Shown in pieces: positions 1 to 64,000 of a stretch of DNA of 64,000 nt (positions within the stretch are counted from its first letter, which is position 1; the number at the start of each line of letters is the position of its first letter). Source of the stretch: Flavobacterium sp. WV_118_3 (lineage in GTDB: Bacteria; Bacteroidota; Bacteroidia; Flavobacteriales; Flavobacteriaceae). The stretch lies in the NCBI RefSeq assembly GCF_039778605.1, contig NZ_CP156060.1, positions 2,666,001-2,730,000 on the forward strand. Direction: 5' to 3'. A model generated the notes under the pieces. The model was given only the letters and a program-made list of their open reading frames with translations, had not been told where the DNA came from and searched no databases. The position numbers were made by a program, and so were the translations under genes.

Positions 1-963
1 ACTTAACAGTCGCAATGCTTCCTGACTTTCGATTCCCAATTCGATTGCCACGCCATAAATAGCCAAAAGGTTATAGGCGTTAAACGAACCGATCAGGCGA
101 ACCCATACTTCCTGTTCGTTTATTTTTAACAATAAACCGGAAAGCTGGTTTTCCAAAATCTGCGCACGGTAATCCGCATAGGTTTTTAAAGCGTAAGTCC
201 GTTTTTTAGCTTTGGTATTTTGCAACATCACCGGGCCGTTTTTGTCATCGATATTGGTGATCGCAAAAGCGGTTTTCGGCAGGTTGTCAAAAAATGATTT
301 TTTCACATCGCGGTATTCCGCAAATGTCGGATGGTAATCCAAATGGTCGTGCGACAGGTTGGTAAAAACGCCTCCGGTAAAATGCAAACCTTCGGTACGT
401 TTCTGGTGAATCCCATGCGAGCTCACTTCCATAAAGCAATAATCACAACCTTCTTCGACCATTTCATTCATATAATGATTGATGGTTAAGGAATCCGGTG
501 TGGTATGTGTGGCTTTATATTCTTTGTTATCGACTAAAATTTTTACGGTTGACAGTAATCCTACTTTATAACCGGCCTTTTTAAACATCTGATATAACAG
601 GGACGCGATGGTTGTTTTCCCATTCGTTCCGGTAACCCCAACCAGTTTTAATTTGGCCGACGGATCGCCATAGTAGTTTGCACTCATATAGGCCAATGCC
701 AAACTCGTGTCTGCTACCTGAACATAGGTAATCCCGTCGTGGGTTGTTTCCGGCACTAATTCGCAAACTACCGCTATCGCACCCAGGCTGATTGCTTTTT
801 CAATAAAATCATGCCCGTCGGAGACGGTTCCTCTGATCGCAACAAATACATCGTCCGATTCTATTTTTCGGGAATCGAATTCAATTTTGCCAACCGATAC
901 ATCGGTCGTGCCTTTTACCGCTTCGATCGCTACTTTATATAATATGTCTTTTAGGGCTGTCAC
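1..963 (-). CDS. murE: UDP-N-acetylmuramoyl-tripeptide synthetase MurE (3' part cut by window edge)
   Basis: This cytoplasmic Mur ligase adds the third peptide residue (usually meso-diaminopimelate) to UDP-MurNAc-L-Ala-D-Glu, using ATP. Only the first 321 codons lie in the window; the family is usually near 490 residues. Visible features are the ATP-binding loop GVTGTNGKTT, the segment TTPDSL that contacts the UDP-MurNAc-dipeptide, and NLSHDHLDYH in the central domain. The start is a GTG at 961-963 that overlaps the ftsI stop as GTGA, which implies translational coupling. The frame is open to the left edge with no stop. The product call is firm; the added amino acid cannot be read because the C-terminal specificity domain is missing. 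Confidence 0.95.
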   Translation of the reverse strand, partial: MTALKDILYKVAIEAVKGTTDVSVGKIEFDSRKIESDDVFVAIRGTVSDGHDFIEKAISLGAIAVVCELVPETTHDGITYVQVADTSLALAYMSANYYGDPSAKLKLVGVTGTNGKTTIASLLYQMFKKAGYKVGLLSTVKILVDNKEYKATHTTPDSLTINHYMNEMVEEGCDYCFMEVSSHGIHQKRTEGLHFTGGVFTNLSHDHLDYHPTFAEYRDVKKSFFDNLPKTAFAITNIDDKNGPVMLQNTKAKKRTYALKTYADYRAQILENQLSGLLLKINEQEVWVRLIGSFNAYNLLAIYGVAIELGIESQEALRLLS

Positions 964-2960
964 GATAATTCTAATGTTATTACTTGGTTCTTCGTAAAGA
1001 CTTGTCCCGGTAAAATGGACTGTTGCTTTACTTTTCCTATTCCTTTTATTTTCACTTTAAGTCCGAAATTTTCCAACAACGCCACCGCATCCATTCCGGT
1101 CATTCCTTTTACATTCGGCACGATGTTGTCTTTTTTCTGTACTTTATCATAATAAGCCGCATAGCTTTGTTCCTGATTCAGGATTTTGCGGTTTAATTTT
1201 TTCACTTCGTTTGTCGATGGCACATCGGTAAATATTTTTTGCGCGATACGCTTAAAAACCGGTCCGGCGACATCGGCTCCATAATACAATCCTTTTGACG
1301 TATTCGGTTTGTGCACCACTACAATACAGGAATACTTCGGCTTATCGGCTGGGAAATATCCGGCAAACGATGATGCATAATACATTTGTCCGTCGCCTTT
1401 GTGGTAATCTACCTGAGCGGTACCTGTTTTTCCGGCCATCGAAAAATCCTTTGAATACAATTTGGAACCCGTTCCGCGTTTTACCACATTTTCCAGAATG
1501 GCATGTACTTTTTTAAGGGTCTCATCCGAACAGATTTTTGGATTCAACACCTGTTTATCGTATTTTTTGATGGTTTTATTCCATTCTTTGATTTCTTTTA
1601 CAAATTGCGGTTTTACCATTTCACCGTTATTTGCTACGGCATTGTATAAGGTTAACGTTTGCAAGGGCGTAATCGAAACACCATAACCGAAAGCCATCCA
1701 GGGCAAGGCTACTCCCGACCATCCTTTTTCGCCCGGTTGCGGAATAAATGGCCTTCCTTCTCCTTTAAAAGGCAATCCTAACGGACGATCCAATCCAAGG
1801 TTGTTGATACGGTTTACAAACTGGCGCGGATTGTCTTTATAATTGTCGTAAACGGCCTGAACCATTACCGTATTCGACGATACTTCAAATCCTTTGGCCA
1901 GGGTAACTTTCCCATATCCGCCTCTTTTGGAATCGCGAACGTGACGGTTGTAATACGTAATATCGCCACCTTTGGAATCGTATACTTTGCTGGTATCTAC
2001 TTTTCGATCATCCAGTAATGCAATCAGGTCAACCAGTTTAAAGGTTGATCCCGGTTCGTGCGATTCGGCTACCGCATAGTTGATCGTTTCGTAATAACTA
2101 CCATCACTGGTTCTTCCTAAATTGGAAATCGCCTTGATCTCACCGGTATTGGTTTCCATCACCACCACACAACCGTGATCGGCTTCGTATAATTCCAGTT
2201 GTTTTAATAAGGCATGGTGCGCAATATCCTGAATATACACGTCGATCGTTGAAATGATATCGTAACCGTCGCGTGGTTCTATTTCGTTATTATCACTGAT
2301 CGGTTTCCATTGATTTTTGGCAATTTTCTGCATCAAACGCTGACCGTCTTTTCCGTTTAAATAGGCTCCAAAAGCACCTTCAATCCCCACTCGTGTTTCT
2401 TTCCCTCCTTCATCCTGACGCTCATAACCAATGGTTCGCTCGGCAATTTTTCCGATCGGATGTTCCCGTACCGTTTTTTGTTCGGTGATCATTCCACCTT
2501 TATACGCTCCCAGGTTAAAAAGCGGGAAGCTTTTCATTTTCATATATTGCGTATAGCTTAGCTTACGCGCTAACAGATAGTAGCGGTTTTTGTTGGCACG
2601 GGCTCTGCGCAGTTCGGTTTGAAAATAGCTCGACGGTTTTCCTAATAATCCGGAAAGCGAATCCGCCAGCGGTTTTACATTTTTGTCAAAATCTTCTTTT
2701 TTCGGCGCTACCGCATCAAAACGGATGGTATAATTCGGAATCGATGTCGCCAGTAAACTTCCGTCAGCTGAATATACATTTCCTTTATTCGCAGGAATAA
2801 CAAAGTTTTTTACCGTGCGCTCTTTGGCCAGTTTCCGATAATATTCTCCTTCCACCCACTGGATATTCGTTAGCTTTATAGCAACGAAAATAGCCATCGC
2901 GAAAATCGCGAAGGCCACCAGATAGATTCGATAAGAGATATTTTTATCTTCTACTGCCAT
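960..2960 (-). CDS. ftsI: Division-specific penicillin-binding protein FtsI (PBP3) with PASTA domain
   Basis: Septal peptidoglycan D,D-transpeptidase, 666 aa, anchored in the inner membrane by one N-terminal segment (about residues 12-30) with its catalytic part in the periplasm. The three penicillin-binding motifs are present: STFK near residue 304, SSN near 361 and KTG in AGKTGTAQ near 512. A C-terminal PASTA domain begins at about residue 612 (IVPNVKGMTGMDAV). The gene starts inside the end of ftsL (10-nt overlap) and ends in a GTGA overlap with murE, so it belongs to the mraZ-rsmH-ftsL-ftsI-murE run. Nothing is missing or odd. Confidence 0.96.
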   Translation of the reverse strand: MAVEDKNISYRIYLVAFAIFAMAIFVAIKLTNIQWVEGEYYRKLAKERTVKNFVIPANKGNVYSADGSLLATSIPNYTIRFDAVAPKKEDFDKNVKPLADSLSGLLGKPSSYFQTELRRARANKNRYYLLARKLSYTQYMKMKSFPLFNLGAYKGGMITEQKTVREHPIGKIAERTIGYERQDEGGKETRVGIEGAFGAYLNGKDGQRLMQKIAKNQWKPISDNNEIEPRDGYDIISTIDVYIQDIAHHALLKQLELYEADHGCVVVMETNTGEIKAISNLGRTSDGSYYETINYAVAESHEPGSTFKLVDLIALLDDRKVDTSKVYDSKGGDITYYNRHVRDSKRGGYGKVTLAKGFEVSSNTVMVQAVYDNYKDNPRQFVNRINNLGLDRPLGLPFKGEGRPFIPQPGEKGWSGVALPWMAFGYGVSITPLQTLTLYNAVANNGEMVKPQFVKEIKEWNKTIKKYDKQVLNPKICSDETLKKVHAILENVVKRGTGSKLYSKDFSMAGKTGTAQVDYHKGDGQMYYASSFAGYFPADKPKYSCIVVVHKPNTSKGLYYGADVAGPVFKRIAQKIFTDVPSTNEVKKLNRKILNQEQSYAAYYDKVQKKDNIVPNVKGMTGMDAVALLENFGLKVKIKGIGKVKQQSILPGQVFTKNQVITLELS

Positions 2961-3298
2961 ATTTTTTTTAGAATATTCTTTTCTTCTTCTTTAACTTTTA
3001 TCTTTTTTGGCGGAACCGATGACGGCTGAATTCCTTTCTCTTCCATTTCGGCTGATATGGTGGATTCCATTTTGAGCTCCATCAATTCCGATCTGCGATC
3101 TACAAACTCCGATCGCAATTCTTTTACCTCGTTTGTCAGTTCCGTAATTCGGAATGTTTTCTGTTCGTATCGGTGCGAATTGGCAATCATTATCATAGCC
3201 AATAAAATCAGAAAAACGATAAAGCGCCAATTTTTCAACGCATCATCGCTAATCAGGAACTTTGCTTTTAACAAACTATAAACGCCTTCTTTCATCAT
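2951..3298 (-). CDS. ftsL: FtsL-type cell-division membrane protein
   Basis: Small bitopic division protein of 115 aa. It has a short basic cytoplasmic head, one hydrophobic segment (about residues 25-42, FIVFLILLAMIMIA) and a coiled-coil periplasmic stretch rich in E, K and R (about residues 48-90). This matches FtsL/DivIC-like proteins, which scaffold the FtsWI synthase. Primary sequence is poorly conserved, so the call rests on size, topology and its place between rsmH and ftsI. Two adjacent ATG codons open the gene and either could be used. It overlaps ftsI by 10 nt. Confidence 0.82.
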   Translation of the reverse strand: MMKEGVYSLLKAKFLISDDALKNWRFIVFLILLAMIMIANSHRYEQKTFRITELTNEVKELRSEFVDRRSELMELKMESTISAEMEEKGIQPSSVPPKKIKVKEEEKNILKKIWQ

Positions 3299-3321
3299 GA
3301 CTCTTCGTATTTTCGTTTGTT

Positions 3322-4230
3322 TCAGCGTTTTTCAGCGATCCTTAATTTAGCACTCCGCGCCCGGTTGTTTACTGCAATTTCTTCTTCCGAAGGCACGATC
3401 AGTTTTCCTATTAACTGGAACGGAACTTCAAATCTTCCAAAGAAATCGCGTTCCGGTTCTCCTTCAAACATTCCGTTTCGCATAAAACGTTTTACCAGTC
3501 GGTCTTCCAGCGAATGATACGATATCACACTCAAACGCCCTTCCGGTTTTAATAGTTCCAGCGACTGCTCCAAAAACTCTTTTAGCACATCCATTTCCTG
3601 GTTTACTTCTATACGTATCGCCTGATAGATTTGTGCCAGAATTTTATTGCTTTTGTGTGCCGGTAAAAAACGGCCTAACACTTTTTTTAATTGTTCGGTA
3701 TTGCGGATCGGATTTTCTTTACGTGCTATTACAATAGTATTGGCAAGTGCTCCGGCATTTTTCAATTCTCCATAATCAAAGAACATCCGTTTTAAATCCG
3801 ATTCATCGTATTCGTTTACGACATGGAAAGCACTCAATTCCCCTTTTTGATTCATTCGCATATCCAGTTCGGCATCAAATCGGGTTGAAAATCCTCTTTC
3901 CGGAACATCAAACTGATGGGACGAAACCCCTAAATCACCTAAAATCCCGTCGACTTGTTTTACGCCGTGAAAACGCAAAAACCGTTTGATATAGCGAAAG
4001 TTTTCATTGATCAGTGTAAATCGTTCGTCATCGATCACATTTGCCAAAGCATCGGCATCCTGATCAAAGGCAAACAATTTTCCGTTTGGCCCAAGATGAC
4101 GCATGATTTCTCGTGAATGACCACCTCCACCGAAGGTTACATCCACATAAATACCATCCGGTTTTATATTCAACCCACCAACCGTTTCTTTTAATAATAC
4201 CGGATTATGATATTCCATTTTCGTCGTCAT
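3322..4230 (-). CDS. rsmH: 16S rRNA (cytosine1402-N4)-methyltransferase RsmH (MraW)
   Basis: SAM-dependent methyltransferase that modifies C1402 of 16S rRNA. It has 302 aa, the usual length. The SAM-binding glycine loop VDVTFGGGGHSREIM is near residues 29-43, and family segments GILGDLGVSSHQFD, PERGFS and ISYHSLEDRLVKRF are all present. The start may be the ATG at 4230 or, more like the family, the ATG at 4218 (MEYHNPVLLKE). Both overlap the 3' end of mraZ. The order mraZ-rsmH-ftsL is that of the standard division cluster. Confidence 0.95.
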   Translation of the reverse strand: MTTKMEYHNPVLLKETVGGLNIKPDGIYVDVTFGGGGHSREIMRHLGPNGKLFAFDQDADALANVIDDERFTLINENFRYIKRFLRFHGVKQVDGILGDLGVSSHQFDVPERGFSTRFDAELDMRMNQKGELSAFHVVNEYDESDLKRMFFDYGELKNAGALANTIVIARKENPIRNTEQLKKVLGRFLPAHKSNKILAQIYQAIRIEVNQEMDVLKEFLEQSLELLKPEGRLSVISYHSLEDRLVKRFMRNGMFEGEPERDFFGRFEVPFQLIGKLIVPSEEEIAVNNRARSAKLRIAEKR

Positions 4231-4675
4231 TTAAATTACCCATTACTTCTTCGGCCAGGTCTGCAAAATCCATATCATCTCCCGATATTGATTTTTCATA
4301 CAAATCCTTGTCCCAGATCTCGATGATATTTACCTTTGAGGTCAAAACCAAATCCTTGGAAATTCCCGCATATTCAATCAGATCTTTTGTTATCAATAGT
4401 CGTCCGGCATCGTCGATCTCCACCATTTTCACACCAGCCATAAACTTTCGAATAAAGTCGTTATTCTTTTTCACAAAGCGGTTCAGTTTGTTGATTTTCA
4501 ACATCATGATATCCCACTCCGCTTTAGGCCACAACTCCACACACTGATCAAAAATGGAGCGTTTTAACACAAAACCATCGGTTGGAGCAGGCAATTGTTT
4601 CTTCAAAGGAGCCGGCACCATTAGCCTTCCTTTTGAATCAATTTTACACTCATATGTCCCGATTATGTTGGTCAA
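4205..4675 (-). CDS. mraZ: Transcriptional regulator MraZ
   Basis: Double SpoVT-AbrB-fold protein that forms a ring and represses the division cluster in species studied. It has 156 aa, with the paired conserved motifs DSKGRLMVPAPLKKQL near residue 12 and DDAGRLLITKDL near residue 88. It is the first gene of the cluster and is preceded by a set of 10-bp-spaced boxes (4721-4747) that resemble known MraZ operators, so autoregulation is likely. It overlaps rsmH at its 3' end. Confidence 0.95.
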   Translation of the reverse strand: MTNIIGTYECKIDSKGRLMVPAPLKKQLPAPTDGFVLKRSIFDQCVELWPKAEWDIMMLKINKLNRFVKKNNDFIRKFMAGVKMVEIDDAGRLLITKDLIEYAGISKDLVLTSKVNIIEIWDKDLYEKSISGDDMDFADLAEEVMGNLNDDENGIS

Positions 4676-4703
4676 GATTCGCTCTTTTTGATTTGATTTA
4701 TAG

Positions 4704-4747
4704 CAAAAGTACAGTTTTTTTTACCACTTTTTACCACATATTCCCAC
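4704..4747 (-). promoter_or_regulatory. mraZ promoter with three-box MraZ operator
   Basis: On the minus strand a perfect -7 element TACTTTTG lies at 4704-4711. Upstream of it are three direct repeats exactly 10 bp apart: GTGGTAA (4721-4727), GTGGTAA (4731-4737) and GTGGGAA (4741-4747). MraZ operators described in other bacteria are tandem TGGGN-type repeats with about 10-bp periodicity. The boxes cover the expected -33 position, where no clear TTTG is seen, so bound MraZ would block polymerase. The boxes are read directly; the regulation is inferred. Confidence 0.72.
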
Positions 4748-5054
4748 TTTGTTGATAAGTTTTTACACTTAAAACCTAAAATATAGGAAATTTCACTAAT
4801 GTTCTCATTTCTAATCATTAAGAATATTGCATTGTTTTTCTCCAATCCTATCATTATCCTTAAAAAAAGAACGATTTTTATACACATTTTTAATAATCGT
4901 CCAAAACCCGAAATAAATCGCCCTTTTCTGATTTTTACCCACAAAAAGCAGCTGATAATTAGCACTTTACTGTTAGAAAAAAGCGTTACAATTTCTTAAA
5001 GGCAAAGTATTTTCGATTTTACCTTTCAAAACTTCTTATTTCTTTAGAAAGTCC
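4748..5054. other. Intergenic region between the division cluster and the hydrolase gene
   Basis: AT-rich spacer between two divergent transcription units. Apart from the mraZ promoter on its left and the hydrolase promoter on its right, no gene is convincing. A 97-codon frame on the minus strand (4672-4965) has low-complexity composition and no recognisable motif, and it would run over the MraZ operator, so it is not annotated. Confidence 0.6.
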
Positions 5055-5062
5055 TATATTTG
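5055..5062 (+). promoter_or_regulatory. -7 element of the alpha/beta hydrolase gene
   Basis: TATATTTG matches the Bacteroidota -7 consensus TAnnTTTG exactly. No clean -33 TTTG is seen. It places the transcript start near 5069, which rules against the TTG at 5070 as start codon and favours the ATG at 5091. Confidence 0.55.
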
Positions 5063-5090
5063 TGAGAATTTGAAACCGTATCATAAATAC

Positions 5091-5855
5091 ATGGAGCATA
5101 CGTTAAAAAAAGAGGGCAAATACCGTTATTTTGAAGCAGGAGAAGGCACGCCCATCATTATTTTACACGGACTAATGGGTGGATTGAGTAACTTTGACGG
5201 AGTCGCTGATTTTTTTCCAAAACAAGGTTACAAAGTTGTTATTCCCGAGTTACCACTTTACACCAATAGTATTTTAAAAACCAATGTAAAGGCTTTTTCT
5301 AAGTTTGTAAAAGACTTTATTACGTATAAAGGTTATGAAAAAGTAATCCTTCTAGGGAATTCTCTTGGCGGTCATATCGCCTTATATCATACTAAAATGT
5401 ATCCGGAAAAAATGGCCGGACTGGTGATTACCGGAAGTTCCGGACTTTATGAAAGCGCTATGGGCGAAAGCTATCCGAAACGCGGCGATTATGAGTATAT
5501 CCGAAAAAAAGCCGAGGATGTTTTTTACGATCCGAAAGTTGCTACTAAAGAAATTGTTGACGACGTGTATGCGACCGTTAACGACCGAATGAAGCTTTTA
5601 AAAACACTGGCGATTGCCAAAAGTGCGATTCGCCACAATATGGCTAAAGATCTTCCAAAAATGGATACACCAACCGGAATTATCTGGGGACGAAACGATA
5701 AAGTAACGCCGCCGGATGTAGCCGAAGAGTTTAACCGACTTTTACCAAATTCCGATTTATACTGGATTGATAAATGCGGACATGCCGCGATGATGGAACA
5801 TCCGGACGAATTTAACCGACTAATGCTGGAGTGGCTCAAAAAAGCCAACTTATAA
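5091..5855 (+). CDS. Alpha/beta hydrolase
   Basis: Soluble alpha/beta-fold hydrolase of 254 aa, substrate unknown. The oxyanion-side motif HGLMGG follows the first strands, the nucleophile elbow is GNSLGG (Ser in the middle), an acid is likely in WGRNDKVTP, and the catalytic His is in CGHAAMMEHP. No signal peptide is present. The reading frame can be extended to a TTG at 5070, but that codon lies at the predicted transcript start, so the ATG at 5091 was chosen. yihA follows after a terminator hairpin, so the two are probably not strictly co-transcribed. Confidence 0.85.
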   Translation: MEHTLKKEGKYRYFEAGEGTPIIILHGLMGGLSNFDGVADFFPKQGYKVVIPELPLYTNSILKTNVKAFSKFVKDFITYKGYEKVILLGNSLGGHIALYHTKMYPEKMAGLVITGSSGLYESAMGESYPKRGDYEYIRKKAEDVFYDPKVATKEIVDDVYATVNDRMKLLKTLAIAKSAIRHNMAKDLPKMDTPTGIIWGRNDKVTPPDVAEEFNRLLPNSDLYWIDKCGHAAMMEHPDEFNRLMLEWLKKANL

Positions 5856-5863
5856 TATACTTT

Positions 5864-5900
5864 CATTCGGTACTCCAAAAAAGTACCGAATGCTTTTTTA
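5864..5900 (+). terminator. Rho-independent terminator after the hydrolase gene
   Basis: A 10-bp stem CATTCGGTAC / GTACCGAATG with a 9-nt loop is followed by a short T-run. It lies 9 nt after the hydrolase stop. Confidence 0.75.
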
Positions 5901-5924
5901 ATACAAATCTGAAATCCGGAAACC

Positions 5925-6542
5925 ATGAAAATTAATACTGCCGAATTTGTGATCAGTAATTCCGAAGTAAGCAAATGCCCGAAAGAACCTTTACCGGAAT
6001 ACGCTTTTATCGGACGATCCAACGTGGGAAAATCTTCGTTGATCAATATGATAACCAACCATAAGAATCTGGCGAAAACTTCGGGAAGACCCGGAAAAAC
6101 ACAATTGATCAACCATTTTAAAATCAATAATAACTGGTTTTTGGTCGATTTACCGGGTTATGGCTATGCACGTGTTTCAAAAAAAGCAAAAGAAACGTTC
6201 CAGCAATTTATCACCGATTATTTCGAGAAAAGAGAACAATTGGTTTGTGCTTTTGTTTTAATTGACATCCGACTGGAAGCCCAGAAAATCGATTTGGAAT
6301 TTATCAACTATCTTGGTGAAATTGAAGTTCCGTTTTGTATCATTTTTACCAAATCCGACAAAATCAGTAAAGGAAAAGTGGAACAAAATGTTGCCGCATA
6401 CCGCAAAGCGTTATTAGCAAACAACTGGGAAGAAATGCCACAACATTTTATCACGTCCTCACTGGACGTTGTTGGCCGCGAACCGCTATTGGATTTTATC
6501 GATGGCGTGAACGATGGTATTTTTAAAAATAATGATCTATAA
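5925..6542 (+). CDS. yihA: Ribosome-biogenesis GTPase YihA/YsxC (EngB)
   Basis: TrmE-Era-EngA-EngB-family GTPase needed for late 50S subunit assembly, 205 aa. The G motifs are visible: Walker A GRSNVGKSS (G1), GRPGKTQ (G2 region), DLPGYG (G3) and TKSDK (G4). It is the usual length and starts at the only plausible ATG. It converges with gldC and the two share a bidirectional terminator. Confidence 0.95.
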   Translation: MKINTAEFVISNSEVSKCPKEPLPEYAFIGRSNVGKSSLINMITNHKNLAKTSGRPGKTQLINHFKINNNWFLVDLPGYGYARVSKKAKETFQQFITDYFEKREQLVCAFVLIDIRLEAQKIDLEFINYLGEIEVPFCIIFTKSDKISKGKVEQNVAAYRKALLANNWEEMPQHFITSSLDVVGREPLLDFIDGVNDGIFKNNDL

Positions 6543-6570
6543 AAAAAGCGGTTTTTCAACCGCTTTTTTT
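6541..6570. terminator. Bidirectional terminator between yihA and gldC
   Basis: A perfect hairpin with arms AAAAAAAGCGGTT and AACCGCTTTTTTT and loop TTTC sits at the convergent junction. A- and T-runs on the two sides let it serve both strands. Confidence 0.85.
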
Positions 6571-6908
6571 TATTTTTTACCCAATTCGAGTTTTTCTGCA
6601 AAATAATCGCAGAAGTCCCGCATGGTATCCGTCATTTTCTCATCGTCGGTAGCACGGTGATAGGTATCCGCCATAGCCACTAAAGTCTGATGGAAAAATA
6701 CTTTCATTTCATCTACCGGCATGTCTTTTGTCCACAAGTTAATCTGTAAAGTCTCCTGTACTTTACTATCCCACATGGCCAACAACATTGCTTTGGCTTC
6801 GGCCGATTCTACACCACCGTCTGCTGCTTTCCATTTTAGTTTTTCCGGAACGCGGTTTTCGTCCAGTTCGATTTGTATTTTTATTTCGGATTTAATATTC
6901 TTTGCCAT
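6570..6908 (-). CDS. gldC: Gliding motility protein GldC
   Basis: Small soluble protein (112 aa) of the flavobacterial gliding machinery. In Flavobacterium johnsoniae GldC assists GldB. Sequence features are the opening IKSEIKIQIELDENRVPEKLKWKA and a C-terminal helical part with DEKMTDTMRDFCDYFAEKL; there is no signal peptide. The start ATG overlaps the gldB stop by one base (TAATG), so the two are translationally coupled. The call rests on resemblance to GldC and on its position directly after gldB. Confidence 0.9.
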   Translation of the reverse strand: MAKNIKSEIKIQIELDENRVPEKLKWKAADGGVESAEAKAMLLAMWDSKVQETLQINLWTKDMPVDEMKVFFHQTLVAMADTYHRATDDEKMTDTMRDFCDYFAEKLELGKK

Positions 6909-7867
6909 TATTTTTTAGGTTTGTATTTTGAGTTATCAAATATTTCTTTTGCCTCTTTTACCAGTAATTGCTGTAGGCTTACGTCCGGATTGTTTTTCAT
7001 ATACGAGCGCACAATTTGCCATCCCAACCAGGTTCCTACTCTTCCCGGCGATTCAGCATCGATTTCCAGATAGAATTTGGAAAAAGGCGCCGTCGATATA
7101 AAACGTTGTGTTAGTTTTGGATTGGTATCGTACAACAATTTTTCGTTTACCAGGTATTTCCACATTTCCGATTCGTTTTCCTGACACCATTTTAGCTGTT
7201 CTTCGGTATAGGCAATTTTATCCGCATCCGACATATCCGGCAGCAGCAGATCTTTCATGTACAACTCTTTTCCAAAATAGATCATTTGCGCCAATAAGGA
7301 ACGATCGTCTGTTGTCTTTATTTCTTTAGTTGCCAAGCTTGCCACGATATCCGGCATCATTTGCGACGGTTCGAAGTTTTGTTTATAATACTGTGGAAAT
7401 TCATACAAACGGTTGTCTTTCCCCAAATACATATCCAATGAGATGATCACTAAACTATCTGCAAAAATAGCTTTGTTCTCATAATCCATTTCCGATACCA
7501 ATGTGACTACTTTTGGCGTTTTATATTGCGGGAAGTAGTACTGAATGTGCTTAAACAAATCCACCAGGTCACCTTCAAAGGCATTGTTGTTTGGATATTT
7601 TTTCTTTACCTCGGCATATAATTCGCGGTATAACGGGTTTTGCATTTTATTGGTCCAAACCGAATCGGGGTTTCCTGCCGGAAAAAAATAATAGAATTCC
7701 CGCTTGATTTTTGGGAAATCGGAAACCGGAGATTCGTAAAAAACCTTATCGAATCGTTCGATTTCAACCTTCACCGGGATCTTATCCACTTCCTTTGCCA
7801 CTTTATCTTCCTTTTTACAGGCGATCAGCACCAAAACCATAAAAACCCCTGTCAAATATTTTTTCAT
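6908..7867 (-). CDS. gldB: Gliding motility lipoprotein GldB
   Basis: Lipoprotein of 319 aa required for gliding in Flavobacterium johnsoniae. It has a type II signal peptide, MKKYLTGVFMVLVLIAC, with the lipobox Cys at residue 17, followed by charged residues. Family segments include IERFDKVFYE, FPQYKTPKVV and APFSKFYLEIDAESPGRVGTWLGWQIV. It is first in a two-gene unit with gldC and diverges from nadE, the arrangement also found in F. johnsoniae as I recall it. Confidence 0.92.
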   Translation of the reverse strand: MKKYLTGVFMVLVLIACKKEDKVAKEVDKIPVKVEIERFDKVFYESPVSDFPKIKREFYYFFPAGNPDSVWTNKMQNPLYRELYAEVKKKYPNNNAFEGDLVDLFKHIQYYFPQYKTPKVVTLVSEMDYENKAIFADSLVIISLDMYLGKDNRLYEFPQYYKQNFEPSQMMPDIVASLATKEIKTTDDRSLLAQMIYFGKELYMKDLLLPDMSDADKIAYTEEQLKWCQENESEMWKYLVNEKLLYDTNPKLTQRFISTAPFSKFYLEIDAESPGRVGTWLGWQIVRSYMKNNPDVSLQQLLVKEAKEIFDNSKYKPKK

Positions 7868-7972
7868 GTCTCTGTGAATTTATATTTACGTTTTAGCCCT
7901 ATTCCTATTTGATTGCATCACTCGGATAATCACGGCTAATTTTTTGTTATTTTTATCGCAATTATTTTTTTG

Positions 7973-7980
7973 CAAATATA
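7973..7980 (-). promoter_or_regulatory. -7 element for gldB-gldC
   Basis: The minus strand reads TATATTTG, a perfect TAnnTTTG. It implies a leader of about 100 nt for gldB. No clear -33 element is seen. Any nadE promoter must lie in the same 148-bp divergent spacer but could not be pinned down. Confidence 0.45.
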
Positions 7981-8015
7981 ACATTACCGTTTTATAAAAT
8001 CTTCATAATATTTCT

Positions 8016-8822
8016 ATGGTTCCAACAAACTCCTTCCAAGCTGAAAAAATCAACCTGCATATTGTAAACTGGTTAAAAGATTATGCCACTAAAGCCCGCG
8101 TTAAAGGTTTTGTTGTGGGCATATCCGGTGGGATCGATTCGGCCGTGACCTCTACACTATGTGCACAGACCGGTTTACCGACCTTATGTGTGGAAATGCC
8201 AATCCACCAGGCCGCCAGTCAGGTTTCAAGAGGTCAGGAACATATTGATCAGCTTAAAAAACGCTTTGAGAATGTTTCCAGTGTGATTTCTGATCTGACT
8301 CCGGTTTTCGAAAATTTCAAACAACAGGTACCCTCTTCGGATAGCGAAGCCATTTTAAACCTTACCCTGGCCAATACACGCGCCCGATTGCGCATGACCA
8401 CGCTGTACTATTTTGCCGGATTGCACAGTGCTTTGGTTGCCGGAACCGGAAATAAGATCGAAGATTTCGGTGTAGGCTTTTTTACCAAATACGGAGATGG
8501 CGGTGTCGATTTAAGTCCGATTGCCGACCTGATGAAATCGGAAGTTCGTTTACTGGCACAATACCTAAATGTACCCGAGAGCATTATTCAGGCAAAACCT
8601 ACAGACGGATTGTTTGGAGACGATCGAAGTGACGAAGATCAGTTGGGCGCGAGCTACGATGAATTGGAATTTGCTATGCTAGCATACAAAAATGATAAGA
8701 CTGAAAACGATTTTGTAGGAAGAGAACACGAAGTTATGAGAATTTACCGTAGACTTAACACTGCTAATCAACACAAAATGAACCCAATACCGGTTTGTAA
8801 CATCCCCGAAGATTTGAAATAA
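8016..8822 (+). CDS. nadE: NAD(+) synthase (ammonia-dependent type)
   Basis: Last step of NAD synthesis: amidation of nicotinate adenine dinucleotide with ATP. The protein has 268 aa and only the synthetase domain, with no N-terminal glutaminase, so it should use ammonia. The ATP pyrophosphatase loop GISGGIDSAV lies near residues 34-43, and NTRARLRM, GTGNKIEDFGVGFFTKYGDGGVD and KPTDGLFGD are family segments. It diverges from gldB. Confidence 0.95.
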   Translation: MVPTNSFQAEKINLHIVNWLKDYATKARVKGFVVGISGGIDSAVTSTLCAQTGLPTLCVEMPIHQAASQVSRGQEHIDQLKKRFENVSSVISDLTPVFENFKQQVPSSDSEAILNLTLANTRARLRMTTLYYFAGLHSALVAGTGNKIEDFGVGFFTKYGDGGVDLSPIADLMKSEVRLLAQYLNVPESIIQAKPTDGLFGDDRSDEDQLGASYDELEFAMLAYKNDKTENDFVGREHEVMRIYRRLNTANQHKMNPIPVCNIPEDLK

Positions 8823-8899
8823 TTTTCTTTCACTGATTATCAATCGTTTATATTTTTTTTAGTAACTTTACAGATAATTACTATTAAAACCTATTGAAG

Positions 8900-9529
8900 A
8901 TGATAAAAGTTTGTTTAGCAGATAATCATCCCGTCGTTCAGTATGGGGTGAAATCCTTTTTCAAGGATAATTCGGAGATCAATTTTGTCGGAGTTGTTAG
9001 TAATTTATATGGCCTTGAGGAATTACTACGGAAAAAAAACGTAGATGTCGTTGTTTTAGATTTGGAATTGGACGGTTTAACCAGCATTAGCACCGTAAAA
9101 ACCTTAACCAAAGAGTACCCGAACACTAAGATTGTTATTTTTACAAATTTAGCTGAACAAATTTACGCACCCAATGCATTAAAAGCCGGCGTTTCGGCCT
9201 ATATGCATAAAAACTCGAAATTGGAAGAATTAGAGTTTGCCATAAAAAGCGTCTTTGTCGGGAACATTATCTTTAGTGAGGCCGTTCGTAAAAACCTTGC
9301 ACTTCTAAACAAAGGACGTAAAACTGACAGACTTTACCGCAAATTATCATCCCGGGAAATCGAAGTATTACGCTATTTAAGCGATGGAAAGAAAAACAAG
9401 GAGATTGCCAAACTGTTGAATTTAAACGAGAAAACAATTAGTACCTACAAGCTTCGTTTACTGACTAAATTACATGTAACGAATCTGGTTGATCTGGTCA
9501 ATAAGGCCAAAACATTAGAAATCGTCTAA
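8900..9529 (+). CDS. NarL/FixJ-type response regulator
   Basis: Two-domain response regulator of 209 aa. The receiver domain (about residues 1-118) has the acidic pocket (ADNH), the phosphorylatable Asp in VVVLDLELDG, a Thr/Ser-type switch in VIFTNLAE, and Lys in HKNSK. The C-terminal LuxR-type HTH (about 145-205) reads LSSREIEVLRYLSDGKKNKEIAKLL. No histidine kinase is adjacent, so it is an orphan here. The frame extends to a TTG at 8894, but the ATG at 8900 is preferred. The 3' end overlaps that of dnaG by 4 nt. Confidence 0.88.
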   Translation: MIKVCLADNHPVVQYGVKSFFKDNSEINFVGVVSNLYGLEELLRKKNVDVVVLDLELDGLTSISTVKTLTKEYPNTKIVIFTNLAEQIYAPNALKAGVSAYMHKNSKLEELEFAIKSVFVGNIIFSEAVRKNLALLNKGRKTDRLYRKLSSREIEVLRYLSDGKKNKEIAKLLNLNEKTISTYKLRLLTKLHVTNLVDLVNKAKTLEIV

Positions 9530-11508
9530 CTGTAACGCGACATGACGCGTCCCAGTTTTTTCGAAAAAGTATTGATTAATTTTTGGTAGTCTACTGCCAT
9601 CATCAGGATTTCCGAATTATCTGCCGTGACTTCCCTATTAAGGGAATTTTTAAGGTCGTTAATGATCCTGTCTACTAAAAACCAACGTAAAGTCAGTATA
9701 GTTTCTGAAACGTATTGACTTATCGTTTGGTTTTTCTGTTTTACAATGATCTGCTGTACTTCCCAATTGTGTAAGGATTCCCGCTCTTCTTCCATTAAAA
9801 TATTGGTCACTTCACGTGCCAGTTCCGGCTCCAGTCGCATCAAATATTGCTCTATTTCGAAGGTTTCATTCTGATGGTAATAATTGATCAGGTGATTATA
9901 AATCGCCCGGAACGATTCGTTAGCCAATTCAACCTCATCTTCCTGTAAACTCAGATAAATTCGGTGGTACACTTTATAATTATTCATTTCACTTACTTCC
10001 GTCATCTCACCTTCTTCATTCGTTTTCAACATGACGTCTTCGAATTCTTCTACAGCATTTCCATATAGCAAGAGAATTTCAATCAGTTTTCGCTCCAGTT
10101 CGTACTGCACATCCACTTTGGACGCCGCTATTCCCTCCTGATTTTTAACTACTTCGAAAACTTTTTCTTTTTGCTCCTGTTTTAGTTTTTTTCCGGCATC
10201 GGCCACATCTTTTTGCACCATTTGCGCCAGCGTATCAACCAAAACCTGTTCGGAAATATCCATAATTCGGGAACACTCCTGTATATATACTTCGCGTTTG
10301 ATACGATCCGGAATTTTGGAAATACTCGTAACCATGTCGCGAATCAGCTCGGCTTTTTTAATCGGATCGTTATTGGCTTCCCGCATTAAAAGGGAAGCCT
10401 TAAACTGGATAAAATCCTTCGCGTTTTCGTCCAGATAACGCACTAATTCGTCATATGGCGTTTTTTTAGCAAAACTATCCGGGTCTTCTCCATCGGGAAA
10501 CGAACATACTTTTACGTTCATTCCGGCTTCCAGAATAAGATCTACCCCGCGAACAGAGGCACGTAAACCGGCCGCGTCACCATCAAAAAGGACTGTAATA
10601 TTTTTGGTCAGACGGTTGACCAGTCGAATCTGATCGGGTGTTAAAGCCGTACCGGACGAAGCCACTACGTTTTCAATTCCGGCCTGGTTAAACTGAATCA
10701 CATCGGTATACCCTTCCACCAAATAACAGTTATCCTGTTTGGCAATGGCCTGTTTGGCATGGAAGATTCCGTATAGTACTTTACTTTTATGATAGATATC
10801 ACTTTCGGGTGAGTTGAGGTATTTGGCCGCTTTTTTATCATTGGTCAATATACGACCACCAAATCCCAATACGCGTCCGGACATGCTCTGTATCGGAAAC
10901 ATCACCCGACCTTTAAAACGGTCGAATTGTTTGTCGTCTTTTACGATTGTAAGTCCGGTTTTGTCCAGGTATTCCAGACGATATCCTTTGCCAAGTGCTT
11001 CTTTGGTAAACGCGTCCCAGGTTTCGGGCGAATATCCCAATCCAAATTTTTTGATTGTTTCGTCCGTAAATCCTCTTTCTTTAAAATATGAATAACCAAT
11101 GGCTTTTCCTTCTTCTGAAAGCGTCAGTATATTGTGAAAATATTGTTGCGCAAATTCGGAAACCAGATACATACTTTCTTTTTCATTGGCTTCTTCCTTT
11201 TCTTCATTGGATTGCTCCGTTTCTTCGATCTCAATATTGTATTTTCTTGCGAGGTAACGAATGGCTTCCGGATAGGAAAAATGTTCGTGCTCCATTAGAA
11301 ACGTCACTACATTCCCGCCTTTTCCAGAACTAAAATCTTTCCAGATCTGCTTAACCGGTGAGACCATAAAAGACGGAGATTTTTCGTCTACAAACGGGCT
11401 CAACCCTTTGAGGTTACTTCCCGCTCGTTTTAACTGGACAAAATCGCCAATTACTTCCTCAACCCGGGCTGTTTCGAAAACGGTATCTATAGTATTCTGT
11501 GCAATCAT
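9526..11508 (-). CDS. dnaG: DNA primase DnaG with a ligand-less zinc-domain
   Basis: Primase of 660 aa that makes RNA primers for replication. The N-terminal CHC2-type domain, the core with Toprim motif (LVEGYTDVIQF, then VLFDGDAAGLRA) and a C-terminal DnaB-binding helical region are all present. The zinc-domain keeps the family skeleton (LKGLSPFVDEKSPSF, then QIWKDFSSGKGG). However, the four positions that are Cys, His, Cys, Cys in E. coli DnaG are Ser37, Val40, Asp58 and Ser61 here. Spacing is unchanged, so this is substitution and not deletion. Toprim acidic residues are intact, so the enzyme should be active without zinc. Confidence 0.95.
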   Translation of the reverse strand: MIAQNTIDTVFETARVEEVIGDFVQLKRAGSNLKGLSPFVDEKSPSFMVSPVKQIWKDFSSGKGGNVVTFLMEHEHFSYPEAIRYLARKYNIEIEETEQSNEEKEEANEKESMYLVSEFAQQYFHNILTLSEEGKAIGYSYFKERGFTDETIKKFGLGYSPETWDAFTKEALGKGYRLEYLDKTGLTIVKDDKQFDRFKGRVMFPIQSMSGRVLGFGGRILTNDKKAAKYLNSPESDIYHKSKVLYGIFHAKQAIAKQDNCYLVEGYTDVIQFNQAGIENVVASSGTALTPDQIRLVNRLTKNITVLFDGDAAGLRASVRGVDLILEAGMNVKVCSFPDGEDPDSFAKKTPYDELVRYLDENAKDFIQFKASLLMREANNDPIKKAELIRDMVTSISKIPDRIKREVYIQECSRIMDISEQVLVDTLAQMVQKDVADAGKKLKQEQKEKVFEVVKNQEGIAASKVDVQYELERKLIEILLLYGNAVEEFEDVMLKTNEEGEMTEVSEMNNYKVYHRIYLSLQEDEVELANESFRAIYNHLINYYHQNETFEIEQYLMRLEPELAREVTNILMEEERESLHNWEVQQIIVKQKNQTISQYVSETILTLRWFLVDRIINDLKNSLNREVTADNSEILMMAVDYQKLINTFSKKLGRVMSRYS

Positions 11509-11570
11509 AGTCCGACAAAGATACGATACGGGAGTTATTTTTTACAAATTTGTATCGGTTAAAAAACAAA

Positions 11571-11591
11571 AGGTGCCCGTTATGAGCACCT
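11571..11591. terminator. Terminator after the outer-membrane protein gene
   Basis: The hairpin AGGTGC / GCACCT is followed on the minus strand by TTTTGTTTTTT. It ends the sigma/anti-sigma/outer-membrane operon just before dnaG. Confidence 0.65.
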
Positions 11592-11618
11592 GATAAAAAA
11601 GTATAACTAACCTAAACT

Positions 11619-12662
11619 TTAATTGAAGTCAAAACGCAATCCCAATGAAATGTTGTTTTGATTGGTAACATTATCTTTAAACAACGGATTCAGATCGTAT
11701 TTTAGGTATAACGACATCGAACGATAGCCTACATAAGTACTCAAACCATATATAAAACCATTGGTATTAAAACCGCTATTCTGGGTTTCTTCAATATCAT
11801 AACCTTCGCGTTCGTATTCCAAAAACTGTTTGGTATTCAGATTGGCACCGATATATCCTCCAATTCCGGCACGAAAATTTTGATGTGTCCTAAAAACTTT
11901 TTCGCCTTTGTCGTTGGTCTTAACCGGTGTAAAATCAAATTCCAAATGCACCGGAAAGATTAGTTGTACGTTGCGCAATCTGGATTCTTTTAACCATACT
12001 GATGAAGGCGCAAGATCCGTTTGATCGTAGTTTTTTACAAAGTACTGATTATCAAAAGGTCTCAGATTGTTATACACCGCCGAAAATCCGTATTTTAAAT
12101 GTAACAGGTTATCATTTTTTGCCAAACGCGTATTCAACGTTAATCCGACTTCATAAAAATGGGAACCCCAATATCTGAATTTTGAATTTGCCAAAGCGCC
12201 GTCGGTTACTACGTTATTAACTCCACCGGCAACAACCAACTGTGTTGTTGTTCTTTTTTCGCCGGACTTAAATTTATTTTTCCCTTTTTTATACTTTAAC
12301 ACGAAATAACCTTCTTCATCGGTTTTCGTTGTGTCACGCTCTTTAATTTTACCATCTACCTGTTCTTTTACCAAAAGATTTAAGTTCGCTTCCTCTACGG
12401 CTACACGTTCTTCGATTCGTTTGGCATGGTAATTGGCCGCTTCTAATTTTTGCGTATCGGCTTCTTCACGGGTAATCTGATTTTGCTCCCAACGTGCGTT
12501 AATACTGTCTACCTTGTTTTTTAGGATTGCTTTTTCCTCTTTGGTGATTCTTTCGATATTGGCTGCAATTACTTTAGCACGGTTTTCAAAGTTTTCCTGA
12601 GCGTGGATTTTCGTCACCACCAGGCATACGAAAGCCACTACATAAAAAATAATTTTCTGCAT
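11619..12662 (-). CDS. Outer-membrane beta-barrel protein with coiled-coil N-terminus
   Basis: Exported protein of 347 aa, function unknown. A signal peptide (MQKIIFYVVAFVCLVVTKIHAQ) leads to a charged helical stretch of about 85 residues (IERITKEEKAILKNKVD), predicted coiled coil. The remainder has alternating, aromatic-rich strands typical of an outer-membrane barrel and ends in ISLGLRFDFN, with a C-terminal aromatic/Asn signature. It is the third gene of a unit with an ECF sigma factor and its presumed anti-sigma factor, so it may be a target of that sigma factor. The barrel call is from composition only. Confidence 0.7.
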   Translation of the reverse strand: MQKIIFYVVAFVCLVVTKIHAQENFENRAKVIAANIERITKEEKAILKNKVDSINARWEQNQITREEADTQKLEAANYHAKRIEERVAVEEANLNLLVKEQVDGKIKERDTTKTDEEGYFVLKYKKGKNKFKSGEKRTTTQLVVAGGVNNVVTDGALANSKFRYWGSHFYEVGLTLNTRLAKNDNLLHLKYGFSAVYNNLRPFDNQYFVKNYDQTDLAPSSVWLKESRLRNVQLIFPVHLEFDFTPVKTNDKGEKVFRTHQNFRAGIGGYIGANLNTKQFLEYEREGYDIEETQNSGFNTNGFIYGLSTYVGYRSMSLYLKYDLNPLFKDNVTNQNNISLGLRFDFN

Positions 12663-12694
12663 AATTCTAAATTTTAACTATTCGATTGATTGAT

Positions 12695-13393
12695 TTATTC
12701 AGTATTGCGATTCGCTACAGCCGATTTTACGGTTTTAAAATTCCGATTGATCGTTTGAAATACACCTTCGCGGTAGTCGGTAGTGATTTCTCCTTCAACA
12801 GTACTTAACAGGGAATTGGCGTCGACTTTAACATTCCCTTTTTTAATCGTACTTTTTGTTGGAGCATTTTTATCCACCGATGCCAGTAAACTTTCCACAT
12901 CTACTGTAGTAGTTATCTTTTTGATTTCTTTTGACGGTGCTACTTCAACAATTTGTGTTTCCGGAGCGGTTGCTGTTTGTTGTCCGATATCGGCGCCGGA
13001 TTGTACTTTCACAGCTGCTTTTACATTCGTTTTTACAACTGCTGCCATTTCTTTTTGTTCCGCTTGAACTGACTCTGGAGTAACCGCCTCAACTATTTCT
13101 GTTTCCGTAGTGTTTTCCGTTTCCGATACGTCCGAATCTTGTGTCGAAATTGTCTTTATAGTGTCTTTTATTTTCAGGTCTTCTTTTTGTTGTTCCATGA
13201 ATAAGGTTCCCACAAGCAACATTCCGACAAAAACAGCGGCCATAGACAACCATTTTTTATAGTTGCGTTTCGGCTTTTTCTTTTCGGAAACCGAAAGCAT
13301 CGCATCCAATCTGTCCCATGCCATTTCGGAGGGTTGAATCATTCTCGAATTCAACTTATCTCTGAAATCCTCTTCTAATTTATTCGGTTCCAT
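12695..13393 (-). CDS. Probable membrane anti-sigma factor
   Basis: Protein of 232 aa with a cytoplasmic head (about 1-45, EEDFRDKLNSRMIQPSEMAWDRLDAML), one transmembrane helix (about 48-65, WLSMAAVFVGMLLVGTLF) and a low-complexity periplasmic tail rich in T, E, V and K. This layout is common in Bacteroidota for the gene directly after an ECF sigma factor. It overlaps the sigma gene by 14 nt, which implies coupling. No FecR or zinc anti-sigma motif is seen, so the role is inferred from topology and position. Confidence 0.7.
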   Translation of the reverse strand: MEPNKLEEDFRDKLNSRMIQPSEMAWDRLDAMLSVSEKKKPKRNYKKWLSMAAVFVGMLLVGTLFMEQQKEDLKIKDTIKTISTQDSDVSETENTTETEIVEAVTPESVQAEQKEMAAVVKTNVKAAVKVQSGADIGQQTATAPETQIVEVAPSKEIKKITTTVDVESLLASVDKNAPTKSTIKKGNVKVDANSLLSTVEGEITTDYREGVFQTINRNFKTVKSAVANRNTE

Positions 13394-13940
13394 TTTGATA
13401 ATTTTTTAGTTTGTTAATTTGATCCTGCAACATTTTACGGGCGTGCGAAAGTTGAGATTTCGATGTTCCTTCGCTAATTCCCAACATTTTCCCGATTTCG
13501 TGGTGTTTATAGCCTTCAATTGCATAAAGGTTAAAAACCATACGGTAACCATCGGGCAAATTATCGATCAGAAATTGAATATCGTCTACCGACAATTGGC
13601 TTTCGATATCGTTAAAACGCTCTTCAAAATAACTTTCGTCTTCGGTAAATTTTACCGGTTTTTGTACCCGGATGTGTGAGATACATTCGTTAACCATAAT
13701 CCGTCGGATCCATCCTTCAAAACTGCCTTTATGTTCGAATGCTTTTAAATTGGTAAACACTTTCATAAAAGCAGTGATCATCACATCTTCCGCCAGATGA
13801 ACATCTTTTAAATACTGTCGGCAAACACTTAGCATCTTCGGAGCAAAAAGCGAATAAATCTTGTGCTGTGCATGTCGATTGTTTTCGACTGCCAACGCGA
13901 TTAGTTCCTTTTCTTCCTGATGTAGGTTGATTACTTTCAA
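13380..13940 (-). CDS. ECF-family RNA polymerase sigma factor
   Basis: Sigma-70 family extracytoplasmic-function factor of 186 aa. Region 2 includes AEDVMITAFMKVFTNLKAFEHKGSFEGWIRRIMVNECI, and region 4 includes LPDGYRMVFNLYAIEGYKHHEIGKMLGISEGTSKSQLSHARKML. The only available start is TTG at 13940, because an in-frame TAG lies shortly upstream and there is no ATG between. It heads the sigma/anti-sigma/outer-membrane unit. The signal it responds to cannot be read from the sequence. Confidence 0.92.
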   Translation of the reverse strand: MKVINLHQEEKELIALAVENNRHAQHKIYSLFAPKMLSVCRQYLKDVHLAEDVMITAFMKVFTNLKAFEHKGSFEGWIRRIMVNECISHIRVQKPVKFTEDESYFEERFNDIESQLSVDDIQFLIDNLPDGYRMVFNLYAIEGYKHHEIGKMLGISEGTSKSQLSHARKMLQDQINKLKNYQNGTE

Positions 13941-14075
13941 AATTATTATCAGATGTTTCTATTACTATAGACGGGCTTAATCTGTAAATGGTTGTATGGG
14001 ATATACAAAAAAGTTTAAAAATTTTTGAAAAACACTGAAAAACAATATTTTACAGTGCTATTATTTTAAAAAAAA

Positions 14076-15056
14076 TTATTTTTTTCTTTCGATCACGTAG
14101 TTCACCATTAACGTTAGTGCGTTTTTATAAGGTGAATCCGGGAAATTTTGCAGTAATGAAAGTGCTTCCTGTTGGAATTGCACCATTTTTTGTTCGGCGT
14201 AGATTAGTCCGTTCCGTTCTTTTACAAAAGCAATGACTTCGCGAACGCGTTTTTTGTCTTTATTATGGTTCTTGATGGAATTAATGCACCAGTTTTTTTC
14301 TTTGGTCGTACAATTGTTAAGTGCATAAATCAACGGAAGTGTCATTTTTTGTTCTTTGATATCGATTCCCGTCGGTTTACCAATAGCATCATCGGTATAA
14401 TCGAAAAGATCATCTTTGATCTGGAATGCCATTCCGATCAATTCTCCGAATTTCCGCATCCGCTCCACCACTTCCGCATCTTCGGGTTTTACCGCACAGG
14501 CTCCCAAGGCGCAACAAGCCGCAATAAGCGTCGCTGTTTTTTGTCGGATGATTTCGTAATAAACCGCTTCCGTAATATCCAGTCGTCTTGCTTTTTCGAT
14601 CTGAAGCAATTCGCCTTCACTCATTTCACGAACCGCAACAGATATGATTTTTAACAAATCGAAGTCATTGTTGTCGATCGAAAGCAACAATCCTTTGGAC
14701 AACAGGTAATCGCCCACCAAAACGGCGATTTTGTTTTTCCACAAAGCATTGATCGAAAAAAAGCCACGACGACGGTTACTGTCGTCAACGACATCGTCAT
14801 GAACCAAAGTGGCGGTATGGATTAATTCGATAACCGACGCACCGCGATAGGTCCGTTCGTTAACGGTTCCGCCGGAAACCATTTTTGCCGTTAAGAAAAC
14901 AAACATCGGTCGCATTTGTTTTCCTTTTCGGTTTACAATATAATACGTAATTCTGTTAAGCAAAGCAACCTTTGAAGACATCGATTCATGAAACTTCTTT
15001 TCAAAAAGTTCCATTTCCGTACCAATCGGTTGTTTTATTTGCTCTACAATTTTCAT
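14076..15056 (-). CDS. Trans-polyprenyl diphosphate synthase
   Basis: Builds a long-chain isoprenoid diphosphate, probably for the menaquinone side chain. The two aspartate-rich motifs are present: HDDVVDDSNRR near residue 84 and IKDDLFDYTDD near residue 213. The length of 326 aa is usual. The ATG at 15056 (MKIVEQIKQPIGTEM) was chosen over one at 15074 because a perfect -7 element at 15063-15070 lies between them. Product chain length cannot be fixed from the sequence seen. It is close to octaprenyl/heptaprenyl synthases. Confidence 0.9.
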   Translation of the reverse strand: MKIVEQIKQPIGTEMELFEKKFHESMSSKVALLNRITYYIVNRKGKQMRPMFVFLTAKMVSGGTVNERTYRGASVIELIHTATLVHDDVVDDSNRRRGFFSINALWKNKIAVLVGDYLLSKGLLLSIDNNDFDLLKIISVAVREMSEGELLQIEKARRLDITEAVYYEIIRQKTATLIAACCALGACAVKPEDAEVVERMRKFGELIGMAFQIKDDLFDYTDDAIGKPTGIDIKEQKMTLPLIYALNNCTTKEKNWCINSIKNHNKDKKRVREVIAFVKERNGLIYAEQKMVQFQQEALSLLQNFPDSPYKNALTLMVNYVIERKK

Positions 15057-15062
15057 CGGTTT

Positions 15063-15070
15063 CAAATATA
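15063..15070 (-). promoter_or_regulatory. -7 element of the polyprenyl synthase gene
   Basis: The minus strand reads TATATTTG only 6 nt upstream of the ATG at 15056. The transcript would therefore have almost no leader. It decides the start codon. Confidence 0.5.
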
Positions 15071-15147
15071 CCAATTTGGGCGGAAAGTAAAAAATGATAA
15101 TTTTTATACTAAACTTTATTTTTTTACGTTACTATATAATTACCAAT

Positions 15148-15208
15148 AAATCATTTCCTCTTTTTTACAGGAAAAACAACCTGATTGATACGGTTGTTGA
15201 AATGATTT
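15148..15208. other. Structured intergenic element, possible RNA
   Basis: Outer arms AAATCATTTC and GAAATGATTT enclose an inner hairpin AACAACC / GGTTGTT, and a second hairpin TTTCCT / AGGAAA competes with part of the outer stem. This resembles a small branched RNA fold. It sits between the rlmN terminator and the polyprenyl synthase promoter. No matching promoter or known family was recognised. Confidence 0.3.
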
Positions 15209-15295
15209 TATGTTGATCAATATATAGAGCGTAACAGCTTTATCCCGGAAAAGAAACTTCGATTATCACTTTAGATTACATGGTTATTACCATTG

Positions 15296-15322
15296 AAAAA
15301 GCCCCTTAAAGGGGCTTTTTTT
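15296..15322. terminator. Terminator after rlmN
   Basis: The hairpin AAAAAGCCCC-TTAA-GGGGCTTTTTTT overlaps the rlmN stop region. A- and T-runs flank it on both strands. Confidence 0.85.
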
Positions 15323-16370
15323 ATGCTTCTGCTTCTTTGTTGGCCAACTGACCGCAAGCCGCATCGATATCTTTTCCACGGCTTCGTCGTACTTTTGCTA
15401 CAATATCGTTTCGTTCCAACGCGCTAATATAGGCTTCGATTGCCGCTGCCGGAGCCTGTTGAAATTCACCATCATCGATTGGGTTGTATTCAATCAGGTT
15501 TACTTTACACGGTACGTATTTACAAAATTTAACCAACGCATCGATCGATTTTTTATCGTCATTGATCCCTTTCCACACCACATACTCGTAGGTTACACGA
15601 CTTTTGGTTTTGGAATACCAGTATTCCAGACTTTCGCGTAGATCTTTTAACGGGAAATTTTCAGAAAAAGGCATGATCTGCGAACGGATTTCATCGACGG
15701 CCGAGTGTAATGAAACAGCCAGTTTGAATTTTACTTCATCATCCGCCAGTTTTTTGATCATCTTCGGAATCCCAGACGTCGAAACGGTAATTCGTTTTGG
15801 CGACATTCCCAGACCTTCCGGAGAAGTGATCATGTCGATCGCTTTCATTACATTATTGTAGTTCATCAAGGGTTCTCCCATTCCCATAAATACAATATTC
15901 GACAACGGACGGTCGAAATAAAGTTTGCTTTCGTTGTCGATTGCCACAACCTGATCGTAAATCTCATCCGGATTCAGGTTTCGCATTCGTTTTAAACGCG
16001 CTGTAGCACAGAAGTTACAATCCAGACTACATCCCACCTGACTGGATACGCAAGCTGTTGTTCGCGTTTCCGTCGGAATCAGAACACTTTCCACTATCAA
16101 TCCATCGTGTAAACGAACCGCATTTTTTACCGTACCGTCTTCACTACGTTGCATCTGATCAACCTTAATATGATTGATCACAAAATTATCCTCCAACATC
16201 TGCCGCGTTGCTTTGGCGACATTGGTCATATCGTCAAATTTATGCGCGCCTTTATTCCATAGCCATTCGTATACCTGGTTCCCGCGAAATGCTTTATCGC
16301 CCTGAGCTACAAAAAAATCGCGTAACTGCTCTTTACTTAACGCTCTAATATCTTTCTTTTCCGTTTGCAT
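15321..16370 (-). CDS. rlmN: 23S rRNA (adenine2503-C2)-methyltransferase RlmN
   Basis: Radical-SAM methyltransferase acting on A2503 of 23S rRNA and A37 of some tRNAs. The 349-aa protein has the CX3CX2C iron-sulfur motif CSLDCNFC near residues 112-119, GMGEPL near 180 and the second-half segment VSLHSAVDEIRSQIMP. The conserved C-terminal Cys lies in DIDAACGQL. Start ATG at 16370 is just downstream of a -7 element (TAACTTTG on the minus strand, 16375-16382), so the message may be leaderless. Confidence 0.96.
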   Translation of the reverse strand: MQTEKKDIRALSKEQLRDFFVAQGDKAFRGNQVYEWLWNKGAHKFDDMTNVAKATRQMLEDNFVINHIKVDQMQRSEDGTVKNAVRLHDGLIVESVLIPTETRTTACVSSQVGCSLDCNFCATARLKRMRNLNPDEIYDQVVAIDNESKLYFDRPLSNIVFMGMGEPLMNYNNVMKAIDMITSPEGLGMSPKRITVSTSGIPKMIKKLADDEVKFKLAVSLHSAVDEIRSQIMPFSENFPLKDLRESLEYWYSKTKSRVTYEYVVWKGINDDKKSIDALVKFCKYVPCKVNLIEYNPIDDGEFQQAPAAAIEAYISALERNDIVAKVRRSRGKDIDAACGQLANKEAEA

Positions 16371-16425
16371 GGCACAAAGTTAGTAACTATTTGTATAATT
16401 GGCCGTTTCTGCTTTTGGTAATTTG

Positions 16426-16433
16426 TAATTTTG
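16426..16433 (+). promoter_or_regulatory. -7 element of the O-methyltransferase gene
   Basis: TAATTTTG is an exact match to TAnnTTTG, 15 nt before the ATG at 16449. No clean -33 box is seen at the usual distance. Confidence 0.45.
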
Positions 16434-16448
16434 TAAAAAATTTACGTT

Positions 16449-17090
16449 ATGCATTTTATCTCCGAGACTTTAGAAGATTATGTAGCGGCACATTCCGAAA
16501 ACGAACCGGCTTTGCTGGCCGCCTTAAATAAGGAAACCCATCAGAAAATCCTGCAACCCCGTATGTTGAGCGGCCATTTTCAAGGGCGCGTTTTGAGTAT
16601 ACTTTCCAAATTGATTCGCCCGAAGGCTATTCTGGAAATCGGAACCTATACCGGTTATGCCGCGTTATGTCTGGCCGAAGGGTTGGTTGAAAACGGTACT
16701 TTGGATACTATCGATATCAACGAGGAGTTATTCGATTTCCAACGCAAATATTTTGATCAATCGGAATGGAAAGACCAGATTTACCAACATTTGGGGAATG
16801 CTTTGGAGATTATTCCGACGTTAAATAAAAAATTTGATCTGGTTTTTATTGATGCCGATAAAGAAAACTATATCAACTATTTCCAGATGATCGTTCCGTT
16901 GATGAATAAAGGCGGGGTGATTTTATCGGACAATGTATTGTGGTCCGGTAAAATTCTGGAAACGGTAAAAGCCAATGATAAGAGTACCAAAATATTACTG
17001 GAGTACAACCAGCTGCTAAAAGACGATCCAAGAGTCGAAACGGTTTTATTACCAATTCGCGACGGACTTACCGTGAGCCGAGTTCTTTAA
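16449..17090 (+). CDS. SAM-dependent O-methyltransferase (COMT-like family 3)
   Basis: Class I methyltransferase of 213 aa in the catechol/caffeoyl-CoA O-methyltransferase family. Visible motifs are ILEIGTYTGYAALCLAEGL (SAM loop), the acidic end of strand 2 in LDTIDINEE, and the metal/catalytic segment LVFIDADKENYINYF followed by ILSDNVLWSGKI. The natural substrate is unknown. Its terminator (17097 onward) is split by IS copy 1. Confidence 0.9.
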   Translation: MHFISETLEDYVAAHSENEPALLAALNKETHQKILQPRMLSGHFQGRVLSILSKLIRPKAILEIGTYTGYAALCLAEGLVENGTLDTIDINEELFDFQRKYFDQSEWKDQIYQHLGNALEIIPTLNKKFDLVFIDADKENYINYFQMIVPLMNKGGVILSDNVLWSGKILETVKANDKSTKILLEYNQLLKDDPRVETVLLPIRDGLTVSRVL

Positions 17091-17096
17091 AAAATA

Positions 17097-17111
17097 AAAG
17101 GGATAACAATG
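17097..17111 (+). terminator. Left half of a terminator split by IS copy 1
   Basis: AAAGGGATAACA plus the target duplication ATG abuts the element. The other half, TTATCCCTTT followed by CTTTTTA, resumes at 18557. Joining the halves with one ATG gives a near-perfect palindrome followed by a T-rich run, placed 7 nt after the O-methyltransferase stop. Confidence 0.85.
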
Positions 17112-17145
17112 TAGAGTGCTCCCAAAAAGTTAGACAAATTTATAA

Positions 17146-17943
17146 TTAAATTTGACAATAATGAGCTCGGTATTTCACCGGGCTCATTCCATTTAAATTA
17201 AGTTTAATTCTATTGTTATTGTAATAGCTTATGTACTTTTTAAGCTCTTGTTTTAAATGTTCTGTTGATTTAAACTTTTGAAGATAAAACAACTCTGATT
17301 TAATAATACCAAAAAAGTTTTCTATAACAGCATTGTCTAAGCAATTCCCTTTTCTTGACATACTTTGAGTAACTCCCTTGTCCTTCAATAATCTTTGATA
17401 TTGTTTCATTTGGTATTGCCATCCTTGATCAGAGTGCAATATAAGCCCAGTATTATCTGCTATTTTCCTAAATGACTTTTTAAGCATATTAGTGACCTGT
17501 TCAAAATTTGGCCTTTCTGATAATTCATAGCTTATTATTTCTCCATTAAATAGATCAATGACAGGAGACAAGTATAGCTTCTTTCCCTTTACATTGAATT
17601 CGGTTATATCAGTTGCCCATTTTTGATTGGGTTGTTCTGCTTTAAAATTCCGTTGTAATATATTAGGTGCTATCTTGCCATGTTCTCCTTTATACGATTT
17701 ATATTTCTTAACTCTTATTAAACTCTTAAGCCCTAAAACTTTCATTAGTTTCAATACAGTCTTGTGATTAATTACAAAACCTTTATTCCTTATCTCAAGA
17801 GTGATACGGCGATAGCCCAGACGACCTTTATGAGAATGATAGATCGATTTAATCAACTCTTTAAGCTCTGTATATTTGTCAATAACAGCGTTTCTCTTTT
17901 GATGATAATAATAACTAATCCGTGCCATATTTGCATGATCCAA
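17146..17943 (-). CDS. IS3-family transposase OrfB (DDE domain), copy 1
   Basis: Catalytic half of the transposase. An N-terminal HTH_21-type region (YHSHKGRLGYRRITLEIRNKG) is followed by the rve/DDE core: first Asp in WATDITEF, second in LHSDQGWQY, Glu in IENFFGIIKSE. The annotated 5' end is a TTG, but the frame continues upstream without a stop to a -1 slip site CAAAAGG at 17991-17997, where it would fuse to OrfA (the usual IS3 mode). The protein is the same as in copy 2. Confidence 0.92.
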   Translation of the reverse strand: MDHANMARISYYYHQKRNAVIDKYTELKELIKSIYHSHKGRLGYRRITLEIRNKGFVINHKTVLKLMKVLGLKSLIRVKKYKSYKGEHGKIAPNILQRNFKAEQPNQKWATDITEFNVKGKKLYLSPVIDLFNGEIISYELSERPNFEQVTNMLKKSFRKIADNTGLILHSDQGWQYQMKQYQRLLKDKGVTQSMSRKGNCLDNAVIENFFGIIKSELFYLQKFKSTEHLKQELKKYISYYNNNRIKLNLNGMSPVKYRAHYCQI

Positions 17944-17978
17944 TAAAAGAGATAGATCATGGTTATGCCTTAATTCCT

Positions 17979-18509
17979 CTATGGTTTGTGCCTTTTGTTT
18001 TGCTCGGCTTCTTCTGCTTGAATTAAGGCTTGTAACTTTTTTAAATAGGCTACTTGAGCACGTAAAGATTCATTTTCCAGTAAAAGCTCTTCTTCTCTGG
18101 TCAAAGGTTTATCGGATTTCTTTTTAGCTCTTTTGTAAGTCATCGATATGGGTTTTCCTTTTGGTTTTTGTACTAAACCTGGTGCGCCATGGTTTTTAAA
18201 TTGACGCTGCCAGGCCAAGATTATCCCATCATTGGGAATGTTGAAAAATAAACAGGCCTGACTCAAAGATAAACACTTCTGATCAATGGTACGTATAACT
18301 TTTAGCTTAAAATCGGAACTGTAATTCTGATTCTTACGGGATAACAGACCTTCTTTTCCATACTTAAGATAGAAGTTTATCCATCTTCCAAGATTAGTTT
18401 TACTAATTTCTTGCTCCTGAGCAACTGAGCCCTTTGAGCGGTTTTTATTTAATACTTCTTCTACACAATGAAGTTTAAATTCATAATTGTACTTGACTTT
18501 TCTTTCCAT
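17979..18509 (-). CDS. IS3-family transposase OrfA, copy 1
   Basis: DNA-binding half of the transposase, 176 aa. It has two helix-turn-helix-like repeats (EFKLHCVEEVLNKNRSKGSVA and DFKLKVIRTIDQKCLSLSQA) and a C-terminal leucine-zipper-like segment REEELLLENESLRAQVAYLKKL. The ATG at 18509 (MERKVKYNYEF) lies inside the element; a longer frame to 18611 runs out through the inverted repeat and is not used. The ATG follows directly on the T-run of a hairpin. The frame is intact here, unlike copy 2. Confidence 0.9.
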   Translation of the reverse strand: MERKVKYNYEFKLHCVEEVLNKNRSKGSVAQEQEISKTNLGRWINFYLKYGKEGLLSRKNQNYSSDFKLKVIRTIDQKCLSLSQACLFFNIPNDGIILAWQRQFKNHGAPGLVQKPKGKPISMTYKRAKKKSDKPLTREEELLLENESLRAQVAYLKKLQALIQAEEAEQNKRHKP

Positions 18510-18548
18510 AAAAAATGCCCCCAAATAGTGTCTAACTTTTTGGGGGCA
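18510..18548 (-). terminator. Terminator-like hairpin in the IS end, copy 1
   Basis: On the minus strand the arms TGCCCCCAAA and TTTGGGGGCA are separated by 13 nt and followed by TTTTTT, just before the orfA start codon. The inverted repeat forms one arm. It could stop outside transcripts from reading into the transposase. Confidence 0.7.
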
Positions 18549-18581
18549 GTTCAATGTTATCCCTTTCTTTTTATATACTCT

Positions 18582-18627
18582 AGACCTGACAGGTTTCTCA
18601 GCGGTTTGCAAAAAACCTGTCAGGTCT
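18582..18627. repeat. ACCTGACAGGT palindromic repeat, copy 1
   Basis: Arms AGACCTGACAGGTTT (18582-18596) and AAACCTGTCAGGTCT (18613-18627) form a 15-bp stem with a 16-nt loop, followed by TGATTTTAT. It lies just before the 3' end of the PAP2 gene at a convergent junction. Related copies are at 43091-43129 and 50659-50691. Confidence 0.85.
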
Positions 18628-18631
18628 GATT

Positions 18632-19198
18632 TTATATACTATCCGGAAAGTATTTTTTCCGATAGACTTCATATATTTTTGAAAACAAATAACCGGTTCC
18701 CATTCCGAAAATATAACCGGAAAGAATGTCACCCGGGAAATGCAATCCAAGGTAAATACGGCTATACGCAAAAATCAACGGGAAGAGGAAAAACAAAAAC
18801 GCATATTTATAGTATTTCCGTAGAATCAATACGATAAACGTAGTCGATGCCAGTGAGTTGGCTGCATGTCCCGAAAAATAACTAAACGACGAACTTTGTT
18901 TAACCAGACGGATAATGTCTTTGGTTTCCGGATCGTTACACGGACGCAAACGCTGTACGCTGTTTTTTACCAGATTTGTCATCTGATCGGTAAATGCAAT
19001 CAATAAAGCTAGTGAAAAAATCACCAATAGCATATGTTTCCAACCCAGTTTTTTGTACAACAGGTAGAATACATACAGAAATATTGGTGTCCAATAGGCT
19101 TGTTTGGTAATGATCAGCCAGAGTCCGTCAAAACGTTCGGAACCCAGACTATTTAAAAAAACCAGTAGTTGTTTATCAAGTTGAATTAAATGCTCCAA
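18632..19198 (-). CDS. PAP2-family phosphatase
   Basis: Integral membrane acid phosphatase of 188 aa, likely acting on a lipid phosphate such as undecaprenyl diphosphate or a phosphatidate. The three PAP2 signature blocks are present: KNSVQRLRP, YFSGHAA and SRIYLGLHFPGD. Hydrophobic segments surround them. It starts 2 nt after the tatA stop, so the two are one unit. The exact substrate cannot be read. Confidence 0.9.
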   Translation of the reverse strand: MEHLIQLDKQLLVFLNSLGSERFDGLWLIITKQAYWTPIFLYVFYLLYKKLGWKHMLLVIFSLALLIAFTDQMTNLVKNSVQRLRPCNDPETKDIIRLVKQSSSFSYFSGHAANSLASTTFIVLILRKYYKYAFLFFLFPLIFAYSRIYLGLHFPGDILSGYIFGMGTGYLFSKIYEVYRKKYFPDSI

Positions 19199-19200
19199 AA

Positions 19201-19500
19201 TTACATTTGTCGTTTTATCGGTCCGGAAATATCTTCAATGTCCTCTTTAGCTTTGTCGATTTCTTTTCGAATACCTCCGGTCAGATCCATGTCCAAGTCT
19301 TTGGTAAAATCCAAGTCTTTGGTCAGGCCATTTTCTTCGGCACTTTTCTGAATTTCGTTTTTAATGTCGTTGGTTGCGTGCTTAATCTGCGCCATCCCTT
19401 TCCCAAGGGTTCTTGCGATTTCCGGCACTTTATCCGAACCAAATAACATTAAAACGACTAATATAATAAGGAATATTTCTCCGCCTCCGATACCAAACAT
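19201..19500 (-). CDS. tatA: Sec-independent translocase subunit TatA
   Basis: Twin-arginine translocation pore subunit, 99 aa. It shows the N-terminal hydrophobic helix (FLIILVVLMLFG), the Phe-Gly hinge, then an amphipathic helix KVPEIARTLGKGMAQIKHATNDIKNEI and an acidic, unstructured tail. tatC is not in the window. It is the first gene of a unit with the PAP2 phosphatase; a -7 element TAAATTTG lies on the minus strand at 19529-19536. Confidence 0.9.
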   Translation of the reverse strand: MFGIGGGEIFLIILVVLMLFGSDKVPEIARTLGKGMAQIKHATNDIKNEIQKSAEENGLTKDLDFTKDLDMDLTGGIRKEIDKAKEDIEDISGPIKRQM

Positions 19501-19528
19501 GGTCTATAAGTTTGAAAGTTATAAGTAG

Positions 19529-19536
19529 CAAATTTA
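19529..19536 (-). promoter_or_regulatory. -7 element for tatA-PAP2
   Basis: The minus strand reads TAAATTTG, an exact TAnnTTTG, 29 nt before the tatA ATG. No -33 TTTG is seen at the expected spacing. Confidence 0.45.
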
Positions 19537-19582
19537 CGAAGTTCCGGTTTTATTTCCGGGTTTTTGACTTTTATTAACACAA

Positions 19583-19602
19583 AAGCACTCTTTCGAGTGC
19601 TT
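19583..19602. terminator. Terminator after the M1 peptidase gene
   Basis: The hairpin AAGCACTC-TTTC-GAGTGCTT is followed by TTGTGTT on the minus strand. It is close to the end of the five-gene unit that runs from 24715. Confidence 0.6.
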
Positions 19603-19605
19603 CTA

Positions 19606-21873
19606 TTAGTTTTTTTCAAACTGATCAAACTTCGATTTTGGTGCTTCTTTCGGCCATACGTTGTTGGTTACATCGATATCGGCAGTTTGTAGTTTCGGAT
19701 CCAATTGTATTTTTTTAACCGGTTTTTCGGTCGCAAAAACGCGTTTTACCACTTCGTTTCCTTTGCGCCAGATTTGTACCGGAAATACGTGATTTTCGAT
19801 CGTTCCGTCTTCAAATTCCAAATCCACAAGGATCGGCATCATCATTCCTCCTGGTTTTTCGAATTCGACTTCATAAAAATATTTCGGTGTTTTCAGACTT
19901 TTTCGATCTTCCGGTGACAAGGTTTCCACATAGTCATTCAGTAGTTTTACATCCTGAATGACAAACGGTTTTTTCATGCCCGGTTTAAAATCTTCACTAC
20001 TATCGGATACCAAATACACAAATGGTCCATTGTCTTTTAGAAAACGTCCTCTTTTGGCCGCAAAATCTTTCATTTCTTTGGTTGGCTCTTCCGACACATA
20101 GAATTGTTTTACATTTTTGATTCCAATATCGACATAATCGGTCGAGTAAAACCACCCTTTCCAGAACCAATCCAGATCAACAGCCGAAGCGTCTTCCATC
20201 GTACGGAAAAAATCTTCCGGTGTCGGATGCTTGAATTTCCAACGGTTGGCATAGGTTCTAAATGCATGATCAAACAACTCATGTCCCATAATGGTTTCGC
20301 GTAGTATATTTAATCCGGTAGCTGGTTTCGCGTAGGCATTGGCACCAAACTGATGGATGGTTTCCGAATTGGACATAATCGGCTCCAAAAATCGTTGATC
20401 ACCACTCATATACGGTACGATTTTAGCTGCCGGCCCTCTGCTTGACGGGAAGTTTTTATCCCAACTTTGTTCGGTAAGGTATTCCAGAAAGGTGTTTAAA
20501 CCTTCGTCCATCCAGGTCCACTGGCGTTCGTCGGAATTAACGATCATCGGGAAAAAGTTATGTCCTACTTCGTGGATAATTACGCCCATCATTCCGTATT
20601 TTAATCGGTCGCTCACAAAGCCTTTTTCATCGGGACGCCCATAATTCCAACAGATCATCGGGTATTCCATTCCCTGATCTTCGGCCGAAATGGAAACGGC
20701 TTTCGGATACGGATAATCAAAGGTATAGCTGGAATAACTTTTTAGCGTATGCGCTACTACACGAGTAGAATACTGTTCCCATAGCGGATTCGCTTCCGGT
20801 GGATATAAGGAAATGGCCATAACATTTTTACCGCCAATTTTTACCGCCATCGCATCGTAAATAAATTTTCGCGACGTCGAAAAAGCAAAGTCCCGTACAT
20901 TGGTCGCTTTAAATTTCCATGTCTTTTTCTGATCCGAAACGGTTTTGGAGCGTTGTTCGGCTTCGGCCTGCGTCACTACGACAACCGGGTTGTCATAGGA
21001 GCTTTCGGCCTGTTGATAGCGTTTTAGCTGTTCGGTTGTAAAAACCTCTTTGCGATTTTGCAGTTCACCGGTGGCTTCCATTACGTGATCGGCCGGAACG
21101 GTTATACTTACTTCAAAGTTACCAAACGGCAAGGCAAATTCTCCTTCGCCCCAAAACTGCATGTTTTGCCATCCTTCTACGTCGTTATAAACGGCCATAC
21201 GCGGATAAAACTGCGCAATTACATACAGGTTGTTTCCATCTTTATCAAAATGTTCGTATCCCGAACGACCTCCGTCCACTCTATAATTATTGATGTTGTA
21301 CCACCATTTTATCGAAAACGAGATTTTTTCACCTTTTTTAAGGGTTTTATCCAGATCAATACGCATCATGGTTTGATTGATCGTATATTTCATCGGATTC
21401 CCTTTGGCGTCTTTTACAAATTCGATGTTATAACCACCTTGAAACGGTTGTTGCATGAATTTCTTCGTGAATCCGTCGGGCGTCATCGCGCCATCCATTC
21501 GCTGGTTTTCTACCAATGGCGATTTGGAATCAGGTTTCTTTTCGTTCTGATCCAATTGCACCCATAAATAATCCAACGGATCAGGTGAATTGTTATAATA
21601 GGTAATGGTTTCTTCGCCGCTCAGACGGGTATTTTTATCGTCGAGTTCAACTTTTATTTTATAATCTGCCTGTTGCTGATAGTAGGCCGGGCCGGGTGCA
21701 CCGGATGCGGTACGGAACATGTTTGGAGTTGCCATCTGGGTATACATCTGGCTAAACTTGTTCGTGTCGTAATGTCCGGGTTCTCTTTTACCCGAATTTT
21801 TTGTATCCTGGCCCATGGTCATCAAGGGAATTGCCAAAGCCAGTATTGAAAAAACAGATGCCGATTTTTTCAT
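19606..21873 (-). CDS. M1-family metallopeptidase, exported
   Basis: Zinc aminopeptidase-type protein of 755 aa with a signal peptide (MKKSASVFSILALAIPLMTMGQ). The zinc site is HEVGH near residues 432-436 with the downstream Glu in DEGLNTFLEYLTEQSW. The exopeptidase region reads EDQGMEYPMICW, in place of the classical GAMEN. An N-terminal beta domain precedes the catalytic part. It begins 12 nt after the DUF6702 gene, so the two are co-transcribed. Likely periplasmic and active on peptides; substrate unknown. Confidence 0.92.
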   Translation of the reverse strand: MKKSASVFSILALAIPLMTMGQDTKNSGKREPGHYDTNKFSQMYTQMATPNMFRTASGAPGPAYYQQQADYKIKVELDDKNTRLSGEETITYYNNSPDPLDYLWVQLDQNEKKPDSKSPLVENQRMDGAMTPDGFTKKFMQQPFQGGYNIEFVKDAKGNPMKYTINQTMMRIDLDKTLKKGEKISFSIKWWYNINNYRVDGGRSGYEHFDKDGNNLYVIAQFYPRMAVYNDVEGWQNMQFWGEGEFALPFGNFEVSITVPADHVMEATGELQNRKEVFTTEQLKRYQQAESSYDNPVVVVTQAEAEQRSKTVSDQKKTWKFKATNVRDFAFSTSRKFIYDAMAVKIGGKNVMAISLYPPEANPLWEQYSTRVVAHTLKSYSSYTFDYPYPKAVSISAEDQGMEYPMICWNYGRPDEKGFVSDRLKYGMMGVIIHEVGHNFFPMIVNSDERQWTWMDEGLNTFLEYLTEQSWDKNFPSSRGPAAKIVPYMSGDQRFLEPIMSNSETIHQFGANAYAKPATGLNILRETIMGHELFDHAFRTYANRWKFKHPTPEDFFRTMEDASAVDLDWFWKGWFYSTDYVDIGIKNVKQFYVSEEPTKEMKDFAAKRGRFLKDNGPFVYLVSDSSEDFKPGMKKPFVIQDVKLLNDYVETLSPEDRKSLKTPKYFYEVEFEKPGGMMMPILVDLEFEDGTIENHVFPVQIWRKGNEVVKRVFATEKPVKKIQLDPKLQTADIDVTNNVWPKEAPKSKFDQFEKN

Positions 21874-21885
21874 GATTATAACAGT

Positions 21886-22389
21886 CTAATATTCAATTTT
21901 TTCTTTTGGATTACTATTGGTCAGCAAAAGACTCTTTTTGTTACTATTTATATTCGTATGAATGATATTTTGCTGGTCCGGATATATTTCCGTCAATGCC
22001 GTATTGTATACTTCTACCGATGTAATTTTTTCGGTTACCGGTACCGTCAGATAACAAATCACAACATCGTCTTCGATTTCCCGCCCTAGAAACCGGATCG
22101 CCTTTTCCGTATTATTAATGCGGATATGCAGTTTATCGGTCAGGTATTTTTTTAAAAGTTCTTCTGCTTCCGGTGCTTCTTTTGTAGTGGCCAGATAAAT
22201 CTTTTTCTTTACTTTTCGTTCCAGGGCTTTTTCCAAATCGTCCGTAAAAATCCGCGCGGTTATCTGCAGGGCTTTTTTTTCCGTCACATAGTTGACCTGA
22301 TAAATAGAGACATAGAATTTATGAAATCCCGCCGCACTAAGACTCAACAATAACAGGAATAAAAAACCGTATCGCAACAACTTTGTCAT
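21886..22389 (-). CDS. DUF6702-family exported protein
   Basis: Protein of 167 aa with an N-terminal hydrophobic signal/anchor (YGFLFLLLLSLSAAGF), then FHKFYVSIYQVNY and ITARIFTDDLEKAL, a pattern I associate with the DUF6702 family that accompanies M1 peptidases in flavobacteria. No catalytic motif is seen and the function is unknown. It lies between the paralogue cluster and the M1 peptidase with short gaps, in one likely operon. Confidence 0.75.
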   Translation of the reverse strand: MTKLLRYGFLFLLLLSLSAAGFHKFYVSIYQVNYVTEKKALQITARIFTDDLEKALERKVKKKIYLATTKEAPEAEELLKKYLTDKLHIRINNTEKAIRFLGREIEDDVVICYLTVPVTEKITSVEVYNTALTEIYPDQQNIIHTNINSNKKSLLLTNSNPKEKIEY

Positions 22390-22404
22390 CCTCCAAAGAT
22401 AGTA

Positions 22405-23196
22405 TTATTTCTTTTTCGCCTGTTGATACGTTTTACTTTTACTGATCAGATAATCGATCAGTTCAAATTCGTGTTGCGGCTCCAATAATTCGCGAGTAAG
22501 TGCGCCCTGATCGCAATAGGTTAAAAATGGACCGATATTGTCTTTTTTAAGTTTTAAAACATCGGTAAAAAACGGCGTTGAAACTCTTTCTCGTACCGCA
22601 TCAGCAAAAATCTTATCGGTTACAAAAGTTGCAGTTCCGGTATCGGTTTTGCGTTTGGATTTGAAGAGGCGTCCCATCATTTCTCCCACCTTAATAAAGT
22701 CGACGCCCATTAACGGACTCATATTAGGGATTACCGGCGGTGTGGTTGGTCTGGTCAGGTAATCGGTTTTAAAATCGGTCTGAAATAAGGTATTCTCCGA
22801 TACGGCTATCCGCTGGCTTCGATCTTTTAATTTTCGGGTATCCCGTTCCAAATCACCGGAAAGTCGTTTTACAATTACTTCGTTTAGCTGGTTTACCTCG
22901 ACGGTAAGTCGGATCCGAAGAATTTGCATGTCGAAATCTCTTTTTTCCAATACGACCATCAGCGGACTAAACGATAGGCTCGAAAAAACCAGTGTATCTT
23001 TTGCCCGGGCATAAATTTCGAATTCACCCATTTTACCGGTATTCGTTTTAATGCGGGTTGCCGTGTTCAGAATCGTAATATTTTCGGCATCAAGACTATC
23101 GATTTGTATCTGACCTTTTAGCAGTTCCCGGGTAGTGGTTTGTGAAAACGCCTGAAAAGTCAGTAACAACAGGATAAGCAACAGTTTATTTTTCAT
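22405..23196 (-). CDS. Carboxypeptidase-regulatory-like domain protein, paralogue 3
   Basis: Exported protein of 263 aa: signal peptide MKNKLLLILLLLTFQAFS, then a CarboxypepD_reg-like beta domain (about 25-110, LKGQIQIDSLDAENITILNTATRIKT and KDTLVFSSLSF), the linker LRLTVEVNQLNEVIV, and a helical C-terminal part. The same plan and phrases (GKMG or GGF, DTLVFSS, QLNEV) recur in the two upstream neighbours, so this is a tandem family. It has diverged most: the RGQKRYTPAERKLKTA block is absent. Its start overlaps the stop of paralogue 2 by 11 nt. Confidence 0.75.
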   Translation of the reverse strand: MKNKLLLILLLLTFQAFSQTTTRELLKGQIQIDSLDAENITILNTATRIKTNTGKMGEFEIYARAKDTLVFSSLSFSPLMVVLEKRDFDMQILRIRLTVEVNQLNEVIVKRLSGDLERDTRKLKDRSQRIAVSENTLFQTDFKTDYLTRPTTPPVIPNMSPLMGVDFIKVGEMMGRLFKSKRKTDTGTATFVTDKIFADAVRERVSTPFFTDVLKLKKDNIGPFLTYCDQGALTRELLEPQHEFELIDYLISKSKTYQQAKKK

Positions 23197-23929
23197 CTGT
23201 AATTATTTTTCGGTATTGAACGGCCAGTTCATTCAGATAAAATGTAGCCAGCGTTTTATTTTTCGCTTTTATCGCTGCAGTAAATCGTTCGTTTTCGACA
23301 GCATAAAAGATAAATCCCTGTACATATTCCTGTGGAATTTTTAAGGTATTCACAAAATACTCTTCGTCATACATCCCTTCCAACTTCTGTCGGAACAGTT
23401 CTTTTTTCTCAATTTCAACTTCTTTTTTCAGCATCGATGTCCGACCGGAAAACCAGTTTAACAATGGATCAAGACCTACAACCGTATTCGTACCTATTTG
23501 TGCGTCGGTTCCGGTGGCTGTTTTTAATTTTCTTTCGGCCGGTGTGTATCTTTTCTGTCCTCTCGGAACCAATCCCAAACTTTCCGAATTGATATTTCCA
23601 TATTCATTGATCACCACCTCTTTTAACTGGCGTACCATCACGTCTAATTTGACATAGAACAACTCTTCGTTAAAATCCTTTTCCTCCAGTCGGATTTGCC
23701 GTCCTTTAAACTGAACCGCCGAAAAAATAAGCGTGTCATTCGGTTGTGCCATTATTGAAAAAAAGCCGCCTTTTTCTGTCACTACCGCTTTTTCCGTTCG
23801 TTTATTGATCACGTGAATCCCGTCCAACTCCGATGTAGCCGCCATAACTTTCCCTTTCAGGACTTTTATATTCTGTGCGTATGAAGTTACAGAAATTACC
23901 AATAAAATCAAAGGAAAAATCTTATTCAT
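23186..23929 (-). CDS. Carboxypeptidase-regulatory-like domain protein, paralogue 2
   Basis: Exported protein of 247 aa from the ATG at 23929 (MNKIFPLILLVISVTSYAQ, a signal peptide). A longer frame to 23968 adds 13 polar residues and is unlikely. The beta domain includes LKGKVMAATSELDGIHVINKRTEKAVVTEKGG and NDTLIFSAVQFKGRQI. It is followed by LGLVPRGQKRYTPAERKLKTATG, shared with paralogue 1, and a C-terminal helical part with ATFYLNELAVQYRKI. Function unknown; probably periplasmic or surface-associated. Confidence 0.78.
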   Translation of the reverse strand: MNKIFPLILLVISVTSYAQNIKVLKGKVMAATSELDGIHVINKRTEKAVVTEKGGFFSIMAQPNDTLIFSAVQFKGRQIRLEEKDFNEELFYVKLDVMVRQLKEVVINEYGNINSESLGLVPRGQKRYTPAERKLKTATGTDAQIGTNTVVGLDPLLNWFSGRTSMLKKEVEIEKKELFRQKLEGMYDEEYFVNTLKIPQEYVQGFIFYAVENERFTAAIKAKNKTLATFYLNELAVQYRKIITDEK

Positions 23930-23968
23930 TTGCTGCGCCTTTTCGCAATATGCTTTTTTACCGGACAT

Positions 23969-24715
23969 TTATTCGGAAATTAATTTTTTATATTTTACAG
24001 CCAGCTCCGTTAGTAAAAAAGTCGCCAAAGTCTTATTCTTTTCATTAACCGCTTTTTTAAAACCGGCATCCTCCATCGCATACAACCAAAACCCATCGGT
24101 ATTTTCCTGCGGAATTTTAAGTTCATCCGTCACAAAAGGTTCCTGAAACCAGCCTTTTAAGCGATCCATTAACATTTCGCGGCGCTCTACCACCAGCTCT
24201 TTTTTAAGTTGCGCGGTTTTTCCGGATATCTTATTAACGATCGCATCTACCGACACACCGCCTCCTAATATATTCAGCAACTGAATCGGTTTAAAATCAC
24301 CCGCCGTTTTTAACTTCCGTTCGGCTGCCGTATATTGTTTTTGTCCCATCGGTACAATCCCCAGTTTTTCGGAAGTAATGCCACTCTTTTCAATATAGAC
24401 TTCGTTTAATTTGTTCACTTTGGCTACCATTTTTAGTAATAGTTCTCCATCTTCAAAATCAATTTCTTTGACGGTTATCTTTTTTTCTTCATATTGAATA
24501 GACGAAAATTGCACGACGTCTCCGGCCGCAGCATTGATCAAAAACGATCCGTCTTTACGAGACAACACTTGCTTTTCCGTAGTTAGATTTACAATTGAAA
24601 TTCCTTCTATATCGCTGTTGTTTTCAGCTATTAGCTTCCCTTTTAGCGGTTTTTCATTTTGCGCTGTAAGCAGCGTGGTACACATCAATAAAAAAAATAG
24701 TAGTTTTTGTTTCAT
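23969..24715 (-). CDS. Carboxypeptidase-regulatory-like domain protein, paralogue 1
   Basis: Exported protein of 248 aa from the ATG at 24715 (MKQKLLFFLLMCTTLLTAQ, a signal peptide); the frame runs further upstream to 24796 but that part has no signal logic. Domain order matches paralogue 2: LKGKLIAENNSDIEGISIVNLTTEKQVLSRKDGSF, then LGIVPMGQKQYTAAERKLKTAGD, then ATFLLTELAVKYKKL. It is the first of five closely spaced genes ending with the M1 peptidase. A -7 element TAAATTTG lies on the minus strand at 24776-24783. Confidence 0.78.
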   Translation of the reverse strand: MKQKLLFFLLMCTTLLTAQNEKPLKGKLIAENNSDIEGISIVNLTTEKQVLSRKDGSFLINAAAGDVVQFSSIQYEEKKITVKEIDFEDGELLLKMVAKVNKLNEVYIEKSGITSEKLGIVPMGQKQYTAAERKLKTAGDFKPIQLLNILGGGVSVDAIVNKISGKTAQLKKELVVERREMLMDRLKGWFQEPFVTDELKIPQENTDGFWLYAMEDAGFKKAVNEKNKTLATFLLTELAVKYKKLISE

Positions 24716-24775
24716 GCAAAAAGGTGAGTTCGTAATAAATTCGAATATATTGGGTAAAAATATTTGCTTATTCTC

Positions 24776-24783
24776 CAAATTTA
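24776..24783 (-). promoter_or_regulatory. -7 element for the paralogue/M1-peptidase unit
   Basis: The minus strand reads TAAATTTG, an exact TAnnTTTG, giving a leader of about 55 nt before the ATG at 24715. No good -33 match was seen. Confidence 0.4.
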
Positions 24784-24828
24784 TTGCCAACAACATTGTA
24801 AAAATTTGTTAAAAGCGAGAATTTCACA

Positions 24829-24862
24829 TTTGACTTTCTTTTTGTAATTAAATGTATCTTTG
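24829..24862 (+). promoter_or_regulatory. pepE promoter
   Basis: A -33 TTTG (24829-24832) and an exact -7 TATCTTTG (24855-24862) are separated by 22 nt. The element sits before the ATG at 24884 and shows that the frame opening at 24860 is not the real start. Confidence 0.65.
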
Positions 24863-24883
24863 ACCCAAACCGAACCCAACAAC

Positions 24884-25591
24884 ATGAAAAAACTTATAAT
24901 TGCCAGTACTTCCACCCTTCACAACGGAAGTTACCTGGACTATCTTTTACCGACTTTGGCTATACATTTCGAAAATGTAAAAAACCTGTTATTTATTCCG
25001 TATGCCCGTCCCGGAGGGATTTCGCATGACACTTATACCGATAAAGTACGCGAGGCATTTTCTAAAATCAATATTGCGGTAAAGGGAATTCACGAATATG
25101 AAAATCCGATTGAGGCTATAGCTGCCGCGGAAGGTATTTTTACCGGTGGCGGAAATACATTTTTATTAGTAACACAATTGTATCAAACCAAAGTGATCGA
25201 CGCTCTGGAAGCCGCTGTAAAAAACGGAACACCTTATCTGGGCACCTCAGCCGGAAGTAATATTTGTGGCTTAACGATGGGAACGACGAACGATATGCCA
25301 ATTGTATATCCACCGAGTTTTAAAACACTGGGATTTGTATCATTTAACATCAATCCGCATTATCTGGATCCGGATGTTAATTCAACCCATATGGGCGAAA
25401 CCCGAGAGACCCGCATTAACGAATTCCATCATTTTAATCCGCAGCCGGTATTGGGATTACGCGAAGGAAGCTGGTTGGAAGTAAGCGGAAATACCATCAT
25501 ACTTAAAGGAGCGTTACATGCGCGTTTGTTCCGTCAGCATCAGGAACCGGAAGAAATTGCCCCTGAAAGCGATTTAAGTAATCTGAAATAG
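24884..25591 (+). CDS. pepE: Dipeptidase E (alpha-aspartyl dipeptidase), S51 family
   Basis: Cytoplasmic serine peptidase of 235 aa that cleaves dipeptides with N-terminal aspartate. It has the S51 features IFTGGGNTFLLV, the nucleophile Ser in GTSAGSN near residue 122, and FNINPHYLDPD with the catalytic-site His. The start at 24884 (MKKLIIASTSTLHNG) follows the promoter. It converges with a tRNA-Gly cluster and the two share a terminator hairpin. Confidence 0.92.
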   Translation: MKKLIIASTSTLHNGSYLDYLLPTLAIHFENVKNLLFIPYARPGGISHDTYTDKVREAFSKINIAVKGIHEYENPIEAIAAAEGIFTGGGNTFLLVTQLYQTKVIDALEAAVKNGTPYLGTSAGSNICGLTMGTTNDMPIVYPPSFKTLGFVSFNINPHYLDPDVNSTHMGETRETRINEFHHFNPQPVLGLREGSWLEVSGNTIILKGALHARLFRQHQEPEEIAPESDLSNLK

Positions 25592-25605
25592 CACCAGTAT
25601 AAAAC

Positions 25606-25637
25606 AAAAAAACCGAAACAAATGTTTCGGTTTTTTT
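25606..25637. terminator. Bidirectional terminator between pepE and the tRNA cluster
   Basis: The hairpin ACCGAAAC-AAAT-GTTTCGGT has A-runs before it and T-runs after it. It serves pepE on the plus strand and the tRNA-Gly genes on the minus strand. Confidence 0.85.
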
Positions 25638-25638
25638 A

Positions 25639-25714
<76 letters not shown>

Positions 25715-25751
25715 ATGTAATGGATTTTAAAACCCCATCAGGTTTTTTCAG

Positions 25752-25824
<73 letters not shown>

Positions 25825-25862
25825 ATGCAATGGATTTTAAAACCCCATCAGGTTTTTAGCAG

Positions 25863-25935
<73 letters not shown>

Positions 25936-25946
25936 TTTTGTGAGTG

Positions 25947-25954
25947 CAAATATA
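25947..25954 (-). promoter_or_regulatory. -7 element for the tRNA-Gly cluster
   Basis: The minus strand reads TATATTTG, an exact -7 match 12 nt before the first tRNA. An ATTG near 25977 could be a weak -33 box. The rest of the spacer up to 26263 (about 310 bp) holds no gene that I can support. Confidence 0.55.
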
Positions 25955-26263
25955 ATTAATAATTTTACTCCCCTGCAATTTTTTTCTAAAAAAAATTAAA
26001 ATAGCCAATAGTCGTTTTCCGACCGTGTGCCGACCATTTAAAAGGCCCGACAAAATAAGGCTCCGCACCCAACCGCAGCTTTCTAATTTTCAATTATTTA
26101 AGTCCGTCACTATTTAGAAAAGGCATTCCTAACAACATCAATTCCCTATTCGGTTGTATCAAAAAATAGTCTGAAAAAGACCAAAAAATAAAAATTGGCG
26201 GTCTAAAATCAATTACTTTTTTAAAAATACTGGTTCCTGTTTTTGTAATTTAGTGCTATCAAA

Positions 26264-26860
26264 ATGGAAAACATCCCAAATCGTATGCCTGTAAGTTCCT
26301 TCCGCTCCAATCTTGAAAGTACCGCTATTCTAATACCCGAAAGTATTGCATTACTGGAAGCACTTTGCCACGAAAGCAGCATTCCAAAAAATAGTTCGCT
26401 TTTAACCGCAGGTAGTATTCCCAAACACTACTACTATGTAGTAAAAGGTCTTTTTGCTTATTATTTCCTGACGGATAACGGCGAAAAGGTTATTAAAAAA
26501 TTCTTTCCCGAAAATACATTTATCGCATCAGCATCGGCATTGCTAACACAAACGCCCGGTCATTTTTCGATTGAAGCTTTAGAAGACAGTGTTGTACTGA
26601 GTATTCCGGCCGATCGTTTTAAAGCATTAGTAGCAGAACGACACGACATCGCACTGTTTTACATCAATTATCTGGAAAAAAACTGGATTATCGAAAAAGA
26701 GATGCTGGAAATTTCTACCAAGTCCGATGATGCTACAATTCGTTATAACATCTTTCTGGATTCCTATGCTGCCCTGTTGCCACGGCTCAAACAACATCAT
26801 ATCGCTTCCTTTCTTGGCATTACACCCACTCAGCTGAGTCGTATCAAGCCAAAACCATAA
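26264..26860 (+). CDS. Crp/Fnr-type transcriptional regulator A
   Basis: Regulator of 198 aa. A cyclic-nucleotide-binding-fold sensor (about residues 25-125) reads SIPKHYYYVVKGLFAYYFLTDNGEKVIKKFFPENTF, and a short C-terminal helix-turn-helix reads HHIASFLGITPTQLSRIK. The Glu-Arg pair for cAMP binding is not evident, so the ligand is unknown. No -7 element matches well; TAATTTAG at 26246-26253 has one mismatch. The secreted esterase gene follows about 140 bp downstream on the same strand and may be its target. Confidence 0.85.
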   Translation: MENIPNRMPVSSFRSNLESTAILIPESIALLEALCHESSIPKNSSLLTAGSIPKHYYYVVKGLFAYYFLTDNGEKVIKKFFPENTFIASASALLTQTPGHFSIEALEDSVVLSIPADRFKALVAERHDIALFYINYLEKNWIIEKEMLEISTKSDDATIRYNIFLDSYAALLPRLKQHHIASFLGITPTQLSRIKPKP

Positions 26861-26898
26861 TCCGGCCTCAACAGCTATAAATGTTTTTCTTTTTTATT

Positions 26899-26916
26899 TC
26901 GGATATTTTTGTCCGA
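26899..26916 (+). promoter_or_regulatory. Esterase promoter -7 element framed by an inverted repeat
   Basis: The exact -7 element TATTTTTG (26904-26911) is bracketed by TCGGA (26899-26903) and TCCGA (26912-26916). A regulator bound to this inverted repeat would cover the -7 region. The promoter match is good; the operator role is inferred. Confidence 0.45.
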
Positions 26917-27000
26917 TTACTGGGCATTGAAATAAAAAATAAAGCCTGATATTTGGAAACCCGTCAAAAATCACTCAAACTAAAAAATAAATACCATTAT

Positions 27001-27849
27001 ATGATACACTCCTTAAAAAATCTGCTACTAGCCTGCTTTCTTCTACTCGCTACTACTATGGTTGCACAAACCCAGGACAAATCATTGATCATTGGAAAAT
27101 CGGACGTTTTATTTTCTAAAATTTTAAATGAAAACCGAAATATCAATATCACGCTTCCGGAAGGATATAATGACGATCCTAATGCCAAATATCCGGTAAT
27201 TTATATCCTTGACGGCGGTATGGAAGAGGATTTTATACATCTGGCAGGAATCGTGCGCTTTAGTTCGCAATCGTGGGTGAATCGTTTACCCGAGTCTATT
27301 GTCGTAGGAATTGAAAATACCAACCGAAGACGGGATTTTACGTTTGCCGTAACCAACATCGATTTTATCGAGAAAGAAGGTTTTAAAAAGAGTAGCTTTC
27401 CGCAATATGGCGGTTCGCAACACTATATGGATTTTCTTGAAAAAGAATTACAGCCGTATATAACGAAAAACTACCGTACCAACGAGCAAAAAACCGTTAT
27501 CGGGGAATCGTTGGCCGGATTAATGGCTTCCGAAATTTTAATCAAACGTCCGCAGTTGTTTAGCAATTATATCATTATTAGTCCGAGTTTATGGTGGGGC
27601 GAACAGGTTTTATTAAAAAATGCCGGAGATCTGCTTACCAAAAATCTAAAAAATCCGGTTACGATCTATATTGGCGCTCCAAGCAAAGCCGAAGATCTGA
27701 AAATGTATCAGGAAGTGGAAGCGCTATACCAGACCATCAAATCACATAAAAATGCAACAGTAATTTTCGATTATATGCCCGATGAAACCCATGCAACGGT
27801 TATTCACCAGGCGGTTTATAATGCCTTTAAAATGCAGTCCAAAAAATAA
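27001..27849 (+). CDS. Exported alpha/beta-fold esterase (enterochelin-esterase-like)
   Basis: Secreted or periplasmic hydrolase of 282 aa of the esterase D/Fes-like group. The ATG at 27001 opens a signal peptide (NLLLACFLLLATTMVAQ); the frame extends back to 26953 without such a signal. Features are NITLPEGYNDDPNAKYPVIYILDGG, the nucleophile elbow GESLAGL and the C-terminal His in DETHATVIH. Candidate substrates are ferric-siderophore esters or other small esters, but the sequence does not decide. It follows a Crp-type regulator. Confidence 0.86.
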   Translation: MIHSLKNLLLACFLLLATTMVAQTQDKSLIIGKSDVLFSKILNENRNINITLPEGYNDDPNAKYPVIYILDGGMEEDFIHLAGIVRFSSQSWVNRLPESIVVGIENTNRRRDFTFAVTNIDFIEKEGFKKSSFPQYGGSQHYMDFLEKELQPYITKNYRTNEQKTVIGESLAGLMASEILIKRPQLFSNYIIISPSLWWGEQVLLKNAGDLLTKNLKNPVTIYIGAPSKAEDLKMYQEVEALYQTIKSHKNATVIFDYMPDETHATVIHQAVYNAFKMQSKK

Positions 27850-28018
27850 ATTTCCGGCTTTATCGCTATTCAAAATGCCACATAGGATTGCTTTTGGGGT
27901 ACCACTTAAAAAAAATAGTTTTTTTCGAAGCAACTATTTCATTTTTCCTGCATCTAAGTTATAATTATATTATGTGTCAAAATAATTATAGTATCTGAAT
28001 TTATTCAGAAGAGCAAAA

Positions 28019-28456
28019 ATGGTTTTCGTAAAAAAAATCAACAGTACTACTACTTTTCAGGTACGTTAGCCGGTTTTACGACCGGGTAGGCCTTTGGAAA
28101 GTTGTATTTTTGAAGGAGACGATCTGGAAACAACTACGCATTTAGGGTTATACAACAACAGTACACTCGCTGGAATTGTTTCCATTTTTGCCTCCTGCCA
28201 CAAATTATTTCCTCAGGTTGGGCAATTTCAGCTCCGGGGAATGGCAGTTTTGAACGAATTCCAAAAAAAAAGATATGGGGAACGCCTTGTTAGCGAAGCA
28301 GAAATCTGTATAAAAGAACAGAACGGTTCCCTCATTTGGTTTAATGCGCGGGAAGCTGCTGTCGATTTCTATAAAAAAATGGGATATGAAATTGTCGGTG
28401 ATGCTTTTGACATTCCAACAATCGGCATACATTTTGTTATGAGGAAAATGGTATAA
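28019..28456 (+). pseudogene. GNAT acetyltransferase gene with in-frame stop
   Basis: Read from the ATG at 28019, the frame encodes MVFVKKINSTTTFQVR, then TAG (28067-28069), then PVLRPGRPLESCIFEGDD and a GNAT domain to 28456. Relatives I recall read VRxPVLRPGKP, so TAG most simply replaces a CAG (Gln). The acetyl-CoA motif reads QKKRYGERL, where the first Gly of QxxGxG is Arg, explained by GGA to AGA. Two changes suggest decay. A shortened protein from a TTG at 28094 would lack the first strand. A 6-4-6 palindrome TCTGAA/TTCAGA (27994-28009) lies just upstream of the ATG. Confidence 0.72.
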
Positions 28457-28513
28457 AAACCTACACGTTTTTCTGGTTTACTATTATTTTCGTAACTTAT
28501 AGAATAAATTTAT

Positions 28514-30115
28514 ATGACTATGTTGCAACGCTACTGTCTATTATTGGTTCCCATGTTTCTTTTTGGCTGCAAAAAGGAACCGGCTGCTATTGCAGACAAA
28601 CAAATTGTACACAAAGACACGGTAAAAGTGGCGCCGCTTGCTTTTCCCGAAGCTATTGCAATTGATTCTACTTATTTTGCCAATAGTTCCGATGTTGTAA
28701 AACAATTCTATAAAAACAACCTGTATAAAACCGTATGGACGCTGGAAAAGGATCGTTCTGCACTAACCGAATCCATTAAAAACATTGAGTTAGATGGCCT
28801 TAACCCGGACGATTATAACTTTAGTACGATTACAGAACAAGACAACAATCATAAAAATCTGGCCGAAAAAGACCGGATCACAAATGATATCCTTCATACG
28901 GAAATCTTCTATAAACTGGCCAGCCATTTGTATAATGGTAAACTGGAACCGACCAAATTATATTCCGATTGGGATATGTATCCGAAAGAGATTGACCTTA
29001 GTCATAAATTACAGTATGCGCTAAAAAACCATACCATTCTGCAAAGTCTGGACTCTTTAAAACCACAACACATTGTCTATTTAAGGTTAAAAGATGCGCT
29101 TCGCAAAATCGAAAGTATGCCCAATGACAATCTTAAACATATTGCTGTTAAGGACAAATTGATTCCTAACGATACCAATGCAGCTATAATCGACGTCAAA
29201 AAGCGACTGGCCTATTGGGGTGATTATAAAAAACCGGACTCCCTGACAAAAATATACGACGATAAAACACAGTCGGCTGTAAAAAAATTCCAGAAACGAC
29301 ACGGCTTAACACCCGATGGCGTAATCGGAAAAGGAACCGTAGCCGCGATGAATCTCTCGAAAGCACAACGAAAAAAACAAATCATAGCCAATTTGGAACG
29401 TTGGCGTTGGTTCCCAAGAGATTTAGGCGAAAGCTATGTAATTATTAATATTCCTGATTTTAATTTATACCTGGTCAACAACAACGATACGATCCAGAAT
29501 CACCGGGTGGTTGTGGGACGCGCCAAAAGACGTACGCCGGTATTATCGTCAAAGTTCAGTAATTTGGTGATCAATCCTACATGGACGGTTCCACCAACGA
29601 TTTTAAAAGAAGACCTGACGCCGTCGGCCAGTAGAAACCTGAATTATTTTGCCTCAACCGGAATCACCATTTACGATATGAAAGGAAATGTGGTTAGTCC
29701 GGAAAATTGGAATGCCGGAAAATCCAACAATTATCGCTATGTACAAAAACCGGGATCCAATAATTCTTTAGGATTAATCAAATTTAATTTTAGCAATAAA
29801 CATCTGGTATATCTGCATGACACCAATCACCGGGATTTCTTTAAACTCAATAACAGAGCGTTAAGTTCGGGCTGTATCCGTGTCGAAGATCCATTTAAGT
29901 TGTCCGGATTTATTCTGGAAAAAGAAGAAAACAACTGGAGTAAGGAACGTGTGGATAAAATGATTGCATCCAATAAAACGCAAAGTATTGTATTGAAAAA
30001 ACCCACCTTTGTGCATCAGCTGTACTGGACAGCATGGATGGACAAAGACGGGCTTCAATTCAGAAACGATATTTATGATCTTGATTTCGAACTCTACGCC
30101 AAATTACGAGATTAG
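28514..30115 (+). CDS. L,D-transpeptidase with peptidoglycan-binding domain (YcbB-like)
   Basis: Lipoprotein of 533 aa that should form 3-3 cross-links in peptidoglycan. It has a lipobox (PMFLFGCKK), an N-terminal scaffold domain, a PG_binding_1 domain near residues 225-280 (SAVKKFQKRHGLTPDGVIGKGT), and a YkuD catalytic domain near 310-470. The catalytic block is HDTNHRDFF followed by SSGCIRV, with Cys near 454. It ends 12 nt inside the 3' end of a second transpeptidase-like gene on the other strand. Confidence 0.92.
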   Translation: MTMLQRYCLLLVPMFLFGCKKEPAAIADKQIVHKDTVKVAPLAFPEAIAIDSTYFANSSDVVKQFYKNNLYKTVWTLEKDRSALTESIKNIELDGLNPDDYNFSTITEQDNNHKNLAEKDRITNDILHTEIFYKLASHLYNGKLEPTKLYSDWDMYPKEIDLSHKLQYALKNHTILQSLDSLKPQHIVYLRLKDALRKIESMPNDNLKHIAVKDKLIPNDTNAAIIDVKKRLAYWGDYKKPDSLTKIYDDKTQSAVKKFQKRHGLTPDGVIGKGTVAAMNLSKAQRKKQIIANLERWRWFPRDLGESYVIINIPDFNLYLVNNNDTIQNHRVVVGRAKRRTPVLSSKFSNLVINPTWTVPPTILKEDLTPSASRNLNYFASTGITIYDMKGNVVSPENWNAGKSNNYRYVQKPGSNNSLGLIKFNFSNKHLVYLHDTNHRDFFKLNNRALSSGCIRVEDPFKLSGFILEKEENNWSKERVDKMIASNKTQSIVLKKPTFVHQLYWTAWMDKDGLQFRNDIYDLDFELYAKLRD

Positions 30116-30814
30116 TTTAGACTTATTCTCATAATTACGTGACGGGTGATAAATAAAAAGACAGGATTTCTCTTTTATTAAATTGATAATTTCTTTGTGA
30201 AGGGCAACCGGAACAGCAGGACATCCCTGACTTCTTCCCAATCGGCCTTGTTTTGAAATAATGTTTTCATTGGCATAATCAGCACCGTGCATCACAACCG
30301 CACGATTGCGCGCATTGTCATTGATGCCATATTCCAATCCATCCAGGCGTAAAGACATTCCGTGTTTACCCTGATATACTTCACCAGTAGCGTAAAAACC
30401 TAAGCTACTCATAAAAGAGTTGTTTTCGTTGGAAAACTGCGTAGCAAATTCGTCACCGCTGTTACGTCCGTGCGATACTACCGATTGCAATAAAATAGTG
30501 TTGGTAGCCATGTCGATCACCCAAAGTCGTTTTTGGGCGGAAGACAAACTAAAATCGATTAAAGTTAAAATATCTTTTTTGATAAGGCCTTGTTCTTTCA
30601 ACTGGTAAAAACCTTCCAATGCTTTGGAAAAACTCTCCAGTTTTGGCATAGCAAACGTCTGGGGATTGAGCGCTGTGTATAAATTTTTAACTTTTAATTC
30701 AAACGAAGCTTTCGCGTTGGCCGCTACTAACTTTGGTGGGTCTGTTTCCTTTGTGCTTAGTGGTTTAAAAGACAACAAAAAAAGGAACAAAACCGGCAAA
30801 ACTTTATAAGCCAT
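30104..30814 (-). CDS. YkuD_2-type murein L,D-transpeptidase catalytic domain protein
   Basis: Exported protein of 236 aa from the ATG at 30814 (MAYKVLPVLFLFLLSF, a signal peptide). A longer frame to 30853 begins upstream of the predicted transcript start and is rejected. The catalytic-type block reads VMHGADYANENIISKQGRLGRSQGCPAVP (His and Cys), and LWVIDMATNTILLQSVVSHG is the first strand pair. It likely acts on peptidoglycan. Its 3' end overlaps the convergent L,D-transpeptidase gene by 12 nt. Confidence 0.85.
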   Translation of the reverse strand: MAYKVLPVLFLFLLSFKPLSTKETDPPKLVAANAKASFELKVKNLYTALNPQTFAMPKLESFSKALEGFYQLKEQGLIKKDILTLIDFSLSSAQKRLWVIDMATNTILLQSVVSHGRNSGDEFATQFSNENNSFMSSLGFYATGEVYQGKHGMSLRLDGLEYGINDNARNRAVVMHGADYANENIISKQGRLGRSQGCPAVPVALHKEIINLIKEKSCLFIYHPSRNYENKSKLIS

Positions 30815-30850
30815 TGATACTCTATTAATTATATTACTGTGTGTCGAGTC

Positions 30851-30881
30851 CAAAAATATAGATAAATTTTAAACAACCAAA
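30851..30881 (-). promoter_or_regulatory. Promoter of the YkuD_2 gene
   Basis: On the minus strand a -33 TTTG (30878-30881), a 19-nt spacer and the -7 TATTTTTG (30851-30858) match the Bacteroidota consensus exactly. It fixes the start codon at 30814. Confidence 0.75.
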
Positions 30882-30984
30882 TGTTTTTTATTATTTACCC
30901 CCTAACTTTAACATTTTAATTTCATTTTATCACAATTTAACATTTAAAACAACATTTATTCTTACAAAACAGAATTAAAAAAAG

Positions 30985-30992
30985 TATATTTG
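30985..30992 (+). promoter_or_regulatory. -7 element of the DUF5916 gene
   Basis: TATATTTG matches the -7 consensus exactly, 22 nt before the ATG at 31015. The -33 region is AT-rich without a clear TTTG. Confidence 0.5.
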
Positions 30993-31014
30993 TTAATTTC
31001 AACTCAAAAATTAA

Positions 31015-33435
31015 ATGAAAAACGTAATTTTTATCGTTTTTATTGCCATAAATGCAACATTTATTTTCGGACAGGAGGTTACACCCGACTTTCAAAATAA
31101 AAAAAGACTTAAGGCTTCACCGCTTAGAAACACTATTATTATCGATGGAAAACCCAACGAAAATGAATGGAAAAATGCGGAATCTGCAACCGGCTTTATC
31201 ACCTTTCAACCCGATAACGGGAACTCCGCACCTTACGAAAAACGTACCGAAGTAAAGGTTTTATACGATGACGACGGTATTTATATTGCCGCCTTTCTGT
31301 ATGATGATCCATCTAAAATTGTGAAAGAAATCACCGAAAGAGATAAATTCGGAACCTCCGATTTTTTCGGTATTTTTATTAATGGTTATAACGACGGGCA
31401 ACAGGATTTTCGCTTTTTTGTGAGTACCGCCGGTACACAAATGGATTGTCTTGCCACCGAAAGCGGAGAAGATTATTCCTGGGATGGCATCTGGTATAGC
31501 AATGTCAATCTGACCGATTATGGCTGGACGGTTGAAATGAAAATTCCATATGCCGCCCTGCGTTTTTCCGAACAAAAAGAACAAATATGGGGCGTGAATT
31601 TTTTTAGGGAAATTCGTCGGGATCGCCAGAAATTCACCTGGAATCGTATCGATAATAAGATCGGAAATACAATTACACAAGCCGGAATTTTAGAAGGAAT
31701 TCAGGATATCAAACCGCCTACCCGTCTCTTTCTGATTCCCTATTCTTCCTATTACATAAACAACAACAAAGCCAATGGTACCAATACCGAGTTTAAAGCC
31801 GGAATGGATATCAAATACGGAATCAATGATTCGTTTACGCTGGATGCAATTCTTGTACCGGATTTCGGACAAACCGCCTTCGACAACGTAGTTCTAAACC
31901 TTGGCCCATTTGAACAACAGTTTAATGAAAACCGACCTTTTTTTACCGAAGGTACCGATATGTTTAACAAGGGAAGCCTACTCTATTCCCGTAGGATTGG
32001 CGGGTCGCCGTCTACTTCACCGGATGTTGGCGAAAATGAAGAAATACAACAATATCCGTCACGGATCAATCTGATCAATGCCGTTAAAATTTCCGGTCGG
32101 ACATCAAAAGGGCTCGGAATTGGTGTGATGAATGCGGTTACCGAAAAAGCCGAAGCGACCATCCGAAATTCCGAAACCGGAGCCATCCGATCTGAAGTGG
32201 TCGAACCTTTGGCCAACTATAACATTCTGGTACTGGATCAGCGTTTCCGCAAAAATTCATCCGTCTCAGTAGTTAATACCAGCGTAATCCGCGAAGGTGC
32301 TTTTCGGGATGCAAACGTGAGTGCTTTCCTTTTCGACCTGAATACCAAAGCCAACACCTATAATCTTTCCGGAAATGTAAAATTTAGTCACGTGAATGAT
32401 TTCGATGGAAATAAAAACGGATATACGGCCTATCTCAACTTTGGGAAAACCAGCGGCAACTATCGCTTTAGCACGAATGCCTCCTATATATCAGACCAAT
32501 ACGACATCAATGATTTGGGAATCATTTTTATGACCAACTATCATAACCTTACGTTTAATGGTAGTTACCGTATTCTAAATCCGAATAAGACTTTTAACAC
32601 CTTTAAAATTAGTACGATTACCTATACCGAACTGGAAAATGTGACCGGAAAACCGCAGGAAGCTTCGCTGGAATTTAATCTGGAAACTACCGATAAAAAG
32701 AATCATTATTTCGGAGCCGGTTTTTTAGTGTCGCCATTTGAAACTTTCGATTTTTACCAGCCTCGCAAAGACGGACGCTATGTCTATAATCCAAAATATA
32801 TGTTTAACTGGATTGATATTTCCACCAACTATAATTATCCTTTTGCTTTGGATGCCAATTTGTTTGTAGATTTTTACGATCAGGACAAACGTCGGAATTT
32901 CGGAATCCGGATTAGTCCGCGGTATCGTTTTAGTGATCAGTTTACATTGATTTACGCAATGGACTGGAACCGTCAAAATAACGAAAAAGGCTGGGTCGAT
33001 TTTGATGCTGATCAGATCATCTTTGCGAACCGAAACCGAAATACGATCGAAAATACTGTAACCGGAAAATTTTCGATTAACAGCCGAATGACCATCAACC
33101 TGAAGGCACGTTATTACTGGTCGTATGCCGAAAATCTTACTTTTCTTACACTAACCAACGAGGGTTATTTTCTTCCCAATGCAACCTATAACGAGAATCA
33201 AAATTCTAATTTTAAAATCTGGAATTTTGATTTATCTTATTCGTGGTGGTTTGCGCCCGGTAGTCAGTTGTCAATTTTGTACCGCAACAACGCAATTCAC
33301 TCCGAAAGACGCTTAAATAAAAATATTATTGATAATTTAGAGCGCACTTTAAGCAACAATCTTAACAACACACTATCAATTAGTTTTCGCTACTATATTG
33401 ATTACAACAATGCCAAAAAATGGTTCAAAACATGA
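31015..33435 (+). CDS. DUF5916 / CBM9-like exported protein
   Basis: Protein of 806 aa with a signal peptide (MKNVIFIVFIAINATFIFGQ). The N-terminal part (about 30-230) resembles a carbohydrate-binding family 9-like domain (IDGKPNENEWKNAE, VKVLYDDDGIYIAAFLYDD, WTVEMKIPYAALRF). The C-terminal part (about 240-806) is the DUF5916 region, with alternating strands that look like an outer-membrane barrel. Function unknown; a role in binding or uptake at the outer membrane is plausible. Its stop overlaps the gpmI start as ATGA. Confidence 0.82.
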   Translation: MKNVIFIVFIAINATFIFGQEVTPDFQNKKRLKASPLRNTIIIDGKPNENEWKNAESATGFITFQPDNGNSAPYEKRTEVKVLYDDDGIYIAAFLYDDPSKIVKEITERDKFGTSDFFGIFINGYNDGQQDFRFFVSTAGTQMDCLATESGEDYSWDGIWYSNVNLTDYGWTVEMKIPYAALRFSEQKEQIWGVNFFREIRRDRQKFTWNRIDNKIGNTITQAGILEGIQDIKPPTRLFLIPYSSYYINNNKANGTNTEFKAGMDIKYGINDSFTLDAILVPDFGQTAFDNVVLNLGPFEQQFNENRPFFTEGTDMFNKGSLLYSRRIGGSPSTSPDVGENEEIQQYPSRINLINAVKISGRTSKGLGIGVMNAVTEKAEATIRNSETGAIRSEVVEPLANYNILVLDQRFRKNSSVSVVNTSVIREGAFRDANVSAFLFDLNTKANTYNLSGNVKFSHVNDFDGNKNGYTAYLNFGKTSGNYRFSTNASYISDQYDINDLGIIFMTNYHNLTFNGSYRILNPNKTFNTFKISTITYTELENVTGKPQEASLEFNLETTDKKNHYFGAGFLVSPFETFDFYQPRKDGRYVYNPKYMFNWIDISTNYNYPFALDANLFVDFYDQDKRRNFGIRISPRYRFSDQFTLIYAMDWNRQNNEKGWVDFDADQIIFANRNRNTIENTVTGKFSINSRMTINLKARYYWSYAENLTFLTLTNEGYFLPNATYNENQNSNFKIWNFDLSYSWWFAPGSQLSILYRNNAIHSERRLNKNIIDNLERTLSNNLNNTLSISFRYYIDYNNAKKWFKT

Positions 33436-34964
33436 AAAAGAAAGTTATTTTAATGATTCTGGATGGTTGGGGAAAATCACCCGATCCTAAAGTTTCAGCA
33501 ATCGACAATGCCAACACGCCTTTTATTGACAGTCTTTATACCCGATATCCAAATGCTTCGTTACGTACCGATGGTCTAAATGTTGGCCTTCCGGAAGGTC
33601 AGATGGGAAATTCCGAAGTGGGTCATATGAACCTTGGTGCCGGAAGAATTATTTACCAGGATCTGGCCAAAATTAATCTGGCCGTTCAGAAAAAAACGTT
33701 AAATAACGAAAAAGAAGTACAAGCCGCTTTCGACTATGCCAAAAAGAACCATAAAGCGGTTCACTTTTTAGGTCTTGTTTCCGATGGTGGTGTGCATTCC
33801 CATACGTCTCATTTAAGAGGTCTGTTGGATGCCGCTCAGGAATCGGGAGTACAAAACGTTTTTGTGCACGCTTTTACCGATGGTCGTGATGTCGATCCGA
33901 AATCGGGTGCGCGCTATATCGAAGATCTTGAAAATTACCTACACCGTTCTAATGCCAAACTGGCCTCAATTATTGGGCGTTATTATGCTATGGATCGCGA
34001 TAAAAGATGGGAACGTATCAAAAAAGCATATGATCTTATCGTAAACGGACAAGGCACACCTTCTACCAATCCGGTATTAAGTGTTTTGGCCAGTTATCAT
34101 AATAATGTGACTGACGAATTTATTGAACCAATTGTTATCGTTGACGAACAACAGCATCCGATTGCTACAGTAAAAGACGGTGATGTGGTGATTTTCTTTA
34201 ATTTCAGAACCGACCGCGGACGTCAGTTAACCGAGGTGTTGTCGCAAAAAGACCTGCACGAGCAAAACATGCACAAACTGGATTTGTATTATGTGACAAT
34301 GACCAATTATGACGATACCTATAAAAATGTTCACGTCATTTACGACAAGGAAAACATTACCGAAACACTGGGAGAAGTCCTGGAGAGAAACCATAAAAAA
34401 CAAATCCGGATTGCCGAAACGGAAAAATACCCGCATGTTACCTTTTTCTTTTCCGGTGGCCGTGAAGAACCTTTTATAGGTGAAAGCCGACTCTTATGTC
34501 CGTCGCCAAAGGTTGCTACCTATGATCTGAAACCGGAGATGAGTGCCTTCGATCTTAAAGATGCGCTAATCCCGGAATTACGAAAAGGTGACGTGGATTT
34601 TGTTTGTCTGAATTTTGCCAATGGCGATATGGTGGGCCATACCGGTGTTATGGAAGCCGCGATTAAAGCCTGTGAAGCCGTTGACATCTGCGTAAAAGAA
34701 GTCATCGAAACCGCTTTGGCAAACGATTATACTACTATTGTAATTGCTGATCACGGTAATTGTGAAACCATGATCAATCCGGATGGTACACCCAATACGG
34801 CACACACTACGAATCCGGTTCCTATCATCTTAGTAGACAAGGAATTACAATTTATCGACAATGGTATTTTAGGCGATATTGCACCAACCATACTAGAGTT
34901 AATGGGAATCGAAAAACCGGCTGCGATGACACAACATTCGCTTTTACATCCGATTCAAAAATAG
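33432..34964 (+). CDS. gpmI: 2,3-bisphosphoglycerate-independent phosphoglycerate mutase
   Basis: Glycolytic enzyme that interconverts 3- and 2-phosphoglycerate using a two-metal alkaline-phosphatase-like site, 510 aa. The metal-binding ILDGWG near the N-terminus, the phosphoserine in GNSEVGHMN near residue 60, HAFTDGRDVDP, and the C-terminal VIADHGNCE and TAHTTNPVP are all present. The ATG at 33432 overlaps the previous stop (ATGA), so it is coupled to the DUF5916 gene, an odd partner for a glycolytic enzyme. Confidence 0.96.
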   Translation: MKKKVILMILDGWGKSPDPKVSAIDNANTPFIDSLYTRYPNASLRTDGLNVGLPEGQMGNSEVGHMNLGAGRIIYQDLAKINLAVQKKTLNNEKEVQAAFDYAKKNHKAVHFLGLVSDGGVHSHTSHLRGLLDAAQESGVQNVFVHAFTDGRDVDPKSGARYIEDLENYLHRSNAKLASIIGRYYAMDRDKRWERIKKAYDLIVNGQGTPSTNPVLSVLASYHNNVTDEFIEPIVIVDEQQHPIATVKDGDVVIFFNFRTDRGRQLTEVLSQKDLHEQNMHKLDLYYVTMTNYDDTYKNVHVIYDKENITETLGEVLERNHKKQIRIAETEKYPHVTFFFSGGREEPFIGESRLLCPSPKVATYDLKPEMSAFDLKDALIPELRKGDVDFVCLNFANGDMVGHTGVMEAAIKACEAVDICVKEVIETALANDYTTIVIADHGNCETMINPDGTPNTAHTTNPVPIILVDKELQFIDNGILGDIAPTILELMGIEKPAAMTQHSLLHPIQK

Positions 34965-34996
34965 AAAAAGCTCCGAATGGAGCTTTTTCTATTTTT
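34957..34996. terminator. Bidirectional terminator between gpmI and the CoA-hydrolase gene
   Basis: A perfect 18-bp stem, AAAAATAGAAAAAGCTCC and its complement, with loop GAAT sits between convergent genes. Confidence 0.9.
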
Positions 34997-36269
34997 ATTT
35001 GAAATGACTTAGTTCATAATAGGCCTTCTCAATCCATTCCCGGTGATCCGGATGCGCAATTTTTACCAGTTCGTCCGAACGTTGTTTTAGTGTCTTACCG
35101 TATAAATCGGCGATACCATATTCCGTAACCACATATTGCACATGCGAACGGGTTGTGACCACTCCGGCACCTTGTTTTAAATATGGTACGATACGGCTCT
35201 CTCCTCTTTTTGTTACCGATGGTAACGCAATAATCGCTTTTCCTCCTTTACTGAGTGAGGCACCACGAACAAAATCCATCTGACCTCCAACACCCGAATA
35301 CATTTTAGCTCCGATCGAATCGGCACAAACCTGTCCGGTAATGTCGACTTCTATCGCCGAATTGATGGCTATCATTTTAGGATTTCTACGGATAACAGAA
35401 GTATCATTCACATAAGACGATTCCCGCATTTCAATAAACGGATTGTCATTTACAAAATCATACAACCGTTGCGAACCAATTAAAAAGGTTGCTAAAGCCC
35501 GGCCGCGGTTTACGCCTTTAAAATTACAGTTGATCACATCATTTTCAATAAGATCAATTACCCCATCCGAAAACATCTCGGTATGCAAACCCAGGTTTTT
35601 ATGATTTACCAATTGCGCCAGAACCGCATTGGGTATCGAGCCAATTCCCATTTGCAGTGTGCTTTCATCTTCAATCAGTCCGGCTACCAGTTCCCCAATT
35701 CTGGCTTCAACCGGATTAATTTCTTTCGATCCGTGCCCGTGAATCGGTTCATTGACTTCAACCAGATAATCGATTTCCGAAACGTGTAGAATTCCATCAC
35801 CAAAAGTTCGCGGCATATTCGGATTGACCTGAGCAATCACTATTTTAGAATTTTCCACCGCGGCAATCGATGCTTCTACCGAAACACCCAACGAGCAATA
35901 GCCATGGCTATCCGGTGGTGATACATGAATAAAAACCACATCCAACGGAATAGCCCCCTTCCGGAACAAATGGGGCAATTCACTTAAAAACACCGGTGTA
36001 TACGATCCGTTTCCGGATGCTATCGTATGCCGGACGTTTTGCCCGATAAAAAAGGAATTGACGTGAAAACTTGCTGCCAGTTCCGGGTTTGCGTAAGCCG
36101 CTTCTCCTTCGGTATGCAGGTGGCATAATTCTACATTTCTCAGTTCGGATGCCCGCTCGGCCAACGCTTTAGTCAAAACAGTTGGCGTGGCCGCTGCCGC
36201 CTGAACGTAAATACGATCGTTTGACTTTATTACTTTAACAGCTTCCGCTGCCGTTACATATTTGCTCAT
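34995..36269 (-). CDS. Acetyl-CoA hydrolase/transferase family protein
   Basis: CoA-transferase-fold enzyme of 424 aa, related to acetyl-CoA hydrolases and 4-hydroxybutyrate CoA-transferases. Features are VFIHVSPPDSHGYCSLGVSVE, the segment MGIGSIPNAVL, the likely catalytic Glu in HTEMFSDGVIDL, and GVGGQMDFVRGASLSKGGKAIIAL with the C-terminal VTEYGIADLYGKT. It would move CoA between acetate and another acyl acid or hydrolyse it. The exact substrate is not decided by sequence. It diverges from map. Confidence 0.9.
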   Translation of the reverse strand: MSKYVTAAEAVKVIKSNDRIYVQAAAATPTVLTKALAERASELRNVELCHLHTEGEAAYANPELAASFHVNSFFIGQNVRHTIASGNGSYTPVFLSELPHLFRKGAIPLDVVFIHVSPPDSHGYCSLGVSVEASIAAVENSKIVIAQVNPNMPRTFGDGILHVSEIDYLVEVNEPIHGHGSKEINPVEARIGELVAGLIEDESTLQMGIGSIPNAVLAQLVNHKNLGLHTEMFSDGVIDLIENDVINCNFKGVNRGRALATFLIGSQRLYDFVNDNPFIEMRESSYVNDTSVIRRNPKMIAINSAIEVDITGQVCADSIGAKMYSGVGGQMDFVRGASLSKGGKAIIALPSVTKRGESRIVPYLKQGAGVVTTRSHVQYVVTEYGIADLYGKTLKQRSDELVKIAHPDHREWIEKAYYELSHFK

Positions 36270-36366
36270 ACACTTTACTTTTGGGTAAAATTAAACTCCG
36301 AGAAGTTACGAAAATATGATAAAACTCATACCTGCATTTCAATTAAAAATAATCAACAGAATATTG

Positions 36367-36374
36367 TACTTTTG
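36367..36374 (+). promoter_or_regulatory. -7 element of map
   Basis: TACTTTTG matches the -7 consensus exactly, 20 nt before the ATG at 36394. It lies inside the longer open frame from 36316 and so excludes that start. Confidence 0.55.
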
Positions 36375-36393
36375 CAGTCTGAAAAATAACGTT

Positions 36394-37212
36394 ATGATTA
36401 TTCCTAAAACAAGAGAAGAAATAGAATTAATGCGTGAGAGTGCCCTTTTGGTTTCCAAAACCTTAGGGATGATTGCCGGCGAAATCAAACCCGGTGTCAC
36501 TACGCTTCAACTGGATAAATTAGCTGAAACTTTTATCAGAGATCACCATGCCATCCCGGGATTTTTAGGATTATACGGATGTCCGTCGACCTTATTGACC
36601 AGTGTAAATGACCAAGTTGTCCACGGTTTACCAACCGACCGACCGATTCAGGAAGGCGATATTGTTTCGGTTGACTGTGGTGTTATTAAAAATGAGTTTT
36701 ACGGAGATCACGCCTATACTTTCGAAATCGGTGACGTGGCTCCCGAAACGAAAAAATTACTTCAGGTAACCAAAGAATCCTTATATGTCGGTATCCGTGA
36801 ATTTAAAATCGGAAACCGCGTGGAAGATGTTGGAAATGCGATTCAAAAATATGCCGAAGGTCATGGATACGGAGTGGTCCGCGAATTAGTCGGACATGGT
36901 TTAGGCCGTAAAATGCATGAAGAACCGGAAATGCCAAACTACGGTAAAAGAGGACGTGGAAAACTTTTCATTGAAGGGATGGTTGTTGCCATCGAACCGA
37001 TGATTAATATGGGAACCCGAAACATCAAAACCCTAAAAGACGGTTGGACAATTTCGACCCGCGATGGAAAACCAAGCGCTCATTTTGAGCATGATGTGGC
37101 TATAGTAGACGGAAAACCGGAATTATTATCCACTTTTCAATACATCTATCAGGCATTAGGTATTCAATCCGACGAAGAAAACGAATTCCGAAAACAAGCT
37201 TTAGTACTCTAA
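36394..37212 (+). CDS. map: Type I methionine aminopeptidase
   Basis: Removes the initiator methionine from new proteins; di-metal enzyme in the cytoplasm, 272 aa from the ATG at 36394 (MIIPKTREEIELMRES). Metal-site residues are in VDCGVIKNEFYGDHAYTF (two Asp), GHGLGRKMHEEP (His) and the C-terminal EPM and HFEHDVAI (two Glu). No N-terminal zinc-finger extension is present. A strong hairpin follows the gene. Confidence 0.95.
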   Translation: MIIPKTREEIELMRESALLVSKTLGMIAGEIKPGVTTLQLDKLAETFIRDHHAIPGFLGLYGCPSTLLTSVNDQVVHGLPTDRPIQEGDIVSVDCGVIKNEFYGDHAYTFEIGDVAPETKKLLQVTKESLYVGIREFKIGNRVEDVGNAIQKYAEGHGYGVVRELVGHGLGRKMHEEPEMPNYGKRGRGKLFIEGMVVAIEPMINMGTRNIKTLKDGWTISTRDGKPSAHFEHDVAIVDGKPELLSTFQYIYQALGIQSDEENEFRKQALVL

Positions 37213-37222
37213 AAACAAGCCC

Positions 37223-37256
37223 CATGCAGACGCTATCCTTATATAGTGTCTGCATG
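37223..37256. other. Strong hairpin between map and a methyltransferase gene
   Basis: Arms CATGCAGACGCTAT and ATAGTGTCTGCATG pair over 14 bp with one G-T pair and a 6-nt loop. No T-run follows, so it is not a standard terminator. It could stabilise the map transcript end or be part of a small RNA. Confidence 0.5.
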
Positions 37257-37270
37257 ATAAATTCCTGTAC

Positions 37271-38035
37271 ATGAAATCCGCTTTCAAATTTATACTAAAT
37301 ACCATTCCGAGACCGCTACTGATCCGTCTGAGTTATGTGGCACGCCCTGTTTTGGCTTTGGCCCTAAAAGGAAATACCTTTACCGATCCAATCGATGGTA
37401 GAAGCTTCCGAAGTTTCCTTCCGTACGGCTACGGAACACAACGGAATAACGTATTGTCGCCCAGCACACTTTCGCTGGAACGGCATCGTTTGCTTTGGCT
37501 GTATCTGAAAAATGAAACCGATTTCTTTACCGCTCCTAAAAAAGTATTGCACTTTGCTCCGGAACAGGCTTTTTACAAACGTTTCCGAAACCAGAAAAAT
37601 CTAGAGTACACCACAACCGACCTCCTTTCGCCACTGGCCGATGTTAAGGCCGACATTTGTAATCTTCCGTTTGCCGATAACTCCTACGACCTGATTTTGT
37701 GCAACCACGTTTTGGAGCATATTCCAGACGATACCAAAGCCATGCAGGAGTTATACCGCGTTTTAAAACCCGGTGGCATGGGGATTTTTCAGATTCCGCA
37801 GGATTTAAACCGCGCCACAACTTTCGAAGACGATTCTATTACCGATCCGAAAGAACGGGCCGCTATTTTTGGTCAGTATGATCATGTGCGCGTATACGGA
37901 CGGGATTATTTTGACAAGCTTCGCAGCATGGGCTTTACCGTAACCGAAGAAGATTATACGAAAAAAATTGCACCGGAACTTGTAGAACGCTATTGTCTGG
38001 CCAAAGGGGAAATAATTCCCGTTTGTCGCAAATAA
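37271..38035 (+). CDS. Class I SAM-dependent methyltransferase
   Basis: Methyltransferase of 254 aa with the Methyltransf_11 core: KVLHFAPEQAFYKRF (SAM loop region), DLLSPLADVKADICNLPFADNSYDLILCNHVLEHIPD and YRVLKPGGMGIFQIP. The N-terminal 80 residues include a basic, partly hydrophobic stretch. Substrate unknown. It lies between map and the DUF5103 gene with no obvious operon link. Confidence 0.82.
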   Translation: MKSAFKFILNTIPRPLLIRLSYVARPVLALALKGNTFTDPIDGRSFRSFLPYGYGTQRNNVLSPSTLSLERHRLLWLYLKNETDFFTAPKKVLHFAPEQAFYKRFRNQKNLEYTTTDLLSPLADVKADICNLPFADNSYDLILCNHVLEHIPDDTKAMQELYRVLKPGGMGIFQIPQDLNRATTFEDDSITDPKERAAIFGQYDHVRVYGRDYFDKLRSMGFTVTEEDYTKKIAPELVERYCLAKGEIIPVCRK

Positions 38036-38117
38036 AATCCATAACGGATAGCTTTTTTTAACGGATTGTTGTAGCGAATTGTTTATCTTTACCTCACTGA
38101 CAATTCAAAAAAGCCCT

Positions 38118-39386
38118 ATGTTATTTTATAAAAAACTACGATTTTTACTGCTTCTGTCTTGTGTATTATCCGGTTCTGCTTCCGTTTTTTCCCAGGTTGA
38201 AAAGGAAGTGAATCCACCGTTCAACATCAAAACCGTGTCGTTTGTTCAAAGCGGTGCCAATACCATTCCGATGTTTCGTCTGGGTGATACTTTCGAATTA
38301 CAGTTTGATGATTTATTTGGCAACGAAGCCGATTATTATTATACGATTACCCAATACAATTACGACTGGACGCCAACCATACTGGCCAAATCGGAATACC
38401 TTCAGGGAATGGACAATCAGAGAATTATGACGTATCAGAATTCTTTTAATACGCTCCAGATTTATTCGCATTACAAACAGGCCTTCCCGAATCGTTTTAA
38501 CCGTATATTATTATCCGGTAATTACATGATCAAAATTTTTAACGACAACCAGGAGCTTGTTTTTTCCAGACGTTTTATCATTTATGAAGAAAACCTTTCC
38601 GTTCCGTTACAAATCAAACGTTCCCGTAACCTGACCGATATCGAGAAAAAGCAAAATCTGGATTTTACTATCAAAATGGGCGACAATAACACACTGCAAA
38701 ATCCGGTTCAGAATATTAAAGTTGCGTTATTACAAAACGGGCGATGGGACAATGCCATTTTAAACATCAAACCACAGTATACTTTAGGCGCTGATTTAAT
38801 TTACCGTTACAATCAGGAAACCCAGTTTTGGGGTGGTAACGAGTTTTTGTATTTCGACAATAAAGACATCCGTAATCCCGGCAACAACGTAGGAAAGGTG
38901 ACTTCCGGTGAAATTTACAATTCCCTGCTATTTGCCAATTCTCCGAGAGGTGACAAACCATACACCTATTATCCGGATATCAACGGTAGTTTTTACGTAC
39001 GTAATATTGGCTCCGAAAACGGTGAAACCGAAGCCGATTACGCCTGGGTTTATTTTACATTGATTCCGCCAACAACTATCGATAAGAAAGACATTTACAT
39101 AAACGGGATGTTTAACAATTTTGCTCTGGCACCCGAAAACAAAATGGATTTTAACGCGCAGAAAGGTGTTTATGAAAAGGCTATTTTACTGAAACAAGGT
39201 TTTGTAAACTACCAATATGTTTTATTGGATGCCAAGGGTAAAGTAGACAATCAGAACGCTATTGACGGCAATTTCTACCAAACGGAAAACAATTATTTTG
39301 TAATTGTGTATTATCGCGGAAACAACGACCGCTATGACAAAATCATCGGACGTGGTTTTGCCACTTCTGAAAACATCACGAATTAA
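38118..39386 (+). CDS. DUF5103 domain-containing exported protein
   Basis: Protein of 422 aa from the ATG at 38118 (MLFYKKLRFLLLLSCVLSGSASVFSQ, signal peptide); the frame back to 38079 overlaps a likely -7 region (TATCTTTA). Features are LGDTFELQFDDLFGNEADYYYTITQYNYDW and YMIKIFNDNQELVFSRRFIIYE, typical of the DUF5103 family, which is beta-rich and found across Bacteroidota. Function unknown. It is followed by apaG. Confidence 0.8.
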   Translation: MLFYKKLRFLLLLSCVLSGSASVFSQVEKEVNPPFNIKTVSFVQSGANTIPMFRLGDTFELQFDDLFGNEADYYYTITQYNYDWTPTILAKSEYLQGMDNQRIMTYQNSFNTLQIYSHYKQAFPNRFNRILLSGNYMIKIFNDNQELVFSRRFIIYEENLSVPLQIKRSRNLTDIEKKQNLDFTIKMGDNNTLQNPVQNIKVALLQNGRWDNAILNIKPQYTLGADLIYRYNQETQFWGGNEFLYFDNKDIRNPGNNVGKVTSGEIYNSLLFANSPRGDKPYTYYPDINGSFYVRNIGSENGETEADYAWVYFTLIPPTTIDKKDIYINGMFNNFALAPENKMDFNAQKGVYEKAILLKQGFVNYQYVLLDAKGKVDNQNAIDGNFYQTENNYFVIVYYRGNNDRYDKIIGRGFATSENITN

Positions 39387-39425
39387 AAAAGTTTTAAATT
39401 TATCCGAATCGATTCAAATATTTGC

Positions 39426-39433
39426 TATTTTTG
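39426..39433 (+). promoter_or_regulatory. -7 element of apaG
   Basis: TATTTTTG matches the -7 consensus exactly, 33 nt before the ATG at 39467. Confidence 0.5.
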
Positions 39434-39466
39434 GAATTATTTCCCAAAAATCCAATCGGAAAAATT

Positions 39467-39853
39467 ATGGTTTCACAAATAACCAGAGGCATAAAAATTT
39501 CAGTTCTGACTAGTTTTGAAGGCACTTACTTCAAAAACTACAAGATTCACTTTGCCTTTAGTTATGAGATCACGATCGAAAACCAAAGCAAGGATTCCGT
39601 TCAATTGAACTCGCGTCACTGGGAGATTTACGACTCCCTTAACGATCTTGAGATTGTTGACGGCGAAGGCGTGATCGGTAAAAAGCCGGTACTCAAACCG
39701 GGTGAAAAACACACCTACAGCTCCGGATGCCTGCTTTCTTCACCGTTTGGAGCCATGCGCGGGTATTTCAACATGATCAATTTCACCTCAACCCGCTCCT
39801 TCCGTGTAATAATTCCTACATTCCGGTTAAGCGCTCCTTTTGCCTTGAATTAA
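39467..39853 (+). CDS. apaG: ApaG (Co2+/Mg2+ efflux-linked) domain protein
   Basis: Small beta-sandwich protein of 128 aa. ApaG was linked to cobalt and magnesium efflux in enterobacteria, but its biochemical role is still unclear. Family segments are FAFSYEITIENQSKDSVQLNSRHWEIYD, VDGEGVIGKKPVLKPGEKHTYSSGC and FGAMRGYF. The ATG at 39467 (MVSQITRGIKISV) fits the family; a longer frame from 39422 overlaps the promoter. Confidence 0.92.
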   Translation: MVSQITRGIKISVLTSFEGTYFKNYKIHFAFSYEITIENQSKDSVQLNSRHWEIYDSLNDLEIVDGEGVIGKKPVLKPGEKHTYSSGCLLSSPFGAMRGYFNMINFTSTRSFRVIIPTFRLSAPFALN

Positions 39854-39910
39854 TTCATTTTTTACCAAAGCATTAACACCACAAAAAACACCTTTTTCGT
39901 GAATAATTTG

Positions 39911-39918
39911 TATCTTCG
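39911..39918 (+). promoter_or_regulatory. Likely -7 element of the P5C dehydrogenase gene
   Basis: TATCTTCG matches TAnnTTTG with one mismatch. It lies 38 nt before the ATG at 39957 and just after a TTTG. Confidence 0.35.
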
Positions 39919-39956
39919 CTACGCGAAAATTTGATAAATAATAAATACAAATTGTT

Positions 39957-41582
39957 ATGCCAAAAGGAATTTATAATGTACCTAAAGCCGTTAACGAACC
40001 TGTAAAATCGTATGCGCCAGGTACGCCGGAAAGAGATGCTGTTTTAGCAACTTTCAAAGAATTGTACAACGCCAATGTTGATGTACCTTTATATATAGGT
40101 GGTGAAGAAATCCGCACCGGAAACACCAAAAACCTAACACCTCCATTCGACCATAAACACATCGTGGGACAATACCACCAAGCCGAAAAAGAGCATATCG
40201 AAAAAGCGATTAGCACAGCGCTGGAAGCAAAGAAAAAATGGGCCGCCCTTTCGTGGGAACACCGTGCTTCTATTTTCTTAAAAGCAGCCGATTTATTAGC
40301 AGGTCCTTACCGAGCTAAAATCAATGCCGCTACAATGATTGCACAGGCAAAAACCGTTCACCAGGCAGAAATTGACTCGGCTTGTGAGTTAATTGACTTC
40401 TTACGTTTTAACGTTCAGTTTATGACTCAGGTGTATGCTGAGCAACCAATTTCGTCAGAAGGCGTTTGGAATCGTGTAGAACACCGTCCGTTAGAAGGTT
40501 TCGTATATGCGATCACTCCTTTTAACTTTACTGCTATTGCCGGAAATTTACCAGCTTCTCCAGCTTTAATGGGGAACGTAGTAGTATGGAAACCAAGTGC
40601 TACACAAATCTACTCGGCTAACGTAATTGTTGAGGTTTTCAAAGAAGCTGGTTTACCGGCAGGTGTTATCAACGTAGTGTATGGTAACTCTTCAATGATT
40701 TCCGATACATTATTGGCAAGTCCTGATTTCGCAGGTATCCACTTTACAGGTTCTACAGGCGTTTTCAACGATATGTGGGCTAAAATCGGACAAAACATCA
40801 GCAAATACAAAACATACCCTAGAATCGTAGGTGAAACCGGAGGTAAAGATTTCGTAGTAGCACACCCATCGGCTATTCCAGCTCAGGTGGCTACCGCTTT
40901 ATCGAGAGGTGCTTTCGAATATCAGGGACAAAAATGTTCGGCAGCTTCCAGAGCGTATTTACCAAAATCAACCTGGTCTCAAGTTAAAGAATTATTAGTT
41001 GCCGATATCGCTTCTATGAAAATGGGATCACCGGAAGATCCATCTAACTTTGTATCCGCCGTAATCTCCGAAAGTTCTTTCGACAAATTAGCCGGATTTA
41101 TCGATCAGGCGAAAAAAGACAGCGATGCCGAAATTATCGCTGGTGGTAACTACGACAAATCCGTAGGATACTTTATCGAACCAACGGTAATCGTTACGAC
41201 AAATCCAAAATACTCGACTATGGAAACCGAATTATTCGGACCTGTGTTGACAATCTATGTATACGAAGATGCGAAATGGGAAGAAACCCTTGCTTTAGTA
41301 GACAGTACTTCTGAATATGCTTTAACAGGAGCTATCTTTAGTCAGGATCGCTACGCTATCGAACAAGCTACTAAAGCCCTTGAAAATGCAGCCGGAAACT
41401 TCTATATCAACGACAAACCAACCGGAGCTGTTGTAGGTCAACAACCGTTTGGTGGTGCCAGAGCATCCGGAACTAACGATAAAGCCGGTTCGGTATTGAA
41501 CTTAATGCGTTGGGTATCCCCAAGAACCATTAAGGAAACTTTCGTTCCGCCAACAAATTACAGATATCCATTTTTAGGATAA
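39957..41582 (+). CDS. pruA: L-glutamate gamma-semialdehyde (P5C) dehydrogenase
   Basis: Second step of proline breakdown: oxidises glutamate semialdehyde to glutamate with NAD. The stand-alone enzyme has 541 aa and no proline dehydrogenase domain. Aldehyde-dehydrogenase features are the Rossmann turn FTGSTGVFNDM, the catalytic Glu in VGETGGKDF and the nucleophile Cys in EYQGQKCSAASR. Its terminator was split by IS copy 2 about 20-40 nt after the stop. Confidence 0.94.
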   Translation: MPKGIYNVPKAVNEPVKSYAPGTPERDAVLATFKELYNANVDVPLYIGGEEIRTGNTKNLTPPFDHKHIVGQYHQAEKEHIEKAISTALEAKKKWAALSWEHRASIFLKAADLLAGPYRAKINAATMIAQAKTVHQAEIDSACELIDFLRFNVQFMTQVYAEQPISSEGVWNRVEHRPLEGFVYAITPFNFTAIAGNLPASPALMGNVVVWKPSATQIYSANVIVEVFKEAGLPAGVINVVYGNSSMISDTLLASPDFAGIHFTGSTGVFNDMWAKIGQNISKYKTYPRIVGETGGKDFVVAHPSAIPAQVATALSRGAFEYQGQKCSAASRAYLPKSTWSQVKELLVADIASMKMGSPEDPSNFVSAVISESSFDKLAGFIDQAKKDSDAEIIAGGNYDKSVGYFIEPTVIVTTNPKYSTMETELFGPVLTIYVYEDAKWEETLALVDSTSEYALTGAIFSQDRYAIEQATKALENAAGNFYINDKPTGAVVGQQPFGGARASGTNDKAGSVLNLMRWVSPRTIKETFVPPTNYRYPFLG

Positions 41583-41602
41583 TATATCACACCGTAAGGT
41601 GC

Positions 41603-41621
41603 AAAAAAAGGCTCACTAATG
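41603..41621 (+). terminator. Left half of a terminator split by IS copy 2
   Basis: AAAAAAAGGCTCAC followed by TAATG abuts the element, and the other half, ATGTGAGCC with TTTTTTA, resumes at 43065. Rejoined, the arms GGCTCAC and GTGAGCC enclose a TAAT loop with A- and T-runs outside, which makes a strong bidirectional terminator. Confidence 0.88.
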
Positions 41622-41626
41622 TGAAC

Positions 41627-41665
41627 TGCCCCCAAAAAGTTAGACACTATTTGGGGGCATTTTTT
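41627..41665 (+). terminator. Terminator-like hairpin in the IS end, copy 2
   Basis: TGCCCCCAAA (41627-41636) pairs with TTTGGGGGCA (41650-41659), and six T residues follow directly before the orfA ATG at 41666. It is the counterpart of the hairpin at 18510-18548. Confidence 0.7.
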
Positions 41666-42197
41666 ATGGAAAGAAAAGTCAAGTACAATTATGAATTTAA
41701 ACTTCATTGTGTAGAAGAAGTATTAAATAAAAACCGCTCAAAGGGCTCAGTTGCTCAGGAGCAAGAAATTAGTAAAACTAATCTTGGAAGATGGATAAAC
41801 TTCTATCTTAAGTATGGAAAAGAAGGTCTGTTATCCCGTAAGAATCAGAATTACAGTTCCGATTTTAAGCTAAAAGTTATACGTACCATTGATCAGAAGT
41901 GTTTATCTTTGAGTCAGGCCTGTTTATTTTTCAACATTCCCAATGATGGGATAATCTTGGCCTGGCAGCGTCAATTTAAAAACCATGGCGCAACCAGGTT
42001 TAGTACAAAAACCAAAAGGAAAACCCATATCGATGACTTACAAAAGAGCTAAAAAGAAATCCGATAAACCTTTGACCAGAGAAGAAGAGCTTTTACTGGA
42101 AAATGAATCTTTACGTGCTCAAGTAGCCTATTTAAAAAAGTTACAAGCCTTAATTCAAGCAGAAGAAGCCGAGCAAAACAAAAGGCACAAACCATAG
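41666..42197 (+). pseudogene. IS3-family OrfA, frameshifted, copy 2
   Basis: The first part of OrfA (MERKVKYNYEF to QFKNHGA) is intact. An extra A in the run GCGCAACCAGG (41992-41993; copy 1 has GCGCACCAGG) then shifts the frame, giving a stop at 42052. The correct frame resumes (GLVQKPKGKPISM) and ends at 42197. As read, OrfA and the OrfAB fusion cannot be made, although OrfB is intact. Reads across 41992 would show whether this is real or an assembly error. Confidence 0.88.
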
Positions 42198-42232
42198 AGG
42201 AATTAAGGCATAACCATGATCTATCTCTTTTA

Positions 42233-43030
42233 TTGGATCATGCAAATATGGCACGGATTAGTTATTATTATCATCAAAAGAGAAACGCTGTTATTGACAA
42301 ATATACAGAGCTTAAAGAGTTGATTAAATCGATCTATCATTCTCATAAAGGTCGTCTGGGCTATCGCCGTATCACTCTTGAGATAAGGAATAAAGGTTTT
42401 GTAATTAATCACAAGACTGTATTGAAACTAATGAAAGTTTTAGGGCTTAAGAGTTTAATAAGAGTTAAGAAATATAAATCGTATAAAGGAGAACATGGCA
42501 AGATAGCACCTAATATATTACAACGGAATTTTAAAGCAGAACAACCCAATCAAAAATGGGCAACTGATATAACCGAATTCAATGTAAAGGGAAAGAAGCT
42601 ATACTTGTCTCCTGTCATTGATCTATTTAATGGAGAAATAATAAGCTATGAATTATCAGAAAGGCCAAATTTTGAACAGGTCACTAATATGCTTAAAAAG
42701 TCATTTAGGAAAATAGCAGATAATACTGGGCTTATATTGCACTCTGATCAAGGATGGCAATACCAAATGAAACAATATCAAAGATTATTGAAGGACAAGG
42801 GAGTTACTCAAAGTATGTCAAGAAAAGGGAATTGCTTAGACAATGCTGTTATAGAAAACTTTTTTGGTATTATTAAATCAGAGTTGTTTTATCTTCAAAA
42901 GTTTAAATCAACAGAACATTTAAAACAAGAGCTTAAAAAGTACATAAGCTATTACAATAACAATAGAATTAAACTTAATTTAAATGGAATGAGCCCGGTG
43001 AAATACCGAGCTCATTATTGTCAAATTTAA
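42233..43030 (+). CDS. IS3-family transposase OrfB (DDE domain), copy 2
   Basis: The 265-aa translation is identical to OrfB of copy 1, with the same DDE residues (WATDITEF, LHSDQGWQY, IENFFGIIKSE). The frame extends upstream to the slip site CAAAAGG at 42179-42185. Because OrfA is frameshifted in this copy, the element would need transposase from copy 1 to move. Confidence 0.92.
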   Translation: MDHANMARISYYYHQKRNAVIDKYTELKELIKSIYHSHKGRLGYRRITLEIRNKGFVINHKTVLKLMKVLGLKSLIRVKKYKSYKGEHGKIAPNILQRNFKAEQPNQKWATDITEFNVKGKKLYLSPVIDLFNGEIISYELSERPNFEQVTNMLKKSFRKIADNTGLILHSDQGWQYQMKQYQRLLKDKGVTQSMSRKGNCLDNAVIENFFGIIKSELFYLQKFKSTEHLKQELKKYISYYNNNRIKLNLNGMSPVKYRAHYCQI

Positions 43031-43090
43031 TTATAAATTTGTCTAACTTTTTGGGAGCACTCTAATGTGAGCCTTTTTTATTTCTTATAA

Positions 43091-43129
43091 TTTACACCTG
43101 ACAGGTTTTTGAAACCTGTCAGGTGTAAA
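43091..43129. repeat. ACCTGACAGGT palindromic repeat, copy 2
   Basis: Arms TTTACACCTGACAGGTTT and AAACCTGTCAGGTGTAAA are perfect 18-bp complements with a 3-nt spacer. It lies directly before the rsmG 3' end at a convergent junction, just beyond the half terminator left by IS copy 2. Confidence 0.88.
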
Positions 43130-43131
43130 AA

Positions 43132-43761
43132 CTAAACCTTATATTTTAATGGTAAGTGTACCACTTTTTTAGTTTCAAAAAATTCTGTTTTAAAATAATC
43201 CGCAAGATCATATTGGGTTGCTTTTGGAAAATCCTGCAACTCTTCCGTCAGATCGCCCCCTTTTAAATAAAGGATCCCGTTTTTCAGTTCGTGATTTTGC
43301 TTTTTCTTCACCTTATCTTTTACCCATTTTACAAAATCCGGCATATTGGTCACCGCACGACTTACGATAAAATCAAATTCTTCTTTTACGTTTTCCGCCC
43401 GCATTTGTTCGGCTTTGACATTTTGCAATCCCAAAGCGGTTGCCACTTCATTTACCACACGGATTTTTTTGGCAATCACATCAATCAGATAAAAATCCAC
43501 TTCAGGATACAGTATCGCCAACGGGATTCCCGGAAAACCGCCTCCGGTGCCCACATCCATAATTTTTGATCCCGGTTTAAACTCCTGTATCTTCGCAATT
43601 CCAAGTGAATGCAATACGTGTTTTTCGTACAATTCGTCTATATCTTTTCTCGAAATCACATTAATTTTAGCGTTCCAATCTTTATACAAAACTTCCAATT
43701 CACGAAACTTAGAAACCTGATCTTCTGTTAGATTAGGAAAATACTTTACAATATCCTGCAT
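43132..43761 (-). CDS. rsmG: 16S rRNA (guanine527-N7)-methyltransferase RsmG
   Basis: Methylates G527 of 16S rRNA, the site whose loss gives low-level streptomycin resistance. It has 209 aa, the usual length. Family blocks are WNAKINVISRKDIDELYEKHVLHSLGI, the SAM loop IMDVGTGGGFPGIPLAILYP and EFDFIVSRAVTNMPDFVKW. It converges with P5C dehydrogenase across IS copy 2 and diverges from the desaturase. Confidence 0.95.
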   Translation of the reverse strand: MQDIVKYFPNLTEDQVSKFRELEVLYKDWNAKINVISRKDIDELYEKHVLHSLGIAKIQEFKPGSKIMDVGTGGGFPGIPLAILYPEVDFYLIDVIAKKIRVVNEVATALGLQNVKAEQMRAENVKEEFDFIVSRAVTNMPDFVKWVKDKVKKKQNHELKNGILYLKGGDLTEELQDFPKATQYDLADYFKTEFFETKKVVHLPLKYKV

Positions 43762-43841
43762 TATTCAAAATTTTCTGCAAAAGTAAGCATTTTGTCCTTC
43801 ATTTTTTTTCATTTTTAACCTATTACATTTCTATTAATAAT

Positions 43842-43849
43842 TACCTTTG
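43842..43849 (+). promoter_or_regulatory. -7 element of the desaturase gene
   Basis: TACCTTTG is an exact -7 match. It favours the ATG at 43878 over the TTG at 43860, which would lie at the transcript start. Confidence 0.5.
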
Positions 43850-43877
43850 AACGAAAATTTTGCATTTTAATAAACTT

Positions 43878-44972
43878 ATGATAAAACAGACTCCACTTTT
43901 TTCAAAAACCGATAGTTTAAAATTTTTCAGGACACTAAACAAACGAGTTAACGATTATTTTAAGGAAAACAATATCAAGAAAACCGGAAACTGGAAACTA
44001 CACATGAAAACCATTATCATGTTTAGTATCTTTCTGATCCCGTATTTTTTAATCCTAACCATTAGTATGCCGCTATGGATCCATTTACTAATGACGATCC
44101 TGATTGGCGTTGGAATGGCCGGTGTGGGAATGAACGTGATGCACGATGGAAATCACGGGGCATACTCTTCAAAACCATGGTTAAACAAAATTATGGGCGG
44201 CAGTATGTATATCCTGGCCGGAAATGTATACAACTGGCAGGTACAACACAATGTATTGCACCATACCTACACCAATATCCACGGTCATGACGAAGACCTT
44301 GACGCAGGTCGCATTATCCGTTTTACCGAACACGCCAAATGGTCACCTGTACACCGTTTTCAACAATACTATTCTATTTTCCTATATGGATTGCTAACGT
44401 TTAACTGGGCGATCACGACCGATTTCCGTCAGATGCGACGTTATATCAAACGAAAATTATCGTATGGTGAATTCCCAAGTCCGTTTAAATTATGGACCAC
44501 ATTAGTCATTACCAAAATCATTTATTTTGCTTTATGGCTAATCCTTCCGATGCTTTTAGGAATCGTTTGGTGGGAAGTATTATTAGGATTCTTCATCATG
44601 CACTATACCGCCGGATTAATTCTGAGTGTGGTGTTCCAATTGGCACACGTTGTAGAAGACATTCACCACCCACAACCGGACGATAACGGAGAATTGGAAA
44701 ACACCTGGGCCGTTCATCAATTATATACAACTGCCAATTTTGCACCAAAAAACAAAATTGTCAACTGGTATACCGGTGGCTTAAATCACCAGATCGAGCA
44801 TCATATTTTCCCGAACATCAGTCATATTCACTATAGTAAAATCGGGGAAATCGTAAAACAAACGGCTATGGAATGCAACCTTCCGTATTACGAATTTAAA
44901 ACGATGCGTTCTGCGGTTTACTCGCATTTCAAACACTTAAAAGAAATGGGACAAAAACCAGCTATCGCTTAA
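43878..44972 (+). CDS. Membrane fatty-acid (acyl-lipid/acyl-CoA) desaturase
   Basis: Di-iron membrane desaturase of 364 aa. The three histidine boxes are present: HDGNHG near residue 88, HNVLHH near 123 and NHQIEHH near 302. Hydrophobic segments lie at about 35-75 and 205-250. This group introduces cis double bonds into fatty acyl chains to adjust membrane fluidity; double-bond position cannot be read. The start ATG at 43878 opens MIKQTPLFSKTDSLKF. Confidence 0.92.
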   Translation: MIKQTPLFSKTDSLKFFRTLNKRVNDYFKENNIKKTGNWKLHMKTIIMFSIFLIPYFLILTISMPLWIHLLMTILIGVGMAGVGMNVMHDGNHGAYSSKPWLNKIMGGSMYILAGNVYNWQVQHNVLHHTYTNIHGHDEDLDAGRIIRFTEHAKWSPVHRFQQYYSIFLYGLLTFNWAITTDFRQMRRYIKRKLSYGEFPSPFKLWTTLVITKIIYFALWLILPMLLGIVWWEVLLGFFIMHYTAGLILSVVFQLAHVVEDIHHPQPDDNGELENTWAVHQLYTTANFAPKNKIVNWYTGGLNHQIEHHIFPNISHIHYSKIGEIVKQTAMECNLPYYEFKTMRSAVYSHFKHLKEMGQKPAIA

Positions 44973-45014
44973 AAACTACGTATAAACCATAAACTTCAAA
45001 ACAAAATCATTTTT

Positions 45015-46217
45015 ATGAATCCGCTTTCTGATAGAATTAATAATTTATCGACATCGCAAACCCTGGCCATGGCTGCCAAAGCCCGAGAATTAAAAGCCGC
45101 CGGAATAGACATTATCAGTTTAAGTCTTGGCGAACCTGACTTTAACACGCCCGACTTTATCAAAGAAGCCGCTATTCAGGCCATTCACGATAATTACAGT
45201 TCCTATCCTCCCGTAGAAGGTTACCTGGAACTAAAGGAAGCTATTTGTAAAAAATTCAAACGAGATAACGGATTAGACTACAAACCGTCTCAAATTGTAG
45301 TATCAACCGGTGCGAAACAATCGTTATATAATATTGCACAGGTAATGATCAACCCTGGTGACGAAGTGATTTTACCAGCGCCTTACTGGGTAAGCTATTA
45401 CGAAATCATTAAAATGGCCGGTGGTGTTCCGGTAGAAGTTCCAACCAGCATTGATAGTGACTTTAAAATCACTCCGGAACAACTGGAAGCAGCGATTACA
45501 CCGACAACCAAAATGATGTGGTTCAGTTCTCCTTGTAATCCAAGTGGTTCGGTATATAGCAAAGAAGAATTAACGGCATTGGTAGCCGTATTGGAAAAAC
45601 ATCCTTCAGTTTATGTGGTATCGGATGAGATTTACGAGCATATTAACTTCACTGGATCGTATTGCAGTATCGCGTCTATTCCAGGTATGTTAGACAGAAC
45701 CATTACCGTAAACGGAGTAGCCAAAGCTTTTGCCATGACCGGATGGAGAATAGGTTATATCGGTGCACCGGAATTTATCGCCAAAGCCTGTACCAAAATG
45801 CAGGGTCAGGTTACCAGTGGTGCCAATACCATCGCACAACGCGCAACGATTGCCGCAGTTGAAGCCGATCCAACCGTATTAAAACACATGGTTCAGGCGT
45901 TCCAACAACGACGCGATCTTGTAGTTGGTTTGATTAAAGAAATTCCCGGAATGAAAATTAACGTACCGGAAGGTGCTTTCTACGTTTTCCCCGATGTTTC
46001 GGCTTTCTTCGGAAAAACTTTACGCGGCACACTGATCAACAATGCGGATGATTTTGCCATGTATCTTTTGGCCGAAGCCAATGTAGCCACAGTAACAGGT
46101 GATGCCTTCGGAAACCCGAACTGTATCCGTTTTTCATACGCAACCAGCGACGATCTACTAAAAGAAGCTTTGCACCGTATTAAAGAAGCGGTAGCAACTT
46201 CGGAAGTTTTAGCATAA
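45015..46217 (+). CDS. aspC: Aspartate-type aminotransferase (PLP class I)
   Basis: PLP-dependent aminotransferase of 400 aa, class I/II fold, probably aspartate:2-oxoglutarate. Features are [52 protein letters not shown], the PLP lysine in [18 protein letters not shown] near residue 238, and the substrate-carboxylate Arg in CIRFSYA. A terminator hairpin follows. Specificity within the family is not certain. Confidence 0.9.
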
Positions 46218-46221
46218 ATTT

Positions 46222-46248
46222 GTCCCGACTTTGTCGGGACTTTTTTTT
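46222..46248 (+). terminator. Terminator after the aminotransferase gene
   Basis: The hairpin GTCCCGAC-TTT-GTCGGGAC is followed by eight T residues, 5 nt after the stop codon. Confidence 0.9.
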
Positions 46249-46302
46249 AACGGTCAATCCGACAATTCACAACAACAAACTACTAAAATACAACACTCTA
46301 CA

Positions 46303-47469
46303 ATGACTAAAAAAATACTACTATTAGGTTCCGGTGAACTCGGAAAAGAATTTGTGATCGCCGCACAACGTATCGGACAAACGGTAATTGCTGTCGACAG
46401 CTATGCTAACGCTCCGGCCATGCAGGTTGCTCATGGTTTTGAAGTGATCAACATGCTAGATGGCGCTGCTTTAGATGCCCTGGTAGCCAAACACCAACCC
46501 GATTTTATTGTACCGGAAATTGAAGCCATTCGTACCGAGCGTTTTTACGATTACGAAAAACAAGGCATTACCGTGGTTCCATCGGCCAAAGCAGCCAACT
46601 TTACGATGAACCGAAAAGCGATCCGCGATTTGGCCGCTAAGGATTTAGGGCTGCGCACCGCGAATTATCGCTATGCGACTTCGGCGGCAGAACTGGAAAA
46701 AGCCGTTGCGGAAGTTGGGATTCCTTGTGTGGTTAAACCGTTAATGTCGTCGTCCGGAAAAGGGCAGTCGACTATCAAATCGGGAGATGATATCGCTAAA
46801 GCCTGGCAATATGCCGTAGACGGTTCCCGCGGCGATGTCGTGGAAGTAATCGTGGAAGCTTTTGTGAATTTCCATTCCGAAATCACCTTACTCACCGTAA
46901 CCCAAAATAACAATCCAACGCTTTTCTGCGCGCCAATCGGCCACCGACAAGAACGCGGGGATTATCAGGAAAGCTGGCAACCGGCTCGTGTATCCGACGC
47001 AGCTATCGCCGAAGCACAGGATATGGCTCGAAAAGTAACCGAAGCCTTAGGTGGCGCCGGATTGTTTGGTGTGGAATTTTTCCTGACAAACGAAGGAGTT
47101 TATTTTTCCGAATTATCACCACGCCCGCACGATACCGGAATGGTAACTTTAGCCGGGACACAAAATTTTAACGAGTTTGAATTACACCTACGCGCCATTT
47201 TGAGCCTGCCAATTGCAGCCATCACTTTAGAAAAAAACGGTGCCAGTGCCGTGATATTGGCTTCGGAAGATTCCGAACAGCCAACCTATACCGGAATTGA
47301 AAAAGTAGCCGCTTTACCGAAAACAGATTTCAGAATATTTGGTAAACCGACTTCCAGACCGTACCGTCGAATGGGGGTTGTTTTAACCAGTGATACACTG
47401 GAAACTCCTATCGAATCGATTACCGAAAGAGCTAAAGAAACCGCTACTTTGATAACCGTAAACGCCTAA
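46303..47469 (+). CDS. purT: Formate-dependent GAR transformylase PurT
   Basis: Third step of purine synthesis using formate and ATP instead of formyl-tetrahydrofolate, 388 aa, ATP-grasp fold. Features are [29 protein letters not shown], the ATP-grasp block [16 protein letters not shown], and [25 protein letters not shown]. The ATG at 46303 ([14 protein letters not shown]) was chosen; the longer frame from 46231 starts inside the upstream terminator. purH lies about 5 kb downstream. Confidence 0.95.
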
Positions 47470-47472
47470 AAC

Positions 47473-48048
47473 ATGAACCTACTCCTTGATACTATTGCCC
47501 GATATGTCACACTCACCTCCGAAGAACAGGAGCGCGTCGTGGCGGCTACGGAATTTCAATCCTATAAAGCCAAAAGCATTTTATTAAAGGAGGGCGAAAT
47601 ATGCCTTCACTCCTATTTTGTGATCAAAGGTATTTTGCGCAGTTATACGATCGATGAAAACGGTGTGGAACATGTGGTGAGTTTTGCCTCACCTGGTTGG
47701 TGGATTGCCGATATGTACAGCTATCTGTCGCAACGTCCCGGACAATTATATATCGAAACCAATGAAGATTCGGAGGTGATTCTGTTATCCAAAGAAAACC
47801 AGGAGCGCCTTTATGACGAAGTTCCTAAAATGGAGCGCTTTTTTAGAATACTGATTGAGAATTCGCTTGTCGCCAATCAGCAACGGTTAATTGACAACCT
47901 TAGTTTTACGGCCGAAGCGCGTTATGACAAGTTTACCAAAAAACATCCGGATCTGATCCATTGCCTGCCACAAAAACAAATCGCTTCTTATATAGGAGTA
48001 ACGCCGGAGTTTTTCAGTAAGATGAAAGCCCGTTTACTCAAAAAATAA
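47473..48048 (+). CDS. Crp/Fnr-type transcriptional regulator B
   Basis: Regulator of 191 aa with a cNMP-binding-like sensor (about 25-120, EGEICLHSYFVIKGILRSYTIDENGVEHVVSFASPGWWIADMYSYL) and a C-terminal helix-turn-helix (LPQKQIASYIGVTPEFFSKMK). It starts 3 nt after the purT stop. It is followed by a terminator and then by pirin and YceI genes, which it may control. It shares the plan, but not close identity, with regulator A at 26264. Confidence 0.86.
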   Translation: MNLLLDTIARYVTLTSEEQERVVAATEFQSYKAKSILLKEGEICLHSYFVIKGILRSYTIDENGVEHVVSFASPGWWIADMYSYLSQRPGQLYIETNEDSEVILLSKENQERLYDEVPKMERFFRILIENSLVANQQRLIDNLSFTAEARYDKFTKKHPDLIHCLPQKQIASYIGVTPEFFSKMKARLLKK

Positions 48049-48055
48049 ACTTCCT

Positions 48056-48091
48056 ATCCCCGTTCCACGACTTGTGACGGGGATTTTTTTA
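48056..48091 (+). terminator. Terminator after regulator B
   Basis: Arms ATCCCCGT and ACGGGGAT with a 13-nt loop are followed by TTTTTTT. It begins 8 nt after the stop. Confidence 0.85.
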
Positions 48092-48132
48092 TTTCTTAAT
48101 CTAGGTTAAGTATATTCGTTATCAATCGGTTG

Positions 48133-48140
48133 TATCTTTG
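48133..48140 (+). promoter_or_regulatory. -7 element of the pirin gene
   Basis: TATCTTTG is an exact -7 match, 19 nt before the ATG at 48160. No clear -33 box is at the right distance, which would fit a promoter that needs an activator. Confidence 0.5.
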
Positions 48141-48159
48141 AACTATCAAAATAACCGTT

Positions 48160-49020
48160 ATGAACCGAAAAGATTTTATCAAAAAAAGTTTGTTGGGAAC
48201 CGGAGCTGTCATCACCGGAACGGCATTAGCCAAAGAAGCTATTTCCGACCCACAAGAACCTGTAGGATTTAATCATATTCAAAATACCAACTCGAAGATT
48301 ATGGAAAATATCGTATTGCATAAAGCCAACACCAGAGGAAACGCCAATCATGGCTGGTTACAAAGTTTCCACACCTTTAGTTTTGCTAATTATTTTAACC
48401 CGGAAAGGGTTCGTTTCGGAGCCTTACGCGTTTTAAACGACGATACGGTAGCTGCCGGAATGGGATTTGGGACACATCCGCACGACAATATGGAAATCAT
48501 CAGTATTCCACTGGAAGGCGATTTGGAACATCAGGATAGTATGGGTAACAAAACCGTTATCAAAAAAGGTGATATCCAGGTGATGAGCGCCGGAACCGGT
48601 GTACGTCATAGCGAATACAACAAAAACGCAGATCAAGAGGTTAAGTTCCTTCAGATATGGGTTTTCCCGAACAAACGAAATGTCGCACCACGTTATGATC
48701 AGATCACATTAAACGAAGACGAAAGACATAATGTGTTACAACAGGTATTGTCACCAAATCCGGATGACGAAGGCGTTTGGATCAATCAGGATGCCTGGTT
48801 TCACATGGGGAAATTCGACGCCGGTGTCGCAAAAGAATACGCCTTTAAAAAAGACGGAAACGGACTTTATGTTTTCGTATTAAAAGGGGCGGTTTCTGTA
48901 AATGATCAGGCTTTAGACACCCGCGATGGATTGGGAATCTGGAATACCGACAAAGTAACCATTACCGCGACTTCCGATGCTGAATTCTTATTAATGGAAG
49001 TTCCGATGGAAATCGAATAA
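48160..49020 (+). CDS. Pirin-family protein with Tat-like leader
   Basis: Bicupin pirin of 286 aa; some pirins are quercetin dioxygenases. The pirin body starts at about residue 48 (MENIVLHKANTRGNANHGWLQSFHTFSFANYF) and keeps the metal ligands in THPHDNMEIISIPLEG and the Glu/His pair of GVRHSEYN. Before it is an extra leader, MNRKDFIKKSLLGTGAVITGTALAKEA, like Bacteroidota Tat signals but with Arg-Lys instead of Arg-Arg. An internal ATG at the pirin body (residue 48, about 48301) would give the normal cytoplasmic form, so both starts should be considered. Confidence 0.85.
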   Translation: MNRKDFIKKSLLGTGAVITGTALAKEAISDPQEPVGFNHIQNTNSKIMENIVLHKANTRGNANHGWLQSFHTFSFANYFNPERVRFGALRVLNDDTVAAGMGFGTHPHDNMEIISIPLEGDLEHQDSMGNKTVIKKGDIQVMSAGTGVRHSEYNKNADQEVKFLQIWVFPNKRNVAPRYDQITLNEDERHNVLQQVLSPNPDDEGVWINQDAWFHMGKFDAGVAKEYAFKKDGNGLYVFVLKGAVSVNDQALDTRDGLGIWNTDKVTITATSDAEFLLMEVPMEIE

Positions 49021-49065
49021 ATAAAAAATTAAAAAACAATATTATAACTTTTAAAACATATTATT

Positions 49066-49596
49066 ATGGCAACTACAAAATGGGCAATTGATCCGACACA
49101 CTCCGAAATAGGATTTAAAGTAAAACACATGATGTTTACTAATGTTTCCGGTAAATTCGAAAACTACGACGCTACCATCACAACCGATGGTGATAACTTC
49201 GAAAATGCTTCGATTAGCTTTTCAGCCGATGTGAATTCGGTAGACACCCGAAATGCCGATCGTGACAACCATTTAAAAAGTGCTGACTTTTTCGATGTGG
49301 AGAACCATCCAAAACTGACTTTTAAAGCGTCATCTTTTACCAAAGTAGACGACAATAACTACGAATTATCCGGTGATCTTAGCTTACGTGGTGTTACTAA
49401 ATTTGTAAAACTACCGGTAGAATTCAGCGGTTTAATGAAAGACCCTTGGGGTAATACCAAAGCCGGATTAAACATTTCCGGAAAAATCAGCCGTAAAGAC
49501 TGGGGCTTAAACTGGAATTCCGCTTTGGAAACCGGTGGTGTATTGGTGAGCGACGACGTTCGTTTAAACATCGAATTACAACTTGTAAAGCAATAA
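49066..49596 (+). CDS. YceI-family protein
   Basis: Lipocalin-like beta-barrel protein of 176 aa that probably binds an isoprenoid or other lipid. Features are WAIDPTHSEIGFKVKHMMFTNVSGKF, DNHLKSADFFDVENHPKLTFKAS and LSLRGVTKFVKLPVEF. No signal peptide is visible, unlike the periplasmic E. coli member. It follows the pirin gene by 45 nt and ends with a terminator, so the two are likely one unit. Confidence 0.9.
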   Translation: MATTKWAIDPTHSEIGFKVKHMMFTNVSGKFENYDATITTDGDNFENASISFSADVNSVDTRNADRDNHLKSADFFDVENHPKLTFKASSFTKVDDNNYELSGDLSLRGVTKFVKLPVEFSGLMKDPWGNTKAGLNISGKISRKDWGLNWNSALETGGVLVSDDVRLNIELQLVKQ

Positions 49597-49622
49597 TTAT
49601 TTCATAATCTGGTTTTAAGTAG

Positions 49623-49672
49623 AACCGTTGCAGCCTACCTTTTTAGGGAAACTGCAACGGTTTCTTATTTCA
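49623..49672 (+). terminator. Terminator after the YceI gene
   Basis: An 11-bp outer stem AACCGTTGCAG / CTGCAACGGTT encloses a small inner CCTA/TAGG stem and is followed by TCTTATTT. Confidence 0.75.
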
Positions 49673-49712
49673 GGCTCGGCAACAATCTGCTTTCCAATAT
49701 GCTAAAAAACAC

Positions 49713-49720
49713 TATTTTTG
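49713..49720 (+). promoter_or_regulatory. -7 element of fabD
   Basis: TATTTTTG is an exact -7 match, with TTTC about 18 nt upstream as a near -33 box. It lies 35 nt before the fabD ATG. Confidence 0.55.
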
Positions 49721-49755
49721 TCTGTCAATAACAAACAAAACCAACAGAGAAGAAT

Positions 49756-50631
49756 ATGAAAGCATATGTATTTCCGGGTCAGGGAGCGCAGTTTACCGGA
49801 ATGGGTAAAGAATTATACGAAAATTCGGCACTGGCTAAAGCGCTATTCGAAAAAGCAAACGAGATATTAGGTTTTCGCATTACCGACATTATGTTTGAAG
49901 GTACTGCCGAACAATTAAAAGAAACCAAAGTAACACAACCGGCTGTTTTTTTACATTCGGTTATTTTGGCCAAAACCCTTGGTGACGACTTTAAACCGGA
50001 AATGGTTGCCGGTCACTCGTTAGGGGAATTTTCGGCTTTGGTTGCCAACGGAACCTTATCGTTTGAAGATGCTTTACAATTGGTTTCCCAAAGAGCCATG
50101 GCGATGCAAAAAGCCTGCGAAATCACTCCATCTACTATGGCGGCCGTTTTAGGTCTTGAGGATAAAGTGGTAGAAGACGTATGTGCTTCAATCGACGGAG
50201 TGGTTGTAGCTGCCAATTACAATTGCCCGGGTCAGTTGGTAATTTCCGGTGAGTTAACGGCTGTGGAAAAAGCCTGCGAAGCGATGAAAGAAGCCGGAGC
50301 AAAACGTGCCTTGATCCTTCCGGTTGGTGGTGCCTTCCACTCGCCTATGATGGAACCGGCCCGCGAAGAACTGGCAGCAGCTATCGAAGCAACAACATTT
50401 AACACGCCTATTTGTCCCGTATACCAAAACGTACCGGCAAAAGCTGTTTCGGATCCTGCTGAAATCAAAAAGAATTTGATCACGCAATTAACCGCTCCGG
50501 TAAAATGGACGCAATCCGTACAACAAATGATCGCCGACGGTGCCACTTTGTTTACAGAAGTCGGTCCGGGTAAAGTTTTAGTGGGATTGGTAAATAAAAT
50601 CGATAAAAACGTAGCGACTGCTTCAGCATAA
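49756..50631 (+). CDS. fabD: Malonyl-CoA:ACP transacylase
   Basis: Loads malonyl units onto acyl carrier protein for fatty-acid synthesis, 291 aa. Features are the opening FPGQGAQFTGMGKELYE, QPAVFLHSV, the nucleophile Ser in GHSLGEFSAL near residue 88, VAANYNCPGQLVISG and the catalytic His in VGGAFHSPMM. The length is usual. It converges with an ABC permease gene, with a palindromic repeat between. Confidence 0.95.
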   Translation: MKAYVFPGQGAQFTGMGKELYENSALAKALFEKANEILGFRITDIMFEGTAEQLKETKVTQPAVFLHSVILAKTLGDDFKPEMVAGHSLGEFSALVANGTLSFEDALQLVSQRAMAMQKACEITPSTMAAVLGLEDKVVEDVCASIDGVVVAANYNCPGQLVISGELTAVEKACEAMKEAGAKRALILPVGGAFHSPMMEPAREELAAAIEATTFNTPICPVYQNVPAKAVSDPAEIKKNLITQLTAPVKWTQSVQQMIADGATLFTEVGPGKVLVGLVNKIDKNVATASA

Positions 50632-50658
50632 TAGTATACAATACTACTATAGTATTTG

Positions 50659-50691
50659 ACACCTGACAGGTTTTAAAAACCTATCAGGTGT
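50659..50691. repeat. ACCTGACAGGT palindromic repeat, copy 3
   Basis: Arms ACACCTGACAGGTTTT and AAAACCTATCAGGTGT (one mismatch against copies 1 and 2) form a stem followed by TCTTTCTTTTT. It lies between the convergent fabD and ABC-permease genes. Confidence 0.85.
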
Positions 50692-50710
50692 TCTTTCTTT
50701 TTACCCGTGT

Positions 50711-51961
50711 TTACATTCCGCTTCGGATGGCTTCCACCGGGTCCAGTTTGGAGGCTGAAATCGCCGGGATAATCCCGGAAATTAATCCTATAAAAGCGGC
50801 AAGTGACGTTCCGATAATGATATTCCAGAAACCAAGTACAAATTCAAAGTCCAATACTTTCGACAATACCAAAGCAATAATCCAAACCAAAAACATTCCG
50901 ACCAATCCTCCGATTACCGATAGAATAACGGCTTCAAACAGGAATTGGAATAATATAAATCGATTTTTCGCTCCTAAAGCTTTCTGAATCCCAATCAGGT
51001 TGGTTCGTTCTTTTACCGACACAAACATAATATTGGCAATTCCGAAACCTCCTACCAACAGGGAAAAACCACTGATAATCCAGCCTACCACATTCATTTG
51101 CCCGACGATATTATCGATCAGATCCGTAAATCCGGATAATACATTGATAAAAAAGTTATTGATATCTCCGGTTTTTAGCCCTCTGAATGTACGTAACTTT
51201 TGGATCAATTCACCTTTAAAAGCTTCGATATCGACACCTTTTACCGGTTTTATCAGAATCGCCGGCGTTAGCATATCACTATTATCACCATATAATCGTC
51301 TTAGAAAATTTACAGGAAGGAAAACCGAAACGTCTCTACTCGGTCCAAAAGTACTTGATCCTTCTTTATCCAGAACACCAATCACTGTAAACCGTTGTCC
51401 GTATAAACGTATTTTTTTACCCATCGGATCCATCGTGCCAAACAATCCTGTTGCGACTTCGCTTCCAATAATGATTACCGGCGAGCCCGAATTGGATTCT
51501 GCTTCGTTAAAAAAACGTCCCTGCGCAAATTTTAGCTTTTCAATATCGATAAACTCATTAGTACACGGGGTCACATTAATACTGCTCACCGTATTCGATT
51601 CGTATTTGATATTTTCTTTACGGGTAAACAGATTGAATGAAATTTTATCCAGATCGTTTAATGACCGTTTCAGATAGTCGAATTCTTCGTAGGTTACATC
51701 CGGGAATTGCTCGCGTTTCCATTGGGGTACTTCCGATGGTCCGAATGAAAAACGCATCAGGTAGATCGTATTTTTATCCAGTCCGCTAAGGTCATTTTTA
51801 ATTTTACGATCCATAGAATCGACAGCCGCCAGTACGGCAATAATCGAAAAGATACCAATTGTAACACCCAACAGCGACAACAGGGTTCGCAATTTATTAT
51901 TCCGCAAAGCATTGAGTGCAAAACTCAAACTTTCTTTTAGCAGTCTCAGGTATAACAACAT
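50711..51961 (-). CDS. MacB-type ABC transporter permease
   Basis: Inner-membrane FtsX-like permease of 416 aa with the MacB plan: one N-terminal transmembrane helix (LLSLLGVTIGIFSIIAVLAAV), a large periplasmic domain (about 50-285) and three C-terminal helices, with the FtsX segment NIMFVSVKERTNLIGIQKALGAKNRFIL. Such permeases work with an ATPase (here not adjacent) and often a periplasmic adaptor, to export peptides or other molecules. Substrate unknown. Confidence 0.9.
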   Translation of the reverse strand: MLLYLRLLKESLSFALNALRNNKLRTLLSLLGVTIGIFSIIAVLAAVDSMDRKIKNDLSGLDKNTIYLMRFSFGPSEVPQWKREQFPDVTYEEFDYLKRSLNDLDKISFNLFTRKENIKYESNTVSSINVTPCTNEFIDIEKLKFAQGRFFNEAESNSGSPVIIIGSEVATGLFGTMDPMGKKIRLYGQRFTVIGVLDKEGSSTFGPSRDVSVFLPVNFLRRLYGDNSDMLTPAILIKPVKGVDIEAFKGELIQKLRTFRGLKTGDINNFFINVLSGFTDLIDNIVGQMNVVGWIISGFSLLVGGFGIANIMFVSVKERTNLIGIQKALGAKNRFILFQFLFEAVILSVIGGLVGMFLVWIIALVLSKVLDFEFVLGFWNIIIGTSLAAFIGLISGIIPAISASKLDPVEAIRSGM

Positions 51962-52203
51962 AGTGACGGGTTTAACTTTTGTAAAATTCTGTATTTTTTG
52001 AGCAATATCCTAGCCAATTAGTAGGTAAAAAACCGCAAATGTTACAGAAAATTTACACAAATACCCAATAGTTCCATCATACCCAAACCCGACCCGTATC
52101 CGATTCTCTTCTATCGCTTAAAGTTTTGCATCCAATAAAGCTGTGAATCAGATCAAAAACCGCGAAAAAAAATCAAAAAAGACTAAAATCTAATGCCCTT
52201 TCT

Positions 52204-52235
52204 TTTGAATGTTATTGTAACAATAATTACTTTTG
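52204..52235 (+). promoter_or_regulatory. purH promoter with internal palindrome
   Basis: A -33 TTTG (52204-52207), a 20-nt spacer and the -7 TACTTTTG (52228-52235) match the consensus. The perfect palindrome TTATTGT-A-ACAATAA (52212-52226) fills the spacer and is a candidate operator. The rest of the roughly 300-bp spacer after 51961 shows nothing recognisable. Confidence 0.68.
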
Positions 52236-52260
52236 CACCTTTAAAAAACACAACAACACA

Positions 52261-53787
52261 ATGAACACAACAAAAACCATTCAATCGGCTTTAATTTCGG
52301 TATTCGACAAAGACGGCCTGGAACCTATCGTTAGAAAATTACATGACCACAATGTGACGATTTATTCAACCGGTGGAACCGAAGATTTTATTAAAAATCT
52401 GGGTATTCCGGTAGTTCCTGTGGAAGATGTAACGTCGTATCCTTCCATTTTAGGCGGACGCGTTAAAACCTTACATCCGAAAATTTTCGGAGGAATCTTA
52501 AACCGTCAGGATCACGAAGGCGATGTACAACAAATGAAGGAATATGAAATTCCACAAATTGATTTGGTTATTGTTGATTTGTATCCGTTTGAAAAAACTG
52601 TTGCTTCCGGAGCTAATGAAGCCGATATTATCGAAAAAATCGACATCGGTGGTATTTCCCTGATCCGTGCGGCGGCTAAAAACTTTAAAGATACCGTTAT
52701 CGTGGCATCGGTTAACGAATATGCGTTATTCCTTGATATGATTACCAACGGAAACGGCGCGACTACTTTGGAAGAAAGACGTCTTTTGGCAACCAAAGCG
52801 TTCCATGTTTCATCACATTACGACGGTGCGATTTTCAATTATTTCAATACCGATGAAACGGTTTATAAGGCGAGTGTAGCCAACGGTCAGATTTTGCGTT
52901 ATGGGGAAAACCCGCACCAAAAGGGATATTTCTTTGGCGATTTCGACGCGATGTTTACCAAAGTACACGGAAAAGAGCTTTCATACAACAACCTATTGGA
53001 TGTTGATGCGGCGGTAAACCTAATGAACGAGTTTAAAAATGACGATCCGACATTTGCCATTTTAAAGCACAATAATGCTTGCGGATTGGCAACGCGTAAG
53101 ACAATGAAAGACGCTTATCTGGATGCTTTAGCGGGTGATCCGACTTCGGCTTTCGGTGGTGTTTTGATCGCCAATGGAAAAATTGACGAAGCCGCTGCGG
53201 AAGAAATCAATAAATTATTTTGCGAAGTGGTAATTGCTCCGGCATATGACGAAAAAGCGATCGCTATTTTAGAAGAAAAGAAAAACAGAATTATCCTGAT
53301 CCAGAATGAGGTGGAATTACCTACAAAACAGGTACGCACTTGTCTTAATGGAATGTTAATTCAGGATAAAGACAATATTACAGACAATAAAGAGCTTTTA
53401 AAAACCGTTACAGTAACAGCACCTACAGAACAGGAAATTGAAGATTTACTGTTTGCCTCAAAAATCTGTAAACACACCAAATCAAACACTATTGTTTTTG
53501 CCAAAAACAAACAGCTATACGCTTCCGGAACCGGACAAACGTCCCGAGTGGATGCTTTACGCCAGGCTGTAGAAAAAGCAAATTCATTCCTTTTTGATCT
53601 GAACGGAGCAGTAATGGCAAGCGATGCTTTCTTCCCTTTCCCGGATTGTGTTGAGTTGGCAAAAAATGCCGGAATTACCGCTGTTATTCAACCGGGTGGC
53701 TCTATAAAAGACGAACTGAGTATCAACTATTGTAACGAAAATAAAGTTGCGATGGTATTTACCGGAGTTCGTCATTTTAAACATTAA
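52261..53787 (+). CDS. purH: Bifunctional AICAR transformylase / IMP cyclohydrolase
   Basis: Last two steps of IMP synthesis, 508 aa. The N-terminal MGS-like cyclohydrolase domain has ALISVFDKDGLEPI, YSTGGTEDFI and GGRVKTLHPKIFGGIL. The C-terminal transformylase domain has RYGENPHQKGYF, KHNNACG, SDAFFPFPD and QPGGSIKDE. The length is usual for the family. It is followed by the mreB operon on the same strand with its own promoter. Confidence 0.96.
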   Translation: MNTTKTIQSALISVFDKDGLEPIVRKLHDHNVTIYSTGGTEDFIKNLGIPVVPVEDVTSYPSILGGRVKTLHPKIFGGILNRQDHEGDVQQMKEYEIPQIDLVIVDLYPFEKTVASGANEADIIEKIDIGGISLIRAAAKNFKDTVIVASVNEYALFLDMITNGNGATTLEERRLLATKAFHVSSHYDGAIFNYFNTDETVYKASVANGQILRYGENPHQKGYFFGDFDAMFTKVHGKELSYNNLLDVDAAVNLMNEFKNDDPTFAILKHNNACGLATRKTMKDAYLDALAGDPTSAFGGVLIANGKIDEAAAEEINKLFCEVVIAPAYDEKAIAILEEKKNRIILIQNEVELPTKQVRTCLNGMLIQDKDNITDNKELLKTVTVTAPTEQEIEDLLFASKICKHTKSNTIVFAKNKQLYASGTGQTSRVDALRQAVEKANSFLFDLNGAVMASDAFFPFPDCVELAKNAGITAVIQPGGSIKDELSINYCNENKVAMVFTGVRHFKH

Positions 53788-53793
53788 TTTTAT

Positions 53794-53801
53794 TATTTTT
53801 G
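53794..53801 (+). promoter_or_regulatory. -7 element of the mreB operon
   Basis: TATTTTTG is an exact -7 match, 39 nt before the mreB ATG and just after the purH stop. Confidence 0.5.
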
Positions 53802-53840
53802 TAGGCTAATTATTTATAAATGTATTAAACCCTTTTTTGT

Positions 53841-54869
53841 ATGGGATTTTTTGATTTCATGACTGAGGATATTGCGATTGACCTAGGTACCGCAAATACC
53901 CTTATTATCCACAATGACAAAGTTGTCGTTGATAGTCCATCTATCGTTGCTCGTGATCGTGTTTCTGGGAAAATTATTGCTGTTGGTAAAGAGGCGAACC
54001 AGATGCAGGGTAAGACTCATGAAAACATCAAAACCATACGTCCTCTAAAGGATGGTGTAATTGCTGATTTTGACGCATCGGAAAAAATGATCAGTTTGTT
54101 CATTAAAAGCATTCCGGCGCTAAAGAAAAAAATGTTTACACCGGCTTTGCGAATGGTGGTTTGTATCCCTTCCGGTATTACGGAGGTGGAAATGCGGGCG
54201 GTAAAAGAATCCTGTGAGCGGGTTAATGGAAAAGAAGTATACCTGATCCACGAACCGATGGCTGCGGCTATCGGTATCGGTGTGGATATTATGCAACCGA
54301 AAGGTAATATGATTGTCGATATCGGAGGGGGTACTACCGAAATCGCGGTAATTGCATTAGGCGGAATTGTTTGTGACAAATCGGTTAAAATTGCCGGTGA
54401 CGTGTTTACTAACGATATCGTGTATTATATGCGAACACAACACAACCTTTTTGTTGGAGAAAGTACCGCTGAAAAAATTAAAATTGCTATTGGTGCCGCT
54501 ACGGAAGACCTGGATACGCCACCAGATGAAATGTCGGTTCAGGGACGTGACTTGTTAACCGGGAAACCAAAACAGGTGGACGTTTCGTACCGCGAGATCG
54601 CAAAAGCCTTAGACAAATCCATACAACGTATTGAAGATGCGGTTATGGAAACCTTATCACAAACACCACCCGAACTGGCCGCCGATATTTACAATACCGG
54701 TATTTATCTGGCCGGAGGAGGTTCGATGTTACGAGGACTTGACAAGCGTATCTCTCAAAAAACGGATTTACCGGTTTATATCGCCGAAGATCCATTAAGA
54801 GCCGTTGTAAGAGGAACGGGAATGGCATTAAAAAATATTCAGAAATTCAAAGGGATTCTTATCAAATAA
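53841..54869 (+). CDS. mreB: Rod-shape actin homologue MreB
   Basis: Bacterial actin that guides the elongation machinery under the membrane, 342 aa. Actin-fold signatures are IAIDLGTANTLI (phosphate 1), MIVDIGGGTTEIAVIALGG (phosphate 2) and IYLAGGGSMLRGLD (adenosine). The N-terminal MGFFDFMTEDI is a likely amphipathic membrane-binding helix. It is the first gene of mreB-mreC-mreD-mrdA-rodA. Confidence 0.96.
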   Translation: MGFFDFMTEDIAIDLGTANTLIIHNDKVVVDSPSIVARDRVSGKIIAVGKEANQMQGKTHENIKTIRPLKDGVIADFDASEKMISLFIKSIPALKKKMFTPALRMVVCIPSGITEVEMRAVKESCERVNGKEVYLIHEPMAAAIGIGVDIMQPKGNMIVDIGGGTTEIAVIALGGIVCDKSVKIAGDVFTNDIVYYMRTQHNLFVGESTAEKIKIAIGAATEDLDTPPDEMSVQGRDLLTGKPKQVDVSYREIAKALDKSIQRIEDAVMETLSQTPPELAADIYNTGIYLAGGGSMLRGLDKRISQKTDLPVYIAEDPLRAVVRGTGMALKNIQKFKGILIK

Positions 54870-54880
54870 AGAACTAATTC

Positions 54881-55708
54881 ATGCAGCAAATCTTTAACTT
54901 TATATTAAAAAACAGTAACCGGTTACTGTTTTTGCTGCTTTTGGGCATTTCTTTATCATTGACCATACAATCCCATTCCTATCATAGAAGCCGCTATATC
55001 AGTTCGGCGAATGTGTTTACCGGATTTGTATACGAAAAGATCAATAACGTTAAAGAATATCTGAACCTTCGCGAACAAAACAACCAGCTGGCCAATGAAA
55101 ACGCTCAGTTGAAAAAACTGCTTTTTAACAATACCGATTCCTTAACAGCCGGAAGTGCCTTACCGAAACCGTCCGGAATCGAAAATATAAAAGTGTATAA
55201 TGCCAAGGTAATCAACAATACTTTTAACAGTAAAGAAAATTACCTGACCTTATTGGGCGGACAACAGGACGGTATTAAACCCGATATGGGTGTCGTAAAC
55301 AGTTTGGGCGTAGTCGGTATTATCGAAAAAACATCCAGTAGTTATTCGACCGTACAAAGTATTCTGAATGTGAAATCGCAGATCAATGCCAAGATTAAAA
55401 AATCAAACCACTTCGGTTCCCTGATATGGAACGGGAAAAATGTAGGTTTTGCTCAGTTGATCGACGTTCCTCGTCTGGCTTCTGTACGTAAAGGCGATAC
55501 TATTGTTACCGGTGGTCGTTCGGAAATTTTTCCTGAAAATATTCCTATCGGTACTATTGATAAAGTGTATATCGACAAGGCAACCAATTACTATACGCTG
55601 AACGTTCGTTTATTTAACGATATGACCAATTTAGGCCATGTCTATGTAATTGAAAACCTAAAAAAACAGGAAATCCAGAAATTAGAAGAAGAGACAAAAA
55701 ATGAATAG
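54881..55708 (+). CDS. mreC: Rod-shape-determining protein MreC
   Basis: Bitopic scaffold of the elongasome, 275 aa. It has an N-terminal transmembrane helix (NRLLFLLLLGISLSL), a coiled coil (about 60-90, LREQNNQLANENAQLKKL) and the beta-rich MreC core (VGIIEKTSSSYSTVQSILN, VRKGDTIVTGGRSEIFPENIPIGTI). It overlaps mreD by 8 nt, which implies coupling. Confidence 0.94.
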   Translation: MQQIFNFILKNSNRLLFLLLLGISLSLTIQSHSYHRSRYISSANVFTGFVYEKINNVKEYLNLREQNNQLANENAQLKKLLFNNTDSLTAGSALPKPSGIENIKVYNAKVINNTFNSKENYLTLLGGQQDGIKPDMGVVNSLGVVGIIEKTSSSYSTVQSILNVKSQINAKIKKSNHFGSLIWNGKNVGFAQLIDVPRLASVRKGDTIVTGGRSEIFPENIPIGTIDKVYIDKATNYYTLNVRLFNDMTNLGHVYVIENLKKQEIQKLEEETKNE

Positions 55709-56207
55709 TACGTTTATCACAAATAGCTTACGCTTTGTCGTGCTGCTCGCTATACAGGTTGTTATCTTTAACAACATCGACTTTCTGGGTTTTATCAATC
55801 CGTATCCGTATATTCTTTTTATCATTTTATATCCGGTAAACGGTAGTAAAGCCGGTTTGCTGGTTGCCAGCTTCTTTCTGGGACTTGTGATGGATATGTT
55901 TTCCAATTCCGGAGGAGTGCATGCTGCGGCCTGTGTAACCCTGGCCTATTTCAGACCAACCTTTTTTAAATTCTCATTCGGGGTGAGTTACGAATATCAA
56001 ACCGTTAAAATTACCGATAAGTTAACGCCCGAACGTTTTTCGTTTATCCTTATTGCTGTAGTTACCCATCATTTAGTATTATATTTATTAGAAATATTCC
56101 GTTTTAATTTTATTTGGGATATTTTATTGCGAACTTTACTAAGCACTATATTTACCTTACTGCTTTGCATCATAATTATTTATTTAATTAAGCCTAGCAA
56201 ACGATGA
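55701..56207 (+). CDS. mreD: Rod-shape-determining protein MreD
   Basis: Small polytopic membrane protein of 168 aa with about five hydrophobic segments. MreD sequences are poorly conserved, so the call rests on size, topology (NPYPYILFIILYPVNGSKAGLLVASFFLGLVMDMF) and its place between mreC and the PBP2 gene. It overlaps both neighbours by a few bases (8 nt with mreC, 4 nt with mrdA). Confidence 0.9.
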   Translation: MNSTFITNSLRFVVLLAIQVVIFNNIDFLGFINPYPYILFIILYPVNGSKAGLLVASFFLGLVMDMFSNSGGVHAAACVTLAYFRPTFFKFSFGVSYEYQTVKITDKLTPERFSFILIAVVTHHLVLYLLEIFRFNFIWDILLRTLLSTIFTLLLCIIIIYLIKPSKR

Positions 56208-58066
56208 GAAAACTTTTATTACCCGGTTTGATTGTTATTGCAGCACTGCTGATAATGGCAAGGCTTTTTTATTTGCAGATTTTAGACGATTCCTATATCC
56301 AAAAATCGGATAATAACGCGATCAAAATCAAATACGAATATCCGGAACGCGGTTACATCTACGACCGTAATGGTCAGCTATTGGTAGCCAACCAGCCGTC
56401 ATATGATATTATGGTAACACCAAAGGATGTTAAAAATATCGATACCCTGGAATTTTGTAATCTACTTAATATTACCAAAGAAGATTTTATCAAAAAAATT
56501 GAAAAAGCACGTGTTTACAGTCCGATGCTCCCATCGGTGTTTATCGCACAGTTAAACAAAATGGAATACGCTGCTTTTCAGGAAAAGATCCGGAAATTTT
56601 CCGGTTTCGAGATTCTGAAACGTTCTTTACGGGACTATCAGGTGGCCGTCGGTGCCAATATCTTTGGTTATATCACACAGGTAAACGATAACATCATCAA
56701 AAAGAAACCGTATTACAAAAGCGGGGATTTGATCGGTATGCAAGGTGTAGAACAGATGTATGAAGAGGTTTTACGCGGTACCAAAGGAGTAAAATATATC
56801 CAACGGGATCGCTTTAACCGTGAAATAGGCCCCTATAAAGACGGTATTTATGATACAATTGCCGTTCAAGGAGAAGACATCACCTTAACTATCGATTCCG
56901 AACTTCAAAAGTATGGCGAAGCTTTAATGGTAAATAAACGCGGTGGTATTGTTGCGATCGAACCCAAAACCGGTGAAATCCTGGCTTTGGTGACCGCTCC
57001 ATCTTATGATCCGGCCATTTTGGTAGGTCGCGAGCGTTCTAAGAATTATACCATGTTGTATAACGATTCGATTGCAAAGCCGTTATACGACCGCGGACTT
57101 TTGGCAGAATATCCGCCGGGATCACCTTTTAAAATATTAACCGGTCTGGCCGGACTTCAGGAAGAAGTAATCGACGAAAATACAACCTTTGTTTGTCATC
57201 ACGGGTTTTCCTACGGTAGAGGTGCTTTTATGAAATGCCACTGTCCCGGCGGAAATATCAAATTGCATAACGGCATTTACAAATCCTGTAATGCCTATTT
57301 TGCCAATGTGTTTAAACGAACCATCGAAAAATATAACAAACCTCGTTTTGGTGTGGATGCCTGGAGTGCCCATATGAAGAGCTTCGGATTAGGAAATTTT
57401 ATGGGTTACGATCTTCCACCGGGAAGAAAAGGACATATCCCGACTTCTCGCTACTATGATCGTTGGTATCCGAATGGGGGTTGGAAAAGTACAACCATTA
57501 TTTCCAATTCCATCGGACAGGGTGAGGTAACCATGACACCAATTCAGTTGGCGAATATGATGGCCACAATTGCCAATGAAGGTTATTACTATACCCCTCA
57601 CGTAATCCGAAAAATTGAAAAACATAAGATCGATAAAAAGTTTACAACCAAACACATTACATCTATCGACAAACAATATTTCCGACCAGTGATCGATGGT
57701 TTATTCGACGTGTACAATATGGGAACCGCAGCCAGCCTTCGTGTAGAAGGAATTGAGATTTGCGGTAAAACCGGTACGGCCGAAAACTTTACCAAAATCA
57801 ACGGAAAAAGAGTACAGCTAACCGACCACTCGGTTTTCGTAGCCTTTGCACCGCGACATGATCCTAAAATCGCGATCGCCGTATTGGTAGAAAACGGTTA
57901 TTGGGGTGCGCGTTGGGCCGGGCCTATTTCCAGTTTGATGATTGAAAAATATCTGAAAAAGACCATTACCCGTACCGATTTGGAAAAAAGAATGCTGGAA
58001 GGTAGTTTACAACATGAATACGACAAGGTGACTAGTGGTGTGCCTTTTACAATTAATAACCGATAA
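56204..58066 (+). CDS. mrdA: Elongation penicillin-binding protein 2 (PBP2)
   Basis: Class B transpeptidase for lateral wall growth, partner of RodA, 620 aa. It has an N-terminal membrane anchor (LLLPGLIVIAALLIMARLFYL), the dimerisation/pedestal region with RGYIYDRNGQLLVANQPSYDI, and the catalytic motifs SPFK near residue 307, SCN near 360 and KTG in CGKTGTAEN near 521. It starts 4 nt before the mreD stop, and its stop overlaps the rodA start by one base. Confidence 0.95.
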   Translation: MRKLLLPGLIVIAALLIMARLFYLQILDDSYIQKSDNNAIKIKYEYPERGYIYDRNGQLLVANQPSYDIMVTPKDVKNIDTLEFCNLLNITKEDFIKKIEKARVYSPMLPSVFIAQLNKMEYAAFQEKIRKFSGFEILKRSLRDYQVAVGANIFGYITQVNDNIIKKKPYYKSGDLIGMQGVEQMYEEVLRGTKGVKYIQRDRFNREIGPYKDGIYDTIAVQGEDITLTIDSELQKYGEALMVNKRGGIVAIEPKTGEILALVTAPSYDPAILVGRERSKNYTMLYNDSIAKPLYDRGLLAEYPPGSPFKILTGLAGLQEEVIDENTTFVCHHGFSYGRGAFMKCHCPGGNIKLHNGIYKSCNAYFANVFKRTIEKYNKPRFGVDAWSAHMKSFGLGNFMGYDLPPGRKGHIPTSRYYDRWYPNGGWKSTTIISNSIGQGEVTMTPIQLANMMATIANEGYYYTPHVIRKIEKHKIDKKFTTKHITSIDKQYFRPVIDGLFDVYNMGTAASLRVEGIEICGKTGTAENFTKINGKRVQLTDHSVFVAFAPRHDPKIAIAVLVENGYWGARWAGPISSLMIEKYLKKTITRTDLEKRMLEGSLQHEYDKVTSGVPFTINNR

Positions 58067-59322
58067 TGAAAAATCAGAGCGTAGCGAATAATATCGATTG
58101 GATTACCATACTTATATATATTGTATTGGTGATCATGGGGTGGATGAATATCTACTCGGCTTCGTTACCTCTTGAGGAAACCTCCATTTTTGATTTAAGT
58201 CAGACCTACGGTAAGCAGATGCTTTTTATCATGCTTACCATCCCGTTGATTTTCACCATACTTTCTGTGGATGCCAAGATATTCGAAAAGTACGCTATTG
58301 TCTTTTATGCACTAGGTATTGTCCTGCTCCTCGGACTATTTGCCTTTGGTAAGACCATTAAAGGACAAACCAACTGGTACCAGTTTGGCGGTTTCGGTTT
58401 CCAACCGTCTGAGTTCGTAAAAACCGCCACGGCTTTACTTTTAGCGAAGCTACTGAGTGACACACAAATCAATATCAAATTATTTAAGCATCAGATAATC
58501 GCACTGGCCGTATTTGGCTTTCCGGTTGTTTTAATCCTTCTACAACCCGATGCCGGTAGCGCCATGATCTTTATTTCACTGGTATTCGTTTTATATCGCG
58601 AAGGATTACCAAGCTGGTATCTCTGGACCGGTTTTATCGCAATTGTACTCTTTATTCTCGCCTTGATTATCAAACCGGTATTTATCGTTATACTGGCATT
58701 TATTATAATGATCATCCATTATATCTTTAACCGTCGTATCAATCGGAATCCGCTTGTTTACGGGATTATTTTTGTATTGATAACCGGATTTGTATTCTCG
58801 GTGGATTATGTTTACGAAAACGTATTGGAAGCACACCAGAAAGATCGTATTAATGTACTTCTTGGAAAAGACGTCAACATGCAGCGGGAAGGATACAACC
58901 TGAATCAGTCGATGATTGCTATTGGTTCCGGAAGCTGGCTTGGTAAAGGCTATCTCGAAGGAACGCAAACCAAAGGTGGTTTCGTACCGGAACAACATAC
59001 CGATTATATTTTTACAACTGTTGGTGAAGAATGGGGATTTGCCGGTGCCTCAGTTGTAATCGTATTATTTGTAACCCTTTTTATGCGGATTATCTATCTT
59101 GCCGAACATCAGAAAACAAAATTCAGTCGGGTGTACGGCTATTGTGTCGCAACATTCCTGTTTACCCACTTTTTTGTAAATATTTCGATGCTGATCAAGA
59201 TGTTTCCAACCATTGGAGTACCACTACCCTTTTTCTCCTATGGCGGATCGAGTTTATGGGCATTCACCATTTTGTTGTTTGTATTCCTGAAAATGGATGC
59301 CAACAAAGTAAACGAATGGTAA
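58066..59322 (+). CDS. rodA: SEDS peptidoglycan polymerase RodA
   Basis: Multispan SEDS-family glycosyltransferase that polymerises lipid II during elongation, 418 aa with about ten hydrophobic segments. Family signatures are WYQFGGFGFQPSEFVK, LLQPDAGSAMIF, LNQSMIAIGSGSWLGKG, VPEQHTDYIFTTVGEEWGF and GVPLPFFSYGGSS. It is last in the mre operon and ends one base before the stop of the convergent nuclease gene, with no visible terminator between. Confidence 0.95.
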   Translation: MKNQSVANNIDWITILIYIVLVIMGWMNIYSASLPLEETSIFDLSQTYGKQMLFIMLTIPLIFTILSVDAKIFEKYAIVFYALGIVLLLGLFAFGKTIKGQTNWYQFGGFGFQPSEFVKTATALLLAKLLSDTQINIKLFKHQIIALAVFGFPVVLILLQPDAGSAMIFISLVFVLYREGLPSWYLWTGFIAIVLFILALIIKPVFIVILAFIIMIIHYIFNRRINRNPLVYGIIFVLITGFVFSVDYVYENVLEAHQKDRINVLLGKDVNMQREGYNLNQSMIAIGSGSWLGKGYLEGTQTKGGFVPEQHTDYIFTTVGEEWGFAGASVVIVLFVTLFMRIIYLAEHQKTKFSRVYGYCVATFLFTHFFVNISMLIKMFPTIGVPLPFFSYGGSSLWAFTILLFVFLKMDANKVNEW

Positions 59323-59323
59323 T

Positions 59324-60148
59324 CTAATTAAAACTCCAGGCTTTATAATCGCTGTTCTTTTCGAATTTATTTTCGATAGCGTCCGGTAATTGTGGAAAGA
59401 AATCGATACCGGTCAGTTTTTCAATCGTATCCACATCGACTACAAATTCGTATAACGGACGATCACTTACCGCATGTGGCACCAAAAAACCGATCATTTT
59501 ATCGCCTTTTCTGGTCATCAGTACTTTATAGAAATAATTCGGAACGGCGACATTTTCTTTGCCGATGGTTTTTAAGTTTTCAGATAAAACGCCTCCGGTT
59601 ACCACATATAATCCGTCATACTTTGTAGCCCAATACCGTACTTTTTGTTCCAGTCGGTTCCAGACACCATCATTAAAGTGATGCAATTGCGGCGAAATAT
59701 TAGACGTCAGAAAGGTTTCTTCAAACATTTTATAATTCTTTTTCCGATCACCAGCCGGGCACAAATGTCCTTTATCATAACCGGATTGTTTATAATTTCG
59801 CCAACTTGCTGATCCCGATTTTACGTCTTTATCCTCTGTAAACAACGGACGCTTAAAGTCCCTGTTGGACAAATCATCTTTTGTTAGTGTATAGGCTACC
59901 CATTCTGCCTGTTCATAGGGTTCGACATAGGAAAAGGAATACGCTTCATGGTTGATCACCACTCCAGTGGTCGAAGTGGGAAAATAGTCAAAACTTGCCA
60001 TCGTAAAAGTAGCGGATGTGCTATCGGCTTCGGTCACAATTTCCTTTTCAGCCACTCCGGAAAAGGAAGCTTCAGTTGCTTTTTTATCACATGAAAACAA
60101 GAAAAAAAACATTAAAAGGAGTTTTATCAGAAATAGAGGTCGTTTCAT
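59324..60148 (-). CDS. DNA/RNA non-specific endonuclease, lipoprotein
   Basis: NucA/NUC1-type beta-beta-alpha-metal nuclease of 274 aa. The ATG at 60148 opens a lipoprotein signal (MKRPLFLIKLLLMFFFLFSC, lipobox Cys near residue 20). The active-site block is YDKGHLCPAGDRKKN (DRGH-type, with Lys for Arg), followed by FLTSNISPQLHHFNDGVWNRLE with the metal Asn. The frame runs on to 60514, but that part is antisense to the coiled-coil gene and is not used. A surface or periplasmic nuclease for nucleic-acid scavenging is likely. Confidence 0.9.
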   Translation of the reverse strand: MKRPLFLIKLLLMFFFLFSCDKKATEASFSGVAEKEIVTEADSTSATFTMASFDYFPTSTTGVVINHEAYSFSYVEPYEQAEWVAYTLTKDDLSNRDFKRPLFTEDKDVKSGSASWRNYKQSGYDKGHLCPAGDRKKNYKMFEETFLTSNISPQLHHFNDGVWNRLEQKVRYWATKYDGLYVVTGGVLSENLKTIGKENVAVPNYFYKVLMTRKGDKMIGFLVPHAVSDRPLYEFVVDVDTIEKLTGIDFFPQLPDAIENKFEKNSDYKAWSFN

Positions 60149-60239
60149 CGCTATTACTACAGACATGGCTTGATTTTTGTTACATTTGTAAAGATAATAA
60201 ATAGTTATAACCCTTTTAAAATTAATAAAAGTAGTATCT

Positions 60240-60758
60240 ATGAAAGTAAAATTGATGGTTGCACTAGCTGTTATTTCAACACAGTTTAGTTTTGGACAGG
60301 AAATTTCGAAAGAAACCGTTAGCAACAATGCCGAAGCACATCTTTCACAAAGTCTTGACGATTTAAAAAAAATCAAAGAAGAAAAAGAGCGACTGGAAAA
60401 AGCAAAGCTTAAAGAACACGAATTAGCACTTAAAGAAGCCGAAAAACAGCGTAAAACGGCCGAAAAAGAACAAAAACGACTGGCCAAAGAATTGCAAAAA
60501 GCCGAAAAAGTCAAAAAAGATATCGAAAAGGCTCAGAAAAACGTTCATAAAGCAACCGAAAGGTTAGCCGACAGTCAGAAGGATTTGGACAAGCAGACTG
60601 CAAAGTATAAAACCTTAAAAGACAAAGACAAGCTTACTCCCGAAGACGACATCAAATGGAAGAAAAAGCTGTTAAAACTGACCAACAAAAATAAAGAGCG
60701 TAAAATTGAATTACAGGAAGCGCAATTAAACCTGAAAAATCTCAATCCAAACGCGTAA
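60240..60758 (+). CDS. Exported coiled-coil protein of unknown function
   Basis: Protein of 172 aa with a signal peptide (MKVKLMVALAVISTQFSFGQ). Then about 130 residues of almost unbroken charged helix rich in K, E, A, L and Q (about residues 40-165) follow, predicted as a long coiled coil. No domain was recognised. The IS256-family element inserted 9 nt after its stop codon and separated it from a terminator hairpin now at 62119-62154. Confidence 0.8.
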   Translation: MKVKLMVALAVISTQFSFGQEISKETVSNNAEAHLSQSLDDLKKIKEEKERLEKAKLKEHELALKEAEKQRKTAEKEQKRLAKELQKAEKVKKDIEKAQKNVHKATERLADSQKDLDKQTAKYKTLKDKDKLTPEDDIKWKKKLLKLTNKNKERKIELQEAQLNLKNLNPNA

Positions 60759-60767
60759 TCCATAAAA

Positions 60768-62108
60768 GACACTATCCCAAAAAGTGTGTAAGTTAAAAAA
60801 TAACAGGGTTTGACTTTTTACTTAAAGTTGAACCCTTTTTTCAAATATGGTTAAGAACTGATTGAGGATTAATCCCCAATTATGGATTGGTATAGTCCAT
60901 TTTTTGGTTGCTTCTCTTAAAGCCAAATATACGGATTTTAAAACGGCTTCATCCGTAGGGAATGACAATTTGTTTTTGGTATATTTTCTAATTTTTCCAT
61001 TAAGATTTTCAATTAGATTTGTGGTGTAAATGATTTTTCTGATTTCAATTGGGAAGTCAAAAAAGACGGTAAGTTCCTCCCAGTTTTCTTCCCAGGATTT
61101 AACAGCATAAGGATATTTATGATTCCATTTGCTGGCAAAATCTTCCAAAGCTCCTTTTGCAGCTTGTTTGGTTGGCGCATCATAAATCTGTTTCATATCT
61201 TTAGAAAACTCCTTTTTATCTTTCCAGACTATATAACGGGCTGAGTTCCGGATTTGATGTACAACACAGATTTGTGTTTGCGATTCCGGGAATACGTTTT
61301 TAATGGTTTGTGTAAAGCCATTGAGGTTGTCAGTTGCAGTAATGAGAATATCTTCCACACCTCGGGCTTTTAAAGTCGTTAATACTCCCAACCAAAAACT
61401 GGCACTTTCATTCTTGCCTAACCACATACCAAGAACTTCCTTTTTACCGTCTCTGTTTAGGCCTACAGCTAGATAAATGGTCTTGTTGATGACCTTAGAG
61501 CTTTCACGAACTTTAAATACGATACCATCCATCCAAACTATTAAAGAAACAGGCTCTAATAGACGGTTTTACCAAGCAACAATGCATTGGATACCGATTC
61601 TGTAATCCTTGATATAGTAGAGGTAGATACCTCAAAATTGTACACTTCCCTTATCTGTTCTTCAATATCGCTAACACTCATTCCTTTGGCATAAAGCGAT
61701 ATGATGACATTTTCCAATCCGTCAGCCATACTTTGCCTTTTAGGGATTATCATGGGATTGAAAGAAGCTTCTCTGTCTCTGGGAACCTGAAGTTCTGATT
61801 CACCAAAAGAGGTTTTTATTTTCTTTTTGGAAAAACCATTACGAGAGTTCGAACAGGGGGATTTCTCATGTTTATCATACCCTAAATGAGAATCCAATTC
61901 GCCATTAAGAATAGCTTCCAATCCACGCTTTTGTAGTTGGGCAAGAAAGCCATTTAGGTCTTCTCCAGTTTTAAACTGTTTTAAAAACTCTTCCGATAAT
62001 AAATCTTCTTTTTTCATAAGACTGTGTAACATTTAAAATTAAACATAAAAATAATGGGGTTTTAAAACCCCATTATTTTTATACTTACACAGTTAGTGAG
62101 ATACTACC
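60768..62108 (-). mobile_element. IS256-family (Mutator-type) insertion sequence, transposase dead
   Basis: Element of 1341 bp. Imperfect terminal inverted repeats are GACACTATCCC (60768) and GGTAGTATCTC (62108, complement), sharing an inner GTGTAAGT. An exact 8-bp target duplication CCATAAAA flanks it (60760-60767 and 62109-62116). The transposase is broken. The transposase-proximal end also carries a hairpin, ATGGGGTTTTAAAACCCCAT with a T-rich flank, around 62053-62072. Confidence 0.9.
60822..62032 (-). pseudogene. IS256-family transposase, frameshift plus nonsense
   Basis: The N-terminal part (62032-61556) runs LSEEFLKQFKTGEDL to STISRITESVSNALLLG. The C-terminal part (61532-60822) has the DDE core [22 protein letters not shown] and [17 protein letters not shown]. 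Near 61572-61575 a base is missing from the expected CTTTGGCAA, shifting the frame. In the downstream frame the expected CAA (Gln) is TAA (61569-61571). Two lesions make it non-functional. Intact relatives read LWQNRLLEPV at this point. Confidence 0.9.
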
Positions 62109-62118
62109 CCATAAAACC

Positions 62119-62154
62119 AAAAAGGGCTGTTTCAAATTGAAAACAGCCCTTTTT
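62119..62154. terminator. Terminator displaced by the IS256-family element
   Basis: AAAAAGGGCTGTTT pairs with AAACAGCCCTTTTT. It now ends the 62158-63146 unit on the minus strand. Before insertion it would have stood about 20 bp after the coiled-coil gene as a shared terminator. Confidence 0.8.
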
Positions 62155-62157
62155 GAT

Positions 62158-62682
62158 TTAGAAATCCAGAATCAAACGATTCTGAACATGCTTCTCCTCG
62201 CTTTTTCGGATTTCACTATCCATTTGTATTTCGTACTCTTTTTCTTTTTCCAGCAATTTATACCAATAAAGAGCCGGTAATACATTATTAGAATGAATCT
62301 CTAAGCGAATAATGGTCTTTTTACTCGGCGATCTATCATTACTCAATATCGAACTTAACTCCGTTTCAGACAATTGTATGTCTTTCGCAAAGTCTTTATT
62401 TATTTTATAGCGCAACCGTATATATTTTCGCAGAAAAAAAGCAAAAGACAGTTCTTTAGTATAAACACCCGATTTCAAATAATCTTCTATTTCAAAACGC
62501 AATTGTTGTACACGTGCATACAATAACTGATGCTCCGTTAACGACTCATTAGTGTCTTTTCTTGCCCGATTCAGTTCATCGGCAGCTTCTTTTTTTTGTT
62601 TTGAAGTGCTCTTACTACGAAACACAAATGATTCGGCCTGTTCTTCCGCTGTATATTTTTTATTTAATTGATCTCTTTTCAT
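62158..62682 (-). CDS. Helix-turn-helix protein, possible antitoxin
   Basis: Protein of 174 aa. The N-terminal half (about 1-90) is charged and helical; the C-terminal half has a XRE/HigA-like pattern, FAKDIQLSETELSSILSNDRSPSKKTIIRLEIHSNNVLPALYWYKLLEKEKEYE, where the last block matches the xALxWxxL ending of HigA-type proteins. Its ATG overlaps the upstream gene's stop (ATGA), the coupling usual for toxin-antitoxin pairs. The helix-turn-helix call is by eye, and the antitoxin role is inferred. Confidence 0.55.
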   Translation of the reverse strand: MKRDQLNKKYTAEEQAESFVFRSKSTSKQKKEAADELNRARKDTNESLTEHQLLYARVQQLRFEIEDYLKSGVYTKELSFAFFLRKYIRLRYKINKDFAKDIQLSETELSSILSNDRSPSKKTIIRLEIHSNNVLPALYWYKLLEKEKEYEIQMDSEIRKSEEKHVQNRLILDF

Positions 62683-63146
62683 CTGTCGTATTTTTCTACG
62701 AGATTAAACAATAATATTCCGTCTAAATACAGGTATTTTCCAGCATTTTTCATTCCATATTTACTAATGTAATGCTGCCTTAGTTCTGTTTTTGGCAATA
62801 ACGAAACACATCCTTTTTCTGCATATAACCGTATCGCTTCCCGACAGGCATAGGCTATTAAATTACCCGCAATATCCTCATACTGCTTATTCTTCCCCCT
62901 ATTCTCTTTGGAAACTGCCAAAAGATTTATGGTTAACAGACAATCCTCCCGGTAATCTATAAGCGACATTAGTCCTAAAACAATTTCACTTTCTAAAATT
63001 CTTAGTTTGTATACCTTATTTTGTTGTTCCGTTTTCCAATTAAAGAAAAATCGTGTCTTTGTTATCGTTTTGTAATCCTGATCTTCAACCCGTTCAATAC
63101 ATATTTCTTTAAATACTTTCGTATTGACCTCCATAATTCCCCACAT
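62679..63146 (-). CDS. GNAT-like protein, possible toxin
   Basis: Protein of 155 aa (ATG at 63146, or at 63134 giving MEVNTKVFKE). It resembles a GNAT acetyltransferase: ILESEIVLGLMSLIDYREDCLLTINLLAVSKENRGK fits strands 2-4, NRGK...AGNLIAYACREAIRLYAEKG fits the acetyl-CoA loop and helix with an insertion, and LLPKTELRQHYISKYGMKNAGKYLYLDG fits the C-terminal part. GNAT toxins such as TacT acetylate charged tRNA. The canonical QxxGxG loop is not clean, so activity is uncertain. It is the first gene of a pair with a helix-turn-helix protein. Confidence 0.5.
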   Translation of the reverse strand: MWGIMEVNTKVFKEICIERVEDQDYKTITKTRFFFNWKTEQQNKVYKLRILESEIVLGLMSLIDYREDCLLTINLLAVSKENRGKNKQYEDIAGNLIAYACREAIRLYAEKGCVSLLPKTELRQHYISKYGMKNAGKYLYLDGILLFNLVEKYDR

Positions 63147-63162
63147 AAACTCTTGTGCTAGT

Positions 63163-63205
63163 TAAAGTTACAAAAAACGAAAATAATTTACAAATTTTGT
63201 AAATT
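63163..63205 (-). promoter_or_regulatory. Promoter and palindromic operator of the possible toxin-antitoxin pair
   Basis: On the minus strand a -33 TTTG (63191-63194) and a -7 TAACTTTA (63163-63170, one mismatch) are 20 nt apart. A perfect 9-3-9 palindrome AATTTACAA-ATT-TTGTAAATT (63185-63205) covers the -33 box. This is the layout expected for autoregulation by the helix-turn-helix protein. Confidence 0.6.
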
Positions 63206-63285
63206 CAACTTACTAAAAAGGGAACAGCATCCGGACAAAACAGAACGCTAAACATAATAAACAATTTTATTTTGAGATCATTAAT

Positions 63286-64000
63286 TTATGTCTTTACATC
63301 AAGCGCATCGCGTAATGCATTTCCGATCATCATAAAGGCCAGAACAAGTAGCAACATGGCCACACCTGGAATAATCGCCAGATAGGGTTTTCCGAGGATG
63401 ATATAATTGTAGTTATCTTTGATCATAGCACCCCAACTCGGTACGGGTAACTGCGCACCTAATCCTAAAAAGCTTAATCCACTTTCGACCAGAATTGCCG
63501 AGGCGAAATTGGCCGCCGAAATTACGATCACCGGTGCCATACTGTTGGGTAATATATGGTGGAATATAATCCGGCTGTTCGTATAGCCTAAAGCACGTGC
63601 CGCGGTTACATATTGCATTTCTTTAATTCCCATAACCTGGCCGCGAACCACACGGGCGACTTCCACCCACATGGTAAGTCCTACGGCTACAAAAACCTGC
63701 CAGAATCCTTTTCCCAGTGCCAATGTAATCGCGATGACCAATAACAAGGTAGGAATGGACCAAATTACATTGATCAACCACATCACCATCGCATCAATCT
63801 TACCGCCATAATAACCTGCTAAAGCGCCAAAGAAAATTCCAACGACCAGTGAAATCAAAACGGCTACAAATCCGATGGCTATCGAAACCCGCGATCCAAT
63901 AATCAACCGACTAAGCAGGTCACGTCCCTGATTATCCGTTCCTAAAAGGAATTTCTTTTCGGTGATATGTTCTTTTTCAATCGTTTTATTACCAACAGCT
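63286..64000 (-). CDS. OppC/DppC-type ABC transporter permease (5' end outside the window)
   Basis: Inner-membrane permease of a peptide/nickel-type (Opp/Dpp) importer. The open frame continues through the right edge and includes the family entry motif FLLGTDNQGRDLLSRLIIGSR, followed by about five hydrophobic segments. The EAA loop that contacts the ATPase reads YVTAARALGYTNSRIIFHHILPN. The C-terminus is complete. Substrate cannot be deduced; partner genes would lie to the right. Confidence 0.92.
   Translation of the reverse strand, partial: AVGNKTIEKEHITEKKFLLGTDNQGRDLLSRLIIGSRVSIAIGFVAVLISLVVGIFFGALAGYYGGKIDAMVMWLINVIWSIPTLLLVIAITLALGKGFWQVFVAVGLTMWVEVARVVRGQVMGIKEMQYVTAARALGYTNSRIIFHHILPNSMAPVIVISAANFASAILVESGLSFLGLGAQLPVPSWGAMIKDNYNYIILGKPYLAIIPGVAMLLLVLAFMMIGNALRDALDVKT

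Follow-up and report, generated by a model that had tools for sequence, protein, structure and literature searches.

Hairpin-centred insertion of an IS3-family element with IS150-like ends in Flavobacterium, and of its relatives in other bacteria

We report that an IS3-family insertion sequence of 1442-1443 bp with IS150-like ends, present in two copies in a 64,000-nt stretch of the chromosome of Flavobacterium sp. WV_118_3 (NZ_CP156060.1, positions 2,666,001 to 2,730,000; this whole stretch is hereafter the window), inserts at the centre of hairpins and generates a 3-bp target duplication, that the stems of these hairpins are barely conserved among Bacteroidota sites, and that the point of insertion follows the hairpin centre. 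The sites compared make it highly likely that the element picks its target by shape, inserting at the apex of short inverted repeats with a 3-bp stagger. Specifically, the transposase would select an apex that corresponds, in Bacteroidota and Bacillaceae and in some of the Acinetobacter hosts, to the loop of an intrinsic terminator, often a bidirectional one; it may contact both arms symmetrically, either as a DNA dyad or as an extruded cruciform or hairpin, and strand transfer would be ordinary, with the 3-bp stagger. Insertion of this kind would do little harm to genes, and the targeting strategy may have been kept because genes are spared. As is usual for the IS3 family, transposition presumably proceeds by copy-out/paste-in via an IS circle.

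The element and its copies in the Flavobacterium chromosome

The two window copies, which lie on opposite strands, their genes and the flanking half-hairpins are listed in Table 1. Two overlapping frames, orfA and orfB, were seen in copy 1, as expected of an IS3-type transposase, and its OrfA is intact (176 aa); in copy 2 a 1-nt insertion breaks orfA, and the other three full copies in the chromosome have the length of copy 1. OrfB scored 326 bits against NF033516 (cut-off 160) and also matched Pfam rve and HTH_21. The left terminus is TG and the right terminus, in the own-genome copies, is TA (the IS3-family criterion being 5'-TG...CA-3'). Moreover, OrfB is 56% identical to the OrfB of an element annotated as IS150, and the ends of the two are similar. 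The element is filed in the IS3 family and, with the usual definition of the IS150 group, provisionally near IS150.

Table 1. Coordinates (window numbering) of the two insertion sequence copies, their genes and the split hairpins
Feature	Position	Strand	Remarks
Left half-hairpin, copy 1	17100..17108	+	GGGATAACA
Target duplication ATG, left, copy 1	17109..17111	+	3 bp
IS copy 1	17112..18553	-	1442 bp
orfB, copy 1	17146..17943	-	profile matches
orfA, copy 1	17979..18509	-	HTH_Tnp_1 + HTH_28
ATG duplication and right half-hairpin, copy 1	18554..18563	+	half-hairpin TTATCCC
A-run left of split terminator, copy 2	41603..41609	+	A7; T-run for the opposite strand
Left half-hairpin, copy 2	41610..41618	+	GGCTCAC (41610-41616) and TA of the loop
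Target duplication ATG, left, copy 2	41619..41621	+	3 bp
IS copy 2	41622..43064	+	1443 bp, ends TGAACTGCCCCC...GGGAGCACTCTA
Terminator-like hairpin and T6, left end of copy 2	41622..41665	+	fold of first 60 nt
orfA, copy 2	41666..42052	+	shortened by 1-nt insertion relative to copy 1
orfB, copy 2	42233..43030	+	DDE integrase core (rve), NF033516 IS3 family transposase
Target duplication ATG, right, copy 2	43065..43067	+	3 bp
Right half-hairpin and T-run, copy 2	43068..43079	+	TGAGCC (43068-43073), T6 (43074-43079)

When copy 2 and one ATG are removed the rebuilt site reads AAAAAAAGGCTCAC-TAAT-GTGAGCCTTTTTT, i.e. a terminator is restored, as the first-pass annotation of this DNA had claimed. 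The hairpin split by copy 1 is GGGATAACA-A-TGTTATCCC (+ strand), with the ATG duplication also on the + strand. Copy 2 is located between the convergent genes for L-glutamate gamma-semialdehyde dehydrogenase and rsmG, and copy 1 between the convergent ORFs 16449-17090(+) and 18632-19198(-); the same annotation had described two insertions in opposite orientation, at convergent gene ends and at hairpin centres, all of which was confirmed. Copy 2 can be read as flanked by a 9-bp repeat; longer duplications (5 or 9 bp) were rejected and the 3-bp duplication was retained, since the sequence shared by the two copies sets where the element ends.

The chromosome (3.85 Mb, one contig) carries five full copies. 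All five have a 3-bp target duplication (the IS3-family criterion is 3-4 bp), and all five are positioned at the centre of an A-run/stem/loop/stem/T-run arrangement resembling an intrinsic terminator, with hairpin scores between 12 and 16 (the score also counts pairs between A-run and T-run). Hairpins with a score ≥12 and centred ≤4 nt away were present at 0.124% of the 60620 window positions scanned, and at this window-scan rate the chance expectation for five of five is ≈3e-15, which bears out the earlier suggestion that such placement is unlikely by chance. The other three full copies have a + frame to the left and a - frame to the right, i.e. apparently convergent open frames (taken from stop to stop, ≥300 nt); a competing frame of the other direction adjoins loci L003 and L005.

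Other repeated sequences were observed in this genome. A palindromic repeat, CCTGACAGGTTT..AAACCTGTCAGG, is found in the window at 18585-18624, 43097-43123 and 50662-50688 and has 46 exact matches genome-wide; it lies within ≈95 bp of four of the five full copies, and 30-33 bp from three of them, a proximity with a chance of ≈3e-10 against a background of the whole genome and not of intergenic DNA. At 25633-25963 the window has a 110-nt unit present three times in tandem (100, 96 and 77% identity). Mini-elements of 43 bp, in which the terminal repeats stand back to back, number seven overall (L010-L012, L319, L322, L324 and L338; five found by script, L011 and L012 by hand); most are in terminator-like hairpins by eye, and 3-bp duplications flank four of the seven. 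The three in the own genome (L010, L011 and L012, at 677457, 224922 and 2471035) hold little beyond the two ends and interrupt terminator-like hairpins, as judged by eye and folding, with L012 imperfect and L011 without duplication.

Insertion sites and left ends of the relatives

Loci were gathered by similarity to the element, independent of their flanks, in genomes of the same genus (199 and 398, overlapping), the family (299), Acinetobacter (149), Pseudomonas (149) and the Mesobacillus family (151; referred to as Bacillaceae), plus named genome contigs, and the group label of a genome is that of the search that fetched it. The ends of the elements were located with a weight matrix built from nothing but the 22 terminal bases. 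Of 313 loci, 149 had two ends and gave 121 distinct sites (exact 20-nt flanks); removal of L168, whose second end was false, and of L306, whose flank was masked, reduced these to 119 sites, and 57 further loci gave 28 more distinct sites, for a total of 147. Similar non-identical sites were left unmerged (e.g. L043/L044, L218/L435, L255/L257 and L256/L260), and copies of one element within one genome were counted as separate insertions, though they are not separate lineages. C_G735, collected as a control, proved to be a member of the target group (75.8% identity) and entered its counts; C_G670 (five loci, L466-L470) was excluded because its ends could not be fixed. The empty sites were rebuilt by joining the flanks and are thus not observed orthologous sites. 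Stems were scored ungapped with a loop of 3-13, ≤2 mismatches, a centre ≤4 nt from the middle of the duplication and a threshold score of 7. As matched control, ten points displaced 12-44 nt in the same DNA were scored.

Among the 85 distinct Bacteroidota sites (the element and its relatives) a central hairpin was present at 63, compared with 42 of 850 displaced points (binomial log10 P = -62.7). The corresponding numbers were 21/25 vs 6/250 for the Bacillaceae relatives and 13/19 vs 10/190 for those in Acinetobacter, and the signal was weaker in Pseudomonas (7/18 vs 6/180). With hairpins centred ≤7 nt away the counts were 71/85 (Bacteroidota), 23/25 (Bacillaceae), 13/19 (Acinetobacter) and 9/18 (Pseudomonas). 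The first-pass annotation, made from the two window copies, had proposed a transposon that targets terminators at the hairpin centre; this is strongly supported by the 85 Bacteroidota sites and is also backed, with decreasing force, by the 62 sites from the three other groups.

A 3-bp duplication was detected at 58 of the 85 Bacteroidota sites. Where a duplication is present the hairpin is central at 46/58 (Bacteroidota), 12/16 (Bacillaceae), 8/14 (Acinetobacter) and 4/13 (Pseudomonas) sites, and at Bacteroidota sites without duplication it is central at 17/27. No score-7 hairpin was found within 4 nt at 22/85 Bacteroidota sites, and none within 7 nt at 14/85. Bacteroidota and Bacillaceae together have 16 exceptions at 7 nt: eight carry the 3-bp duplication, hence insertion outside a strong hairpin happens, and in a few of them an imperfect dyad can be made out by eye; the eight without duplication may be rearranged or decayed. 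With respect to single loci, L043 and L044 represent a near-identical unusual site, beside and not inside a hairpin, that is occupied in two different Flavobacteriaceae, and L121 repeats the L044 site. Inspected by eye and included in no count, the relatives L344 (ISEnfa3) and L347 (E. coli plasmid) appear hairpin-centred, and L348 (Priestia) does not.

The left end of the element itself forms a GC-rich hairpin followed by T6, with a folding energy of -19.7 kcal/mol for the first 60 nt. Among the oriented elements of the relatives, 82 of 85 from Bacteroidota combine a T-run at the left end with a fold there of at most -10 kcal/mol; both were present in 10/25 Bacillaceae, 0/19 Acinetobacter and 7/18 Pseudomonas elements, and the fold alone in 25/25, 18/19 and 18/18, respectively. 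Hairpin and T-run probably block read-through into the transposase and so shield it, and would restore termination on that side in place of the split terminator. In the own genome, two decayed left ends retain a hairpin and T-run resembling those of the element: L007 is located between two convergent open frames, and L008 keeps a changed version of the hairpin; these decayed ends possibly serve as terminators.

Nature of the target

Across the 42 central hairpins in the initial set of 57 Bacteroidota sites, insertion points deviate from the hairpin centre with a standard deviation of 1.86 nt, compared with 3.04 nt for the hairpin half-length; the scatter about the centre is smaller than that of the half-lengths, which is evidence against a motif read at a set spacing from the base of the stem. 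When the same 57 sites are aligned by their duplications and oriented as the element, stem positions hold at most ≈0.3 bit and the AT-rich duplication 0.3-0.7 bit, and the information is high only in the outer A-tract and T-tract. In the Bacteroidota duplications 150 of 174 letters are A or T. Stem information is similarly low across the 25 Bacillaceae sites, and the 19 Acinetobacter sites carry conserved stem letters, a consequence of one subclade that occupies a single repeat. When the dyad axis was placed at the midpoint of the duplication, complementarity at distances 2-8 was 0.25-0.35 for Bacteroidota vs 0.23-0.32 with shuffled partners, an excess that is small because the dyad axis wanders by a few bases; in Bacillaceae the excess over shuffled partners is clear.

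An A-run (≥4) upstream together with a T-run (≥4) downstream was present at 67 of the 85 Bacteroidota sites, at 10/19 Acinetobacter sites and at 2/18 Pseudomonas sites. The Pseudomonas relatives and an Acinetobacter subclade (L173, L175-L177 and L236-L238) sit in GC-rich palindromes, mostly without tracts, and several of the palindromes in these two hosts are visibly repeated and of REP type (REP identity by eye). The palindrome of the Acinetobacter subclade is of the GTGTCCCCCTCCCG..CACCGC type, which is repeated and does not represent terminators. Since GC-rich palindromes without tracts are also used, the common denominator is the dyad and, judged from the sites collected here, terminators are its most frequent carrier in AT-rich hosts.

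It could be argued that what is recognised is the pair of A- and T-tracts, or termination itself through a paused polymerase or an exposed strand, and that the hairpin is incidental. The tracts are indeed the most conserved sequence around the Bacteroidota sites, where both occur at the large majority (67/85). However, polymerase pauses at the T-run of a terminator and the insertions are at the loop, not at the T-run, and palindromes lacking the tracts are used by the Pseudomonas relatives and by the Acinetobacter subclade; we consider this explanation unlikely. It is even less probable, and to our judgement very much so, that insertion occurs anywhere and that purifying selection leaves those copies that landed in harmless convergent intergenic DNA, where terminators are found. 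The own copies do lie between convergent genes or open frames, and a survey finds IS3 elements over-represented between convergent genes (PMC9208149). Yet the same regions give a hairpin at the insertion point at 63/85 sites vs 42/850 at 12-44 nt, there is no obvious reason for selection to favour a split terminator over landing beside one, and another IS3 group of this genus does land beside terminators (see below); survivorship alone was rejected on the displaced-point control. Finally, AATGT, which is common to both window copies and which the first-pass annotation had included in the target, occurs (as AATGT/ACATT in the central 9 nt) at only 2 of the 85 Bacteroidota sites, both in this window, is absent from the other three own copies and is missing at 61 of the 85 sites that nonetheless have a central hairpin, a count that refutes the motif as target and makes a merely coincidental dyad next to inconceivable. 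A search for AATGT sites lacking a dyad, which would have spoken against targeting of the hairpin centre, returned none, i.e. both AATGT/ACATT sites have the dyad, and recognition of the inverted-repeat apex is the reading we adopt.

Comparison with IS150, a second IS3 group and known systems

The IS150-type sample, drawn from records of E. coli and of enterobacterial plasmids, comprised seven IS150 and one element annotated ISKpn8 (L345, L346, L349, L361, L362, L366, L367 and L371). Only distinct sites whose ends were exact and that carried a 3-bp duplication were taken; the types L359, L360, L364 and L372 (without duplication) and L370 were excluded. A central score-7 hairpin was found at none of these eight sites, so the group as a whole does not share the trait, and palindrome targeting as a general property of IS150-type elements was rejected. 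Directly after the duplication seven of the eight have (C/T)G(A/G)GGC. At least five adjoin hok or mok genes by annotation, so that the sample is affected by hot spots; by eye, L349 is situated within the loop of an inverted repeat of 6 bp that is below the threshold. A quick tree, the only one used, unites the 41 Bacteroidota rows (SH-aLRT 99) and places IS150/ISKpn8 outside them; it is compatible with either gain or loss of palindrome targeting and does not fix the order of the groups.

A second IS3 group of the same genus, 31-36% identical to the OrfB of the element, was fetched as negative control (L441-L465 and L471-L473). It has a 3-bp duplication at 25 of 28 sites and a hairpin at the insertion point at only 2/28. 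At 24/28, and in one orientation, the strongest hairpin in range has its centre 24-30 nt ahead of the left end, the transposase being read in the direction away from that end; L446, L447, L461 and L472 do not fit. Three of the loci are in the own genome (L471-L473, at 3245254, 3728275 and 591469), and two of them fit. Four of the 24 (L449-L452) lie behind copies of one palindromic repeat, CCCGACAGGTTT..AAACCTGTCGGG or a close variant, and not behind four unlike terminators. This group has its own terminator rule, and therefore the displaced-point control and the window scan are the only nulls. The chances seem to us evenly balanced that two distant IS3 lineages each read intrinsic terminators as a structure, the one striking the loop apex symmetrically and the other at a nearly fixed 24-30 nt downstream of the hairpin centre in one orientation, with terminator hairpins as a general docking structure for DDE transposases. 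If true, terminator hairpins, as DNA cruciforms or termination complexes, would offer mobile DNA in different phyla a place to insert safely.

The target rule described here is largely sequence-independent yet positionally precise, and it is found in a very common IS family, with elements in three phyla. It suggests how such elements multiply while sparing genes, and the contrast with IS150, which is without the rule, makes the reading of DNA shape by a DDE transposase directly testable. In annotated genomes, terminators may be interrupted, or element ends may stand in for them, and the element is a possible tool for placing DNA behind genes.

Our literature search found no description of an IS3 clade using the loops of ordinary terminators; subscription papers were mostly outside its scope and the novelty is therefore provisional. 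We provisionally regard the targeting as new, i.e. as palindrome-targeting transposition with a loop-centre rule for ordinary terminators. IS150 of E. coli is of the same IS3 family and has similar ends, but is without the central-hairpin rule at the same threshold. IS1397, ISKpn1 and ISPsy8 are likewise IS3-family elements that insert into palindromes, in their case REP, and for IS1397 and ISKpn1 the specificity is determined by the transposase (PMC1525189). By their descriptions each of these uses one species-specific repeat family, whereas the group of the element uses ordinary terminators in Bacteroidota and Bacillaceae, with stems that vary among sites instead of belonging to one repeat family. 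Group IIC (class C) introns land downstream of intrinsic terminators (PMC3522654); they are retroelements and resemble the downstream rule of the second IS3 group, not the loop rule of the element. IS1272/TnSha1 of the IS1182 family also targets hairpins, several of them confirmed terminators, without primary sequence specificity. However, it inserts bluntly in the stem, part of the hairpin is deleted and no target duplication is formed (PMC4923244), whereas the element described here inserts at the centre of the loop with a 3-bp duplication, both arms being kept and nothing lost.
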